Shown here: positions 1 through 49,282 of the stretch, piece by piece | How positions within the stretch are numbered: the first letter of the stretch is position 1 | How the letters are laid out: every line of letters starts with the position of its first letter | DNA from: an uncultured Clostridia bacterium | Lineage (GTDB): Bacteria > Bacillota > Clostridia > Oscillospirales > Oscillospiraceae | Direction of reading: 5' to 3' | DNA: 49,282 nt | Assembly (NCBI GenBank): GCA_946184165.1 | Contig: CAMHEN010000005.1 | Span: forward strand, 1-49,282 | Program-made: the position numbers and the translations under genes | The notes under the pieces: model-generated | What the model saw: the letters and a program-made list of their open reading frames with translations, nothing else | Databases searched by the model: none | What the model was told of the DNA's origin: nothing

Positions 1-312
1 GTTGCGGCAGATGCGGCCGATGCCGTCGGTCTTCTTCCAGTAGATGAGATCGGTGTTCACGCCGCCCTGCTCGATGAAATCGCGCATCAGCTTGCCGACC
101 TCGTTGTCCGCGAAGGCGGTGATAACGGCGGTGTCCATGCCGAAGCACTTGTGCAGGCCGCGGATGACGTTATACTCGCCGCCGCCTTCCCAGGCACGGA
201 AGGAGCGGGCGGTGCGGATGCGGCCCTCGCCCGGGTCCAGACGGAGCATGACTTCGCCGAGAGATACGGCGTCAAAACGGCATTCCTCTTTGGGACGCAG
301 ATTCAGTTCCAT
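1..312 (-). CDS. kdgK: 2-keto-3-deoxygluconate kinase, PfkB family (partial; C-terminus runs off the window start)
   Basis: Minus-strand reading MELNLRPKEECRFDAVSLGEVMLRLDPGEGRIRTARSFRAWEGGGEYNVIRGLHKCFGMDTAVITAFADNEVG is the typical PfkB sugar kinase N-terminus; adjacent to eda, kduD and kduI. Confidence 0.85.
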   Translation of the reverse strand, partial: MELNLRPKEECRFDAVSLGEVMLRLDPGEGRIRTARSFRAWEGGGEYNVIRGLHKCFGMDTAVITAFADNEVGKLMRDFIEQGGVNTDLIYWKKTDGIGRICRN

Positions 313-359
313 GTTAATCAGTCCTCCTAAAATAGTGAAACAGTTGTGTTATAAAACGA

Positions 360-1001
360 TTAGCCTCTGGCTTCTTCGACGATCTCTCTGGACTTCTTGC
401 AGAGCTCGGTGATCTCATCCCACTTGTTGTTGTCAATGAGATCGGCAGTGACCATGTAGCTGCCGCCGCAGGCCGCGATCACGGGCGCGGAGATGTAGTC
501 CTTGAGGTTCTTCAGGCTGATGCCGCCGGTGGGCATGACCTTGAACTGGGGGAAGGGCGCGGACAGGGCCTTGATCTTGGCAAGGCCGCCGGACTGTTCG
601 GCCGGGAAGAATTTGATCAGCTCAAGCCCGAATTTGAGCGCCTGGTGATACTCGCTTGCCGTGGTGCAGCCGGGGAAGATGGGGATGTTCTTCTCCTGGG
701 CGTAGGCGACGAGCTCGGGATCAAAGCCCGGGGTGACGATGAAATCGCCGCCGGCCTCGATGACCTTGTCGATCTGCTCCGTATTCGTGACGGTGCCGGC
801 GCCGACCAGCATGTCGGGGCAGGCTTCCTTCATGAGCTTGATAGCCTTGTCGGCCCCGGCAGCGCGGAAGGTAACCTCCGCCACGGGCACGCCGCCCGCA
901 CAGAGCGCCTTGCCGAGATTTGCAGCGTCGCGTTCGGGGTGATTGAGCTTGATGACCGGCACCACACCGATGGCGCTGATCTTTTCGTTCATGGCATTCA
1001 T
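360..1001 (-). CDS. eda: 2-dehydro-3-deoxyphosphogluconate (KDPG) aldolase
   Basis: MNAMNEKISAIGVVPVIKLNHPERDAANLGKALCAGGVPVAEVTFRAAGADKAI...GAGTVTN...TPGFDPELV...FPAEQSGG; GGAGG RBS upstream of the internal ATG; the longer ORF in the track is a 5' over-extension. Confidence 0.93.
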   Translation of the reverse strand: MNAMNEKISAIGVVPVIKLNHPERDAANLGKALCAGGVPVAEVTFRAAGADKAIKLMKEACPDMLVGAGTVTNTEQIDKVIEAGGDFIVTPGFDPELVAYAQEKNIPIFPGCTTASEYHQALKFGLELIKFFPAEQSGGLAKIKALSAPFPQFKVMPTGGISLKNLKDYISAPVIAACGGSYMVTADLIDNNKWDEITELCKKSREIVEEARG

Positions 1002-1017
1002 TTTGTATTCCTCCCTG

Positions 1018-1797
1018 TTAAGGTATATAGTTAAACTGATTGTTGAGCCAGGTCTTGCACAGCCCGACCCACTCCGCCGCAGCGGGATACGGGGTTTCGA
1101 CCTCCTGGTTGCACATGGAGATCCCGTGTGCGCCGCCCGCGAAGAGATGGCATTCATAGGGGACCTTCGCGCGCTGCATCGCAGCCGTGAGGAGCATCGT
1201 GTTTTCAACCGGGACGCTCTCATCCCCGGTGCAGTGCCAGATGAAGGTGGGCGGCATATGCTCTGTGACCTGGTTTTCAAGGCTTAAAAGCTCTCTGAGC
1301 TTCTCATCGCCGCCGGTCACCCAGTCGATGGACTCGGGGTGCTTAAACTTCCCTGCCGTGATGACGGGGTAACAGAGCACAGCAGCGTCCGGCCGGCAGT
1401 TCTCCCCCAACCCGAGCTCCGGTCTGTGCCAGAGCGCGGCGAGACTCGCCGCGAGATGGCCGCCTGCGGAAAAGCCCAGGACCGCGATATGCTCCGGCTC
1501 CACGTGCCAGTCCGCGGCATGTTCCCTTACGATGCGGACCGTCTCCGCAAGCTCCCGCAGGGGGCGCAGGCCCGCCGCGTTTTCCTTCACGGAATACTCC
1601 GGCAGGAACGTGTGATAGCCGAGGGCCGCAAAGCTCAGGGCCACCGGGTCCTTCTCCCGCGGAGAGAGCCAGCGGTATGCACCGCCCGCGCAGATCACGA
1701 CGGCCGGGCGCTTCCGATGCGCGACGAGCCGATCATGGTCGTCCTGGAGGTAACCTATGACCGGCGCGTCATGCGCAGTAAAACTGCAGATTTTCAC
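1018..1797 (-). CDS. alpha/beta hydrolase, acetylesterase/BD-FAE-like; no signal peptide
   Basis: VVICAGGAYRWLSPREKDPVA (HGG-like oxyanion motif), GFSAGGHLAASLA (GxSxG), terminal GGAHGIS His; in the kdu operon. Confidence 0.8.
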   Translation of the reverse strand: MKICSFTAHDAPVIGYLQDDHDRLVAHRKRPAVVICAGGAYRWLSPREKDPVALSFAALGYHTFLPEYSVKENAAGLRPLRELAETVRIVREHAADWHVEPEHIAVLGFSAGGHLAASLAALWHRPELGLGENCRPDAAVLCYPVITAGKFKHPESIDWVTGGDEKLRELLSLENQVTEHMPPTFIWHCTGDESVPVENTMLLTAAMQRAKVPYECHLFAGGAHGISMCNQEVETPYPAAAEWVGLCKTWLNNQFNYIP

Positions 1798-2598
1798 TTA
1801 AGGCTGTTTGCCGATGTAGGCGAGGATGCCGCCGTCGACATAGAGGATATGGCCGTTGACGAAGTTGGAAGCGTCAGAGGCGAGGAAGACCGCGGGGCCC
1901 ATCAGATCCTCAACCTCGCCCCAGCGGGCTGCGGGGGTCTTGGCGACGATGAACTGGTCGAAGGGGTGGCGGCTGCCGTCGGGCTGGCGCTCACGCAGGG
2001 GCGCGGTCTGGCTGGTGGCGATGTAGCCGGGGCCGATGCCGTTGCACTGGATGTTGTACTCGCCGTACTCGGAGCAGATGTTGCGCGTCAGCATCTTCAG
2101 GCCGCCCTTGGCGGCGGCGTAGGCGGATACGGTCTCGCGGCCCAGCTCGCTCATCATGGAGCAGATGTTGATGATCTTGCCGTGGCCCTTCTCGATCATG
2201 CCGGGGATAACGGCCTTGGAGACGATGAAGGGGGCGTTCAGGTCGACGTCAATGACCTGGCGGAAATCCGCCGCGCTCATCTCGAGCATGGGGATGCGCT
2301 TGATGATACCGGCATTGTTGACGAGGATGTCGATGATGCCGACTTCTTCCTTGATCTGCGCCACAAGAGCCTTGACAGCCTCCTCGTCGCAGACGTCGCA
2401 GACATAGCCGTGGGCATCAACGCCGTTGGCCTTGTAGGCCTCCAGCGCCCGGGTCCTGGAGCCTTCACTGGAGCAGTTGAAGCAGATCGTCGCGCCGGCA
2501 GCGGCAAAAGCGTTGGCGATCGCCATGCCGATGCCATGGGACGCACCGGTGATGAGAGCGACCTTACCCTCCAGAGAGAATTTGTTCATCATGTCCAT
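1798..2598 (-). CDS. kduD: 2-dehydro-3-deoxy-D-gluconate 5-dehydrogenase, SDR family
   Basis: KVALITGASHGIGMAIA, NNAGI, SAYAAAKGG, C-terminal FVNGHILYVDGG; next to kduI. Confidence 0.85.
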   Translation of the reverse strand: MDMMNKFSLEGKVALITGASHGIGMAIANAFAAAGATICFNCSSEGSRTRALEAYKANGVDAHGYVCDVCDEEAVKALVAQIKEEVGIIDILVNNAGIIKRIPMLEMSAADFRQVIDVDLNAPFIVSKAVIPGMIEKGHGKIINICSMMSELGRETVSAYAAAKGGLKMLTRNICSEYGEYNIQCNGIGPGYIATSQTAPLRERQPDGSRHPFDQFIVAKTPAARWGEVEDLMGPAVFLASDASNFVNGHILYVDGGILAYIGKQP

Positions 2599-2627
2599 TT
2601 TGGTGTTCCTCCTCGATAAATCTTTTC

Positions 2628-3470
2628 TTATTTCAGCTCGTTCGTGGGGATGGTGTCCATATCGTCGAACTCCTGATTCTCGCCGCCCATGGCCCAGATA
2701 AAGGTATAGGCGCAGGTGCCGGCGCCGGCATGGATCGACCAGGAGGGAGAGATGACCGCCTGCTCATTGGTCATGACAATGTGGCGGGTCTCCTGACCCT
2801 GGCCCATCATGTGGAAGACGACCTGATCCTCAGGCAGTTCAAAGTACATATAGACCTCCATGCGGCGCTCGTGGGTGTGGGCAGGCATGGTGTTCCAGAC
2901 GCTGCCCGGCTCCAGGACGGTCATGCCCATGGAGAGCTGGCAGGTCTTGAGGACGGCAGGATGGATGAATTGGTTGATGACTCGCTTGTTGGAGGTGGTC
3001 ATATCGCCGAGGGGCTTCTTGTTCGCGTCGGCGATCTTGAGCAGGCGCGTCTCATAGCTTCTGTGGGCGGGGGCGGAGACCATGTAGAACTTGGCGGGCT
3101 TGGCCTTATCATCGCTGGAGAAGAGGACCTCCTTCGCGCCCATAGTGATGTACAGGCAGTCCTTGTAGCCGAGCTCATAGACGGTGCCGTCTACGGTGAT
3201 TTTGCCGGAGCCGCCGATGTTGAAGATGCCGATCTCGCGGCGCTCGAGGAAATAGTGGGTGCCGAAGTTTGCCCAGATGTCGATACCCTTGTCGATGGAG
3301 ACGGTCTCCTCGACCGGCATGCAGCCCAGCGTGACCATGCGGTCCACGTGGCTGTAGACGGCGACGACGGTGTCGGGAACGTAGAGGTTTTCGATCAGGA
3401 ACTCTTTGCGGAGCTCTTCGGTGGTGTAATGCTTTGCATCATTGGGGTTTGCGGCGTAGCGAATATCCAT
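2628..3470 (-). CDS. kduI: 5-keto-4-deoxyuronate isomerase (4-deoxy-L-threo-5-hexosulose-uronate ketol-isomerase)
   Basis: MDIRYAANPNDAKHYTTEELRKEFLIENLYVPDTVVAVYSHVDRMVTLGCMPVEE... and HTHERRMEVYMYFELP are characteristic of KduI. Confidence 0.95.
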   Translation of the reverse strand: MDIRYAANPNDAKHYTTEELRKEFLIENLYVPDTVVAVYSHVDRMVTLGCMPVEETVSIDKGIDIWANFGTHYFLERREIGIFNIGGSGKITVDGTVYELGYKDCLYITMGAKEVLFSSDDKAKPAKFYMVSAPAHRSYETRLLKIADANKKPLGDMTTSNKRVINQFIHPAVLKTCQLSMGMTVLEPGSVWNTMPAHTHERRMEVYMYFELPEDQVVFHMMGQGQETRHIVMTNEQAVISPSWSIHAGAGTCAYTFIWAMGGENQEFDDMDTIPTNELK

Positions 3471-3481
3471 GGTTTTCCTCC

Positions 3482-4558
3482 TTATTCAATGACCTTCTCG
3501 GTCTCGCCGTCAAAGAGGTAGACGCTCTCACAGGGGATCGAGAAGAGAATATTACTGTCCACCTCAGGCGTGTCGTGCGGGTCGACCTTGAGGATGGCGT
3601 GCACATCGCCCATGGTGATGTAGACGTTGGTGTTGTCGCCCAGCATCTCGGTCAGCTCCACGGAAGCCGGCATGCAGTAGGCGTCCTTCTGCTCGCCGAG
3701 ACGGATAGCCTCGGGGCGGAAGCCGAAGACGATCTCCTTGCCCTCGTACGCGCCGAGCTTTTTGCCGAGCTTTGTGAGATCGAGCTTTTTGCCCGCGATC
3801 TCGATGCTGCCGCCGGAGAGGCGGGTGCGGATAAAGTTCATGGGAGGCTCGCCGATGAAGCCCGCGACAAAGACGTTGACGGGATTGAAGTAGAGCTCCC
3901 GCGGTGTACCCACCTGCTGGACATAACCGTCTTTCATGACGACGATCCTGTCGGCCATGGTCATGGCCTCCGTCTGGTCGTGGGTGACGTAAATGGTGGT
4001 GGCGCCGGTCTCCCGGTGGATCTGGGTGATCTCGGAGCGCATCGTGACGCGCTGCTTGGCGTCGAGGTTGGAGAGCGGCTCGTCCATGAGGAAGATGCCG
4101 ACCTTGCGGATCAGCGCGCGTCCGATGGCGACACGCTGGCGCTGGCCGCCGGAGAGCGCCCTCGGAAGGCGGTCGAGATAATCGGTAAGGCCGAGGATAC
4201 GCGCCGTGTTGCGGACCTTTTCGTCGATATAATCATCGTCCGCGCCCTGGAGCTCCAGACCGAAGGCGATGTTGTCATAGACGCTCATCTGGGGGTAGAG
4301 CGCATAGCTCTGGAAAACCATGGCAACACCGCGCTCACGCGGTCCCTGTTCGTTGGCACGCTTGCCGTCGATCAAAAACTCGCCGTTGGAGATGTCCTCG
4401 AGTCCTGCGATCATGCGCAGCGTTGTGGACTTTCCGCAGCCGGAGGGTCCGACGAATACGATAAACTCGCCCTTTTCCATGTCGAGATTGAAATTATGGA
4501 CGGCGTGGTATCCGTTCGGGTAGATCTTGTTGATGTTTTTCAGCGTTAAGTAAGCCAT
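3482..4558 (-). CDS. ABC transporter ATP-binding protein, UgpC/MsmK type (CUT1 ATPase)
   Basis: Walker A GPSGCGKSTTLRMIAGLE, signature LSGGQRQRVAIGRAL, Walker B FLMDEPLSNLDAK, C-terminal MOE/TOBE-like domain. Confidence 0.93.
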   Translation of the reverse strand: MAYLTLKNINKIYPNGYHAVHNFNLDMEKGEFIVFVGPSGCGKSTTLRMIAGLEDISNGEFLIDGKRANEQGPRERGVAMVFQSYALYPQMSVYDNIAFGLELQGADDDYIDEKVRNTARILGLTDYLDRLPRALSGGQRQRVAIGRALIRKVGIFLMDEPLSNLDAKQRVTMRSEITQIHRETGATTIYVTHDQTEAMTMADRIVVMKDGYVQQVGTPRELYFNPVNVFVAGFIGEPPMNFIRTRLSGGSIEIAGKKLDLTKLGKKLGAYEGKEIVFGFRPEAIRLGEQKDAYCMPASVELTEMLGDNTNVYITMGDVHAILKVDPHDTPEVDSNILFSIPCESVYLFDGETEKVIE

Positions 4559-4729
4559 TCCTGTATCCCCCTTGATCGTCTGAAATTACATTTATATGGA
4601 CAAAACGGATATACTTTGTTACAATATTGCAGCCGGCCGCGGTACGCTTATCGTACACAGTGAAGCAGTCAGTCTGGCATTTTAACATCTCACGGTCTGA
4701 GATCGTTCTGCGTAATGAGGAGTGAACAA

Positions 4730-5524
4730 ATGAATGATATCATCTATGTCGGAAAGCATCTGATCACTTTTTCCGTATCCACCCACGCGCACAGCAGCTG
4801 GGAATTCATCTACTGTACGAGCGGTGAGGGGCAGCTCACCTGGCGGGAGGGCTGTCTCCCCTACAGGACGGGCGACATGCTCATCATCCCGCCGATGGTG
4901 TACCACCGGAACGAGAGCGGCACCGGTTTTACCAACATCCACCTGAACATGCTCGATCCCGTAATCAACCTTTCGGCTCCGACCGTGATCCATGACGACG
5001 GCAATCACTTTCTTCTGGACGCCGTCACCGCGATCTTCTATTACTTCAGCAGCGAGCCCGGCAAGCAGACCCTTCTGCTCTCCGCCTATGCAAATCTGCT
5101 TCTGACCCTGATCAGCAACTGCCTCCAGACCCCGGTTCAAAACCCCGTTGTGGAGGAGATCGCAAGCTACATCATCCGCAACTATCCGGACGAGAACCTG
5201 GAGCTGGATCAGTATCTGCGCTCTCTGCCTTTTAACTATGACTATCTGCGCAAGCTCTTCAAACAGCACGCCGGCGTTACCCCGCACCGCTTTCTCAGCG
5301 ATACGCGCCTGCAGGCGGCGGCGGAACGCCTCAGCCGCTGTGAAAAAAGCGGAACCAATATCACGGAGATCAGCCATCTGTGCGGCTTCCGCGAACCGCT
5401 CTATTTCTCGAAAACCTTCCGGAAGAAGTTCGGCCTCTCCCCTTCCCAGTATCAGGAGAAGATGCGCCTGGAACGCGCGGCCGTCCCGGACGATCAAAGC
5501 GTCAAGATCCGGCCAGACGCTTGA
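4730..5524 (+). CDS. AraC-family transcriptional regulator (cupin sensor plus C-terminal HTH)
   Basis: N-terminal cupin HAHSSWEFIYCTSGEGQL, C-terminal CGFREPLYFSKTFRKKFGLSPSQYQEK; divergent from the ATPase-kdu operon; ATG at 4730 has a GAGGAG RBS. Confidence 0.9.
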   Translation: MNDIIYVGKHLITFSVSTHAHSSWEFIYCTSGEGQLTWREGCLPYRTGDMLIIPPMVYHRNESGTGFTNIHLNMLDPVINLSAPTVIHDDGNHFLLDAVTAIFYYFSSEPGKQTLLLSAYANLLLTLISNCLQTPVQNPVVEEIASYIIRNYPDENLELDQYLRSLPFNYDYLRKLFKQHAGVTPHRFLSDTRLQAAAERLSRCEKSGTNITEISHLCGFREPLYFSKTFRKKFGLSPSQYQEKMRLERAAVPDDQSVKIRPDA

Positions 5525-6632
5525 TCTCGGTATAGCAGAGTACAAAGGGCGCGACGCCCTTCGCGTCGTTTTTCACAACAGGCTCGGAGATATAATACTG
5601 GTAGCTGCCGTCCCGGCGGCGGTTATTCTCGGGACCGAGACCTGCCACCAGGCAGATGCCGCCGAGGTTCAGCTCCCCATCCTGAAAAGACAGATATTTT
5701 TCCACAATGCCGCGGAAGGTCTTCTCGCCTTGCGCGGCGTATTCTTTGTCCAGAATGCCGAGCCGTGCGCCCTTGAGCATGGCGTAGGCCAGCATGCTGC
5801 TGCCGCTGGTCTCGAGGTAGTTGCCCTCGCGTCCGCCCTGGTCGGGGACCTGCCAGTACATGCCGGTCTCCCCGTCTGCATAAGCGGCGGCGCCCTCCAT
5901 AATCTCCCGGAAGATCACGCTGAGGCGCTCGTTCGCCTCGCCCGCGGGGATGATTTCGCAGAGGTCCGCGAGGGCCACGGCAAACCAGCCGATGCTCCTG
6001 AGCCAGAAGTTTTGGGACAGACCCGTATCCTTGTCGGCCCAGAAGGCGCTGCGGCTCGCGTCGTAGCCGTGGTAGCAGAGCTTTTTGTTCTCATCAAACA
6101 TGCGGCGGCGCACGTTCTCGATCTGGGAGAGCGTGTCGCTGTAATCGCCCGTGCCGAAATTCTTTTCATACAGGGCGTAGAAGGGCTGGGCCATATAGAG
6201 ACCGTCAAGCCAGACCTGGTTGGGATAGATGGCCTTGTGCCAGAAGTTCCCCTCAAAGGTGCGGGGCTGCTCTTTGATCTGCCGGAAGAGCGTATCCGCG
6301 GCTTTTTTATACTTCTCCTTGCCGTTCCTGTCATAGAGCGTGAAGAGGACGCGGCCCTCGTTGATATCGTCCAGGTTATACTTTGTGCGCTCGTAGCTGC
6401 GGATGGAGCCGTCCTCCTGTACGAACCAGTCGATAAAGCTCTCGGCAAAGTCGAAGTAGCGCTGATCGCCGGTGATCTCACTCATGGCGAGCAGAGCCGT
6501 GATCATGCAGCCGTCGATATAGTTCCAGGTCGCAGGCTTTCCCAGCCGCACACTTTCGATGTTCCAGGCGGTACGCTCGGGTGTGGACCTCTCGATCAGG
6601 CTCAGCACATAGGCGTCAATTTTTTCGTACAT
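5502..6632 (-). CDS. GH88/GH105 family unsaturated (rhamno)galacturonyl hydrolase; no signal peptide
   Basis: TWNYIDGCMITALLAMSEITGDQRYFDFAESFIDWFV, VWLDGLYMAQPFYALYE, YLETSGSSMLAYAMLKGARLG are GH105 (YteR-like) motifs. Confidence 0.9.
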   Translation of the reverse strand: MYEKIDAYVLSLIERSTPERTAWNIESVRLGKPATWNYIDGCMITALLAMSEITGDQRYFDFAESFIDWFVQEDGSIRSYERTKYNLDDINEGRVLFTLYDRNGKEKYKKAADTLFRQIKEQPRTFEGNFWHKAIYPNQVWLDGLYMAQPFYALYEKNFGTGDYSDTLSQIENVRRRMFDENKKLCYHGYDASRSAFWADKDTGLSQNFWLRSIGWFAVALADLCEIIPAGEANERLSVIFREIMEGAAAYADGETGMYWQVPDQGGREGNYLETSGSSMLAYAMLKGARLGILDKEYAAQGEKTFRGIVEKYLSFQDGELNLGGICLVAGLGPENNRRRDGSYQYYISEPVVKNDAKGVAPFVLCYTEIKRLAGS

Positions 6633-6636
6633 CAAA

Positions 6637-8202
6637 TCAGCCCTCGTCGAATTGATTTGTTTCCAGCGTCTCATAATGATCCGCGATCAGCTTTTCGCCG
6701 TCTACGCCCGCAAGGCGCACCCTGTCGATCCGGATGTGCCGCACATTGTCAAGATACAGGCCCAGGCGGCAGCGCTCCTTCGCGAAGTTCTCCATGGCGG
6801 GGATGCCGGGCTTTGCGTCCGGAGAGAAGCTGACAGAGACATCCTCAAAGCAGACCTCCCGGATCGGAGCCTCGGGCAGGCCGTCGATATAGCAGGCGGC
6901 CACCTCGGCATCCGTGCAGGTGAGTCTGCTGAAGCGGAAAGCGCCCATATACGGGGTCCTGTCGTCCACTGGCAGATGCTCACGCGACCAGACGTATTCG
7001 CTCTCCCGATCGGGATCGCAGCAGTTATACCAGAGGTTGATGACCACGGGGGTCAGGACGCCCTCCATGCGGATGTTGTCAAAGCGCACACCGTCGATGC
7101 GGCAGTTCTCTCCGCGGCCGCGGCGGCTCTTGATACGCAGTCCCCTGTCGGTGCCGCGGAACCAGCACTGGGACACAGTCAGATCCCGCACCCCCGCGCC
7201 GATCTCGCTGCCGAGAGTGATCGCGCCGTGACCGTATTCCATGAGACAGTTGCGGATCGTGTGAAATGCGGCCGGCCGGTTGAATTTTCGTCCCAGCTCG
7301 ATCTTGCCGGACTTGATGGCGATGCAGTCATCCCCTACCGTGAAGCGGCAGCCGATGATTTCCACGTTCCTGCAGGACTCGGGATCCAGGGCGTCGGTAT
7401 TCGGACTGTTCTTCGGGGCGGAGATCAACACGTCGTAGAAGCTGAGGTCTTCCGAGAAGTAGGGGTGAAGCTGCCAGGAGGGTGAGTTGCAGGCGTGTAC
7501 GCCGTGCACCGTGATATTCCTGCAGCGGTTGAAGAACATGAGTCTCGGCCGCGCCGTGGGGAAGTTGTGGAAATTGGTCCAGAAGTCCGTATGCTGGGCG
7601 TTGCCGTCTACCCTGCCGGGGCCGATGATCGTGATATCCTCCGCATACTGGGCGGTGAGCAGGGACTGATACATGGGGACGGCATTCCCCTCGAAGCCGC
7701 CGAAGTGCAGCTCCTCCCCATCCAGCGCCGTGACCGTGCCGGGAACGATGGGATAGTCCTCCCGGTTTGTCCAGCCGAGAAGGACCGCGCCCTCGGAGAA
7801 CTGCAGGGTGATATGGCTCTTGAGGATCAGGGGGCGGGTGAGGTAGGTGCCCGCCGGGAAGACAAGCCGCCCGTTATCGGGCAGATAGCTGACGGCTGTC
7901 TGGATGGCCGTGGTGTCGTCGTGGACCCCGTCGCCGACGGCACCGAAAGCGTGCACGTCAAAGGCGCAGCGCTCGTCCGGGGTCCGGAATACCAGCGTGC
8001 CCTCCGCGCTCTCCCCTTTTACCGTGAGACGGTACTCCGTATCCGGCTTCAGGTTGTAGAGGGAGAAAACATTGTGGTCACATTCATATTGCTCCACATC
8101 ATTGAGGAGCACCTTAAACTTCTCCGGCGCGTAGTAAGGATCGGTGTTTTCAAGTTCAAAACAGGCCGAGCACGCGCTGGTGAAGAGTAGCTTCACATTC
8201 AT
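6637..8202 (-). CDS. GH28 polygalacturonase-family glycoside hydrolase; no signal peptide
   Basis: FDVHAFGAVGDGVHDDTTAIQTAV, NSPNTDALDPESCRNVEIIGCRFTVGDDCIAIKSG, GHGAITLGSE are GH28 catalytic motifs. Confidence 0.93.
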   Translation of the reverse strand: MNVKLLFTSACSACFELENTDPYYAPEKFKVLLNDVEQYECDHNVFSLYNLKPDTEYRLTVKGESAEGTLVFRTPDERCAFDVHAFGAVGDGVHDDTTAIQTAVSYLPDNGRLVFPAGTYLTRPLILKSHITLQFSEGAVLLGWTNREDYPIVPGTVTALDGEELHFGGFEGNAVPMYQSLLTAQYAEDITIIGPGRVDGNAQHTDFWTNFHNFPTARPRLMFFNRCRNITVHGVHACNSPSWQLHPYFSEDLSFYDVLISAPKNSPNTDALDPESCRNVEIIGCRFTVGDDCIAIKSGKIELGRKFNRPAAFHTIRNCLMEYGHGAITLGSEIGAGVRDLTVSQCWFRGTDRGLRIKSRRGRGENCRIDGVRFDNIRMEGVLTPVVINLWYNCCDPDRESEYVWSREHLPVDDRTPYMGAFRFSRLTCTDAEVAACYIDGLPEAPIREVCFEDVSVSFSPDAKPGIPAMENFAKERCRLGLYLDNVRHIRIDRVRLAGVDGEKLIADHYETLETNQFDEG

Positions 8203-8206
8203 AGTG

Positions 8207-8845
8207 TCACTGCCCTTTCGCATTCTTCATCGCATCCCGGACGATCTGCCCGAGTGTGCGCTTGATGGTGATAAACAGGAGGTCAAAGGCGGTGTATACA
8301 ATACCGAAAAGAATCGGCCCGACGCCGAGCATATGACCGCTGCCGCCCGAGGCGGCGGAAAGGGTGAGGTTCAAAAGCGTATAGAACATATCCACGCACA
8401 TAAGCAGAACGCCCGCGTAGATGATATTAAAGATAAAAGTGATGTAGCGCTTTTGCGGGAACATCATCCAGCGGTCATTGCCGCCGATGGTCTTGGCATA
8501 ATAGCGCAGGATATTGTTGGTGAGAATGTCGGTCACCACGCCGAGGGCGACGGCGAACACAAACAGTAGATCGAGCCGCGCCGTGATATAGGCACTCAAG
8601 CCCCAGAAGATAAAGAAGCAGACCGACCCCGCAAACCACATCTTGATCAGGATCGCCTTGACCCAGTCCGAGAGTCTGAGCTTCGGACCGGAACGGTATT
8701 TGTCGAGCTCCTCCCGGGAGACCACGGGAGAATTGCTCTCATCCGCGTTGACAAGATCGCTGACCGCCTGGGTATGCAGCTTGTAGTAATCGGCGGTTGT
8801 CCGGTTTTCTTCCGGCGTGACGCGCCGTTTTTTCCTGTCTGCCAT
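8207..8845 (-). CDS. uncharacterised membrane protein (~4 TM) inside the pectin ABC operon
   Basis: MADRKKRRVTPEENRTTADYYKLHTQ... hydrophobic segments ILIKMWFAGSVCFFIFWGL, LLFVFAVALGVVTDIL, FIFNIIYAGVLLMCVDMF, GPILFGIVYTAFDLLFI; co-directional with tight spacing. Confidence 0.75.
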   Translation of the reverse strand: MADRKKRRVTPEENRTTADYYKLHTQAVSDLVNADESNSPVVSREELDKYRSGPKLRLSDWVKAILIKMWFAGSVCFFIFWGLSAYITARLDLLFVFAVALGVVTDILTNNILRYYAKTIGGNDRWMMFPQKRYITFIFNIIYAGVLLMCVDMFYTLLNLTLSAASGGSGHMLGVGPILFGIVYTAFDLLFITIKRTLGQIVRDAMKNAKGQ

Positions 8846-8905
8846 AGATATTCCTTTTCCCCCCACCGGAAGCATTGCCCCCGGTGGGGTAAGTCATGCA
8901 AAGGA

Positions 8906-9484
8906 TCAGTCCTCGCCGGAGATGTCGATGACGTCGAGCTTGCCGTTGTCTTCCACCGTGATGGAGGTGTTGATCTTGCGCAGCAGCTTTGTATAGAGCG
9001 GCATCAGCACGACCAGCACTGCGCCGACAGCTTCGATCAACATATGATTTTGCAGGACGTTGTAGGCCTGCGCAATGTAGATCGTGGACTTGTCGATCAC
9101 GATGGGATTGATCTCGCGGAAGCGCGCGTTGTCGATCAGGCTGCAGTAATGATAGTCGCAGAAGATGATGAGCGCGAACATGGCAAACATCAGGATGACC
9201 ATGGGGATCACCGGCTTCTTGCGCTTCGGGAAGGCGTTGAGGAAACACACCAGCGAAAGCATGGAGAAGAGCATCGTGGCAAAACCGCACAGCCCCATGC
9301 CGGGACCCTGGATCTTCGCCGTGGTGTCGGAGATGTGCGTGAGGTTCAGGGAGTACTGGAAGAAAGCAATGGCCAGGACGATCAGCGCGATGATGGAGGG
9401 CTTGCGCTTCAGGCCGACAAAGAGTTTGCGCAGAAACTCCGGCATATGGGACCCGGATTTTACGGCTTTGGTATCCTTGCTCAT
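8906..9484 (-). CDS. uncharacterised membrane protein (~4 TM) inside the pectin ABC operon
   Basis: SIIALIVLAIAFFQYSL, LCGFATMLFSMLSLVCFL, VIPMVILMFAMFALIIFCDY, MLIEAVGAVLVVLMPLY; overlaps the ATPase start by a few bases. Confidence 0.75.
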   Translation of the reverse strand: MSKDTKAVKSGSHMPEFLRKLFVGLKRKPSIIALIVLAIAFFQYSLNLTHISDTTAKIQGPGMGLCGFATMLFSMLSLVCFLNAFPKRKKPVIPMVILMFAMFALIIFCDYHYCSLIDNARFREINPIVIDKSTIYIAQAYNVLQNHMLIEAVGAVLVVLMPLYTKLLRKINTSITVEDNGKLDVIDISGED

Positions 9485-10557
9485 GCGCTCTCCCCCTTTC
9501 TGATGGCGACGCCGTTCTCCTTATCGAAGAAGTGCTTGCGGGCAAAGGCAATGTTGACGTTGTCGCCGTTCTTGAAATCGTACCAGCCGCGCAGCTTTGC
9601 GGAGACCTTTTCCCCGCCGCCGAGATGGCCGTGGACCAGCGTGTTCATGCCGAGGTTCTCGTTCGAGAAGACGTTCATGGCCACGTCGTCGCCCTGGATG
9701 ACATCCTCGGGGCGGACGCCGAGTTCGATCTCCTTGCCGGCATAGGGAAGGAGGATGCCCTTCTCTTCCTCGTTCAAAGCGGCGCGAAAGCCCTTGCCTT
9801 CCAGGTAGCCGTCACGGACGGTGGCCTCAAAGAAATTCATGGGAGGCAGGCCGATGAAGCTCGCGACAAAGCGGTTTGCGGGAGCGTCATAGAGCTCCAG
9901 TGGGGTGCCCACCTGCTGCACATGGCCCATGGACATGCAGACGATGCGGTCCGCGAGGGTCAGCGCCTCGGTCTGGTCGTGGGTGACGTAGAGCATGGTG
10001 GCCTGCAGTCTCTTGTGGAGAAGCAGGATCTCGCGTCTCGTGGCGCCGCGGAGCTTTGCGTCCAGGTTCGACAGCGGCTCGTCAAAGAGGAAGACCTTGG
10101 GGTTTCTGACGATGGAGCGCCCCATGGCCACGCGCTGGCGCTGGCCGCCGGAGAGCTGGGAGGGCTTCTTGTTGAGCTGGCTCGTGAGGCCCAGGATCTC
10201 AGCCGCCGCGAGAACCTTCTTGTGGATGACATTCGGGTTCTCCTTGCGCAGCGTGAGAGAAAAGGCCATGTTTTCATAGATGGTCATGTGGCCGTAGAGC
10301 GCGTAGCTCTGGAAGACCATGGCCATGTCACGGTCCTTCGCCGGGGTCTGGGTGATGTCCTTCCCGTCGAGGAGGAGATGGCCGGCGGAGATATCCTCAA
10401 GCCCCGCGATCATACGCAGGGTGGTGGACTTGCCGCAGCCGGAGGGGCCGACCAGGACGATCAGCTCGCCGTCCTTGACATCCAGGTTGAAGTCGAAGAC
10501 CGCCTGCACGTTGTTGTCATAGATCTTGTCTACATGCTGAACATTCAGTTGTGCCAT
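9481..10557 (-). CDS. second ABC transporter ATP-binding protein, UgpC/MsmK type
   Basis: MAQLNVQHVDKIYDNNVQAVFDFNLDVKDGELIVLVGPSGCGKSTTLRMIAGLED...LSGGQRQRVAMGRSIVRNPKVFLFDEPLSNLDAKLR; start reset to the ATG at 10557. Confidence 0.93.
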   Translation of the reverse strand: MAQLNVQHVDKIYDNNVQAVFDFNLDVKDGELIVLVGPSGCGKSTTLRMIAGLEDISAGHLLLDGKDITQTPAKDRDMAMVFQSYALYGHMTIYENMAFSLTLRKENPNVIHKKVLAAAEILGLTSQLNKKPSQLSGGQRQRVAMGRSIVRNPKVFLFDEPLSNLDAKLRGATRREILLLHKRLQATMLYVTHDQTEALTLADRIVCMSMGHVQQVGTPLELYDAPANRFVASFIGLPPMNFFEATVRDGYLEGKGFRAALNEEEKGILLPYAGKEIELGVRPEDVIQGDDVAMNVFSNENLGMNTLVHGHLGGGEKVSAKLRGWYDFKNGDNVNIAFARKHFFDKENGVAIRKGESA

Positions 10558-10573
10558 ACGTTCTTCCCCTCCT

Positions 10574-11059
10574 TTATGCAGCGAGGCCCAGGGATTTGAG
10601 ATGCGCGCTGAGCTGTCTGCTGCGTGTGATGCCGACATAGGCGCCCGCGAAGAGGCAGGCGGCGGAGATTGCGAGATACAAGACGCAGCGGACAAACTGC
10701 CCGGACTCCATGACCGTGACAGCCTGTTCCTGAATGGTGACCGCGGCAGTGTGGGCCTTCATCGGGTAGATGAAGATGCGCACGATCTGAATGACGCCGA
10801 GGATGACCATGACATAGGCGTAGGCCTGCTTGTAATTTTTGATGCCCTCGGAACAGAGGAAAGCGGCAAGCAGGAAAATCAGATTGTAGAGGATGGAGGC
10901 GCCGATGGTGATATTGTAATACCAGGAGCCCACATTGGATTCGTAAATGCTGATGAAGAAGAATACGTCAAAGAAGATGGCCAGCAGCGCAAGGCCAGAG
11001 GCCAGCGTATTCTTCGTATAGCGCATTCTGTCGAGCCGAATGCTCTTCTCGTCGTTCAT
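10574..11059 (-). CDS. uncharacterised membrane protein (~4 TM) inside the pectin ABC operon
   Basis: ORF with hydrophobic helices ALLAIFFDVFFFISIY, ILYNLIFLLAAFLCS, YVMVILGVIQIVRIF, CVLYLAISAACLFAGAYVG; start overlaps the upstream ORF stop (11056-11059). Confidence 0.75.
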   Translation of the reverse strand: MNDEKSIRLDRMRYTKNTLASGLALLAIFFDVFFFISIYESNVGSWYYNITIGASILYNLIFLLAAFLCSEGIKNYKQAYAYVMVILGVIQIVRIFIYPMKAHTAAVTIQEQAVTVMESGQFVRCVLYLAISAACLFAGAYVGITRSRQLSAHLKSLGLAA

Positions 11060-11646
11060 GCCGCTGCCCCCTTTCCGGCCGCGATCAGGGCCGCCTCTTC
11101 CTTCATGAGACGTATTTTCCAGACGGTGCAGGCCACAAGGCCGATGCAGACCAGCACGGAGAAGGCAAATACCGCATAGTGGATGTCAAACCAGAAGGTC
11201 GATTCCGAATAGGCGGTCTTCCAGAGATTGGCGTGTTTTCTCAGCGCCTCGAAGTCAACGCGCAAAAAGCGCTCCTTGTAAGCCTCAATATAACCGTGCG
11301 CTTCAAAGGCGACATAGAGATTCATCACCGTAAAAGCGCAGACGGAAAGATAGTTGCCGATGTAATACTTTCTGCGGATATGGGTGTTGGTGATAAACAG
11401 CAGGCACGCAAGCAGGAGCAGGATAATGGAATAGCGGAGCAGCAGCCCGTTAAACGCCTGCATGTTGTAATAGACAATGGAACCGGGGACGTCCGTCTGG
11501 GTGAGATCCGCGGGGTTTCGCATCGTCGAATACAGCGTGTCATACAAATCGGTCATGATGCCGAGCGAGTACAGGAAAATGACCACGCTCGAAGCGAGTG
11601 CCAGAAAGCAAAGGATCTTTTGCAGTGTCAACTGTTTCTTATACAT
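11056..11646 (-). CDS. uncharacterised membrane protein (~4 TM) inside the pectin ABC operon
   Basis: ILCFLALASSVVIFLYSLGI, LLLRYSIILLLLACLLFI, NYLSVCAFTVMNLYVAF, YAVFAFSVLVCIGLVACTVW; translationally overlapping with 10574-11059. Confidence 0.75.
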   Translation of the reverse strand: MYKKQLTLQKILCFLALASSVVIFLYSLGIMTDLYDTLYSTMRNPADLTQTDVPGSIVYYNMQAFNGLLLRYSIILLLLACLLFITNTHIRRKYYIGNYLSVCAFTVMNLYVAFEAHGYIEAYKERFLRVDFEALRKHANLWKTAYSESTFWFDIHYAVFAFSVLVCIGLVACTVWKIRLMKEEAALIAAGKGAAA

Positions 11647-11741
11647 GTTAGCCTCCCTGCCCGGAACGCGGGCACACAGGATATGCCTGCGTGCCGCGTT
11701 CCTGCGAATCTGCGTTCACGCCGTCACTGACGGAGTTTTGA

Positions 11742-13937
11742 TCAGCTCAGAGCGTTGTAGTAGCCAAGCAGACGGCCCCAGGCATCCTGCTTGAGCGTGA
11801 GGTACTGCGCACCGCCCCACTCGTCGGCGACCTTCGCGGCGGAGGCGTCAGCATTGCCCATGCCCTCCTCGGCATAGCCGGAGACGATCTGGTTGACGAA
11901 GAGGTTCTCGCCGCCCTTGTTCTGGGAGAATCTGCCGCTCGCGGTGAGCTGGGTGTAGGTGTTGATCATGTCGTTCTCAGCCTTGGTGTTGGGGAGAACG
12001 GTGGGCACAGACATGTACCAGGGGTTCTCGGTCACGGCGAGCTCGGGGTGCTTGAGGACGCCGAGGGCGATGGCGTTGGAGATTCTGCCGGCGCCTTCAC
12101 GGCCGACATCGGTGGTGCACTGGAATTCGAAGGCCTGGCTCTTCGCGAAGCTCAGCGTGGAGCCGAGGAACTGACGGGCGTAGTTGGTGTAGTTGCCGCT
12201 GGCCTTTTCCCACAGCTCTGCGCGGGTGGCGTCGGCGATCTCAGGCATCTCCTGCCCGTTGAACATGAAGGTTACATAGCTGCCGTCGGCATTGGTCTTG
12301 ATGAAGGCGTCGGGGCCGTAGCTCATGAGGATCATGCCCTTGGGAGAGTAAGCGAAGTCGATGAGCTTGAGAGCTGCGTTGAGCTTGTCGGGGTTGTCCT
12401 TCACGCCGGCAGCGGAGATGCCCCAGCCGTCGGTCTTGACGGAACGCCAGGACTCGGTGAAGCGCATGTAGTGGCCGCCCTCGGTGCCGTCCTGCCAGCA
12501 GGCGACAGGAACCATGACTGCCATGTACTTCTCGCCTTCATCGAAGACGTTCTGGGAGGGATCGTTGTACAGGGTCTGGGTCTGGTTGTAGTCGTAGTGC
12601 ATGAAGCCGGAGTCGTTCTCCAGGTACTGCTTGGTCTTGCCGTCGGCGGTGTTCATGAAGTTGACGGAGATGAGGCCTTCCTTGGCGATGGCGTTCATGC
12701 GCTCCATGGCCTTGTAGGACTCGGGATTCTGACGGGCGTCCTTCAGGCTGCCGTCCACATCGAAGTAGAGGTAATCCTGGCGGGACTCGAGGCCGCGGAT
12801 ACCGAAGAGGTGACCGGCAAAACGCATCATGTCGACGCGGCGCTGGTTGTTGTCGTCCTCACGGGAGAACAGGCCCTGGATGGTGTCGGTGCCGTTGAGA
12901 GTCTGGGGGTTCGCGACGACGCAGCGGAGGAGGGCGACGAGCTCGTCGGCATCCCACGCGGCGTTCTGGCCGATGAAGAGCTTGGAGCGCTCGGTGCCGT
13001 AGTAGCCGTTGTAAGCCTTGTCGATATACTCGCGCAGCATGTTGACAGCGGTCACGCCGTCGATGCTGCCCGCCTCGTTCATCTTGGCGATGATGTTGCC
13101 GGCGGCGTCATAGTCCTTGGTGACCTTCTCGACCGCGGAGCCGTCAGCCTTGACGACGTCGATCTCGATCTTGCCGGAGGTGGGCATATAGGGCTCGTAC
13201 ACGGGAGCAGCGGTCATGTTGCTCTTCTCGGCCTCGAAAGCGCCCTCGCCGTCGAGGAGCTTCTGAACCATGTCGGTGCGCATGAGGGGCATACGCTCGA
13301 TATCGTTCACGCCGTCAAAGTACGGGGAGAAGTAGATGGCGCCGGTGGTGGTGTTGCCTGTGATGGAGAGGCGGACGATGGGGTTGGACTCGAGATAAGC
13401 CTTGAAGTTCGGCATCTGGTCGAGGTAAGCGCCGATGTTCACGACGACGCCCTGCTCGCCGTACTCGGTGAGCTTGGCAGCGGTGCCGGAGACCATGTCC
13501 ACGTCACCCATGCGCTCTTTCCAGTAGTCGAATTCGTTGGCGGCGCTGTTGCCCTGATACTTGTCCTCGATCTTGATGCCGAGAACGTTCTCAACCTCGA
13601 CCCAGGTGGGCTTGAGGTCGCCGGCGTGGTAGGTCTTGCCGTCGGCGAGGGTGATGCCTTCGCCCGCAACTTCGGCGTCGAGGCTCAGGCCGGTCTTGGT
13701 GGAGTTGTAGCCGGTGGCCATGCGCAGCACGGTGCCGGGGGCATAGCTCAGCTCAGCGGGAGCGGCCTCTGCGGGAGCGGCTTCAGCGGGAGCGGCCTCT
13801 GCGGGAGCGGCGGGCGCCTCGGTGGCGGCCGGAGCCTGATACTGGTCAACGTCGATCTTCTTGCCGCAGCCGGAGAGCAGGCCCGCAAACAGAGCCAGCG
13901 TCAGAAGGACTGCGATCACAGTCTTGAAGTTTTTCAT
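11742..13937 (-). CDS. extracellular solute-binding lipoprotein of a CUT1 ABC transporter (731 aa)
   Basis: Lipobox LALFAGLLSGCGKK, Ala/Pro/Glu-rich linker AEAAPAEAAPAEAAPAE, then binding-protein body; directly upstream of two permease genes in operon order. Confidence 0.85.
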   Translation of the reverse strand: MKNFKTVIAVLLTLALFAGLLSGCGKKIDVDQYQAPAATEAPAAPAEAAPAEAAPAEAAPAELSYAPGTVLRMATGYNSTKTGLSLDAEVAGEGITLADGKTYHAGDLKPTWVEVENVLGIKIEDKYQGNSAANEFDYWKERMGDVDMVSGTAAKLTEYGEQGVVVNIGAYLDQMPNFKAYLESNPIVRLSITGNTTTGAIYFSPYFDGVNDIERMPLMRTDMVQKLLDGEGAFEAEKSNMTAAPVYEPYMPTSGKIEIDVVKADGSAVEKVTKDYDAAGNIIAKMNEAGSIDGVTAVNMLREYIDKAYNGYYGTERSKLFIGQNAAWDADELVALLRCVVANPQTLNGTDTIQGLFSREDDNNQRRVDMMRFAGHLFGIRGLESRQDYLYFDVDGSLKDARQNPESYKAMERMNAIAKEGLISVNFMNTADGKTKQYLENDSGFMHYDYNQTQTLYNDPSQNVFDEGEKYMAVMVPVACWQDGTEGGHYMRFTESWRSVKTDGWGISAAGVKDNPDKLNAALKLIDFAYSPKGMILMSYGPDAFIKTNADGSYVTFMFNGQEMPEIADATRAELWEKASGNYTNYARQFLGSTLSFAKSQAFEFQCTTDVGREGAGRISNAIALGVLKHPELAVTENPWYMSVPTVLPNTKAENDMINTYTQLTASGRFSQNKGGENLFVNQIVSGYAEEGMGNADASAAKVADEWGGAQYLTLKQDAWGRLLGYYNALS

Positions 13938-14002
13938 GGGTTTCCTCCTTAATAAATATTACAGGTTTATTTTTACCGGTCCATACCGGTCAGGTACTGA
14001 TT

Positions 14003-14893
14003 TTACTCCTTCACGCCGCCGACATTGGTGCCCTTGGCGAAGTATTTCTGGATGAAGGGGTAGATGATGAGGATGGGGACGATGGAGCAGACGATCAGCG
14101 CGTAGATGACGGAGTCGGAAGCGTAGGGCTGGTTCCAGCCGGCCATGGCCTCGGCGTCGGTGAACTCCTCGAGACGCAGACGGATGAAGACCTGCAGCGG
14201 ATGCTCGTTGGAGTTGGAGATCATCTGGCGCGCCCAGAAGTAGCCGTTCCAGCGGGAGATGCCGAAGAACAGGGCAACGGTCGCGATGGTGGATTTGCAC
14301 ATGGGGAGATAGACCTTTGTGAGCACCTGGAACTCACTCGCCCCGTCGACGATGGCCGCTTCCTCGATTTCACTCGGTACGCCCTCGAAGGCGTTTCTGA
14401 GGAGGATGATGTTCATGGCGGCCATGCCCATGGCGATGACGACGAGCCATTTGTCATCCGTGATGCCGATGGCGTTGAAGACCTTCTGCGTATCCAGATA
14501 ATTCAGATACTGCGGAACGATGCCGGCAGCAAACCACATGGTGAAGACGAGGAAGAAGTTGAAGAACTTGCGGAACAGCAGCCGCTTCTTGGACAGGGCG
14601 TAGGCGCCGAGGATGGAGTAGAACAGCGCCCAGACCGTGCCGTAGAAGGTGATGAAGAGGGTGTTCGAGTATGCGTTCCAGAACATGTTGTCGTTGAACA
14701 TGCGGCGGAAAGCGTCGAACTGGATATTCTTCGGGAAGAGGACGATCTCACCGTATTCCACGGCGGCACGGCCGCTGATGGCGGCGGAGATCGCGTAGAC
14801 GAAGGGATAGAGGCAGGCCAGCGCGAAGACCGTGAGCAGCGTGTAGCTGATGATCTTAAAGATCAGCTCGGAGACTTCAAGTTTTCTTTTCAT
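14003..14893 (-). CDS. carbohydrate ABC transporter permease (LplC/YtcP-like)
   Basis: ALACLYPFVYAISAAIS..., EAA-loop-like EGVPSEIEEAAIVDGASEFQVLTKVYLPM. Confidence 0.92.
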   Translation of the reverse strand: MKRKLEVSELIFKIISYTLLTVFALACLYPFVYAISAAISGRAAVEYGEIVLFPKNIQFDAFRRMFNDNMFWNAYSNTLFITFYGTVWALFYSILGAYALSKKRLLFRKFFNFFLVFTMWFAAGIVPQYLNYLDTQKVFNAIGITDDKWLVVIAMGMAAMNIILLRNAFEGVPSEIEEAAIVDGASEFQVLTKVYLPMCKSTIATVALFFGISRWNGYFWARQMISNSNEHPLQVFIRLRLEEFTDAEAMAGWNQPYASDSVIYALIVCSIVPILIIYPFIQKYFAKGTNVGGVKE

Positions 14894-14908
14894 CGCCGTC
14901 TCCCTCCT

Positions 14909-15964
14909 TTAGTAGAGCGAAACATCCGACGCCTTGCGCGCAATGGTGTTGGCGCCGATGACCAGCAGCATGCCGACCACGTTGTTCATCATTTCAGCCG
15001 CGGAGGCGATGCCCTTGGCAGCGCCGGCGAGACCGTAGCGCTGGGCAAAGGTGGACACCACGTCGGCCGTCACGTAAGTGTTGGTGTTATAAAGAAGAAG
15101 GACCTTCTCATAGCCGATGTTCAGCAGAGAACCGATACGGGTGATGAGCATGATGACGATGGTGGACAGGATGCTCGGCAGGACGACATAGCGCATCTGG
15201 GCCCACTTGCCGGCGCCGTCGATCTGGGCGGCTTCATAGCTTGTCGGGGAGATGGCGATGATCGCCGCGAAAAAGACGATGCTGTCATAGCCCGCGCTCT
15301 CCCAGATGCCGCTGATGATATAGATCGGACGGAAGAAGGCCGGGTTATTGAGCATGCCGGATTTCGCCACATCCTGGGAGATCCAGCCTATGTTCGCGAG
15401 GGCTTGCGCGAGAACGCCGTTTCCGGAGGTCGTGGAGCCCTGCTTGACCAGCATGACCACGAGAGAGGTCATAACGACAGTGGACATGAACTTCGGCAGG
15501 TAGGTCAGGACCTGGTAGACGCTTCTGGCGATGTTCGACTTGATCTCGTTGAAGAACAGGGCCAGGATGATGGGCATGGGAAAGCCGAAGCACAGGCCGT
15601 AGAAGCTGAGAATAAAGGTGTTGCGCATGGCGCGCCAGAACTCGGCGGACAGATCGTCCCCGCCGACGAGCAGACGCTTGAAGTACGAGAAGCCGGAGAA
15701 GAGCTGTTCGGAAACCGGCAGGACTTCGTCAGACACCTTGAAGCAGCCCAGCAGTTCGTACATGGGGAAGTAACGCCAGAACAGAAATACCAGGAGCATG
15801 GGGATCAACATGAGGTAGAGCCGCCAATCCTTGAGGATCGAACGTCCGACGTGCAGCCAATAGTGTTTTTCGACGTCGTCACGGACGGCCTGCTCCGGAC
15901 TCTCCCGATAGGAGCCCGAGGCTTCGTCGTAGATGAGAAAATCTGCTGCTTTTGATTTCATCAA
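14909..15964 (-). CDS. ABC transporter permease (LplB/YteP-like)
   Basis: LYLMLIPMLLVFLFWRYFPMY..., EAA-loop SYEAAQIDGAGKWAQMRYVVLPSILSTIVIMLI. Confidence 0.92.
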   Translation of the reverse strand: MMKSKAADFLIYDEASGSYRESPEQAVRDDVEKHYWLHVGRSILKDWRLYLMLIPMLLVFLFWRYFPMYELLGCFKVSDEVLPVSEQLFSGFSYFKRLLVGGDDLSAEFWRAMRNTFILSFYGLCFGFPMPIILALFFNEIKSNIARSVYQVLTYLPKFMSTVVMTSLVVMLVKQGSTTSGNGVLAQALANIGWISQDVAKSGMLNNPAFFRPIYIISGIWESAGYDSIVFFAAIIAISPTSYEAAQIDGAGKWAQMRYVVLPSILSTIVIMLITRIGSLLNIGYEKVLLLYNTNTYVTADVVSTFAQRYGLAGAAKGIASAAEMMNNVVGMLLVIGANTIARKASDVSLY

Positions 15965-16542
15965 AATCCTCCTTTTTCCTCTTCCGTCTTGTGAATGCGC
16001 AGAAGATAATGCTTTTGATTCTCAAAGATTCCGTCCAGCCTCCGGGCGATCCAGAGGATCAGACCCGTAAACAGGAGGGAAAGTGCATCCGTTGTAAAAA
16101 AGCCGAGGGCGTTTCGAAAGCTGCTGCCCAGCGCCACCGCCAGAAGGGCGCGGCCGAGCTGCATCAGAAGCAGGGTACCGAGACCGAAGCACACGGTCAA
16201 AAAACTGTCGAGGCGTATCCGCTCCCCACCCAGCCTGTTCAGGGGGAGAAGCATCGCGAGACTGAGGAGATTGCCCGCGCAGTATATGAGAAGCTGCCGG
16301 GCGCTGCCGCGGGAGGCGAGGCAGAACACCGCGCCGCCGAGACATGCATGGATTGCAGCCCAGGGGCCCCAGCGCATGAGCACAATGGCCGTGAGTGCCG
16401 CCGTGACCGACACGGTATAGAGCTGATCCGGATACCAGCGTGTGGCGGAGCGGACCAGCAGAAATTCCGACACGCACAGGATGACCGCGAACAGCGAAAG
16501 ATCAATGCCGCGATACTGCTGAAAACTGAGCTGTCGCTTCAT
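15961..16542 (-). CDS. uncharacterised ~6-TM membrane protein, first gene of the ABC operon; hydropathy reminiscent of ECF S-components
   Basis: MKRQLSFQQYRGIDLSLFAVILCVSEFLLVRSATRWYPDQLYTVSVTAALTAIVLMRWGPWAAIHACLGGAVFCLASRG...; 4-bp overlap with the permease start. Confidence 0.7.
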   Translation of the reverse strand: MKRQLSFQQYRGIDLSLFAVILCVSEFLLVRSATRWYPDQLYTVSVTAALTAIVLMRWGPWAAIHACLGGAVFCLASRGSARQLLIYCAGNLLSLAMLLPLNRLGGERIRLDSFLTVCFGLGTLLLMQLGRALLAVALGSSFRNALGFFTTDALSLLFTGLILWIARRLDGIFENQKHYLLRIHKTEEEKGGF

Positions 16543-16601
16543 GGTGTTCCTTTTCTTGTTTGTTTTTTTCGTATTATTTCCGTAACATTTTCTTCTTGAT
16601 G

Positions 16602-16630
16602 ATATAATAACAGTTTTACCACACAGTCAA
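16602..16630 (-). promoter_or_regulatory. sigma-70-type promoter for the minus-strand ABC/GH operon
   Basis: Minus strand TTGACT-17 bp-TTATAT (complement of AGTCAA 16625-16630 and ATATAA 16602-16607). Confidence 0.6.
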
Positions 16631-16685
16631 CATGTTCAAATCGGAGAACATGCATGTCAAAAACGGTGGCATCTGCGGAAACCCT

Positions 16686-16715
16686 TTGCCCTGCCGTTTT
16701 GCCCTATGTTATAAT
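16686..16715 (+). promoter_or_regulatory. sigma-70-type promoter for the pectinesterase gene
   Basis: TTGCCC (16686-16691) - 18 bp - TATAAT (16710-16715), upstream of ATG 16804. Confidence 0.6.
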
Positions 16716-16803
16716 TTCAGCCGAGACAAAATCCGACCGCGGCGCTCCTTGTTCGGCCGATCCTGTACATGGCAAAAACGGAGCCGCGAGAAAGAGGAAA
16801 ATC

Positions 16804-17661
16804 ATGCGGGAAATCCATGTCAGGCCGGGAGAGGATCTGCAGGCCGTCTTTGACCGGGCGGAGCCCGGCAGCGTCGTCCGTCTTGCGGCGGGCGTCTACC
16901 GCCAGAAGCTCATGCTGCAAACGCCGAAGCTCACGATCACCGGCGATGGGGCAGACAGGACCGTCCTCATCAACGGCGACTATGCCAGGAAGCTGGATGA
17001 ACAGGGCCGGGAGTACAACACCTTCAGGACCTGGACGCTCGCCGTCTGTGCGGACGATGTGACCATGCGCGGCCTGTCGGTTGTGAACGACGCCCTCGAG
17101 CCCGCCGAGAAGGGGCAGGAGGTAGCGCTGAGCGTGTACGGAGACCGGTTTTCCATGGAGGACTGCGTACTCCGTTCAACCCAGGACACGCTCTTTCTCG
17201 GCCCCCTGCCGGACGATCTGATCGTCCGCTATGACGGATTCCTGCCCGATGCGCTGCGTCAGGCCCGGCGCCTCACCCAGCGCTTCGAGCGCTGCCGGAT
17301 CGAGGGCTCGGTCGATTTCATTTTCGGCTGCGGAGAGGCTGCTTTTACCGACTGCGAGATCGTCTCCGTCTTTGACGGGAGAGGGATCGGCTTCGCGGCG
17401 GCGCCCGCCCATGAGCTGCGGCAGGAGGAGGGTTTTCTTTTCCGCGGCTGCCGCTTCACCGCCGGAGAGGGCGTTGCGGACGGGACCGTCTTTCTTGCGC
17501 GCCCCTGGCGGGACTACGGTCTCTGCCGCTTTGAACACTGCAGCTACGGCGCGCACATCAAAGCGGCAGGCTTTGATCCCTGGCGAGATTCCGGCAGGGA
17601 CCGCACAGCCAGGTTTTATGAGACCCCGGCCGTTCCCGGCAGAGTCGCCTGGGTGCGTTAA
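16804..17661 (+). CDS. pectinesterase (CE8 family), no signal peptide
   Basis: REIHVRPGEDLQAVFDRA..., TQDTLFLGPLPDD, RIEGSVDFIFGCGEAAFTDCEI, FLARPWRDYG are CE8 catalytic motifs. Confidence 0.92.
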   Translation: MREIHVRPGEDLQAVFDRAEPGSVVRLAAGVYRQKLMLQTPKLTITGDGADRTVLINGDYARKLDEQGREYNTFRTWTLAVCADDVTMRGLSVVNDALEPAEKGQEVALSVYGDRFSMEDCVLRSTQDTLFLGPLPDDLIVRYDGFLPDALRQARRLTQRFERCRIEGSVDFIFGCGEAAFTDCEIVSVFDGRGIGFAAAPAHELRQEEGFLFRGCRFTAGEGVADGTVFLARPWRDYGLCRFEHCSYGAHIKAAGFDPWRDSGRDRTARFYETPAVPGRVAWVR

Positions 17662-18512
17662 ATCTTCTGATACAGGTTTTCGAGAAACTCGCGGGACCGG
17701 ACGGCGTTTTCGTTTGTGGTGTTCTCCAGGCTCGCCTGGATGAACGGCTTTCTGGCTTTGAGGAAACGGAGTATCCCGGTATAGTCCATCTCTCCCGTTC
17801 CCGCCGCGACACTTACGAGCCTGCCGTCCGTACGCACAAAGTCCTTGAGATGGACCATGGCGATATAGTCGCAGAGCTTTTCCATGGCGTCGCCGAACAC
17901 GCGCTCCCGATCGTCCGCATTCTCCATGCAGAGGAGGTTCACAGGGTCGAAGATGATGCGCAGGCTGGGACTCTCCATCCCACGGATCACCTCGAGGGCG
18001 CGGTCGGCATTATAAACGATATGGTTCCACACAGGCTCGATGGCGAGGGTTGTGCCGCAGCGTTCCGCACATTCCAGCACCGGCTCCAGATTCCACATGA
18101 AGGTTCTGAGCGCCTCGCTGCCATGGGTGTTCGCATCGAGCTTATAGGCGGCGTTCGGCGCGCCGGTCTCGGTGCCGACCATGCCGATGCCCGCGAGAGA
18201 GGCCACGCGAAGACTCCCGAAATATCGGCTTTGAAACGCGTTGAGTTTCTCCCTGTCGGGATGGGCCAGATTCAGATAACAGCCGAGAACGGCCACGTCC
18301 AGCTCCTGCTCGTGAAAGACGCGGCGGATATAGGCTGCCAGTCCCTCCGTCAGTGCGGCATAGTCAAAGTCCACGCCTTTGATGCACTTGGAGAGGGCCA
18401 GGTGTACGCAGGTAAATCCCTCCGCATGTGCTTTGGCCGCCCGCGCTTCCAGGGTCTGCTCACTCTCCGCTTCGTTTGCGTTGACATCGTGAAGGCGAAT
18501 TCCCAGCTGCAT
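17658..18512 (-). CDS. sugar phosphate isomerase/epimerase, TIM barrel (AP endonuclease 2 superfamily)
   Basis: MQLGIRLHDVNANEAESEQTLEARAAKAHAEGFTCVHLALSK... IIFDPVNLL... AMVHLKDF; true start likely the ATG at 18512. Confidence 0.82.
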   Translation of the reverse strand: MQLGIRLHDVNANEAESEQTLEARAAKAHAEGFTCVHLALSKCIKGVDFDYAALTEGLAAYIRRVFHEQELDVAVLGCYLNLAHPDREKLNAFQSRYFGSLRVASLAGIGMVGTETGAPNAAYKLDANTHGSEALRTFMWNLEPVLECAERCGTTLAIEPVWNHIVYNADRALEVIRGMESPSLRIIFDPVNLLCMENADDRERVFGDAMEKLCDYIAMVHLKDFVRTDGRLVSVAAGTGEMDYTGILRFLKARKPFIQASLENTTNENAVRSREFLENLYQKI

Positions 18513-18685
18513 TTTGTACTCCTTTACCAATTTTTTCAGGTATTTTTGTCTTCTTTGCACAAATACAGAATCTGTTTTCCAAATACATTTATTATATTTT
18601 ACATGATTTGTCTCTTCAGTAATACCGAAAAGGCAAGATAATCTGCTGCACTTTACTGTTTTTTCAACACCCCGGAGGTGGAAAC

Positions 18686-19522
18686 ATGACAAACGAGAAA
18701 AGAACCAGCACCGGAGAAATCAGCAGGGTCTATGTAGATCGACGGACGAGAGAACCGGGCTACGGGATGCCCTCCCACCACTGCCACCCGTACTTTGAGC
18801 TGTCCTATATCGAACACGGCTCCTGCCGTTTTTTCATTGAAGACGCCATGTACGATCTGCATGACGGCGATTTCCTGCTCATCCCGCCGGAGCTTCTGCA
18901 CACGACGCGCTATCTGTTCGGGACCTGTCTGCGCACGGGGATCTATTTCTGCAGAACGGATCTCGGGGATGAGCTTTTTCCCTTTCTCCCCGGTGGAGAG
19001 GAGTTCCTTGGGGAGGTGCGGATCTTTCAGGCGAGTCCCTCTTCCCGCCGTCAGATCGGACAGCTCATGGAGCGCATGGCCGCCGAGGAACAGAGTTTTG
19101 ATGAACGCTCCCCTCTCCTGCTTTGCTCGCAGCTCCACGAACTGCTTCTGCTGTGCAGCCGTGTCTGCACCGTCCTGACGGACAGCCCCGCCAACATCCA
19201 CACCACCGACCGGCAGGTCCTCCAGGCGGCTCGCTATATCAACGAGCATTTCCGCCAGCAGATCAGCGCCGCGGACATTGCCACCGCCTCCGGCTTCAGC
19301 CCGAACTATCTCAGCCGAAAATTCCGCGAGGCCGCCGGGATCGGCGTCCACGACTATCTGGTGTTCATCCGGCTGCGCAACGCCGCCTTCGAACTGATCA
19401 CCACCGACGACAGCGTGACAGATATCGCCCTGCGAAGCGGCTTTTCCGACAGCAATTATTTTAAGGATGTTTTCAAGAAGAAGTACGGCATCACGCCGCG
19501 GGAATACCGCAAGAACCGCTGA
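18686..19522 (+). CDS. AraC-family transcriptional regulator
   Basis: Cupin HHCHPYFELSYIEHGSCRFFIED; HTH ISAADIATASGFSPNYLSRKFREAAGIGVHDYL and IALRSGFSDSNYFKDVFKKKYGITPREYRKNR. Confidence 0.92.
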   Translation: MTNEKRTSTGEISRVYVDRRTREPGYGMPSHHCHPYFELSYIEHGSCRFFIEDAMYDLHDGDFLLIPPELLHTTRYLFGTCLRTGIYFCRTDLGDELFPFLPGGEEFLGEVRIFQASPSSRRQIGQLMERMAAEEQSFDERSPLLLCSQLHELLLLCSRVCTVLTDSPANIHTTDRQVLQAARYINEHFRQQISAADIATASGFSPNYLSRKFREAAGIGVHDYLVFIRLRNAAFELITTDDSVTDIALRSGFSDSNYFKDVFKKKYGITPREYRKNR

Positions 19523-19545
19523 AGCGGAAGAATCGAGGCGATAAC

Positions 19546-20931
19546 ATGGCACTTCAAGCAGAGCTGAGCAGCCGTGACCGGCGTTTTCTGGAGATGAGCC
19601 TTCACGCGCCCATGTGGAAGGTCGTGCTCTATGTCGGGACACCTCTTGCGCTGTATCAGGGCCTTGCCATTTTCTTCACCATACTTGATACCATGATGGC
19701 CTCCCATATCAGCAAGGAGTCCGTCTCGGCTGTGGCATATCTTGCGCAGATCAATCTGCTGCTGTCCTCTGCGGGCGGCGGCCTTGCGGTCGGCGCCGGG
19801 ATTCAGATCAGCCGTGCCTACGGAGAGAGGGACTTTCTTCTCGTGCGCAGGCGGGTAAGCAGTCTTTATGCCATCAGCCTCACGACAGGGCTCCTTCTGC
19901 TTGCGCTCATTCTTCCCTTTGCCGGCGGCTTTCTGCGCCTCGCCGGGACGCCGGAAGAGCTCATCACCGTAGGTGAGGCGTATTTCCGTGTACAGCTTTT
20001 CGTGATGGTCGTAAACTTTCTCAACAGCGTCTATATCGCGGTGGAGCGCGCCCGCGGAAACGCAAGGCGCATCTTCCTGCTGAACATTGCGGCCATCCTG
20101 GTAAAGCTCTCGCTGACAGCTTATTTTGTCTATGTGCTGAAAAGCGGACTCGACATGATCGCCGTGGCGTCCCTTCTGTCCGAGCTTGTGCTGTTCGCCT
20201 TTGCGGTGCGCTTCAGTCTCGCGGGGGAAAACGCCTTCAGCTTCTCCTTCCGGGCTATCTCCCTTGACCGCAGAGTCACGCTGCCCATGATCCGCCAGTC
20301 GCTGCCGGTGATCGCGGAGAAAGCCCTTTTTGCATTCGGCAAGACCATCGTCAATTCCATGTGCGCCCTTTACGGCCCGCTGATGGTCGGGGCCATGGGC
20401 GTGTCCAACAACCTGGGCGGCATCACCACAAACCCCCAGAACGGGTATCAGCAGGGCAGCTCCGCCATCATCAGCCAGAACTTTGGGGCCGGCAGCTACC
20501 GCCGCGTCCTCGAGGCCTTCTATGTCACAGCGGCGGTCAACATGCTGCTCGGCGCGCTTATCTCTGGTCTGGAGCTCTGGCAGCTCCGGTTTTTGTCCAG
20601 CCTCTTCGACGGCGGCAGCGAGAGCTTTCGAAATATGATCGCCCTGGTCTATCGCTATGAGGCGCTGGGCGCGGTCCCGCTGGGCTTCAACGCGGCAGTG
20701 ATGGCACTGCTGTACGGGCTCGGCAAGACGCAGCTCACCCTGATTTTGAATTTCTCCCGCGTCTTCGTCTTTCGCATTCCCGTTTTCTGGCTTCTCCAGC
20801 ACTGCACAAATTTCGGCGAGGCCAGCGTCGGAATCGTGATGATGGTCAGCAACATCTCCGTCGCCCTTGCCGCAGGAGCGGCCGCCTTCGCGGTGATCCG
20901 CCGCTTCAAGCGGGAGCATCAGGTCATGTAG
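19546..20931 (+). CDS. MATE family efflux transporter
   Basis: 12-TM-like ORF; LYQGLAIFFTILDTMMASHISKESVSAVAYLAQINLLLSSAGGGLAVGAGIQISRAYG, NPQNGYQQGSSAIISQNFGAG. Confidence 0.88.
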   Translation: MALQAELSSRDRRFLEMSLHAPMWKVVLYVGTPLALYQGLAIFFTILDTMMASHISKESVSAVAYLAQINLLLSSAGGGLAVGAGIQISRAYGERDFLLVRRRVSSLYAISLTTGLLLLALILPFAGGFLRLAGTPEELITVGEAYFRVQLFVMVVNFLNSVYIAVERARGNARRIFLLNIAAILVKLSLTAYFVYVLKSGLDMIAVASLLSELVLFAFAVRFSLAGENAFSFSFRAISLDRRVTLPMIRQSLPVIAEKALFAFGKTIVNSMCALYGPLMVGAMGVSNNLGGITTNPQNGYQQGSSAIISQNFGAGSYRRVLEAFYVTAAVNMLLGALISGLELWQLRFLSSLFDGGSESFRNMIALVYRYEALGAVPLGFNAAVMALLYGLGKTQLTLILNFSRVFVFRIPVFWLLQHCTNFGEASVGIVMMVSNISVALAAGAAAFAVIRRFKREHQVM

Positions 20932-20963
20932 TATCCCCGGCGAACCCCTTTCCGAAGAACAAT

Positions 20964-21141
20964 TCATACTAGAACCTCATAAAAACCTTTAATTTCTTAA
21001 AGGTTTTTATAGCACCGTAAGGTGCGTAGAGGTTCTGTATGAGACGCATTTTCAGCGCCTTTGCGCTGAAAATGCCGCGGGAACCGCGGCTTATCTGATT
21101 AAATCTTTTAATCAGATAATAGTATCAGCTTCTGATCAGAA
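20964..21141. repeat. intergenic multi-hairpin element A (six consecutive hairpins/palindromes)
   Basis: Outer TCATAC(t)AGAACCTC/GAGGTTCTGTATGA; inner 14-bp stem 20979-20992/20997-21010; GCACC-gtaa-GGTGC 21012-21025; 13-bp stem 21046-21075; GCCGCGG-gaa-CCGCGGC 21074-21090; 13-bp stem 21091-21119; palindrome TTCTGATCAGAA 21130-21141. Confidence 0.85.
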
Positions 21142-21158
21142 AGTATAAAGATATAAAA

Positions 21159-21192
21159 ACGGCGAAATCGTATGTAATTGCGATTTCGCCGT
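21159..21192. terminator. bidirectional terminator-like hairpin between convergent MATE and ugd-like genes
   Basis: ACGGCGAAATCG (21159-21170) / CGATTTCGCCGT (21181-21192), 12-bp perfect stem followed by ACTTTTAT; A-run on the other side. Confidence 0.65.
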
Positions 21193-21292
21193 ACTTTTAT
21201 GTCATATTGTGCCGCCGTATATCAGTTTGCTCTTTCTGTGCGCTGTCGGCTCTGCTCTGTGTTTGTGATTTCTGTTTCCTGCGGCCTCGCAT

Positions 21293-22531
21293 TTAATCCC
21301 TGCGGAAGAGGTCGCGGGTGTATACCTTGTCCTCACTGTCGCGGAGGACGTCGTCGAAGCGATTGGCCAGGATGACGTCCGAGCGCGATTTGAAGGTATC
21401 CAGATCGTTCACGATCTCGGAGCCGAAAAAGGTCTCTCCATCGGCGAGACTGGGCTCATAGATGATGACCCTTGCGCCCTTCGCCTTGATGCGCTTCATG
21501 ACCCCCTGGATGGAGGACTGGCGGAAATTGTCGCTGTTGGCCTTCATCGTGAGTCTGTAGACGCCCACGGTGATATTCTTTTCCCGGCTCGCGTCCCAGC
21601 TGCTGTTGGCCGTGTAATATCCGGCCTTCTCCAGCACTCTGTCGGCTATAAAGTCCTTGCGGGTGCGATTGCTCTCCACAATGGCCTGGATGAGATTCTC
21701 GGGCACATCCTCATAATTTGCGAGGAGCTGCTTGGTATCCTTTGGCAGGCAGTAGCCGCCGTAGCCGAAGGACGGATTGTTGTAATGGCTGCCGATACGC
21801 GGATCAAGGCACACGCCGTCGATGATCTCGCCGGTGTTCAGGTTTTTGATCTCGGCGTAGGTATCGAGTTCATTGAAAAAGGAGACGCGCAGGGCAAGAT
21901 AGGTATTGGCAAAGAGCTTGACTGCCTCCGCCTCCGTAAAGCCCATGTAGCGTACCGGTACATCAGGCTTCTCCGCCCCCTCCAGGAGGAGGCCTGCAAA
22001 CTTCTCAGCCGCCGGTCGCGAGTTCTCGTCGCAGCCCACGATGATGCGGCTCGGGTAGAGATTGTCGTACAGCGCCCGGGATTCCCGCAGAAATTCAGGG
22101 CTGAACAGGATCCGGTCGGTCCCGAATTGTTCCCGGACAGCTCTGGTATAGCCAACCGGGATCGTGCTCTTGATGACCATATACACATCGGGATTGGCCT
22201 TTCTCGTTTCGAGGATGGCGTCCTCCACGGCGCTTGTGTCGAAATAGTTTTTGCGGCTGTCATAATTTGTCGGCGTTGCGATGATGACGAGCTCCGCAGA
22301 AGCATAAGCCGCGGCCTTGTCGGTGGTGACGTGCAGATTCAGCTTCCGCTCCCCTTCCCTGGCCTCACGGAAGAAGCGCTCGATCTCGCTGTCCTGAATG
22401 GGGCTTTCAAAGCGGTTCAGCTTCTCCGCCTTGGACTCCGTGGTGGTGATTGCCGTGACCTCATGGCGCTGGGAGAGCAGCACTGCAAGGCTCAGTCCCA
22501 CATAGCCAACGCCCGCGACCGTAATCTTCAT
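21293..22531 (-). CDS. nucleotide sugar dehydrogenase (UDP-glucose 6-dehydrogenase family)
   Basis: [82 protein letters not shown]. Confidence 0.92.
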
Positions 22532-22581
22532 GACTCTGTATCCTTTCTCCGGCATGCCGCCGGGAGCACGCCGCTTTCTCT

Positions 22582-23649
22582 TCAGCGCTGATAATATGCC
22601 TTATACCATTCGGCGAAGGCCCGCAGGCCCTCGCGTATGCCGATCTTCGGCGTGAAGCCGTAATCCCGCTCCAGAGCCTCGGAATCGGCATAGGTGACGG
22701 GCACGTCCCCCGGCTGCATGCCGACAAGCTCCCGGTGCCCTTCAAAGTCATAGTCCGCGGGCAGGATGCCCGCGCGCACCAGCTCCTCCTGCAGCACGGC
22801 AACATAGTCCAGAAGGTTCACGGGCTGACCGCCGCCGATATTATAGACCGCATAGGGCGGAAGCGGCAGGCCGTCCGGCCCCTTCCCTCTCGGCGGCGCG
22901 CCGCGCATCACGCGGACGATCCCCTCGACGATATCGTCGATATAGGTAAAGTCCCGCTTCATGTCGCCGTAGTTGAAGATCCGGATCGTCTCCCCGGCGG
23001 CGAGCTTTTTGGCGGCGCTGTAATAGAACATGTCCGGCCGCCCCGCGGGGCCGTATACCGTGAAAAAGCGGAGGCCTGTGCACGGGATCTCATAGAGTTT
23101 GGCATAGGCGTGGGCAAGCAGCTCATCGCTTTTCTTGGTCGCGGCATAGAGGGAGACGGGGTTATCGACCTTGTCGTCTGTGGAAAAGGGAACCTTTTTG
23201 TTCCCGCCGTAGACGGAAGAGCTCGAGGCATATACCAGATGCTCCACCGGGTAATGGCGGCACGCCTCGAGGAGATTATAGAAGCCGATGATATTCGACT
23301 CGATATAGGCGTCCGGATGGTCGATGCTGTAGCGGACGCCGGCCTGGGCCGCGAGGTTCACCGCAAGGTCAAAGCGATATTCCTCGAAAAGACGGCCGAT
23401 CAGCGCCTTGTCCCCGATGGAACCGCGAACGAAAATGTGCCTGACATGCGACCCGGCCGCAGTCTTTTCGATCTCCCGCAGGCGCCACTCCTTCAGGCTG
23501 ACCTCATAATAGTCGTTCATATTGTCCAGGGAGACGATGGTCCCCCCGTCCATTTCGCGCAGCAAACGGATCACCAGATAAGCGCCGATAAAGCCCGGCG
23601 CCCCGGTGACGAGGATCGTCTTGCCGTTAAGTTCAACGGGTGTTTTCAT
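22582..23649 (-). CDS. NAD-dependent epimerase, UDP-glucuronate 4-epimerase-like
   Basis: [78 protein letters not shown]. Confidence 0.88.
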
Positions 23650-23738
23650 TGGCTGCTCCTTTTCCGTCTGTTTACGTCCGATTGCGAAACGCTCTCATGT
23701 CCCGCCAGGCCGGATCTTCGCAATCGGCAAGGTCTGTT

Positions 23739-25598
23739 TCAGGCGACCGCCGTAAAGTCGAAGCCGCGCTCAAGGGCATAGCTCTGGGCATAGCTCTCTT
23801 CCGCGCCGAAGATCATCAGTTTCGTCCTGTCGCCAAAGGCGTCCTGCGCAATCTCCGTTGTACCCGCCGGGATATAGATGCAGGCGAGATTCGGGCAATC
23901 CGCAAAGGCGCACGCCCCGATCACCGCCGTGCTCTCCGACAGCTTCACGCCCGCGAACGCGCCGCCGGAGAAGGCCTCCTCGCCGATCTCCGTAAGGCCG
24001 GAGGGCAGGACAAGGTCGTACCAGTACACCGTCAGTACAGCTTCCTCGGAATAGACTGCGCCCGCGAGGTTTGAAACCTCGCAGCGGTAGAGACGGCCGG
24101 TATCGGCCTGCGTCGGGGTAAGCGTCAACGTACTCGTGTCAGCGTCGGGAACACTCTCCCACTCGTCCGCTTCGCCCGTGCGGGTCTGCCATGAAAACTG
24201 CAGGTCGCCGCCGCTCGCTTCCGCCGTGAAGCGCGCTTCTTCGCCGGCGAAGACGGAAGTGTCCGTCGGATGCGCGGCGATTTCAGGAGCGTAATCGAAG
24301 GTCGGCAGGGCATAGGCCGCGGCAAAGCTCGGATCATTGGCATATCGGTCCCCCAGCTCGGATACATTGCCGACCTTGTGCTCACTAAGCCAGGTCTCGC
24401 TCCCCTTGAGGAAATAGCGATAGTTCTCCGGCGGGGAATAATCATGGTCCCAGGTCGCGTCCAGGCAATAATACCGGCTTCCCATCTTCACGATGTTCCA
24501 GGCGTGGTGCATCGCAGAGGAGGTGATGATACGGGTGTCGATGCCGGAGGCGAGACAGAGGCGATAGAATGCGGCGGAGTACCCCTGGCAGACCGCCGCG
24601 TTCCGGACCAGCGCTCCATAGGCGGTATAGGAAATATCCGTGCCGCCCGTATATACGACATGTTCGCACAGATAGCGGTAGATCGAGAGGACCTTTTCAT
24701 AGTCGCTCTTTCCCTCGAGCGAGAGGCTCGTCAGGATATCGGCCGCGACCTCGTCAAGCTCCGCCTCCTGATCGGCATTGACGTAATGGTTCAGCGTAAA
24801 AATGAATTTGCAGTAGTTCTTGTCGTCTGTGGCGCCGATGGCGCCCTTCGCATTGTATCCGCCGAATTCATAGCGGAGATAGTCTCCCTCCGTGGGGTTG
24901 CCGGTATGGGCAAAGGCAATGCTGACGAGCTCGCTGCACAGTGCTTTCCACATGGCCTCACCCGGCTCTTCTTCGGTGACGAGATAGATGATCGCCTGGT
25001 CCTCATACTCCTTGATCTGTGCCCGGAGTTCCAGGCCGGCTGCCTCCGTTGTGGTATTGAATATGCCGCTTTCTCTCCGGAATTTGGCGTCTGAGTCATC
25101 AGCGCCGCCCTCCATCATCTCGATCAGATCCCGGATATCCGCCGCAAGCTCCTCTTCGCTCTCGGACGGCGTCGGGAGATCCGCCTCGGTGATGACGTCC
25201 TCATAGATGGGATCGATGTAGGAATAGCTGAAGGTATACACCTCGTACCGCAGTTTCGGCTGCAGCGTCAGAAACTGTTCTGTGTTTCCCTCTTCTGCGC
25301 TGAAGTGTTCCTCCAGATCCGCGTAATGCCCGCTCTCATCATGAAAGCGGTAGGTATATTCTCCGGGCCGGAGGAGATAGACGCCGGGCTGTGCCGTGCC
25401 GCTGTCCGGGTCCGAAGCGATTGGCAGCGCGGCGCCGTGGCTGTCGAGAATCGTGAGACAGGCAAGAAGCTCCTCCCTGTCCGTCAGGAAGCGGACCGTG
25501 ACCGTGTCCCCCTCCTCCGCATGCGCCGCCGGGGCCAGGAGCAGGCACAGCAGCGCACACAGCAGCGCACACAGCGTCCCGCAGGTTTTTGTTGTCAT
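23739..25598 (-). CDS. secreted transglutaminase-like protein with Ig-like domain and C-terminal LRR_5 cap
   Basis: Signal peptide LCALLCALLCLLLAPAAHAEE; transglutaminase core VCQGYSAAFYRLCLASGIDTRIITSSAMHHAWNIVKMGSRYYCLDATWD; Ig-like AHPTDTSVFAGEEARFTAEASGG...YRCEVSN; LPSGLTEIGEEAFSGG tail. Confidence 0.85.
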   Translation of the reverse strand: MTTKTCGTLCALLCALLCLLLAPAAHAEEGDTVTVRFLTDREELLACLTILDSHGAALPIASDPDSGTAQPGVYLLRPGEYTYRFHDESGHYADLEEHFSAEEGNTEQFLTLQPKLRYEVYTFSYSYIDPIYEDVITEADLPTPSESEEELAADIRDLIEMMEGGADDSDAKFRRESGIFNTTTEAAGLELRAQIKEYEDQAIIYLVTEEEPGEAMWKALCSELVSIAFAHTGNPTEGDYLRYEFGGYNAKGAIGATDDKNYCKFIFTLNHYVNADQEAELDEVAADILTSLSLEGKSDYEKVLSIYRYLCEHVVYTGGTDISYTAYGALVRNAAVCQGYSAAFYRLCLASGIDTRIITSSAMHHAWNIVKMGSRYYCLDATWDHDYSPPENYRYFLKGSETWLSEHKVGNVSELGDRYANDPSFAAAYALPTFDYAPEIAAHPTDTSVFAGEEARFTAEASGGDLQFSWQTRTGEADEWESVPDADTSTLTLTPTQADTGRLYRCEVSNLAGAVYSEEAVLTVYWYDLVLPSGLTEIGEEAFSGGAFAGVKLSESTAVIGACAFADCPNLACIYIPAGTTEIAQDAFGDRTKLMIFGAEESYAQSYALERGFDFTAVA

Positions 25599-25701
25599 GC
25601 TCTTTCTCCTCTCCCTGTCCCGGGTTTTTGATCTTTCTTTTGGTGTGATTCCGAATGGTAACACAAAAATATGAACAATACAAGCGCGCCGGATATTTCC
25701 G

Positions 25702-26265
25702 TCACGTTTCGCCGTCCGGGTCCCAGGGGAGCGTCACGAAGGTCGCCTCATGGCCCATGGCCGGCAGCAGCTTCTCCAGCAGATCCTCCGTCCTGATCCG
25801 GAGCGAGGAGGTATTGATGCAGGGGTGCATGCCGATAAAGGGTTTTGCGAGCAGGTCCCGGTCGATGAGAAGGCGGGCTTTCTTCTCCCTGTCGTTCATA
25901 AGCCCCAGCACGCTCACGGAGCCGGGCGTGATGTCGAGGACCTGCAGCATCTGCTCCGCGCTCGCAAAGGAAAGCCTCGCAGAGCCGATCTGTTTGGACA
26001 GGAGCTTCGTCTTGAAGGGCTTCTCCCCGGGCATGAGCAGCAGCCACAGCTCCGTCATCTGCCGGTTTGTGAGGAAGAGGTTTTTGCAGATCTCGCAGCC
26101 GAGAAGCTGTTCGATCGCATGGCAGGCCTCGATGGTGTCCGCATGCTCGTGATCGGCGCGGGCGTATTCCACCCCGAGAGAATCGAGCAGGTCATAGCAG
26201 CGCTCCTCCTTGGGGATGCGCTTGTCGTCGGGTCTTCCGACATGGAGGACAGGGTCAATGTTCAT
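25702..26265 (-). CDS. prolyl-tRNA synthetase associated / YbaK-type editing domain protein (PrdX-like)
   Basis: RIPKEERCYDLLDSLGVEYARADHEHADTIEAC...CEICKNLFLTNRQ...LLLMPGEKPFKTKLLSKQIGSARLSFAS; GSVSVLGLMND. Confidence 0.85.
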   Translation of the reverse strand: MNIDPVLHVGRPDDKRIPKEERCYDLLDSLGVEYARADHEHADTIEACHAIEQLLGCEICKNLFLTNRQMTELWLLLMPGEKPFKTKLLSKQIGSARLSFASAEQMLQVLDITPGSVSVLGLMNDREKKARLLIDRDLLAKPFIGMHPCINTSSLRIRTEDLLEKLLPAMGHEATFVTLPWDPDGET

Positions 26266-26291
26266 GTCTCTTCCCTCTGTTTCAATCAGGT

Positions 26292-27263
26292 TTATGCTTC
26301 CCGCATCACGTCGGAGAAGAAGCGCAGGGCGTTGCCCCGGCAGATTTTCTCCGCATTCCCCGTTCCGAAGCGGTCGGCGATCTGATCCCGCAGGCGGACA
26401 AGGCCGCAGTAATCTCCCATCTCCAGGGTGCACTCGATCCCGTCAAAGTCGGAGCCGAGCGCAACGCTCTCGATCCCCGCCCGATCCGCGATATAGGCCA
26501 TATGGCGGAGGATATCCTCATTTGCGGTATGCGTATCGCCATTGAGAAAGCGCGAATAAAAGTTTACGCCGCACACGCCGCCCGCGTCACCCAGGGCGCG
26601 GAACTGCCGGTCCGTGAGATTGCGGCTGTGGTCGCAGAGCGCACGGGCGCAGGAGTGGGAAGCCAGAAACGGTTTTCTGCTCTCGCGTACCACGTCCCAG
26701 AAGCCCCCCTCCGACAGGTGGGACACATCGACCGCCATGCCGAGGCGCTCCATCTCCGCCAGCACCTCAAACCCGAAGGACTTGAGGCCGAGGCTGTGGA
26801 GAGCCGGGTCCCCGGAATTGGGATAGCCGATGCAGTTTTCATAGTTCCAGGTGAGGGTGATGAGACGTACGCCGAGCGTATACATCTGCTGCAGGCGCTC
26901 GATCTTGCCGTCGATGCAGGCGCCGTCCTCCACCGTGAGCAGCGCCGAGACCACGCCCGCCTCCCGGTTTTCCCGGATCTGCGACATGGTCCGTGCCGGG
27001 GCGAGGCGGCCGGGATATGCCTTCGTCTCCCGGTCAAAGATCGAAGCCAGCCGGAGAAAAAACTCCCAGGGCGTCTCGAGCACGTGAAACTGCCGGGCAC
27101 AGTCATGAGACGGAATGAACGCCGCGAAGCACTGGAGCATCGCCTCTCCCCGCCCGAGCTTGTCAAGGCTGATGTGTCCCGGCGCGTTTTCCAGCGTACA
27201 CGCCGCCTGCTGCAGGGTCAGAAGCGTATCACAGTGCAGATCCACAAAACAGGGTTTATTCAT
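26292..27263 (-). CDS. membrane dipeptidase family (peptidase M19)
   Basis: FVDLHCDTLLTL, MAVDVSHLSEGGFWDVVRESRKPFLASHSCARALCDHSRNLTD, VALGSDFDGI. Confidence 0.92.
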   Translation of the reverse strand: MNKPCFVDLHCDTLLTLQQAACTLENAPGHISLDKLGRGEAMLQCFAAFIPSHDCARQFHVLETPWEFFLRLASIFDRETKAYPGRLAPARTMSQIRENREAGVVSALLTVEDGACIDGKIERLQQMYTLGVRLITLTWNYENCIGYPNSGDPALHSLGLKSFGFEVLAEMERLGMAVDVSHLSEGGFWDVVRESRKPFLASHSCARALCDHSRNLTDRQFRALGDAGGVCGVNFYSRFLNGDTHTANEDILRHMAYIADRAGIESVALGSDFDGIECTLEMGDYCGLVRLRDQIADRFGTGNAEKICRGNALRFFSDVMREA

Positions 27264-27849
27264 GCGGCTCCTCCGTTTTTCCGATTTCCGCCGGCATGGG
27301 CTGCCCCGCATCCAGAAGCGGCAGATACCAGCTCTCGTAATACCAGGGTCTTTCATCCTCGCCGCCCGGCCAGCGATCCCCCCAGGGGCGCAGATAGATC
27401 ACATAGTGAAAACCGCCTTTTCCGACAGCCTTGTACTGTCCCTCGATCGAGACGAGCGTGCCGCATTCGTCCCCGCTCTCCATGAGCGTCCAGTCGGATT
27501 TCGCGAGCTCGCGGTCGAGAAAGCTGCCTGACAGGCAGCGAAGCTCTCCCTCGTCCTCCGCAAGGACCGCCTCAGCCAGGCGCGTCTCCTTCGGCAGATC
27601 CTCATCCCACAGGATAAGGCGCAGTCCGCCCTCGCCGTCCCGGTCGATCTCCGCGCAGCAGTCCCAAAAATACCCATACATCTTGGACCAGTCTCCGCTG
27701 CAGCGATCCATTTTCCACCAGCCGTACCAGTCCCGCGGGAGCTCCCCGTCCTGAGCGGGGAGCGCAGCGGCGCAGGCGCTTCCCGCTGTGAGCAGAATGA
27801 GCGCGAGGAGAGAAAGCAAACAGGCGGCAGTTTTTTTGACGCGGCGCAT
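27256..27849 (-). CDS. secreted hypothetical protein
   Basis: Signal peptide VKKTAACLLSLLALILLTAGSACAA; Trp-rich body DWYGWWKMDRCSGDWSKMYGYFWDCCAEI; overlaps the M19 start. Confidence 0.7.
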   Translation of the reverse strand: MRRVKKTAACLLSLLALILLTAGSACAAALPAQDGELPRDWYGWWKMDRCSGDWSKMYGYFWDCCAEIDRDGEGGLRLILWDEDLPKETRLAEAVLAEDEGELRCLSGSFLDRELAKSDWTLMESGDECGTLVSIEGQYKAVGKGGFHYVIYLRPWGDRWPGGEDERPWYYESWYLPLLDAGQPMPAEIGKTEEPHE

Positions 27850-27870
27850 CTGAAACACCTCCCCGGCAGT

Positions 27871-29379
27871 TCAGCCCAGTCTGACTACGATCATATCGTC
27901 GATCCTTCGAATGGAGCCGTCATAGGGATACTCCGCCATGGCAAGGACCCGTGGGTCCTCCTCCAGCGCTTGCGTTGTCTCCTCGTCCGCGAAGGGGATA
28001 TCCAGGCCGAGGTAGAAACGGATCAGATTTTCGCGGGAATAGATGTTGACAAGATCCCGGTTCACGCCCATGAAGAGCTCCGTGTCCATCTCGGGGAAGC
28101 TATGCAGGAGATTTTCCTGCCGTCCCACGAGGGCCAGGGAGGTATTTTCGTCAAAGCCCTCCGTGTTCATGACACGGGTCGTGAGCACGGTATAAAAGGC
28201 GAGGGCGTTTTCGGTCTGGAGCTGCATTTTCAGATAGCACATATTGGCAAAATATACATTGCCGACCGTGACGAGCGCGAGGGCCAACGCCAGCAGCCCC
28301 TCGGCCATATGCGCAGGCTTCCTGATCCGCTGCGCCGCCATGCCCATGAGCAGGTACACGCACACGAAGCTGTACAGAACCAGCGTGTGGATAGATTCCC
28401 GGGACATGATGAGAAACATGCAGCAGATGCTCAGCGGCAGAAGGAGTATCAGTACCAATGTAAGGGCCGTATGCAGCGGGCTCTTCTTCCGGAAGGAAAT
28501 CCAGAGAAGCGACGCGAGTGTCAGAACCCCCAGGGCAATATGGAGCCAGCGCAGAGGTTCCGATGTGATAAGATAGAAATTGCGGAATGAAAAGATGTAC
28601 CAAAAGGCGTCGTAGGCCATGCGGATCCTGCGCGGAAGGGTCACGGCGCCGTTTACATTCTGCACCACATAGTCGTTGAATTCGGCGCCCGTCAGGCGAA
28701 AGACAAGCTGCGTCACGCCGTAATAGAGCGCCACCGACAGAAGCAGCGCCCCCAGCGCTTTCACCCCGAAGCGGATGATCCCGGAGACAGAGCGCTCCGC
28801 GTCGAGGGCATCCCGGATCATCACCAGCACAAGCAGACTTGCCGCGAGTGCAATATACGCCTGATAGATTCCCAGCGCCAGCACGAGCAGCGCAATGCTC
28901 AGGCAGAAGCGCACTGTGCCTCCCCTGTGCAGCAAAAACACCGCGAACGTGGCGAGGAAGAAAGACCAGGCATAGGGCGCGGCTGTGAACATGAAGCAGA
29001 AATTCCCTGTGAGTGACGGGAAGCTCACGACCACGGCGGGCAGCAGGATGCGTAGGGCCCCGCCGCGGATATCCAGCGTTTCCAGCATCAGGCAGGCCGC
29101 CGCCGCGATCAGCACGAGACTCACGATCCCGTAGATCCAGGGCATGGACCAGTCCGGGAACAGGACCTTCACGAGCTCCAGGCCCCAGCGGCCCGAGGTC
29201 ACCGTCGCCCCCTTTCCGAAGAGCGACTCGATCTCATCGTGGTTGAGGAGCTTGTTTGTGAAGGCATATCCGTGGGCGCAGAGCCCCGCGATCAGCGCCG
29301 CGAAAAAGGGCGCGCGGTATTTCCGCCCCAGGACGGCGGCCCCGGCGCGGAGATTCCGATATGCGTCGTCAGCTGTCAT
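27871..29379 (-). CDS. polytopic membrane protein, GtrII-like glucosyltransferase domain
   Basis: LLNHDEIESLFGKGATVTSGRWGLELVKVLFPDWSMPW, FPSLTGNFCFMFTAAPYAWSFFLATFAVFL, LGIYQAYIALAAS. Confidence 0.75.
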   Translation of the reverse strand: MTADDAYRNLRAGAAVLGRKYRAPFFAALIAGLCAHGYAFTNKLLNHDEIESLFGKGATVTSGRWGLELVKVLFPDWSMPWIYGIVSLVLIAAAACLMLETLDIRGGALRILLPAVVVSFPSLTGNFCFMFTAAPYAWSFFLATFAVFLLHRGGTVRFCLSIALLVLALGIYQAYIALAASLLVLVMIRDALDAERSVSGIIRFGVKALGALLLSVALYYGVTQLVFRLTGAEFNDYVVQNVNGAVTLPRRIRMAYDAFWYIFSFRNFYLITSEPLRWLHIALGVLTLASLLWISFRKKSPLHTALTLVLILLLPLSICCMFLIMSRESIHTLVLYSFVCVYLLMGMAAQRIRKPAHMAEGLLALALALVTVGNVYFANMCYLKMQLQTENALAFYTVLTTRVMNTEGFDENTSLALVGRQENLLHSFPEMDTELFMGVNRDLVNIYSRENLIRFYLGLDIPFADEETTQALEEDPRVLAMAEYPYDGSIRRIDDMIVVRLG

Positions 29380-30929
29380 TATCGAAGCTCAACCTTTCGA
29401 AAGAATGTAAAAAGTCCGTAGGCCGCGATGGGCAGGGCCAGCACGAGATAGGGCAGCGCGTACTGACTCTTGGCTTCAAAGAGCAGATGGTACAGCAGGC
29501 CCCCGAGCAGAATCAGCGGGAGCAGGCAGCGCAGCAGATCTTTTTTTCGCCACAGGCGGAGGATCCCGAACAGAAGCCCCAGGAAAGCAAACTGCTGGTA
29601 CTGGTTCATCAGGGCGAGGGTCCGCTTTGCCCCGCTGCCGCAGAGGAGATTATACAGGGCGCCCTTGCTGCTGTAGCTCGGAAAGACCTGGTTGATCCAG
29701 AGGGAGCCGCAGCTCGGTTCATTCCACTGGCTGCGGAGCTTTCCGGAGAAGAAGCTCAGGGTATATGCGCGGTGCGCCCGGAAATATCCGAGGCGCTCCG
29801 AGAGAAACTGCTTTGCGCTCTCCGCGGTCGCTTCCGCGTCATGCCCGCTGGATTCAAAGGCCGTGACCGTATGCTCCTCCCGGTACCAGCCGGGGGCGGC
29901 GTATCCATCGTCAAAGCCCATGGCCATCCAGGCGATCATGGGGATCCCATCGCCGTAGCGCACGCCGAGGCGGAGCTCATAAATCCTCTGCGGCAGGGAC
30001 GGAAGCGTGAGCACACAGGCCGCCGCGAGCAGAAAGCACAGCAGCGATTCACGTGAGGGCTGCCGCAGCAGCATCACGAGCCACACGCCGCCCACCGCCA
30101 CGCACACAATCAGAAGGTTCAGCTTCAGCGTGACGGCAAGCGTAAGAAAGGCGGCGCAGAGAAAGGCGTGCCTTCTCGCGCCCTTTTTCATATAAAGCAG
30201 GAACATCCAGACCGCCGCGGCGCCGCAGGCAAACGCGGGCACACTGCCGTAGAGATAGGGCAGCGTCAGGATCGGCGGAAGGCAGCAAAACAGGAGCAGG
30301 ATCAAAAGCTTCCGGATACGCTCGTTTTTAAAAAGCAGACCCGTGATCTCGATGAGCGCGTGGTACTCCAGCAGCAGCCACAGCAGATTGACCTCCTGCA
30401 GGGCGATCACCGCATAGCCCTCGGGCTCTCCCCGCAGGGCGATCCCGAACAGGCGGAAGAGTATCTCGGAATAGAGCACATAGCCGAGCTGGAAGGGAAA
30501 GCGGTAAAAATAACTTTCACTCAGAACGGCATAGTCCCCCAGCGCCGCACGCTGGGCGCCGTAGGTCACGAGGAAGGAATCGCTGTAGGTCGGGGCGCGC
30601 AGCTTGGTCGTTGCGATATAGGCGGTGCCGAAGAGGAAGGTCCAGATCAGAAGAGCGCGTTCCATGCGCGGGATGCGGATGCCGTCCCCGTGGAGGTAGA
30701 AAAGATAGCCCGCGGACAGCAGGATCGCGAGCACAATGATATTGACGAAGACATTATCTGCGTAAAAGTCTATATTCTCTCCGGAGACATTCTCCGTATT
30801 CAAAACGCTTGTCTCCCGGAAGGCCGCATATGTAAGCGCCAGGACAAAGGCGAACACGAGTATCAGCACGAGCGCCGCAGCCGTCTTTGAGACAAAGCCG
30901 GAGAATCTGTCCAATCGTCCGTTCTTCAC
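29379..30929 (-). CDS. polytopic membrane protein, glycosyltransferase/mannosyltransferase-like
   Basis: Multi-TM ORF; likely GTG start at 30929 with GGGAGG RBS (an ATG is at 30950); abuts the downstream GtrII-like gene. Confidence 0.65.
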   Translation of the reverse strand: MKNGRLDRFSGFVSKTAAALVLILVFAFVLALTYAAFRETSVLNTENVSGENIDFYADNVFVNIIVLAILLSAGYLFYLHGDGIRIPRMERALLIWTFLFGTAYIATTKLRAPTYSDSFLVTYGAQRAALGDYAVLSESYFYRFPFQLGYVLYSEILFRLFGIALRGEPEGYAVIALQEVNLLWLLLEYHALIEITGLLFKNERIRKLLILLLFCCLPPILTLPYLYGSVPAFACGAAAVWMFLLYMKKGARRHAFLCAAFLTLAVTLKLNLLIVCVAVGGVWLVMLLRQPSRESLLCFLLAAACVLTLPSLPQRIYELRLGVRYGDGIPMIAWMAMGFDDGYAAPGWYREEHTVTAFESSGHDAEATAESAKQFLSERLGYFRAHRAYTLSFFSGKLRSQWNEPSCGSLWINQVFPSYSSKGALYNLLCGSGAKRTLALMNQYQQFAFLGLLFGILRLWRKKDLLRCLLPLILLGGLLYHLLFEAKSQYALPYLVLALPIAAYGLFTFFRKVELR

Positions 30930-31029
30930 AGTCCGCCTCCCGCACCCCATAGGTATGATTTATGTAAAACTGATTATATCGCATCTTTGGTCTTTTGTGA
31001 ATGGTTTTTTCGTCTTTTTACAAAATGAT

Positions 31030-31057
31030 CCCCCCGTCGTATGTGACAGGGGGGGGG
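31030..31057 (-). terminator. G/C-tract hairpin, candidate terminator of the GltS gene
   Basis: CCCCCC (31030-31035) / GGGGGGGGG (31049-31057), followed on the minus strand by ATCATTTTG. Confidence 0.5.
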
Positions 31058-31067
31058 AGTGAAAGGA

Positions 31068-32450
31068 TCATTTTTCCGATTTCCTTTTTCCGAAGCTGAT
31101 TTTCCGCAGCAGCAGCAACAGCACCGCAAGATAAGCGGCCGCGACGCCGCAGACCACGACGGCCATAAGGTCGGAGCGGGCGGCGAGACTCACCAGCACC
31201 AGTACCGGCGCGCCGAGGACGATTCCGACGCTGCTGCCGCTGACAAGGTTGTTGGCGGCGGGGGTCTTGAAGTCGTTGTCAATCTCGCGCAGCAGGAGGA
31301 TACCCGAGGAGATGGTGCCGGTCATCATGCCGTACATGGAGATAAGGCCCTCATAGTAGTAATCGGGATAGGCCCATCTGCATACGCGCTTGAGATGAAA
31401 CCAGGTGAACACGCCCCCGCAGACGGACATAAGAATAAAGTAAAACCAGAGTCCGCTCAAATCCTCGATATTGATGGAGGCGATACCCGCGACGATCATG
31501 ATGTCGAAGAAGAAACCGGAGATGCGGTTTAAGAGATAGTTGTTCTGATACTGCCGCTCGATCAGCCCGCTCTTTCTTCCCTTCTCGAGAAGGGCGCGCA
31601 GAAGGATCGCGACGGCGGAGCCGATGATAAAGTTAAAGCCCCAGAGGAGGGTATTGAGGGTTTTGGCGAGCCCCTCGGAGACGGCGGCAAGGCCGGAGGT
31701 GAGCCCCCGGGTGACAAGATAGGTGATGAGGTAGGTCATAAGGACCATGGCAAGCTGTACGGAGAGGCGGTCGACGGAGTCCGCCACAGGCAGCTCGTTC
31801 TTATCCTGGAAGAAACCTACGGAGAGGTCGTCATCCGAAAAGTGCTTCAATGGCTTCACGCTGCCGCGCTTTGCCAGCACGTTCAGCAAAATGACGCCCA
31901 CGATGCAGGCACAGAGATAGCCCGCCGCCGCAATGGCGAGACCGAAGCTGCGTCCGCCCGCAAAGCCGAGATTCTGATAGCTGGTGCCCACGTTGTTGGC
32001 CTGACCGGGTCCCTGGCCGAAGCCCATCGGCAGCAGCAGGCCGGAGGCCTTGAAAAGGCCCGGCATCAGGGTATAGCCGAGGGTGATGCTGATGAGAAGG
32101 CCGATCACGCCCTGGACCATATAGGTGCTCACGATGATGACGCCGGACTTTAGGGCCGCATAGTCGCTGTGGTTTGCCTCCCGGTTCGTCACGCGAAGGC
32201 TCATGGCGATAAAGCCCAGCGCAATGCCATGATAGACGAGGACCTCCATGATCTCCCCGTCAATGCGGATAAGGCCCGTATACTTGAGAATGAGCAGCAG
32301 AAAGCCGGCCATGACAGCCACAGGCATCATGGCGCTGCGGATCAATCTGACCTTGTTGCGCAGTATGTTGCTCACAAGGATTGCCCCGGCGATCAGGCCG
32401 AGCTGGATGACGATGTTCCATAGCGAGGCGTTCGCAGCTGAATAATCCAT
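31068..32450 (-). CDS. sodium/glutamate symporter family (GltS)
   Basis: Polytopic; LLLPMGFGQGPGQANNVGTSYQNLGFAGGRSFGLAIAAAGYLCACIVGVILLN resembles GltS signature. Confidence 0.78.
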   Translation of the reverse strand: MDYSAANASLWNIVIQLGLIAGAILVSNILRNKVRLIRSAMMPVAVMAGFLLLILKYTGLIRIDGEIMEVLVYHGIALGFIAMSLRVTNREANHSDYAALKSGVIIVSTYMVQGVIGLLISITLGYTLMPGLFKASGLLLPMGFGQGPGQANNVGTSYQNLGFAGGRSFGLAIAAAGYLCACIVGVILLNVLAKRGSVKPLKHFSDDDLSVGFFQDKNELPVADSVDRLSVQLAMVLMTYLITYLVTRGLTSGLAAVSEGLAKTLNTLLWGFNFIIGSAVAILLRALLEKGRKSGLIERQYQNNYLLNRISGFFFDIMIVAGIASINIEDLSGLWFYFILMSVCGGVFTWFHLKRVCRWAYPDYYYEGLISMYGMMTGTISSGILLLREIDNDFKTPAANNLVSGSSVGIVLGAPVLVLVSLAARSDLMAVVVCGVAAAYLAVLLLLLRKISFGKRKSEK

Positions 32451-32461
32451 TGGTTTTCTCC

Positions 32462-33595
32462 TCAGTCCCTGCAGTTTTGCCAGACCAGCAGATATTTTCG
32501 CAGGCAGCAGTTCTCCCCTGCCCGAATTTCATAATAGCGCTCTCCCACCGTAAAGAGCAGGATTTTGGTCTTGACCATGGCCATGCTGTCGATCTCGGAC
32601 AGTTCAAAGCGCCGGCCCAGGATCTCGATCGCGTCCGGTCTCTGGACAAGGGTCCCGACCCCGAGCGGGGTCTCCCGATGGCCGTTCCCGATCTCCCGCA
32701 GACTCAGACCCTCATCGGAAAAAAGAACGTCTTTTCCGCTTCGGCAATAGTCGGCCAGCATCCTGTCCTGCAGGCTCTCCCACTCTCTGATCGTCGCGAC
32801 AGGCTCCGGCGGGTCAAAGAAGCCCTCCTCGGTATAGAGGAGATCCAGCCCGCAGGTACAGGTCACCCGGTCGCCGCGGCCGCGGATGTGCCCCGGCTCC
32901 CCACAGCGCGGGCAGAAGAAAAAACCCTGCTCGATCCCCTCGGCCCGGTTTTTGCCCCGGAAGCGCACATGCTCCGTCTCCTGGCGGGCAAAAGCGTCCT
33001 CCGAAAGATCCCGGTCGATGAGGGCGGTGATCTCGGGGCCTTTCATTTTTTTAAGCGCTTCCGGCGGGTAGATCCCGACAGGACCGCCGTGAACGCTCCC
33101 CTTCCGCCGGTTCTTTGCCCAGCGCGGGAAGCTGAGATATCCGCCCTCCAGCCGGTAGGTCACGAGCGGTACCCCCGCCATGAGGGCGAGCTTCCCGGTG
33201 GCCGGAAAAACCGGGTGCGTAAGCCCGTCCCAGGTCGCGTCCCCCTCCGCGAAGATACATACGCTGTCCCCGTCCTTCAGTGCGCGCAGAACGCTCATCA
33301 CGGTATCCGCGCCCGAGGCGCCCTTTTTGCGGGGGATCGGCGCAACCAGCCACTCCAGCAGGCGGGAGATCCAGCCATGGCGAAAGATATGCTCGCTCGC
33401 CACGAAGCGGATGGGCATCTCAGGGAAGCTCATGCTGAGCAGCAGGGGGTCCCAGTTGGTGACGTGATTGGCGATGATGAGGCAGGGCCCCTCCGCCGTG
33501 CAGCGCACACTCTCGAGTGCAAAGCGGCGCACAAGAAAGCCGTGGGCCAGTTTGTATAAAAGCATCCATCTCTTTCTTCTCTTCACGCTTTGCAC
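32462..33595 (-). CDS. PlsC-type 1-acylglycerol-3-phosphate acyltransferase fused to a C-terminal zinc-ribbon domain
   Basis: IIANHVTNWDPLLLSMSF (NHxxxxD-like), FAEGDATWDG; C-terminal CPRCGEPGHIRGRGDRVTCTCGLDLLYTEEGFF. Confidence 0.8.
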   Translation of the reverse strand: MQSVKRRKRWMLLYKLAHGFLVRRFALESVRCTAEGPCLIIANHVTNWDPLLLSMSFPEMPIRFVASEHIFRHGWISRLLEWLVAPIPRKKGASGADTVMSVLRALKDGDSVCIFAEGDATWDGLTHPVFPATGKLALMAGVPLVTYRLEGGYLSFPRWAKNRRKGSVHGGPVGIYPPEALKKMKGPEITALIDRDLSEDAFARQETEHVRFRGKNRAEGIEQGFFFCPRCGEPGHIRGRGDRVTCTCGLDLLYTEEGFFDPPEPVATIREWESLQDRMLADYCRSGKDVLFSDEGLSLREIGNGHRETPLGVGTLVQRPDAIEILGRRFELSEIDSMAMVKTKILLFTVGERYYEIRAGENCCLRKYLLVWQNCRD

Positions 33596-33602
33596 CCCCT
33601 TT

Positions 33603-34748
33603 CTATTTCTCCGGGATCAGATCCAGAAGGCTCTGCCGAAAGCCGTACTGTCTGCGCAGGGCCTCCGCCTTCTCGCGGCTCCCGCTCCGACGTCTGCCGG
33701 TATAATGCGCCCGGAGCATCAGGTTTTTGGGGGAATGTTCAAAGTCCACGAACTCGATCACATCCGCCTCATAGCCCGCGCCCTCCAGAACCGCCGCACG
33801 GACGGCGTCCGTCAGGAGGGCGGAGATCCGCTCTTTGATGATGCCGTGCTCCAAAAGCAGATCCAGCTCTCCCCCCTTTTGGATGGAGAGGTTCACCTCA
33901 TGCTGGCAGCAGGGCACGGAGAAAATGTGCCGCACGCCATGCGCCACGGCATAGGCGAGGGCGTAGTCCGTCGCCGTATCGCAGGCGTGGAGCGTCACGA
34001 CCATGTCGATCCTGGTCTCGGCCAGGCGGTCACGGGTCACATCGGCCACCTCAAAACGGAGGCCCTCATATCCGTAGCGCCCCGCGATCTCATTGCAGCG
34101 CGCCACCACATCCGCCTTCAGATCATAGCCGATGATCTCGGTTTTGAGTCCGCGGCGGACAGCGAAATAGTAGTACAGGATAAAGGTGAGATACGACTTG
34201 CCGCAGCCGAAGTCGAGGATGCGGATCGTGTCCCCGTCCTCCTTTACTTCCTGGGCCACGAGCTCCACGAAGCGGTTGATCTGGCGGAATTTGTCATAGC
34301 GGGCCTTTACGATCTGAAAGTCCTTTGTGAAGACGCCGAGATCCACAAGGGCCGGGATCTCCTCCCCCTCGCGGAGGATGTAGTCCTTTTCCCGGTTGTG
34401 GCTCTGCGCCCCGGCGGGGCGTGGGAGGGCGGCGCCGCTGCCGGTCTTTTTATAGCTGCCGTCACGCTTGAGGATGTATTGGCGGCTCTCCGTCTCCGTG
34501 ATGAGCAGGACCTGGCGGAAGCGGCCCTCCAGTTTTTCCTCCGCCCAGGCGATGAGCGCGGATTCCGTGAAGTTTTCATGGAAGGCCTTGGTCCCCTCAA
34601 AGCGCTCGGCCTGATAGCGCCGCTCCCCCTTCAAAAGCAGGGGGCGCAGCTCGATCTTCTTTGCCCCGTTTGCATCCGTCGGCTGAGAGAAGACAGCCTT
34701 GATGAGCCCCGGCAGGCAGAGCGCGAGCTCCTGAGTGATCCGCGCCAT
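33603..34748 (-). CDS. class I SAM-dependent methyltransferase
   Basis: IRILDFGCGKSYLTFILYYYF (motif I), VVTLHACDTATDYALAYAV; start reset to 34748, next to the rsmI stop (TGATATG). Confidence 0.82.
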   Translation of the reverse strand: MARITQELALCLPGLIKAVFSQPTDANGAKKIELRPLLLKGERRYQAERFEGTKAFHENFTESALIAWAEEKLEGRFRQVLLITETESRQYILKRDGSYKKTGSGAALPRPAGAQSHNREKDYILREGEEIPALVDLGVFTKDFQIVKARYDKFRQINRFVELVAQEVKEDGDTIRILDFGCGKSYLTFILYYYFAVRRGLKTEIIGYDLKADVVARCNEIAGRYGYEGLRFEVADVTRDRLAETRIDMVVTLHACDTATDYALAYAVAHGVRHIFSVPCCQHEVNLSIQKGGELDLLLEHGIIKERISALLTDAVRAAVLEGAGYEADVIEFVDFEHSPKNLMLRAHYTGRRRSGSREKAEALRRQYGFRQSLLDLIPEK

Positions 34749-34749
34749 A

Positions 34750-35631
34750 TCAGCCACCGAAGAGGCGCTTGAGATTGAGCGCCGCGGCCTTGAGCTCGTT
34801 CTTGCTGTAGGAGTTGTTCTCATCCGCGAGGACCGCCGTGACCGCGTCCTTCGGTGTGAGCGCTCCGGCGACCATGGCGTCCACCAGCATGGCCTCGGCC
34901 GAGACGGTGTGCTCGGTCTTGTTGAAAATATACGCGTCGTCGATCTCCACGACGACGGCGTACTCCCCCTTGTCGTAGTTTCCCTTGGCGAGAAGCTGCT
35001 CCTTCACCTCGCTTGGCGTTCCGCGAAAGCTCATCTCGTGGAGCTTTGTGAGGTCGTTGCAGAGGCACATGCGGCAGAGGGCGCCGCTCTCGATAAAGAA
35101 ATCCACAAGCTCCATGATGCGCTTCGGCGATTCATAGAGAGCAAAGGTTCTGGTGTCGCCGCGGCGCATCTTCTCCAGGAGCTTTCTCCGCTCCGCGTTT
35201 TCCCGGGGAAAGAAGCCGTAGAACAGAAAGCTCGAAAGGTCAAAGCCCGACACGGACAGCGCCGTCACCGCGGCACAGCAGCCTGGCACGCCGATGACCG
35301 GGATCCCCGCTTCCACGGCGGCCTTGATGAGCTCGTTCCCCGGGTCGGAGATGCAGGGCGTTCCCGCGTCGGTGATGACGGCGACGCTTTTGCCCTCGAG
35401 CATTTCGCTGATAAAATACTTCGCCTTGCCGTACTCGTTGAATTTATGGTTGGAGACCAGCTTGTTGCGGATCTCGAGTTTTCCGAGCAGCACCATGGAG
35501 CGGCGCGTATCCTCCGCCGCGATGATGTCGACGTCCGTGAGGATCTGCCTCCCGCGGGGCGACATGTCCCGGGAGTTTCCGATGGGCGTGGCGACAATAT
35601 AGAGCTTTCCGCAGGGCGTATTCTCGTTCAT
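34750..35631 (-). CDS. rsmI: 16S rRNA (cytidine(1402)-2'-O)-methyltransferase
   Basis: GKLYIVATPIGNSRDMSPRGRQILTDVDIIAAEDTRRS, ITDAGTPCISDPGNELI, YESPKRIMELV. Confidence 0.95.
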   Translation of the reverse strand: MNENTPCGKLYIVATPIGNSRDMSPRGRQILTDVDIIAAEDTRRSMVLLGKLEIRNKLVSNHKFNEYGKAKYFISEMLEGKSVAVITDAGTPCISDPGNELIKAAVEAGIPVIGVPGCCAAVTALSVSGFDLSSFLFYGFFPRENAERRKLLEKMRRGDTRTFALYESPKRIMELVDFFIESGALCRMCLCNDLTKLHEMSFRGTPSEVKEQLLAKGNYDKGEYAVVVEIDDAYIFNKTEHTVSAEAMLVDAMVAGALTPKDAVTAVLADENNSYSKNELKAAALNLKRLFGG

Positions 35632-35702
35632 GACGGTTTCCTTGATCCTTTAATTTTTTTACTGTTTGATTATAGCAAAAGGTCAGGGTTATGGCAAGAA
35701 AA

Positions 35703-35728
35703 AACACCGGGGATTACTCCCCGGTGTT
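35703..35728 (-). terminator. intrinsic terminator of hpf
   Basis: AACACCGGGG-loop-CCCCGGTGTT, 10-bp perfect stem followed by TTTTTTC on the minus strand. Confidence 0.85.
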
Positions 35729-35740
35729 GAAAGCATGTAT

Positions 35741-36289
35741 TCAGTCAAGATTCAATCCGTCGTCGCAGATCAGGCCGTAGCCGCCCTGTTTGCGCTTATA
35801 GACCACAGAGAAGGCTTCCTCCGCGTCCATGTTCTTGAACACAAAGAACTCATGCCCCAGCAGATTCATCTGCAGGATCGCCTCTTCCGGCGACATGGGC
35901 TTGATGGAGAAGCGCTTGCTGCGCACGATCCGGAAATCCTCCGCCTCTTCCTCAACAGGCTCGTAGGCGGGGAGGATCTCTTTCTCCACCGCGCCCTCCC
36001 GGAGCTTCTTCTCAAGGCGGGTCTTGTTCCGGCGGATCTGCCTCTCGATCGCGGCGACGCCGGAGTCGATGGAGGCGTACATATCATTTGTCAGTTCGCT
36101 TGCACGGTAGTAGATACCGTTGTTGTGGATGGTGATCTCAGCCTTGTGTCTGCCGCGCTCGATGCTGAAGGTGACAAAGGCCTCGCCCTCGTTCCGGAAG
36201 AATCTGTCGAGCTTGCCGATCTTTTTGATCGAATAGGCGCGCAGTTCCTCGGAGGAGTCCATCTTCTTCTCGGTGAAAGTGAACTTCAT
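35741..36289 (-). CDS. hpf: ribosome hibernation promoting factor, long form
   Basis: MKFTFTEKKMDSSEELRAYSIKKIGKLDRFF...C-terminal IVRSKRFSIKPMSPEEAILQMNLLGHEFFVFKNMDAEEAFSVVYKRKQGGYGLI; RBS AAGGAG; the longer TTG-start ORF is an over-extension. Confidence 0.93.
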   Translation of the reverse strand: MKFTFTEKKMDSSEELRAYSIKKIGKLDRFFRNEGEAFVTFSIERGRHKAEITIHNNGIYYRASELTNDMYASIDSGVAAIERQIRRNKTRLEKKLREGAVEKEILPAYEPVEEEAEDFRIVRSKRFSIKPMSPEEAILQMNLLGHEFFVFKNMDAEEAFSVVYKRKQGGYGLICDDGLNLD

Positions 36290-36677
36290 TTGTGACAACT
36301 CCTTTCCTTTAGGCATTGCCGCACAATCCGCCATCGGCGCCTCCTGGAAATAATGTGCCCTGACTTCGTCGCTTTTTTGAAATACACAATACGACTCACT
36401 TCGTCCGCTTGTATAAGTTCGCGTTAGCCAAATCAAAGATTTGGACGCTCACTTAAGTATTCCCGAAAAAAACTGTCATCGTCAGAACCCAATTATTCTC
36501 AGAATTCGCTCTCGCCGAATTCTGCGGTGTTGCCTTTATGCTATCAAAAAACGAAAGTCCGTCTTTTGCTGCTGTAATTATAACACAAGCGCGAAAAAAA
36601 AAGAAGAAGGATTTGGCAGGTGCGGAACAATCGGTGTTTTTACTGATTTTGGGATTGCCGTTTTGTACAGGTTACCA

Positions 36678-36699
36678 AAAAAACGGGGCGCGCGGCCCC
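36678..36699 (-). terminator. intrinsic terminator downstream of the TPR-LRR gene
   Basis: Minus strand GGGGC-cgcgc-GCCCC-GTTTTTTT. Confidence 0.7.
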
Positions 36700-36793
36700 T
36701 CCTGCAAAAAAGGCCACTCTGTCCGCAGGCGAAGAAAACCCCGGCCAGGTGCGGCTGAAAGGGCTTCGCCTGCGGTGCAGAATGACAGTTGTC

Positions 36794-38572
36794 TCAAAAG
36801 ATCACGTTGCACTCCGGCAGCGCCATGCATAAGTTGTTGATATCTTCAAGCGAGAGGGGATTGCCCGAGATGCGCAGGGTTCGCAGCGAGGTCAGTCCCA
36901 TGAGCGGCTGGAGCGAGCTGATCTGGTTATAGGAAAGATCCAGGTTTTCGATATTCGTCAGCATCGAGAGCGGCGTCACATCCGACAGAGTATTATAGCT
37001 CAGATTCAGACTTGTGACCGAATAGCGGCAGTCGGCAAAAACCAGCGGGTAGATATTGCTGATCTGATTGACGCTCAGGTCGATCTCCCGCAGATTGCCC
37101 AGCATCTGGATGCTGCTGATATCCGTGATCCCCTGCCCGATGATGCGCAGGGTGGTTGCGTCGTTCGGCACGAGGCGCCCGTCAAAATAGATGTCCACGC
37201 TGAAGGGAGCGTGGGAGACCTGACAGGCGGGCAGGCTCCTCTTCAGCGTCTCCACCGACGCCCCGGTGAGCCCGGGATTATCCAGAATGTTCAGGGTGCC
37301 GAGCGTCTGCAGGCCGTAGAGATAGGGAAGATCGCCGTCCTGCAGCCCCGTACCGTTCAGGCCGAGGGTCGAGATGCTCCTGAGTTTTCTGAGGCCGGAG
37401 AAGTCGTGGATGGGATTGCCGTCCAGATACAGGGTGCTGAGCCCCGTCATCATGGTCAGCGCCGTGGTGGAGCCGATGGCGTTATTGGACGCGTTGAGAA
37501 AATACAGCGCCGAGATACCCATGAGCGGCTTTAAGTCCACCACGTTGTTGGAGGAGATGTCCAGCCACTGGAGATAGGGCAGATTCATGAGCGGGCTCAG
37601 ATCGCTGATCATGTTCCCGCTGAGATTGAGCCTTGTGATGTACTGGCAGCCTGCGAGAGCGGATATGTCCCAGATGCCCATGTCGCTGAGATCCAGATCC
37701 GTCACGTCGGAGGAGAAGGTGACCCCGCCGAAGCTGATGTCCTGCATCTCCTGCTGCGCCTTTTCACTGTGGATGGCACAGTTGGGCAGGGCCCGCGACA
37801 GATCGGAGAGCTGCGATTCGGTGATCTCAATGCCCTTGATGCTCAGGCTCTTGAGATTGTCAAGGCCATAGAGGGGGCTGAAATCGCGGATGGGATTGTT
37901 GTCAAGGTAGAGATTCCGGAGTCCCGTCAGCGCCGCGAGCGGCGCAATGTCCATGATCTCGTTGTCGCTGAGGTTCAGATTGACAAGGCCCCCCAGCGTG
38001 GCAAGCTGCGAAATGTTGCGCAGGGTGTTGCCCGCCACGGAGAGACTGTCAAGCCCGTAGAGCTGGGCGATCTCCATGAGAGTCGAATCGCCCAGATCCA
38101 TGTTGTCCAGGACAAGGCGCGTGGTACTGACCGCGTATTCCCGCCCCGCCACAAATATCGTCTCATTCGCCTCGAGGCTTCTGCGCAGATTCTCCACCTG
38201 CTGTATGCGCGAGGCGATCGCAGGCTTGTTCAGATCCATCATACGCAGCACTTCGAGAGCTTTTGGATAGTTTTCCTGCGTCTGATAGCAGTCGGCCATG
38301 AGCAGCAGGCACTCCTCCGTCTTCTCCACCGAGGACGCCTTGCGCAGGGCGGCCAGCGCCCCGTCGTAGTCCTTGTTGTAGAAAAGCCGCTGGGCCTGGT
38401 TCATATAGTCGTTGTACCGGCGGTTGTCCACGATGCCCATGAGCACGACTGCCATGGCCACCACGAACACGGACGCCAGAAGCGTACAGAGCAGGATCGC
38501 ACGTTTTTTGTTCGGCTTTCGCCTGACGGCCCTGCCGCCGGAGGCATAGGCCGCGCGCTTCGGCTCACTCAT
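36794..38572 (-). CDS. membrane-anchored TPR plus internalin-like leucine-rich repeat protein
   Basis: N-terminal TM ILLCTLLASVFVVAMAVVLMG; TPR-like YNKDYDGALAALRKA...YPKALEVLRMM; many LxxLxLSxNxIxDIxPL repeats. Confidence 0.85.
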   Translation of the reverse strand: MSEPKRAAYASGGRAVRRKPNKKRAILLCTLLASVFVVAMAVVLMGIVDNRRYNDYMNQAQRLFYNKDYDGALAALRKASSVEKTEECLLLMADCYQTQENYPKALEVLRMMDLNKPAIASRIQQVENLRRSLEANETIFVAGREYAVSTTRLVLDNMDLGDSTLMEIAQLYGLDSLSVAGNTLRNISQLATLGGLVNLNLSDNEIMDIAPLAALTGLRNLYLDNNPIRDFSPLYGLDNLKSLSIKGIEITESQLSDLSRALPNCAIHSEKAQQEMQDISFGGVTFSSDVTDLDLSDMGIWDISALAGCQYITRLNLSGNMISDLSPLMNLPYLQWLDISSNNVVDLKPLMGISALYFLNASNNAIGSTTALTMMTGLSTLYLDGNPIHDFSGLRKLRSISTLGLNGTGLQDGDLPYLYGLQTLGTLNILDNPGLTGASVETLKRSLPACQVSHAPFSVDIYFDGRLVPNDATTLRIIGQGITDISSIQMLGNLREIDLSVNQISNIYPLVFADCRYSVTSLNLSYNTLSDVTPLSMLTNIENLDLSYNQISSLQPLMGLTSLRTLRISGNPLSLEDINNLCMALPECNVIF

Positions 38573-39368
38573 GCTTGTTCCCGTCGGCGCTCTCCCCGTC
38601 GGCCGGGTCCCAGGGTTCGGGCTCCAGTGTCAGAGAGGGCGAATAGCTCTCGTCCCAGTAGGCGCTGTCCGCCTCCTTCGCTTCGGGCGCGGGCGCGGGC
38701 GCAGGCGCCGGAGCCGGGGCGGGCGCCGGTACAGGCGCGGGCGCGGGAACAGGCGCAGGCGCAGGCGTCGGAGCAGGCTGGGGCGCGGGCGTCGGAGTCG
38801 GAACAGGCTGGGGCGCGGGCGTACGTTTTTTAAGCCCCATCCCGACGCAGAAAAGCGCCGCCATCATGCCGAGGACGCTGATTTCCTGCATGCCTTCCAG
38901 GAAGGTCACGGGATTGACCGTATCGCTGAGGCGTGGGAGATCCTCCACGAAGAGGTGGTAGAGAAACGGCAGGCCGAACAGGGGCGGCAGCAGCCATTTG
39001 GTGCGGATCCAGCCAAACACCGTCGCCGTGTAGACAACCGCGACCGTGAGATAGAGCAGGATGCAGAGCACCGTGTGGGTCCAGCTTGTAAAGCTGAAGG
39101 CCTTGTAAACAAAAAACACGACGCCCAGAAGCACGGGGATCACGGAGAGGAAGAAGCCCTTCTTCCCCAGCAGCAGAATGCAGAGCCCCAGCATCAGGCA
39201 GCAGCACACCGGCAGCAGCACCAGCATGATGAAGTTGACCCTGTCAGTCCAGAGTCCCCAGCAGCCGATGATACGAAACACAATGGTCTGCATGAGCAGG
39301 AGCATGGCGCTCTCTGCGAAGAAGCCGGTTTTGTCCAGATAAAATTTCACTCTTGCGCTGTCCTTCAT
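38565..39368 (-). CDS. polytopic membrane protein with long Pro-Ala repeat linker and acidic C-terminus
   Basis: Multiple TM segments; PAPQPVPTPTPAPQPAPTPAPAPVPAPAPVPAPAPAPAPAPAPAPE; 8-bp overlap with the TPR-LRR gene. Confidence 0.75.
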   Translation of the reverse strand: MKDSARVKFYLDKTGFFAESAMLLLMQTIVFRIIGCWGLWTDRVNFIMLVLLPVCCCLMLGLCILLLGKKGFFLSVIPVLLGVVFFVYKAFSFTSWTHTVLCILLYLTVAVVYTATVFGWIRTKWLLPPLFGLPFLYHLFVEDLPRLSDTVNPVTFLEGMQEISVLGMMAALFCVGMGLKKRTPAPQPVPTPTPAPQPAPTPAPAPVPAPAPVPAPAPAPAPAPAPAPEAKEADSAYWDESYSPSLTLEPEPWDPADGESADGNKHE

Positions 39369-39461
39369 TCGCTTTGCCGCCTTTCCCCAGATGCCGCAGC
39401 AAATGGGCAGAAATAAATGCAGTATGGAATTATATCATAATGTTCTCAGTTTCGCAAGTGC

Positions 39462-39508
39462 GGGGGAGCCCGTAGACGCGCCGCAGGGGGAACCCGTAGA
39501 CGCGCCGC
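39462..39508. repeat. 24-bp-period tandem duplication
   Basis: gggggagcccgtagacgcgccgc (39462-39484) and gggggaacccgtagacgcgccgc (39486-39508). Confidence 0.85.
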
Positions 39509-39582
39509 CGCGCTTCTGTTTTTGCCGACGCCCGGGAAGCGCTTGCATTCAGCGCAGCTTTTGACTATAATGACTATATGAT

Positions 39583-39775
39583 GGCGAAACGCCGCAAGGC
39601 GTTCCGCCGAGCCGCCTTGCGGCTCAGCGCCGCAGATTGGCTGCGGCGCCCTATATTCATTGCAATGAGCATCGCGCGAATGATTATGAAATCATTCGCT
39701 GCCAAACTTGTCGTTTGGCGGCGAAATCAATCGAATCCTCGATTGATTTCACCGTGCGATGATCATTATAATGAA
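39583..39775. repeat. intergenic multi-hairpin element B (seven consecutive hairpins/palindromes)
   Basis: Stems 39583-39608 (10/11), 39609-39625 (7), 39627-39649 (9), TCATTGCAATGA 39657-39668, 39676-39699 (10), 39701-39719 (7), 39723-39750 (12); imperfect 23-nt outer arms 39656-39678 vs 39753-39775, 19/23. Confidence 0.85.
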
Positions 39776-39815
39776 CTTGATGAACACATAACGAAACGGA
39801 AAGCGAGTGCGGAAA

Positions 39816-40142
39816 ATGGCAGATCATGTGAGCAGCTTTTTTGAACGCTATGACGCCGACAGCGCCCTGAGAAAGCGGGTGGAGGACGCCGTCGCCTGTT
39901 ACCCCGGGAGTCTTGAGATCCGCGAATCGCTGGTGGAGGCGGTGCTGCTGCCCGTCGCGGCGGAGCTCGGCCTGCCCTTTACGGTGGAGGAGCTGCGCGC
40001 CTATGAGACGCGAAAGAAGCTCAGCCGCGTCAAACCCGATACGCCCATCGAAGAGGGCGAGGAGGATGAGGACGCGGATTTTGAGGGCTACTGGCTGCTC
40101 GACCGCGGATGGGAGAACGACGCCTCCGTATTCAAACGCTGA
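39816..40142 (+). CDS. small acidic protein with Nif11-like N-terminal domain (tentative)
   Basis: MADHVSSFFERYDADSALRKRVEDAVACYPG...LVEAVLLPVAAELGLPFTVEELRAYETRKK resembles the Nif11 helix pattern; acidic tail EEGEEDEDADFEGYWLLDRGWENDASVFKR. Confidence 0.55.
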   Translation: MADHVSSFFERYDADSALRKRVEDAVACYPGSLEIRESLVEAVLLPVAAELGLPFTVEELRAYETRKKLSRVKPDTPIEEGEEDEDADFEGYWLLDRGWENDASVFKR

Positions 40143-40155
40143 GCGCCGCCCGGTC

Positions 40156-40887
40156 TCATCCCCAGAAGCCGAAGCGGTAGTCCCGGATATAGCTGTCGTT
40201 TGCCGAAACGTGCCTGACCAGGCGGTAGGCCGTGATGAACATCACGACGACGAAGGCGAAAAAGGCCAGGGTCATGAAGCCGCCCCCGCTGCTCGCGGTA
40301 AAGTCATAGAAGCCGTGCAGGAGCGCCGGGATCAAAAGCGCGCGCGTGCGCATCCGTTTGGATCCGGGCAGATCCCCCGCAGCCTCGCGCCGCTTGGCCA
40401 TGCCGTACCAGGTGCCCATAAAGACGCCGAAACAGGCGTGGCCCGGGATGGCCGTCACCGCGCGGATGAGGGCCGTGGACATGCCGTAGGCTGCGACATA
40501 GCCGATATTCTCCCAGAGGGCAAAGCCCAGGGACACAAACACGCCGTACACCACGCCGTCAAACTGGCAGTTGAATTCCGGATTCCGCCAGGTGCGCTTT
40601 TTGAGCAGGACGTATTTTGCGCCCTCCTCCGAAAAGGCGACCACGATGAAATACAGCAGGAAATCATAGAGCCTGGTCTCTTCCGCGAACACCGCGTTCA
40701 AAACCGCGATGCCGATCCGCTCCCCCAGGGAGGCGACAATGGTAGACAGGATACCAAAGAGGACCAGCGAGAGGAGCAGTCCCCTGCTCTCCTTCTCCAG
40801 ACGGTCCGCCCGCTCGACCCGGACCAGCAGAATAATGGCCGGGATGACCGCCGCCGCGATCAGGACGGGGTTTAGTGTGATATACAT
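40156..40887 (-). CDS. PrsW-family intramembrane metalloprotease
   Basis: FSEEGAKYVLLK (EExxK motif), DGVVYGVFVSLGFALWENIGY, IPGHACFGVFMGTWYG, LIPALLHGFYDF. Confidence 0.9.
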   Translation of the reverse strand: MYITLNPVLIAAAVIPAIILLVRVERADRLEKESRGLLLSLVLFGILSTIVASLGERIGIAVLNAVFAEETRLYDFLLYFIVVAFSEEGAKYVLLKKRTWRNPEFNCQFDGVVYGVFVSLGFALWENIGYVAAYGMSTALIRAVTAIPGHACFGVFMGTWYGMAKRREAAGDLPGSKRMRTRALLIPALLHGFYDFTASSGGGFMTLAFFAFVVVMFITAYRLVRHVSANDSYIRDYRFGFWG

Positions 40888-41050
40888 TTTCTCTTCCCCC
40901 TGTGTTTATCTTGGGAACAGGATAGCATTTTATGCGCCGTAAATCAAGAAGGCCGCAAAACAAACAGGAAACACTCGGCGAAAAAGAGCCGATTGCGAAA
41001 CCGTAATCTCACAATCGACCGGGCGAAAAAAGATAAAGGAGGACATCGTT

Positions 41051-41596
41051 ATGGCAAACACCGTCGGACCGCTGCTCAAAGAGGCGCGCAGCAAGGCAAA
41101 GCTCAGCCAGGAGGCGCTCGCCTCCCAGATCGAAGGGCTCAGCGCCGCGGATCTCAGCAAGGCCGAGCGCGGAGAAAAGGAGCTCTCCCAGTCCGTGCTG
41201 CGGCAAATCGCGAAGATCACCGGGGTTACGCAGAGCTCTCTCGTGAACGCCGCAAAGGAGAGCACCTACGGCAGCACCCCCGCGGCAAAAAAGACAAGCG
41301 CTGCGTCGACCAAAAAGACAGACGCCTCTTCCTCTTCCGCGAAGAAAACAGGCAGCGCTTCCAGCACGAAGAAGACAAGCTCATCCTCGAGCGCGAAGAA
41401 AACGAGTTCTTCCACGGCCAAAAAGGCGGAGCTTGAGCTGACGGCCGCCGAAAAGAAGCTCGTGGAGCTCTACCGCGCGGCAGACTCCGAGACGAAGAAA
41501 AGGGCCGTCGCCGTCCTCAAGGGCGAAGAGACCGACGCCGGGGACATCCTCACCACCCTCCTCGGCAGCGCGATGGACATGTTCGGGAAGAAATAA
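41051..41596 (+). CDS. XRE-family HTH protein with Lys/Ser/Thr/Ala low-complexity linker and C-terminal helical domain
   Basis: HTH GPLLKEARSKAKLSQEALASQIEGLSAADLSKAERGEKELSQSVLRQIAKITGV; linker AKKTSAASTKKTDASSSSAKKTGSASSTKKTSSSSSAKKTSSSTAKK; tail ELTAAEKKLVELYRAADSETKKRAVAVLKGEE. Confidence 0.85.
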   Translation: MANTVGPLLKEARSKAKLSQEALASQIEGLSAADLSKAERGEKELSQSVLRQIAKITGVTQSSLVNAAKESTYGSTPAAKKTSAASTKKTDASSSSAKKTGSASSTKKTSSSSSAKKTSSSTAKKAELELTAAEKKLVELYRAADSETKKRAVAVLKGEETDAGDILTTLLGSAMDMFGKK

Positions 41597-41654
41597 GCGC
41601 CAGTATCCGCTAATATATTGAAGACCGCCGGGGCGTCGCCCGGCGGTCCCAATG

Positions 41655-41822
41655 TGTAGACAAACCTCCACTCTCGTCATTCCGAGCCAGTGTCGCAACA
41701 CTGGCGTGGGAATCCGTTCCTCGGTAGAATGTCTGATTTGATGCGGCTTTCGGGGAATACGGATTGCCACACCAGTGACGTCGGTCACTGGTTCGCAATG
41801 ACATAAACGGACTTTGTCTACA
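41655..41822. mobile_element. MITE-like inverted-repeat element D, flanked by 27-bp direct repeats
   Basis: TIRs TGTAGACAAA (41655-41664) / TTTGTCTACA (41813-41822); inverted arms 41676-41717 vs 41759-41802, each with an internal hairpin (41687-41704; 41771-41792); flanks gaccgccggggcgtcgcccggcggtcc at 41623-41649 and 41829-41855. Confidence 0.7.
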
Positions 41823-41828
41823 GTCTGA

Positions 41829-41863
41829 GACCGCCGGGGCGTCGCCCGGCGGTCCTTTTTATT
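41829..41863 (+). terminator. intrinsic terminator
   Basis: ACCGCCGGG-gcgtcg-CCCGGCGGT followed by CCTTTTTATT. Confidence 0.75.
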
Positions 41864-41915
41864 AGATCATCACAAAACTGTATGGAACGAAGGTGCACAC
41901 AGCGCCTGAGGGACA

Positions 41916-42149
41916 GGCTCCCCTGAAAGGAGATTGTGTGCCGCCGCTGCCTGTGGCAGAGAAAGGCGGTACGGAATCTCCGCAGCCGCGCCTTTGGCGG
42001 GCCGTCGCGAAGCAGGCCCGGGAAAGGCATTGCGGCAAGGCGAAAAAGGCTGGCGCGGCGATTTATCGCCGTGACTGAGGGGTCAACCCCTCCGTCATCC
42101 GCCTTGCGTGAGACGGCGGATGCCACCTCCCCTTTCAGGGGAGGCTTTT
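41916..42149. repeat. multi-hairpin inverted-repeat element E with terminator-like end
   Basis: Left arm GGCTCCCCTGAAAGGAGA matches the complement of right arm CCTCCCCTTTCAGGGGAGGC; stems CGGCGAT-tt-ATCGCCG 42056-42071, TGACtGAGGGGT/ACCCCTCcGTCA 42072-42097, CATCCGCC/GGCGGATG 42096-42122, CCTCCCCT-ttc-AGGGGAGG 42126-42144 plus T-run. Confidence 0.75.
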
Positions 42150-42198
42150 TTACTCCAGCGGAGCATGTCCTTTGCCAGCCGCCGAAGCCGGGCCGCTC

Positions 42199-45100
42199 TC
42201 ACGCGATCGGAAGGAAGCCGAAGCCGTTTCTTTCGGCGTAAGACTCCGCGGTGCTGCCGGGGACGCCGAGGATGATGAGGCCGTCCACCCTGTCAAAGGC
42301 GTCGGCGGCAATCTTAGCTGCGGCTGCCGGGATGGAAATATACCTGAGATGCGGGCAGTTCGCAAACGCGCGGGAGCCGATCGTCGCGGTCATGTCCGAG
42401 AGCTTCACAAAGGTGAACGCGCCGCCCGCGAAGGCTTCCCCGTCGATTTCCGTCAATGCCGCGGGGAGAATGAAGTCGGGCTGTCCCCAGATGGCGAAGA
42501 GCGTCACATTTTTCTCGGGCATATAATACCCGGTCTCACCGTAATCCGCGCCCGTGCTATTAGCCCAGCCGAGGAAGGTATAGCCCTCGCGTGTCGGCGT
42601 CGGGAGCGAAGCCGGGGCGTCTTCCGTGTCGGCCTCCCACTGGGCATAGAGCGTCACGCTCTCTTCCGCCGTGTAGCTGCCGCCGGGGGCATAGGCCGTG
42701 CCGCTGCCGTCAGCCTTCGTGTTCCAGCCGCTGAAGCTGTAGTCTGTGTAGCGTGTCGCATTCACGCGGCTGGGCGTAACGCTGCCGCCGTTCGCGTTCA
42801 GGATGATGCGGAAGTTTTCCAGTTTCTCCTCACGCTCGGGCTCCGTGTCGGAGAGGGCAAGGTCCCTCCCGGCATATTTTGTCTGACTGTCCGGCGCGCC
42901 TGTGCCGCCGTTTGCGTCGTAGGTGACGGTATATGTGATCTCCTTAAACGTAGCCGTCACGGTCACGTCGCCCGCGGGCATGGTGAAAGCGTTATCCGTC
43001 ACGAGGATCTCCGTCTCGCCCTGCTTGACCGTCAGGGTATCCAGGAGATATCCGGCGTCGGGCGTGACCGTCAAGGTGACAGTTTTGGTGTCGAAGCAAA
43101 CGCTGGATTCTTCTCCGTCAACAACAGCCGTAACAATTCCATTTGCGGTCTCGGGTATCGTGATGGTATGGCGGAAGCGCACAACATTTGTAAGCGCTTC
43201 ATTGTTCGCTGCAATCGTGATGTCCGCCCACTGTGCCTCCGTTCCGGGATAAAACGCATCCTCCAGCCCGCTGCAGCCGTAGAAGGCACTGTAATCAATA
43301 CTGGTCACGCTCGAAGGGATCGTCACGCTCGTCAGCCAGCTGCAGTAGGCGAAGGTAGCGTTGCCTATGCTCGTCACGCCCTCAGGGATCGTCACGCTCG
43401 TCAACCCGGTGCAGAACTCGAAGGCATAGTCGCCGATGCTCGTCACGCCCTCAGGGATCGTCACGCTCGTCAGGCCGCGGCATTCGGAGAAGGCATAGTC
43501 GCCGATGCTCGTCACGCCATTCCCGATCGTCACGCTCGTCAGTCCGCTGCAGTTCTGGAAGGCATAGCTGCCGATGCTCGTCACGCTCGCCGGGATCGTC
43601 ACGCTCGTCAGTCCGCTGCAGTTATAAAAGGCACGTTCGCCGATGCCGGTGACGCCGGGCTGGATAACGACAGATTGAATATCCTCTTTGTTTCCGCGCC
43701 ATGCGTCAGTGGAATTATAGGTAAAACCGTTCATATCTCCCTCACCGGAGATTGTGAGTGTTCCCGTCTCGTCCAGCACCCATGTCAGGTCTCCCCAGGT
43801 GCCGGAGGCAAGGGTCTCCACAAATGTCGCGGTCACGGTCACATTGCCCGCGGGCATGGTGAAAGCGTTATCCGTCACGGGGATCTCCGTCTCGCCCTGC
43901 TTGACCGTCAGGGTATCCAGGAGATATCCGGCGTCGGGCGTGATCGTCAGCATGACAGTGTCGCCCTCCGGCGCTCCTATCTTTTCCGTGGAGACGGTAC
44001 CATTGGCACTCTCGGGTATCGTGATAGCATAGTGGCGGAAGCGCACAACATTTGTAAGCGCATTATTGTACCCTCTAATTGTGATGTCCGCCCACTGTGC
44101 CTCCGTTCCGGGATAAAAAGCATCCTCCAGACTGTTGCAGCCATAGAAGGCATAGATGCCGATGCCGGTCACGCCCTCAGGGATCGTCACGCTTGTCAGA
44201 CGGGTGCATAAATAGAAGGCACCGTTGCTGATGCTCGTCACGCTGTCCGGGATCGTCACGCTCGTCAGTCCGCTGCAGCCATCGAAGGCAGAGCTGCTGA
44301 TGCTGGTCACGCCATTCCCGATCGTCACGCTCGTCAGTCCGCTGCAGCCGGAGAAGGCCTCCTCGCCGATGTAGGTCACGCTCGAAGGGATCGTCACGCT
44401 CGTGAGTCCGCTGCAGCCGGAGAAGGCATCCATGCCGATGCCGGTCACGCTCGAAGGGATCGTCACGCTCGTCAGTCCGCTGCAGCCGGAGAAGGTGAAC
44501 ATGCCGATGCTCGTCACACCCTCCGGGATCGTCACGCTCGTAAGCCCGCTGCAGCCATTAAAGGCATAGTCGCCAATGCTGGTCACGCTGTCCGGGATCG
44601 TCACGCTCGTCAGGCTGCTGCAGCCAGAGAAGGCAGAGGTGCAGATGCTGGTGACACCCTCCGGGATCGTCAAGCTCGTCAATCCGCTGCAGCCAAAGAA
44701 CGCATTATTGCCGATGCTGGTCACGCTCCCCGGGATCGTCAAGCTCGTCAATCCGCTGCAGCGGTTGAAAGCACCGTTGCCGATGCTGGTCACGCTTGCC
44801 GGGATCGTCACGCTCGTCAGCCCTCTGCAGTTTTCGAAGGCCCAGCTGTAGATGCTGGTGACACCGTCAGGAATAACATATTCTCCCTGCAGCCCTTCCG
44901 GTGCACGAATTATCGTATTTCCAGAAAAAAGTACACCATACGCATCGCTGTAATATACTGTATTATTCTCATCGACCCAGATTCCATTTAAGCTGCTGCA
45001 GCCATCGAAGGCAGAGCTGCTGATGCTGGTCACGCCATTCCCGATCGTCACGCTCGTCAGTCCGCTGCAGCCGTAGAAGGCATCGTCGCCGATGCTCGTC

Positions 45101-46629
45101 ACGCTGTCCGGGATCGTCACGCTCGTCAGTCCGCTGCAGCCTTGGAAAGCATAGCTGCCGATACTCGTCACGCCCTCCGGAATTGTGACGCTCGTCAGTC
45201 CGTAACAGCTATTGAAGGCATAGTCGCTTATGCTCGTCACGCTTGAAGGGATCGTGAGATCTGTTATCTGACTATCATTGATATATAGATTATGTGCAAT
45301 AATTAACGGGTTTGATTTGTAATTGGAAAACTGAATCTGGCACCAGGCTTCCAAGCTGCTGATATTGACAGCGGTCAGTCCGCTGCGGTCGTAGAAGGCA
45401 TAGTCGCCGATTCTCGTCACGCTGCCAGGGATTGTCACGCTCGTCAGTCCGTAGCAGTAATAGAAGGCATAGTCGCCGATGCTCGTCACGCCGGGCTGGA
45501 TAACGACCGCTTGAATATTCTCTACGTTTTCGATCCATGGAGAAACTCGTTCATTTTCTATACCTTCATAATATAAATCATAATAATAATCATACATTGC
45601 TCCTGTGCCGGATATGGTGAGTGTTCCCGCGTCATCCAGTACCCAGGTCAGATTATAGCCGCAGGTGCCGGAGGCAAGGGTCTCCACAAATGTCGCGGTC
45701 ACGGTCACGTCGCCCGCGGGCATGGTGAAAGCGTTATCCGTCACGGGGATCTCCGTCTCGCCCTGCTTGACCGTCAGGGTATCCAGGAGATATCCGGCGT
45801 CGGGCGTGATCGTCAGCATGACAGTGTCGCCCTCCGGCGCTCCTATCTTTTCCGTGGAGACGGTACCATTGGCACTCTCGGGTATCGTGATAGCATAGTG
45901 GCGGAAGCGCACAACATTTGTAAGCGCTTCATTGTCCGCTCCAATTGCGATGTCCGCCCACTGTGCCTCCGTTCCGGGATAAAAAGCATCCTCCAGACTG
46001 CTGCAGTAATTGAAGGCATAGTCGCCGATGAAGGTCACGCTCGAAGGGATCGTCACGCTCGTCAGTCCGCTGCAGCCGTAGAAGGCACTGTAATCAATGC
46101 CGGTCACGCTGGCAGGGATCGTCACGCTCGTCAGTCCGTAGCAGTCACAGAAGGCATAGTCGCCGATGCTGGTCACACCCTCCGGGATCGTCACGCTCGT
46201 CAGTCCGCGGCAGTATTCGAAGGCACCGCCGCCGATGCTGGTCACGCTCGAAGGGATCGTCACGCTTGTAAGTCCGCTGCAGCCAGAGAACACATTATTG
46301 CCGATGCCGGTCACGCTCGAAGGGATCGTCACGCTCGTCAGACTGGTGCAACCGCGGAAGGCATATTCGCCGATGCCGGTCACGCCGGGCTGGATAACGA
46401 CAGATTGAATATCCTCTTTGTTTCCGCGCCATGCGTCAGTGGAATTATAGGTAAAACCGTTCATATCTCCCTCACCGGAGATTGTGAGTGTTCCCGTCTC
46501 GTCCAGCACCCATGTCAGGTCTCCCCAGGTGCCGGAGGCGACGGTTTCCGCATAGGCGGCCGAATGGATCCCCGCCAGCAGGACCAGGCAGAGCAGCAGG
46601 GCCGGGATCAAACGCTTCGCAGTTTTCAT
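42199..46629 (-). CDS. giant secreted BspA-like LRR_5 protein with Listeria-Bacteroides (Flg_new) repeats, 1476 aa
   Basis: Signal peptide MKTAKRLIPALLLCLVLLAGIHSAAYA; ~23-aa LRR repeats (GCSGLTSVTIPSSVTSIGDYAF); B-repeats YTVTYDANGGTGAPDSQTKYAG..., FSGWNTKADGSGTAYAPGGSYTAEESVTLYAQW. Confidence 0.93.
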   Translation of the reverse strand: MKTAKRLIPALLLCLVLLAGIHSAAYAETVASGTWGDLTWVLDETGTLTISGEGDMNGFTYNSTDAWRGNKEDIQSVVIQPGVTGIGEYAFRGCTSLTSVTIPSSVTGIGNNVFSGCSGLTSVTIPSSVTSIGGGAFEYCRGLTSVTIPEGVTSIGDYAFCDCYGLTSVTIPASVTGIDYSAFYGCSGLTSVTIPSSVTFIGDYAFNYCSSLEDAFYPGTEAQWADIAIGADNEALTNVVRFRHYAITIPESANGTVSTEKIGAPEGDTVMLTITPDAGYLLDTLTVKQGETEIPVTDNAFTMPAGDVTVTATFVETLASGTCGYNLTWVLDDAGTLTISGTGAMYDYYYDLYYEGIENERVSPWIENVENIQAVVIQPGVTSIGDYAFYYCYGLTSVTIPGSVTRIGDYAFYDRSGLTAVNISSLEAWCQIQFSNYKSNPLIIAHNLYINDSQITDLTIPSSVTSISDYAFNSCYGLTSVTIPEGVTSIGSYAFQGCSGLTSVTIPDSVTSIGDDAFYGCSGLTSVTIGNGVTSISSSAFDGCSSLNGIWVDENNTVYYSDAYGVLFSGNTIIRAPEGLQGEYVIPDGVTSIYSWAFENCRGLTSVTIPASVTSIGNGAFNRCSGLTSLTIPGSVTSIGNNAFFGCSGLTSLTIPEGVTSICTSAFSGCSSLTSVTIPDSVTSIGDYAFNGCSGLTSVTIPEGVTSIGMFTFSGCSGLTSVTIPSSVTGIGMDAFSGCSGLTSVTIPSSVTYIGEEAFSGCSGLTSVTIGNGVTSISSSAFDGCSGLTSVTIPDSVTSISNGAFYLCTRLTSVTIPEGVTGIGIYAFYGCNSLEDAFYPGTEAQWADITIRGYNNALTNVVRFRHYAITIPESANGTVSTEKIGAPEGDTVMLTITPDAGYLLDTLTVKQGETEIPVTDNAFTMPAGNVTVTATFVETLASGTWGDLTWVLDETGTLTISGEGDMNGFTYNSTDAWRGNKEDIQSVVIQPGVTGIGERAFYNCSGLTSVTIPASVTSIGSYAFQNCSGLTSVTIGNGVTSIGDYAFSECRGLTSVTIPEGVTSIGDYAFEFCTGLTSVTIPEGVTSIGNATFAYCSWLTSVTIPSSVTSIDYSAFYGCSGLEDAFYPGTEAQWADITIAANNEALTNVVRFRHTITIPETANGIVTAVVDGEESSVCFDTKTVTLTVTPDAGYLLDTLTVKQGETEILVTDNAFTMPAGDVTVTATFKEITYTVTYDANGGTGAPDSQTKYAGRDLALSDTEPEREEKLENFRIILNANGGSVTPSRVNATRYTDYSFSGWNTKADGSGTAYAPGGSYTAEESVTLYAQWEADTEDAPASLPTPTREGYTFLGWANSTGADYGETGYYMPEKNVTLFAIWGQPDFILPAALTEIDGEAFAGGAFTFVKLSDMTATIGSRAFANCPHLRYISIPAAAAKIAADAFDRVDGLIILGVPGSTAESYAERNGFGFLPIA

Positions 46630-46768
46630 GTTCTTCTCCTTTATCCGAAAAATCTCCTATACCAATTTGCTTAGTGGTCATGCGATACCGCGCGCGATAC
46701 AATGCAGAATATGATTTGCCATTATCAGGATTATCATACCATAACTATCCAGCATCCGCAATCCCCAA

Positions 46769-46830
46769 TTTGATAATCTATGGGACATTTTTGATAATCT
46801 ATGGGACATTTTTGATAATCTATGGAACAT
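46769..46830. repeat. 3 x 21-bp tandem direct repeat
   Basis: tttgataatctatgggacatt at 46769, 46790 and 46811 (third copy with g>a: tatggaacat). Confidence 0.9.
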
Positions 46831-46852
46831 TTTTTATCGTAAATATGCTGAA

Positions 46853-46934
46853 GACGCCCCGGCGAAATCGCAGAAGTACCGCAAATTCGTCAGGGCGCTC
46901 TTCGTGTACGCTGCCGGGGCGTCGCCCGGCGGTC
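46853..46934. terminator. inverted repeat / terminator-like end of the sprT-like gene
   Basis: GACGCCCCGGC (46853-46863) / GCCGGGGCGTC (46913-46923); also GCCGGGGCGTCGCCCGGCGGTC (46913-46934) related to the terminator at 41829. Confidence 0.5.
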
Positions 46935-46936
46935 TT

Positions 46937-47461
46937 TTATTGTGTTTTGTCGGCCACAAGCAGCGTGAAGCGGTTTCCCCCGCAGCGGCGGCAGCGGAGA
47001 CTTTTTCCCCGGCCGCGCAGCATGAGCTCCACCGCCCGCCCCCGGCGGACGTAGCGGCTCTCCGCCCCGCAGGTCTCGCAGCGGATCAGGTACTTTGCCT
47101 GCTGCCGCCGAAGCTGGGCCGCCCTCCCCTGCTCCGGTGCGAGCCGCTTGGGATTGCAGCCGACAAGGCGGCACATGTCGCGCCAGACGCGGTCATGCCC
47201 GTGCTTCTCCCCGGGATGCAGCAGATAGACCGCGGCGTGGGCGTACTCATGGCGCACGGTGTCCCAGAACTGCTCGTCGTCCTCCAGGATGAGGGCCGAG
47301 AGCGTGATGCGCAGGGGCCCCACTCCCCGCGCCGGGGAGCGGAAGGAGCCGAGCTGCCGCACGGCACGGCGGGAAATCTTCAGTTCGATGCGGGAGGTAT
47401 CCACCCCGACCAGACGGTCAAGGCGATCATATTCCCGGCGCACCTCCTCCAGGGTATGCAC
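46937..47461 (-). CDS. SprT-like zinc metalloprotease family
   Basis: HEYAHAAVYLLHPGEKHGHDRVWRDMCRLVG (HExxH plus distal H), zinc ribbon CETCGAESRYVRRGR...CRRCGG; likely GTG start at 47461 overlapping the upstream stop. Confidence 0.85.
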   Translation of the reverse strand: MHTLEEVRREYDRLDRLVGVDTSRIELKISRRAVRQLGSFRSPARGVGPLRITLSALILEDDEQFWDTVRHEYAHAAVYLLHPGEKHGHDRVWRDMCRLVGCNPKRLAPEQGRAAQLRRQQAKYLIRCETCGAESRYVRRGRAVELMLRGRGKSLRCRRCGGNRFTLLVADKTQ

Positions 47462-47462
47462 G

Positions 47463-48077
47463 TCACGCCTCCAGTCTGCAGGAGACGAGAGCCAGCGTCC
47501 CGCTCCGGAAGGATATCTCCACATCCGTGACAAAGGCGTTGCTCTGCCCCAGAGTGGTGGGACGGCGCAGCGTCACGTTCTCCGCCTCGTATTTGGCCCC
47601 GCGGATGGTGAGGCCCTCGACTGTCTCCGTCAGCGCGAGCAGCGAGAGGCTGCGGTCGGCCTGATACGGCAGGCGGTACAGGCCGGGGCGCAGGATACGG
47701 AGGAGGGTATCCTCATCCTCCGCCTCCGCCTCCATGCCGAGCCCGGCCGCGTACTCCAGCGTCTGCACATTGGAGAGCAGGTGGTCGAGCCGCCCGCCGA
47801 AGGCGCAGGCAAGGCGCACCGCCTCAAAGCCCTGTTCGGCCGCCCAGCGCACGGCGAGCATGGTGTCCGTGTCGTCCTTCTCCACGGGGTAGCGCAGCAC
47901 CGGCACGTTCTCCGGAAGCGGCCCCGCAAAGGAGTCGAAGTCCCCGAGGATAAGGTCCGGGGTGATCCCCTCCCGCAGGGCGTAGGCAAAGCCCCGGTCG
48001 CAGGCGAGGACGAAGTCCCCCGCCGCCGGGCCGATGGGGGCGTAATCCCCGCCCGCAATGATCACACAGCGTTTCAT
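47463..48077 (-). CDS. thiamine pyrophosphokinase
   Basis: CVIIAGGDYAPIGP, VLACDRGFAYALREGITPDLILGDFDSF, YPVEKDDTDTMLAVRWA, GGRLDHLLSNVQTL. Confidence 0.93.
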   Translation of the reverse strand: MKRCVIIAGGDYAPIGPAAGDFVLACDRGFAYALREGITPDLILGDFDSFAGPLPENVPVLRYPVEKDDTDTMLAVRWAAEQGFEAVRLACAFGGRLDHLLSNVQTLEYAAGLGMEAEAEDEDTLLRILRPGLYRLPYQADRSLSLLALTETVEGLTIRGAKYEAENVTLRRPTTLGQSNAFVTDVEISFRSGTLALVSCRLEA

Positions 48078-48100
48078 GGTCTCCTCCGAAGCTGATTTTT

Positions 48101-48295
48101 ATATGCGTATCGGGTTTAATCAGCAAACCGGCAAACTATTTCGTAGGGGTCGATCCCCGGATCGACCCGAGCCCCTGTTCACTGTACAGGCCATAAGGTT
48201 TCGGGCCGATGAGGGCATCGGCCCCTACGGAGCTAATTTTTTACCGTGCCGCCGTTGATTGAACATACGTTGTTGAGTCAAGCCGATACGCATAT
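48101..48295. mobile_element. MITE-like element F with 26-nt imperfect TIRs and nested hairpins
   Basis: ATATGCGTATCGGgTTtAaTCAgCAA (48101-48126) / complement at 48270-48295 (22/26); inner CGTAGGGG (48142-48149) / CCCCTACG (48222-48229); hairpins GGGTCGATCC-cc-GGATCGACCC (48147-48168) and GGGCCGATG-aggg-CATCGGCCC (48203-48224). Confidence 0.75.
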
Positions 48296-48446
48296 CGTTT
48301 TATAAACCCTATCACAGCGGCGCCGGTTTTGCAAGGGCCTGGCTTTTGTTCTTGTCTCGCGGACACCTGTTCTTTGTGCAATTTAACAGATTAAAGATTT
48401 GAAGCAACTTGCTTCTTCATCACTTCGCCGATTCTTACAAAAAAAC

Positions 48447-48475
48447 TTGCGTTGGTTTTTTTCGGGTGCTATATT
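48447..48475 (+). promoter_or_regulatory. sigma-70-type promoter upstream of the glycine riboswitch
   Basis: TTGCGT - 17 bp - TATATT. Confidence 0.6.
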
Positions 48476-48539
48476 ACCAATATCAGAAGAATACCTCTGA
48501 CGCCATCAGGATCACAACAGGAAACCGACGGCCGAGGAA

Positions 48540-48640
48540 CTCTGGAGAAGCTCCGCGCACCGGCGCCCGTTCCGGTCACGCTGCAGGAGTGCCGAAGGTG
48601 CAAGGCCGAAGGGCCGAATCTCTCAGGCAAAAGGACAGAG
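48540..48640 (+). ncRNA. glycine riboswitch (single aptamer visible)
   Basis: P1 CTCTG (48540-48544) / CAGAG (48636-48640); conserved core GCCGAAGGTGCAA...CCGAATCTCTCAGGCAAAAGGACAGAG; upstream of an AGCS symporter. Confidence 0.92.
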
Positions 48641-48747
48641 CGTTCAATCTTTTTGAGGTTGGACGGTTTATCCGGCGCCGCTGAGAATGCAGCGCCTTTT
48701 CTATTTAGGGGGATAACGGGCACGCATCACATAAGGGAGGAATACAC

Positions 48748-49282
48748 ATGAGTCTCAGTCAGTTTATCTCAACGATCGACGACATTGCATGGGGTCCCGT
48801 TATGCTGCTTCTGCTCGTCGGCACCGGCTTCTATCTCAGTTTCCGGATGGGCTTCCTGCAGTTCAGCCGCATCCCCTACTGGTGGAAGAATACCGCCGGC
48901 AAGCTCTTTGACAAACACCAGGCGGGCGCGGGCGAAGTCACGCCCTTCCAGGCCCTGACCACGGCGCTCGCCGCCACCGTCGGCACCGGCAACATCGCCG
49001 GCGTCACCGGCGCCATCTTTATCGGCGGTCCCGGCGCGGTTTTCTGGATGTGGGTCGCGGCCCTCGTGGGCATGATGACCAAGTACTCCGAGGTGCTGCT
49101 CGCCGTCCGCTACCGTGAGCGCAACGCCAAGGGCGACTGGGTCGGCGGCCCGATGTACTACATCAAGAACGGCCTCGGGAAGAACTGGGCCTGGCTCGGC
49201 AGCGTGTTCGCCGCCCTGGCGGCTCTCGCCGCCTTCGGCATCGGCAACGCCACCCAGGTGCAGTCCATCGCCGACGCCATCA
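48748..49282 (+). CDS. sodium:alanine/glycine symporter family (AGCS), partial at window end
   Basis: MSLSQFISTIDDIAWGPVMLLLLVGTGFYLSFRMGFLQF...TALAATVGTGNIAGVTGAIFIGGPGAVFWMWVAALVGMMTKYSEVLLAVRYRE; RBS GGGAGGAA. Confidence 0.93.
   Translation, partial: MSLSQFISTIDDIAWGPVMLLLLVGTGFYLSFRMGFLQFSRIPYWWKNTAGKLFDKHQAGAGEVTPFQALTTALAATVGTGNIAGVTGAIFIGGPGAVFWMWVAALVGMMTKYSEVLLAVRYRERNAKGDWVGGPMYYIKNGLGKNWAWLGSVFAALAALAAFGIGNATQVQSIADAI

Follow-up and report, generated by a model that had tools for sequence, protein, structure and literature searches.

The window (the whole 49,282-bp stretch of DNA analysed here) contains what we consider likely to be a non-autonomous, MITE-like transposable element, one copy of a family, B, which we call the twin-cloverleaf element. 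It is best read as representing a class of MITE-like elements that is new in its architecture and that a putative transposase would move in trans. The copy in the window occupies positions 39567-39769 (~203 bp, counting an AT dinucleotide at either end) and lies between ORFs of 267 aa (- strand) and 111 aa (+ strand), both without a Pfam match. Its plan, AT-[AATGA·stem·3 hairpins·stem·TCATT]-GC-[AATGA·stem·3 hairpins·stem·TCATT]-AT, is that of two tandem cloverleaf units (Table 1). In an alignment of 56 family B copies (alignment A1), unit 1 reads AATGAyTATATG, hairpins 1-3, CATATAyTCATT, and is joined by GC to unit 2, which reads AATGAgCATCGG, hairpins 5-7, CCGATgATCATT. Each outer stem is built of five pairs (AATGA/TCATT, identical in both units), one mismatch and six further pairs. 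The terminal inverted repeats of the family, ATAATGA/TCATTAT, are perfect over this length and imperfect in their extended form, ATAATGAyyATnnGATGGCGAAA, and the loops of the copies are hypervariable.

The fold of the window copy is very strong, with folding-energy z values of -10.5 (+ strand) and -11.6 (- strand), and none of 200 dinucleotide shuffles folded equally well. All the palindromes that an earlier note on this DNA had named were recovered, at most a few bases from where it had placed them. That note had read the region as a branched 'crown' whose outer arms enclose the last three hairpins. The 23-nt arms (39656-39678 and 39753-39775, 83% complementary) do so and the branching is real, but the first three hairpins have an imperfect outer stem of their own (39569-39580 with 39650-39661), and the element therefore consists of two equal units rather than of one crown plus a tail. 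Compared with the extent it had proposed, 39583-39775, the element is slightly wider at the left and narrower at the right. The units also occur singly, unit 1 at three loci (L314, L044 and L102) and unit 2 at one (L100); these solo units could have arisen by deletion between repeats of the AATGA/TCATT motif.

Table 1. Positions of the twin-cloverleaf element, its parts and two further features in the window.
Feature	Positions	Strand	Evidence or remark
Left AT, duplicated/core target dinucleotide	39567..39568	.	Empty sites; flank logo 97-99% AT
Unit 1, first cloverleaf: AATGACTATATG - three hairpins - CCTATATTCATT	39569..39661	+	Outer-stem covariation; solo copies
Unit-1 outer stem, 5' arm, one internal mismatch	39569..39580	+	Pairs with 39650-39661
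HP1 GGCGAAACGCC-gcaa-GGCGTTCCGCC	39583..39608	+	
HP2 GAGCCGC-ctt-GCGGCTC	39609..39625	+	
HP3 GCGCCGCAG-attgg-CTGCGGCGC	39627..39649	+	
Central palindrome TCATTGCAATGA = TCATT-GC-AATGA, unit junction	39657..39668	.	Not an independent covarying hairpin
Unit 2, second cloverleaf: AATGAGCATCGC - three hairpins - GTGCGATGATCATT	39664..39767	+	Outer-stem covariation; solo copy
HP5 GCGAATGATT-atga-AATCATTCGC	39676..39699	+	9/11 pairs changed on both sides
HP6 TGCCAAAC-ttgtc-GTTTGGCgg	about 39700..39721	+	4/8 pairs changed on both sides
HP7 GCGAAATCAATCGA-atcc-TCGATTGATTTCac	39721..39752	+	11/14 pairs changed on both sides
Right AT, duplicated/core target dinucleotide	39768..39769	.	Empty sites; flank logo
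Family A copy: TCA-[TACTAG...TAGTA]-TCA, 158-bp core, two hairpin-bearing units	20964..21127	+	TNA duplication
Glycine riboswitch RF00504	48532-48648		56 bits; its genus-wide family serves as control

Family B is multicopy, occurs at unrelated sites and has no coding capacity. A 261-bp query recovered four other full-length or nearly full-length copies from its own genome (G000), at 83-100% identity, together with several further copies that are truncated or internally deleted. Among 60 related genomes searched, the family is present in 21 of the 37 that belong to the same genus and in none of the 23 from the order's other families. In all, 118 distinct full copies were extracted, most of which, flanking bases included, differ from 209 bp by no more than a few bases, and their flanks are mutually unrelated except for three pairs sharing one site. 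The exact core pattern matched at least 116 stretches in named MAGs, all of them uncultured Oscillospiraceae, Ruminococcaceae or Clostridiales (the titles of several mention rumen, sheep or goat gut); it had no match in IMG/VR, and none was found among plasmids and phages. With a covariance model, family B was detected in 13 of 251 genomes of the family and in 10 of its 106 genera, the weakest match being marginal, and its distribution is therefore patchy. The earlier note had allowed that homologues might lack covariation and related genomes further copies, or that the region might be an assembly artefact. Neither is the case, since further copies are many and covariation among them is strong (see below), and since near-identical copies lie at unrelated sites on many contigs, both in this genome and in independent assemblies.

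Filled and empty versions of the same site were obtained by joining the flanks of a copy and looking them up in relatives, which gave pairs with up to 98% flank identity. In eight such comparisons the empty site has a single AT, and the filled site has one on either side of the element. At L065/L262, for example, the empty site reads GATCCT-AT-ATACTT and the filled site GATCCT-AT-[AATGA...TCATT]-AT-ATACTT. The pattern is repeated at L060/L263, L082/L265 and L092/L264, at L034 (against five relatives), L042 and L051, and at L011 versus L266, where family B lies inside element C at the target GGCGCT-AT-AAAAAG. Across copies, the flank logo shows AT on both sides in 97-99%, with a symmetric preference outside it for TT on the left and AA on the right, and the target of family B can be described as an AT within a TTATAA-like palindromic site. 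The left and right flanks of 115 copies show no correlation beyond AT, and the duplication is therefore at most 2 bp. At an AT target, duplicating AT (2 bp) and inserting TAATGA...TCATTA bluntly between A and T give the same sequence. A ninth comparison, L056 against L261, involves a GT target (left GT, right AT, empty GT); this copy fits blunt insertion without an extra mutation and slightly favours it. An origin by TA duplication of the IS630 kind (RUP-like, Tc1-mariner) was rejected, the target being AT and not TA and the IS630-type DDE domain (DDE_3) being absent from 19 of 20 genomes, every carrier tested included.

Comparison of the copies indicates what is held constant among them. In the double-cloverleaf structure 96.3% of cells are paired, and 49 of 81 pairs show two-sided changes, a result reached in 0 of 500 shuffles. 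Two-sided cells number 238 against 53 in shuffles, with all eight helices contributing, and sliding the partners leaves roughly 6-9 times fewer of them. The outer stems take part as well: in each, 5 of 11 pairs are two-sided, with 94.5% of cells paired in unit 1 (56 copies) and 95.4% in unit 2. Pairing is kept while the letters change, and what is preserved would seem to be the shape. Two other candidates for a selected structure, pairing between the two terminal inverted repeats and pairing across the centre of the central palindrome, were rejected, as neither shows covariation above shuffles. In HP1, an A-C mismatch (columns 26/45 of alignment A1) persists in a whole group of copies, the window copy included.

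Strong covariation, although it serves as a criterion for ncRNA discovery, does not by itself prove RNA. The earlier note had offered an undescribed structured ncRNA as one of three options, and the strength of the fold and its covariation would suit a structured ncRNA gene or mRNA leader that is multicopy by chance and whose RNA fold is the selected feature, as would the terminal TATAAT, which in a subset of copies has a -35-like box 17 bp further out. RNA, however, tolerates G-U pairs but not A-C. On a tree of family B copies, we count 53 WC-to-GT against 58 WC-to-AC events (p = 0.70), along with 88 inferred WC-to-WC double changes, whereas 30 glycine riboswitches of the same genus contain 41 G-U against 1 A-C in a control that is rough, using a consensus structure and counting cells rather than events (the comparable family B cells are 62 and 82). 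The two strands fold equally well, and copies occur in all four orientations relative to their neighbour genes, as called with a crude ORF caller, which also led us to reject an RNA leader or terminator of fixed orientation. Rfam searches (gathering; E ≤ 1) returned nothing for the B element beyond one weak, chance-level match, and the element is dispersed by insertion at AT, being present or absent at orthologous sites. We accordingly regard an ncRNA or leader as very improbable. The lack of wobble bias, the equal folding of both strands and the lack of a fixed gene orientation together make the structure DNA-like, and indicate either that it is important in its DNA form or that it arises at the DNA level. 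More generally, the count of G-U against A-C is a cheap way to separate the two cases.

A structure that arises at the DNA level need not be selected. Template switching in quasi-palindromes during replication copies one arm onto the other, so that stems would be paired by mutation in any element rich in hairpins, and the mobile element would carry a shape without function. The 88 WC-to-WC double changes and the strand symmetry agree with this explanation, as do the alternative pair types, many of which are transversions on both sides, and the creation and maintenance of hairpins by template switching has been reported (PMC8794818). We nevertheless think it unlikely, if worth keeping in view, because none of the nine stem changes in three orthologous resident pairs is compensated and all nine are one-sided, because recent differences between copies are nearly all one-sided, because the A-C mismatch in HP1 persists throughout its copy group, and because the outer stems, whose arms stand ~70-80 nt apart, covary too. 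Between different insertions, compensated changes make up 0.04 of all stem changes at 2-8 differences and 0.44 at 33-45 differences, a share that rises with divergence. In the same three orthologous pairs, the unpaired sites, 48 of the 210 columns, account for 9 of the 18 changes, which is more per site than the stems received (p = 0.01). The pattern of stem changes, as seen in three orthologous pairs, is the one expected if residents decay and only well-paired copies found new lineages, and it is also compatible with a slow correction by template switching. Family B offers a testable case, either of DNA secondary structure selected in transposition or of palindromes that maintain themselves by template switching.

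The architecture is repeated in further families. Family A, with a copy in the window, and family C (TACTATT...CAGTA) are built like B and unrelated to it in sequence. In 1.36 Mb (60%) of its own genome, family A has 12 near-full copies, nine of them at 98-100% identity, which indicates recent movement; no other of the families was active so recently. In the same 1.36 Mb, nine near-full copies of family C were counted, at 81-100% identity; this family is found at L011/L266 (G000:C4, C26) and about 9 other places in G000. A strict-criterion scan of G000 for hairpin clusters missed most family A copies. Among 24 copies of families A and C, the duplication is TNA, with T and A invariant and the middle base the same on both sides in 23. 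An AT duplication was considered for family A and rejected, since the base outside it is identical on both sides, hence TNA. A clean orthologous empty site for family A was not found, and an insertion of A into element C was used instead. Family D is present as four copies (L394, L399, L402 and L405) in G314, a genome of another genus; it is a twin-cloverleaf without similarity to B, and its flanks read TATTA/TTATA in all four copies. Family E, from G332 and one C/E composite in G000 (L195, L403, L415), has its left end in common with C. In both D and E the two-unit plan is repeated with different sequence. At G000:C75, one half of a C element continues into an E unit, which suggests that units are exchanged between families. 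The families also nest, A within C (L291) and B within C (L011).

Further hairpin modules lie inside the hairpin loops of A and B copies (L292, L294, L297, L298, L299, L045/L110), and in the window a 26-bp palindrome, GACCGCCGGGGCGTCGCCCGGCGGTC, occurs twice within 41623-41854 (at 41623 and 41829), with other hairpins between. Extra modules of the first kind (those at L294, L292, L297, L299 and L045) are what one would see if the elements were nested accumulations of small palindromic insertions with no functional architecture. This explanation is hardly credible, however, given that the length and order of the units are constant in most of the 118 copies, from several genera, and that families D and E share the two-unit plan in other sequence. 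A constant architecture raises another possibility, which we advance tentatively and hold to be doubtful: the element class could be recognised by DNA shape and not by sequence, the folded DNA being the substrate of one transposase or recombinase, or of several related ones. On that view the sequence has been completely replaced among families A-E, and the two tandem four-way-junction units and the short AT/TNA target rule persist.

We propose that family B is moved in trans by a DDE-type transposase that would cut with a 2-bp stagger, and that families A and C would be cut with a 3-bp stagger, as in IS5-family elements of the IS1031 group. Folded DNA, as a cruciform or a single strand, may be needed for mobilisation or may improve it, and only well-paired copies would go on to found new lineages, with resident copies decaying. 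A host function would not be needed as an explanation, and effects on neighbouring promoters would be side effects. It is also conceivable that transposition proceeds through a single strand, by an HUH/Y1 enzyme of the IS200/IS605 or REPIN-RAYT kind that reads the hairpins, the left AT then being target and the right AT an element end. The hairpin-rich ends suit such an enzyme, an AT duplication is indistinguishable from a retained cleavage dinucleotide, and the GT-target copy L056 fits. This route is nonetheless improbable: Y1 transposases are absent from G000, G007, G019, G002, G036 and other carriers (mostly incomplete MAGs), the target preference is symmetric (TT left, AA right), as for a double-strand cut, and the sister families make true 3-bp TNA duplications. 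The partner of REPIN/RAYT elements is a Y1 transposase, which many family B carriers lack, and Y1/RAYT was rejected as the mobiliser, its presence not being correlated with family B carriage. For IS607 there was no match over the cut-off; weaker matches were rejected as longer (mostly 500-600 aa) serine-recombinase-like frames that are present in non-carriers too. No ORF bounded by matching ends, as would mark an autonomous partner, was found in 1.36 Mb of the own genome and at other loci. The genomes covered by these enzyme and ORF searches are mostly incomplete MAGs.

Family B can be placed among known mobile elements. It works like a MITE and has the sequence features of one, with terminal inverted repeats and a target duplication seen at empty sites (formally also a blunt A|T insertion), a classification that stops short of a MITE family of a named IS. 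The earlier note's view that this is not a simple MITE thus stands for the internal architecture, which is unusual, and not for the behaviour, which is that of a MITE; of its three options, a non-autonomous element is the one that the evidence backs. In the usual description, bacterial MITEs are mostly derived by deletion and retained for nothing but their ends. What is conserved here is the shape of the entire interior, in families without common sequence, and the covariation is DNA-like. MITEs of the IS5 family, IS1031 group, resemble families A and C in their short terminal inverted repeats, 3-bp TNA duplication, small size, intergenic position and lack of an ORF. A 3-bp TNA repeat is the rule for that group (PMC12016507), and family B departs from it in duplicating AT. 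The titles and abstracts of the bacterial MITE literature searched do not mention a fixed two-cloverleaf interior.

More distant systems share single traits with family B. Yeast mitochondrial GC clusters have an AG dinucleotide target repeat and show merger and shuffling of hairpin units (PMC4478555), and the RHEs of sponges conserve stems and vary loops (PMC2800124). Like family B, GC clusters (GC42), double-hairpin elements and sponge RHEs are mobile palindromic DNA under structural constraint; unlike it, they are organellar and mostly consist of one or two hairpins of tens of bases, with no two-unit four-way-junction plan and no evident homology or descent. The pneumococcal BOX elements are interspersed modular repeats with strong secondary structure that are thought to be MITE-like (PMC3049150). 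By description, however, BOX has conserved sequence modules, A-(B)n-C, whereas the plan of family B is fixed at two units, its stems covary and it lacks a tandem module in the middle. REPIN/RAYT and REP sequences are likewise short palindromic intergenic mobile DNA (PMC3116915), and REP palindromes measure 20-40 bp and mostly carry GTAG or CGTC tags (PMC3733652); that the element is not a REP/ERIC unit, as had been noted earlier, is borne out. Measured against the open-access literature, with a precedent in subscription journals possible, the novelty lies in the plan of two cloverleaf units and in the fact that it is kept while the sequences are unrelated.

The ends of family B read TATAAT inwards. 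A -35-like TTG lies exactly 17 bp outside this TATAAT in 15 of 110 cases on the left, against 3.0 at other spacings (p = 7e-7), and in 10 of 110 on the right, against 2.5 (p = 3e-4). A fraction of the insertions appear, from these spacings, to sit in -10 boxes, for which the AT-rich target preference suffices as an explanation; insertion there could rebuild TATAAT from the element's own end. By landing on -10 boxes and rebuilding them, the elements may rewire promoters in uncultured ruminant-gut bacteria. Truncated left ends of family B are found 17-18 bp behind -35-like boxes at L315, L318, L320 and other loci, and these are possibly domesticated promoters.
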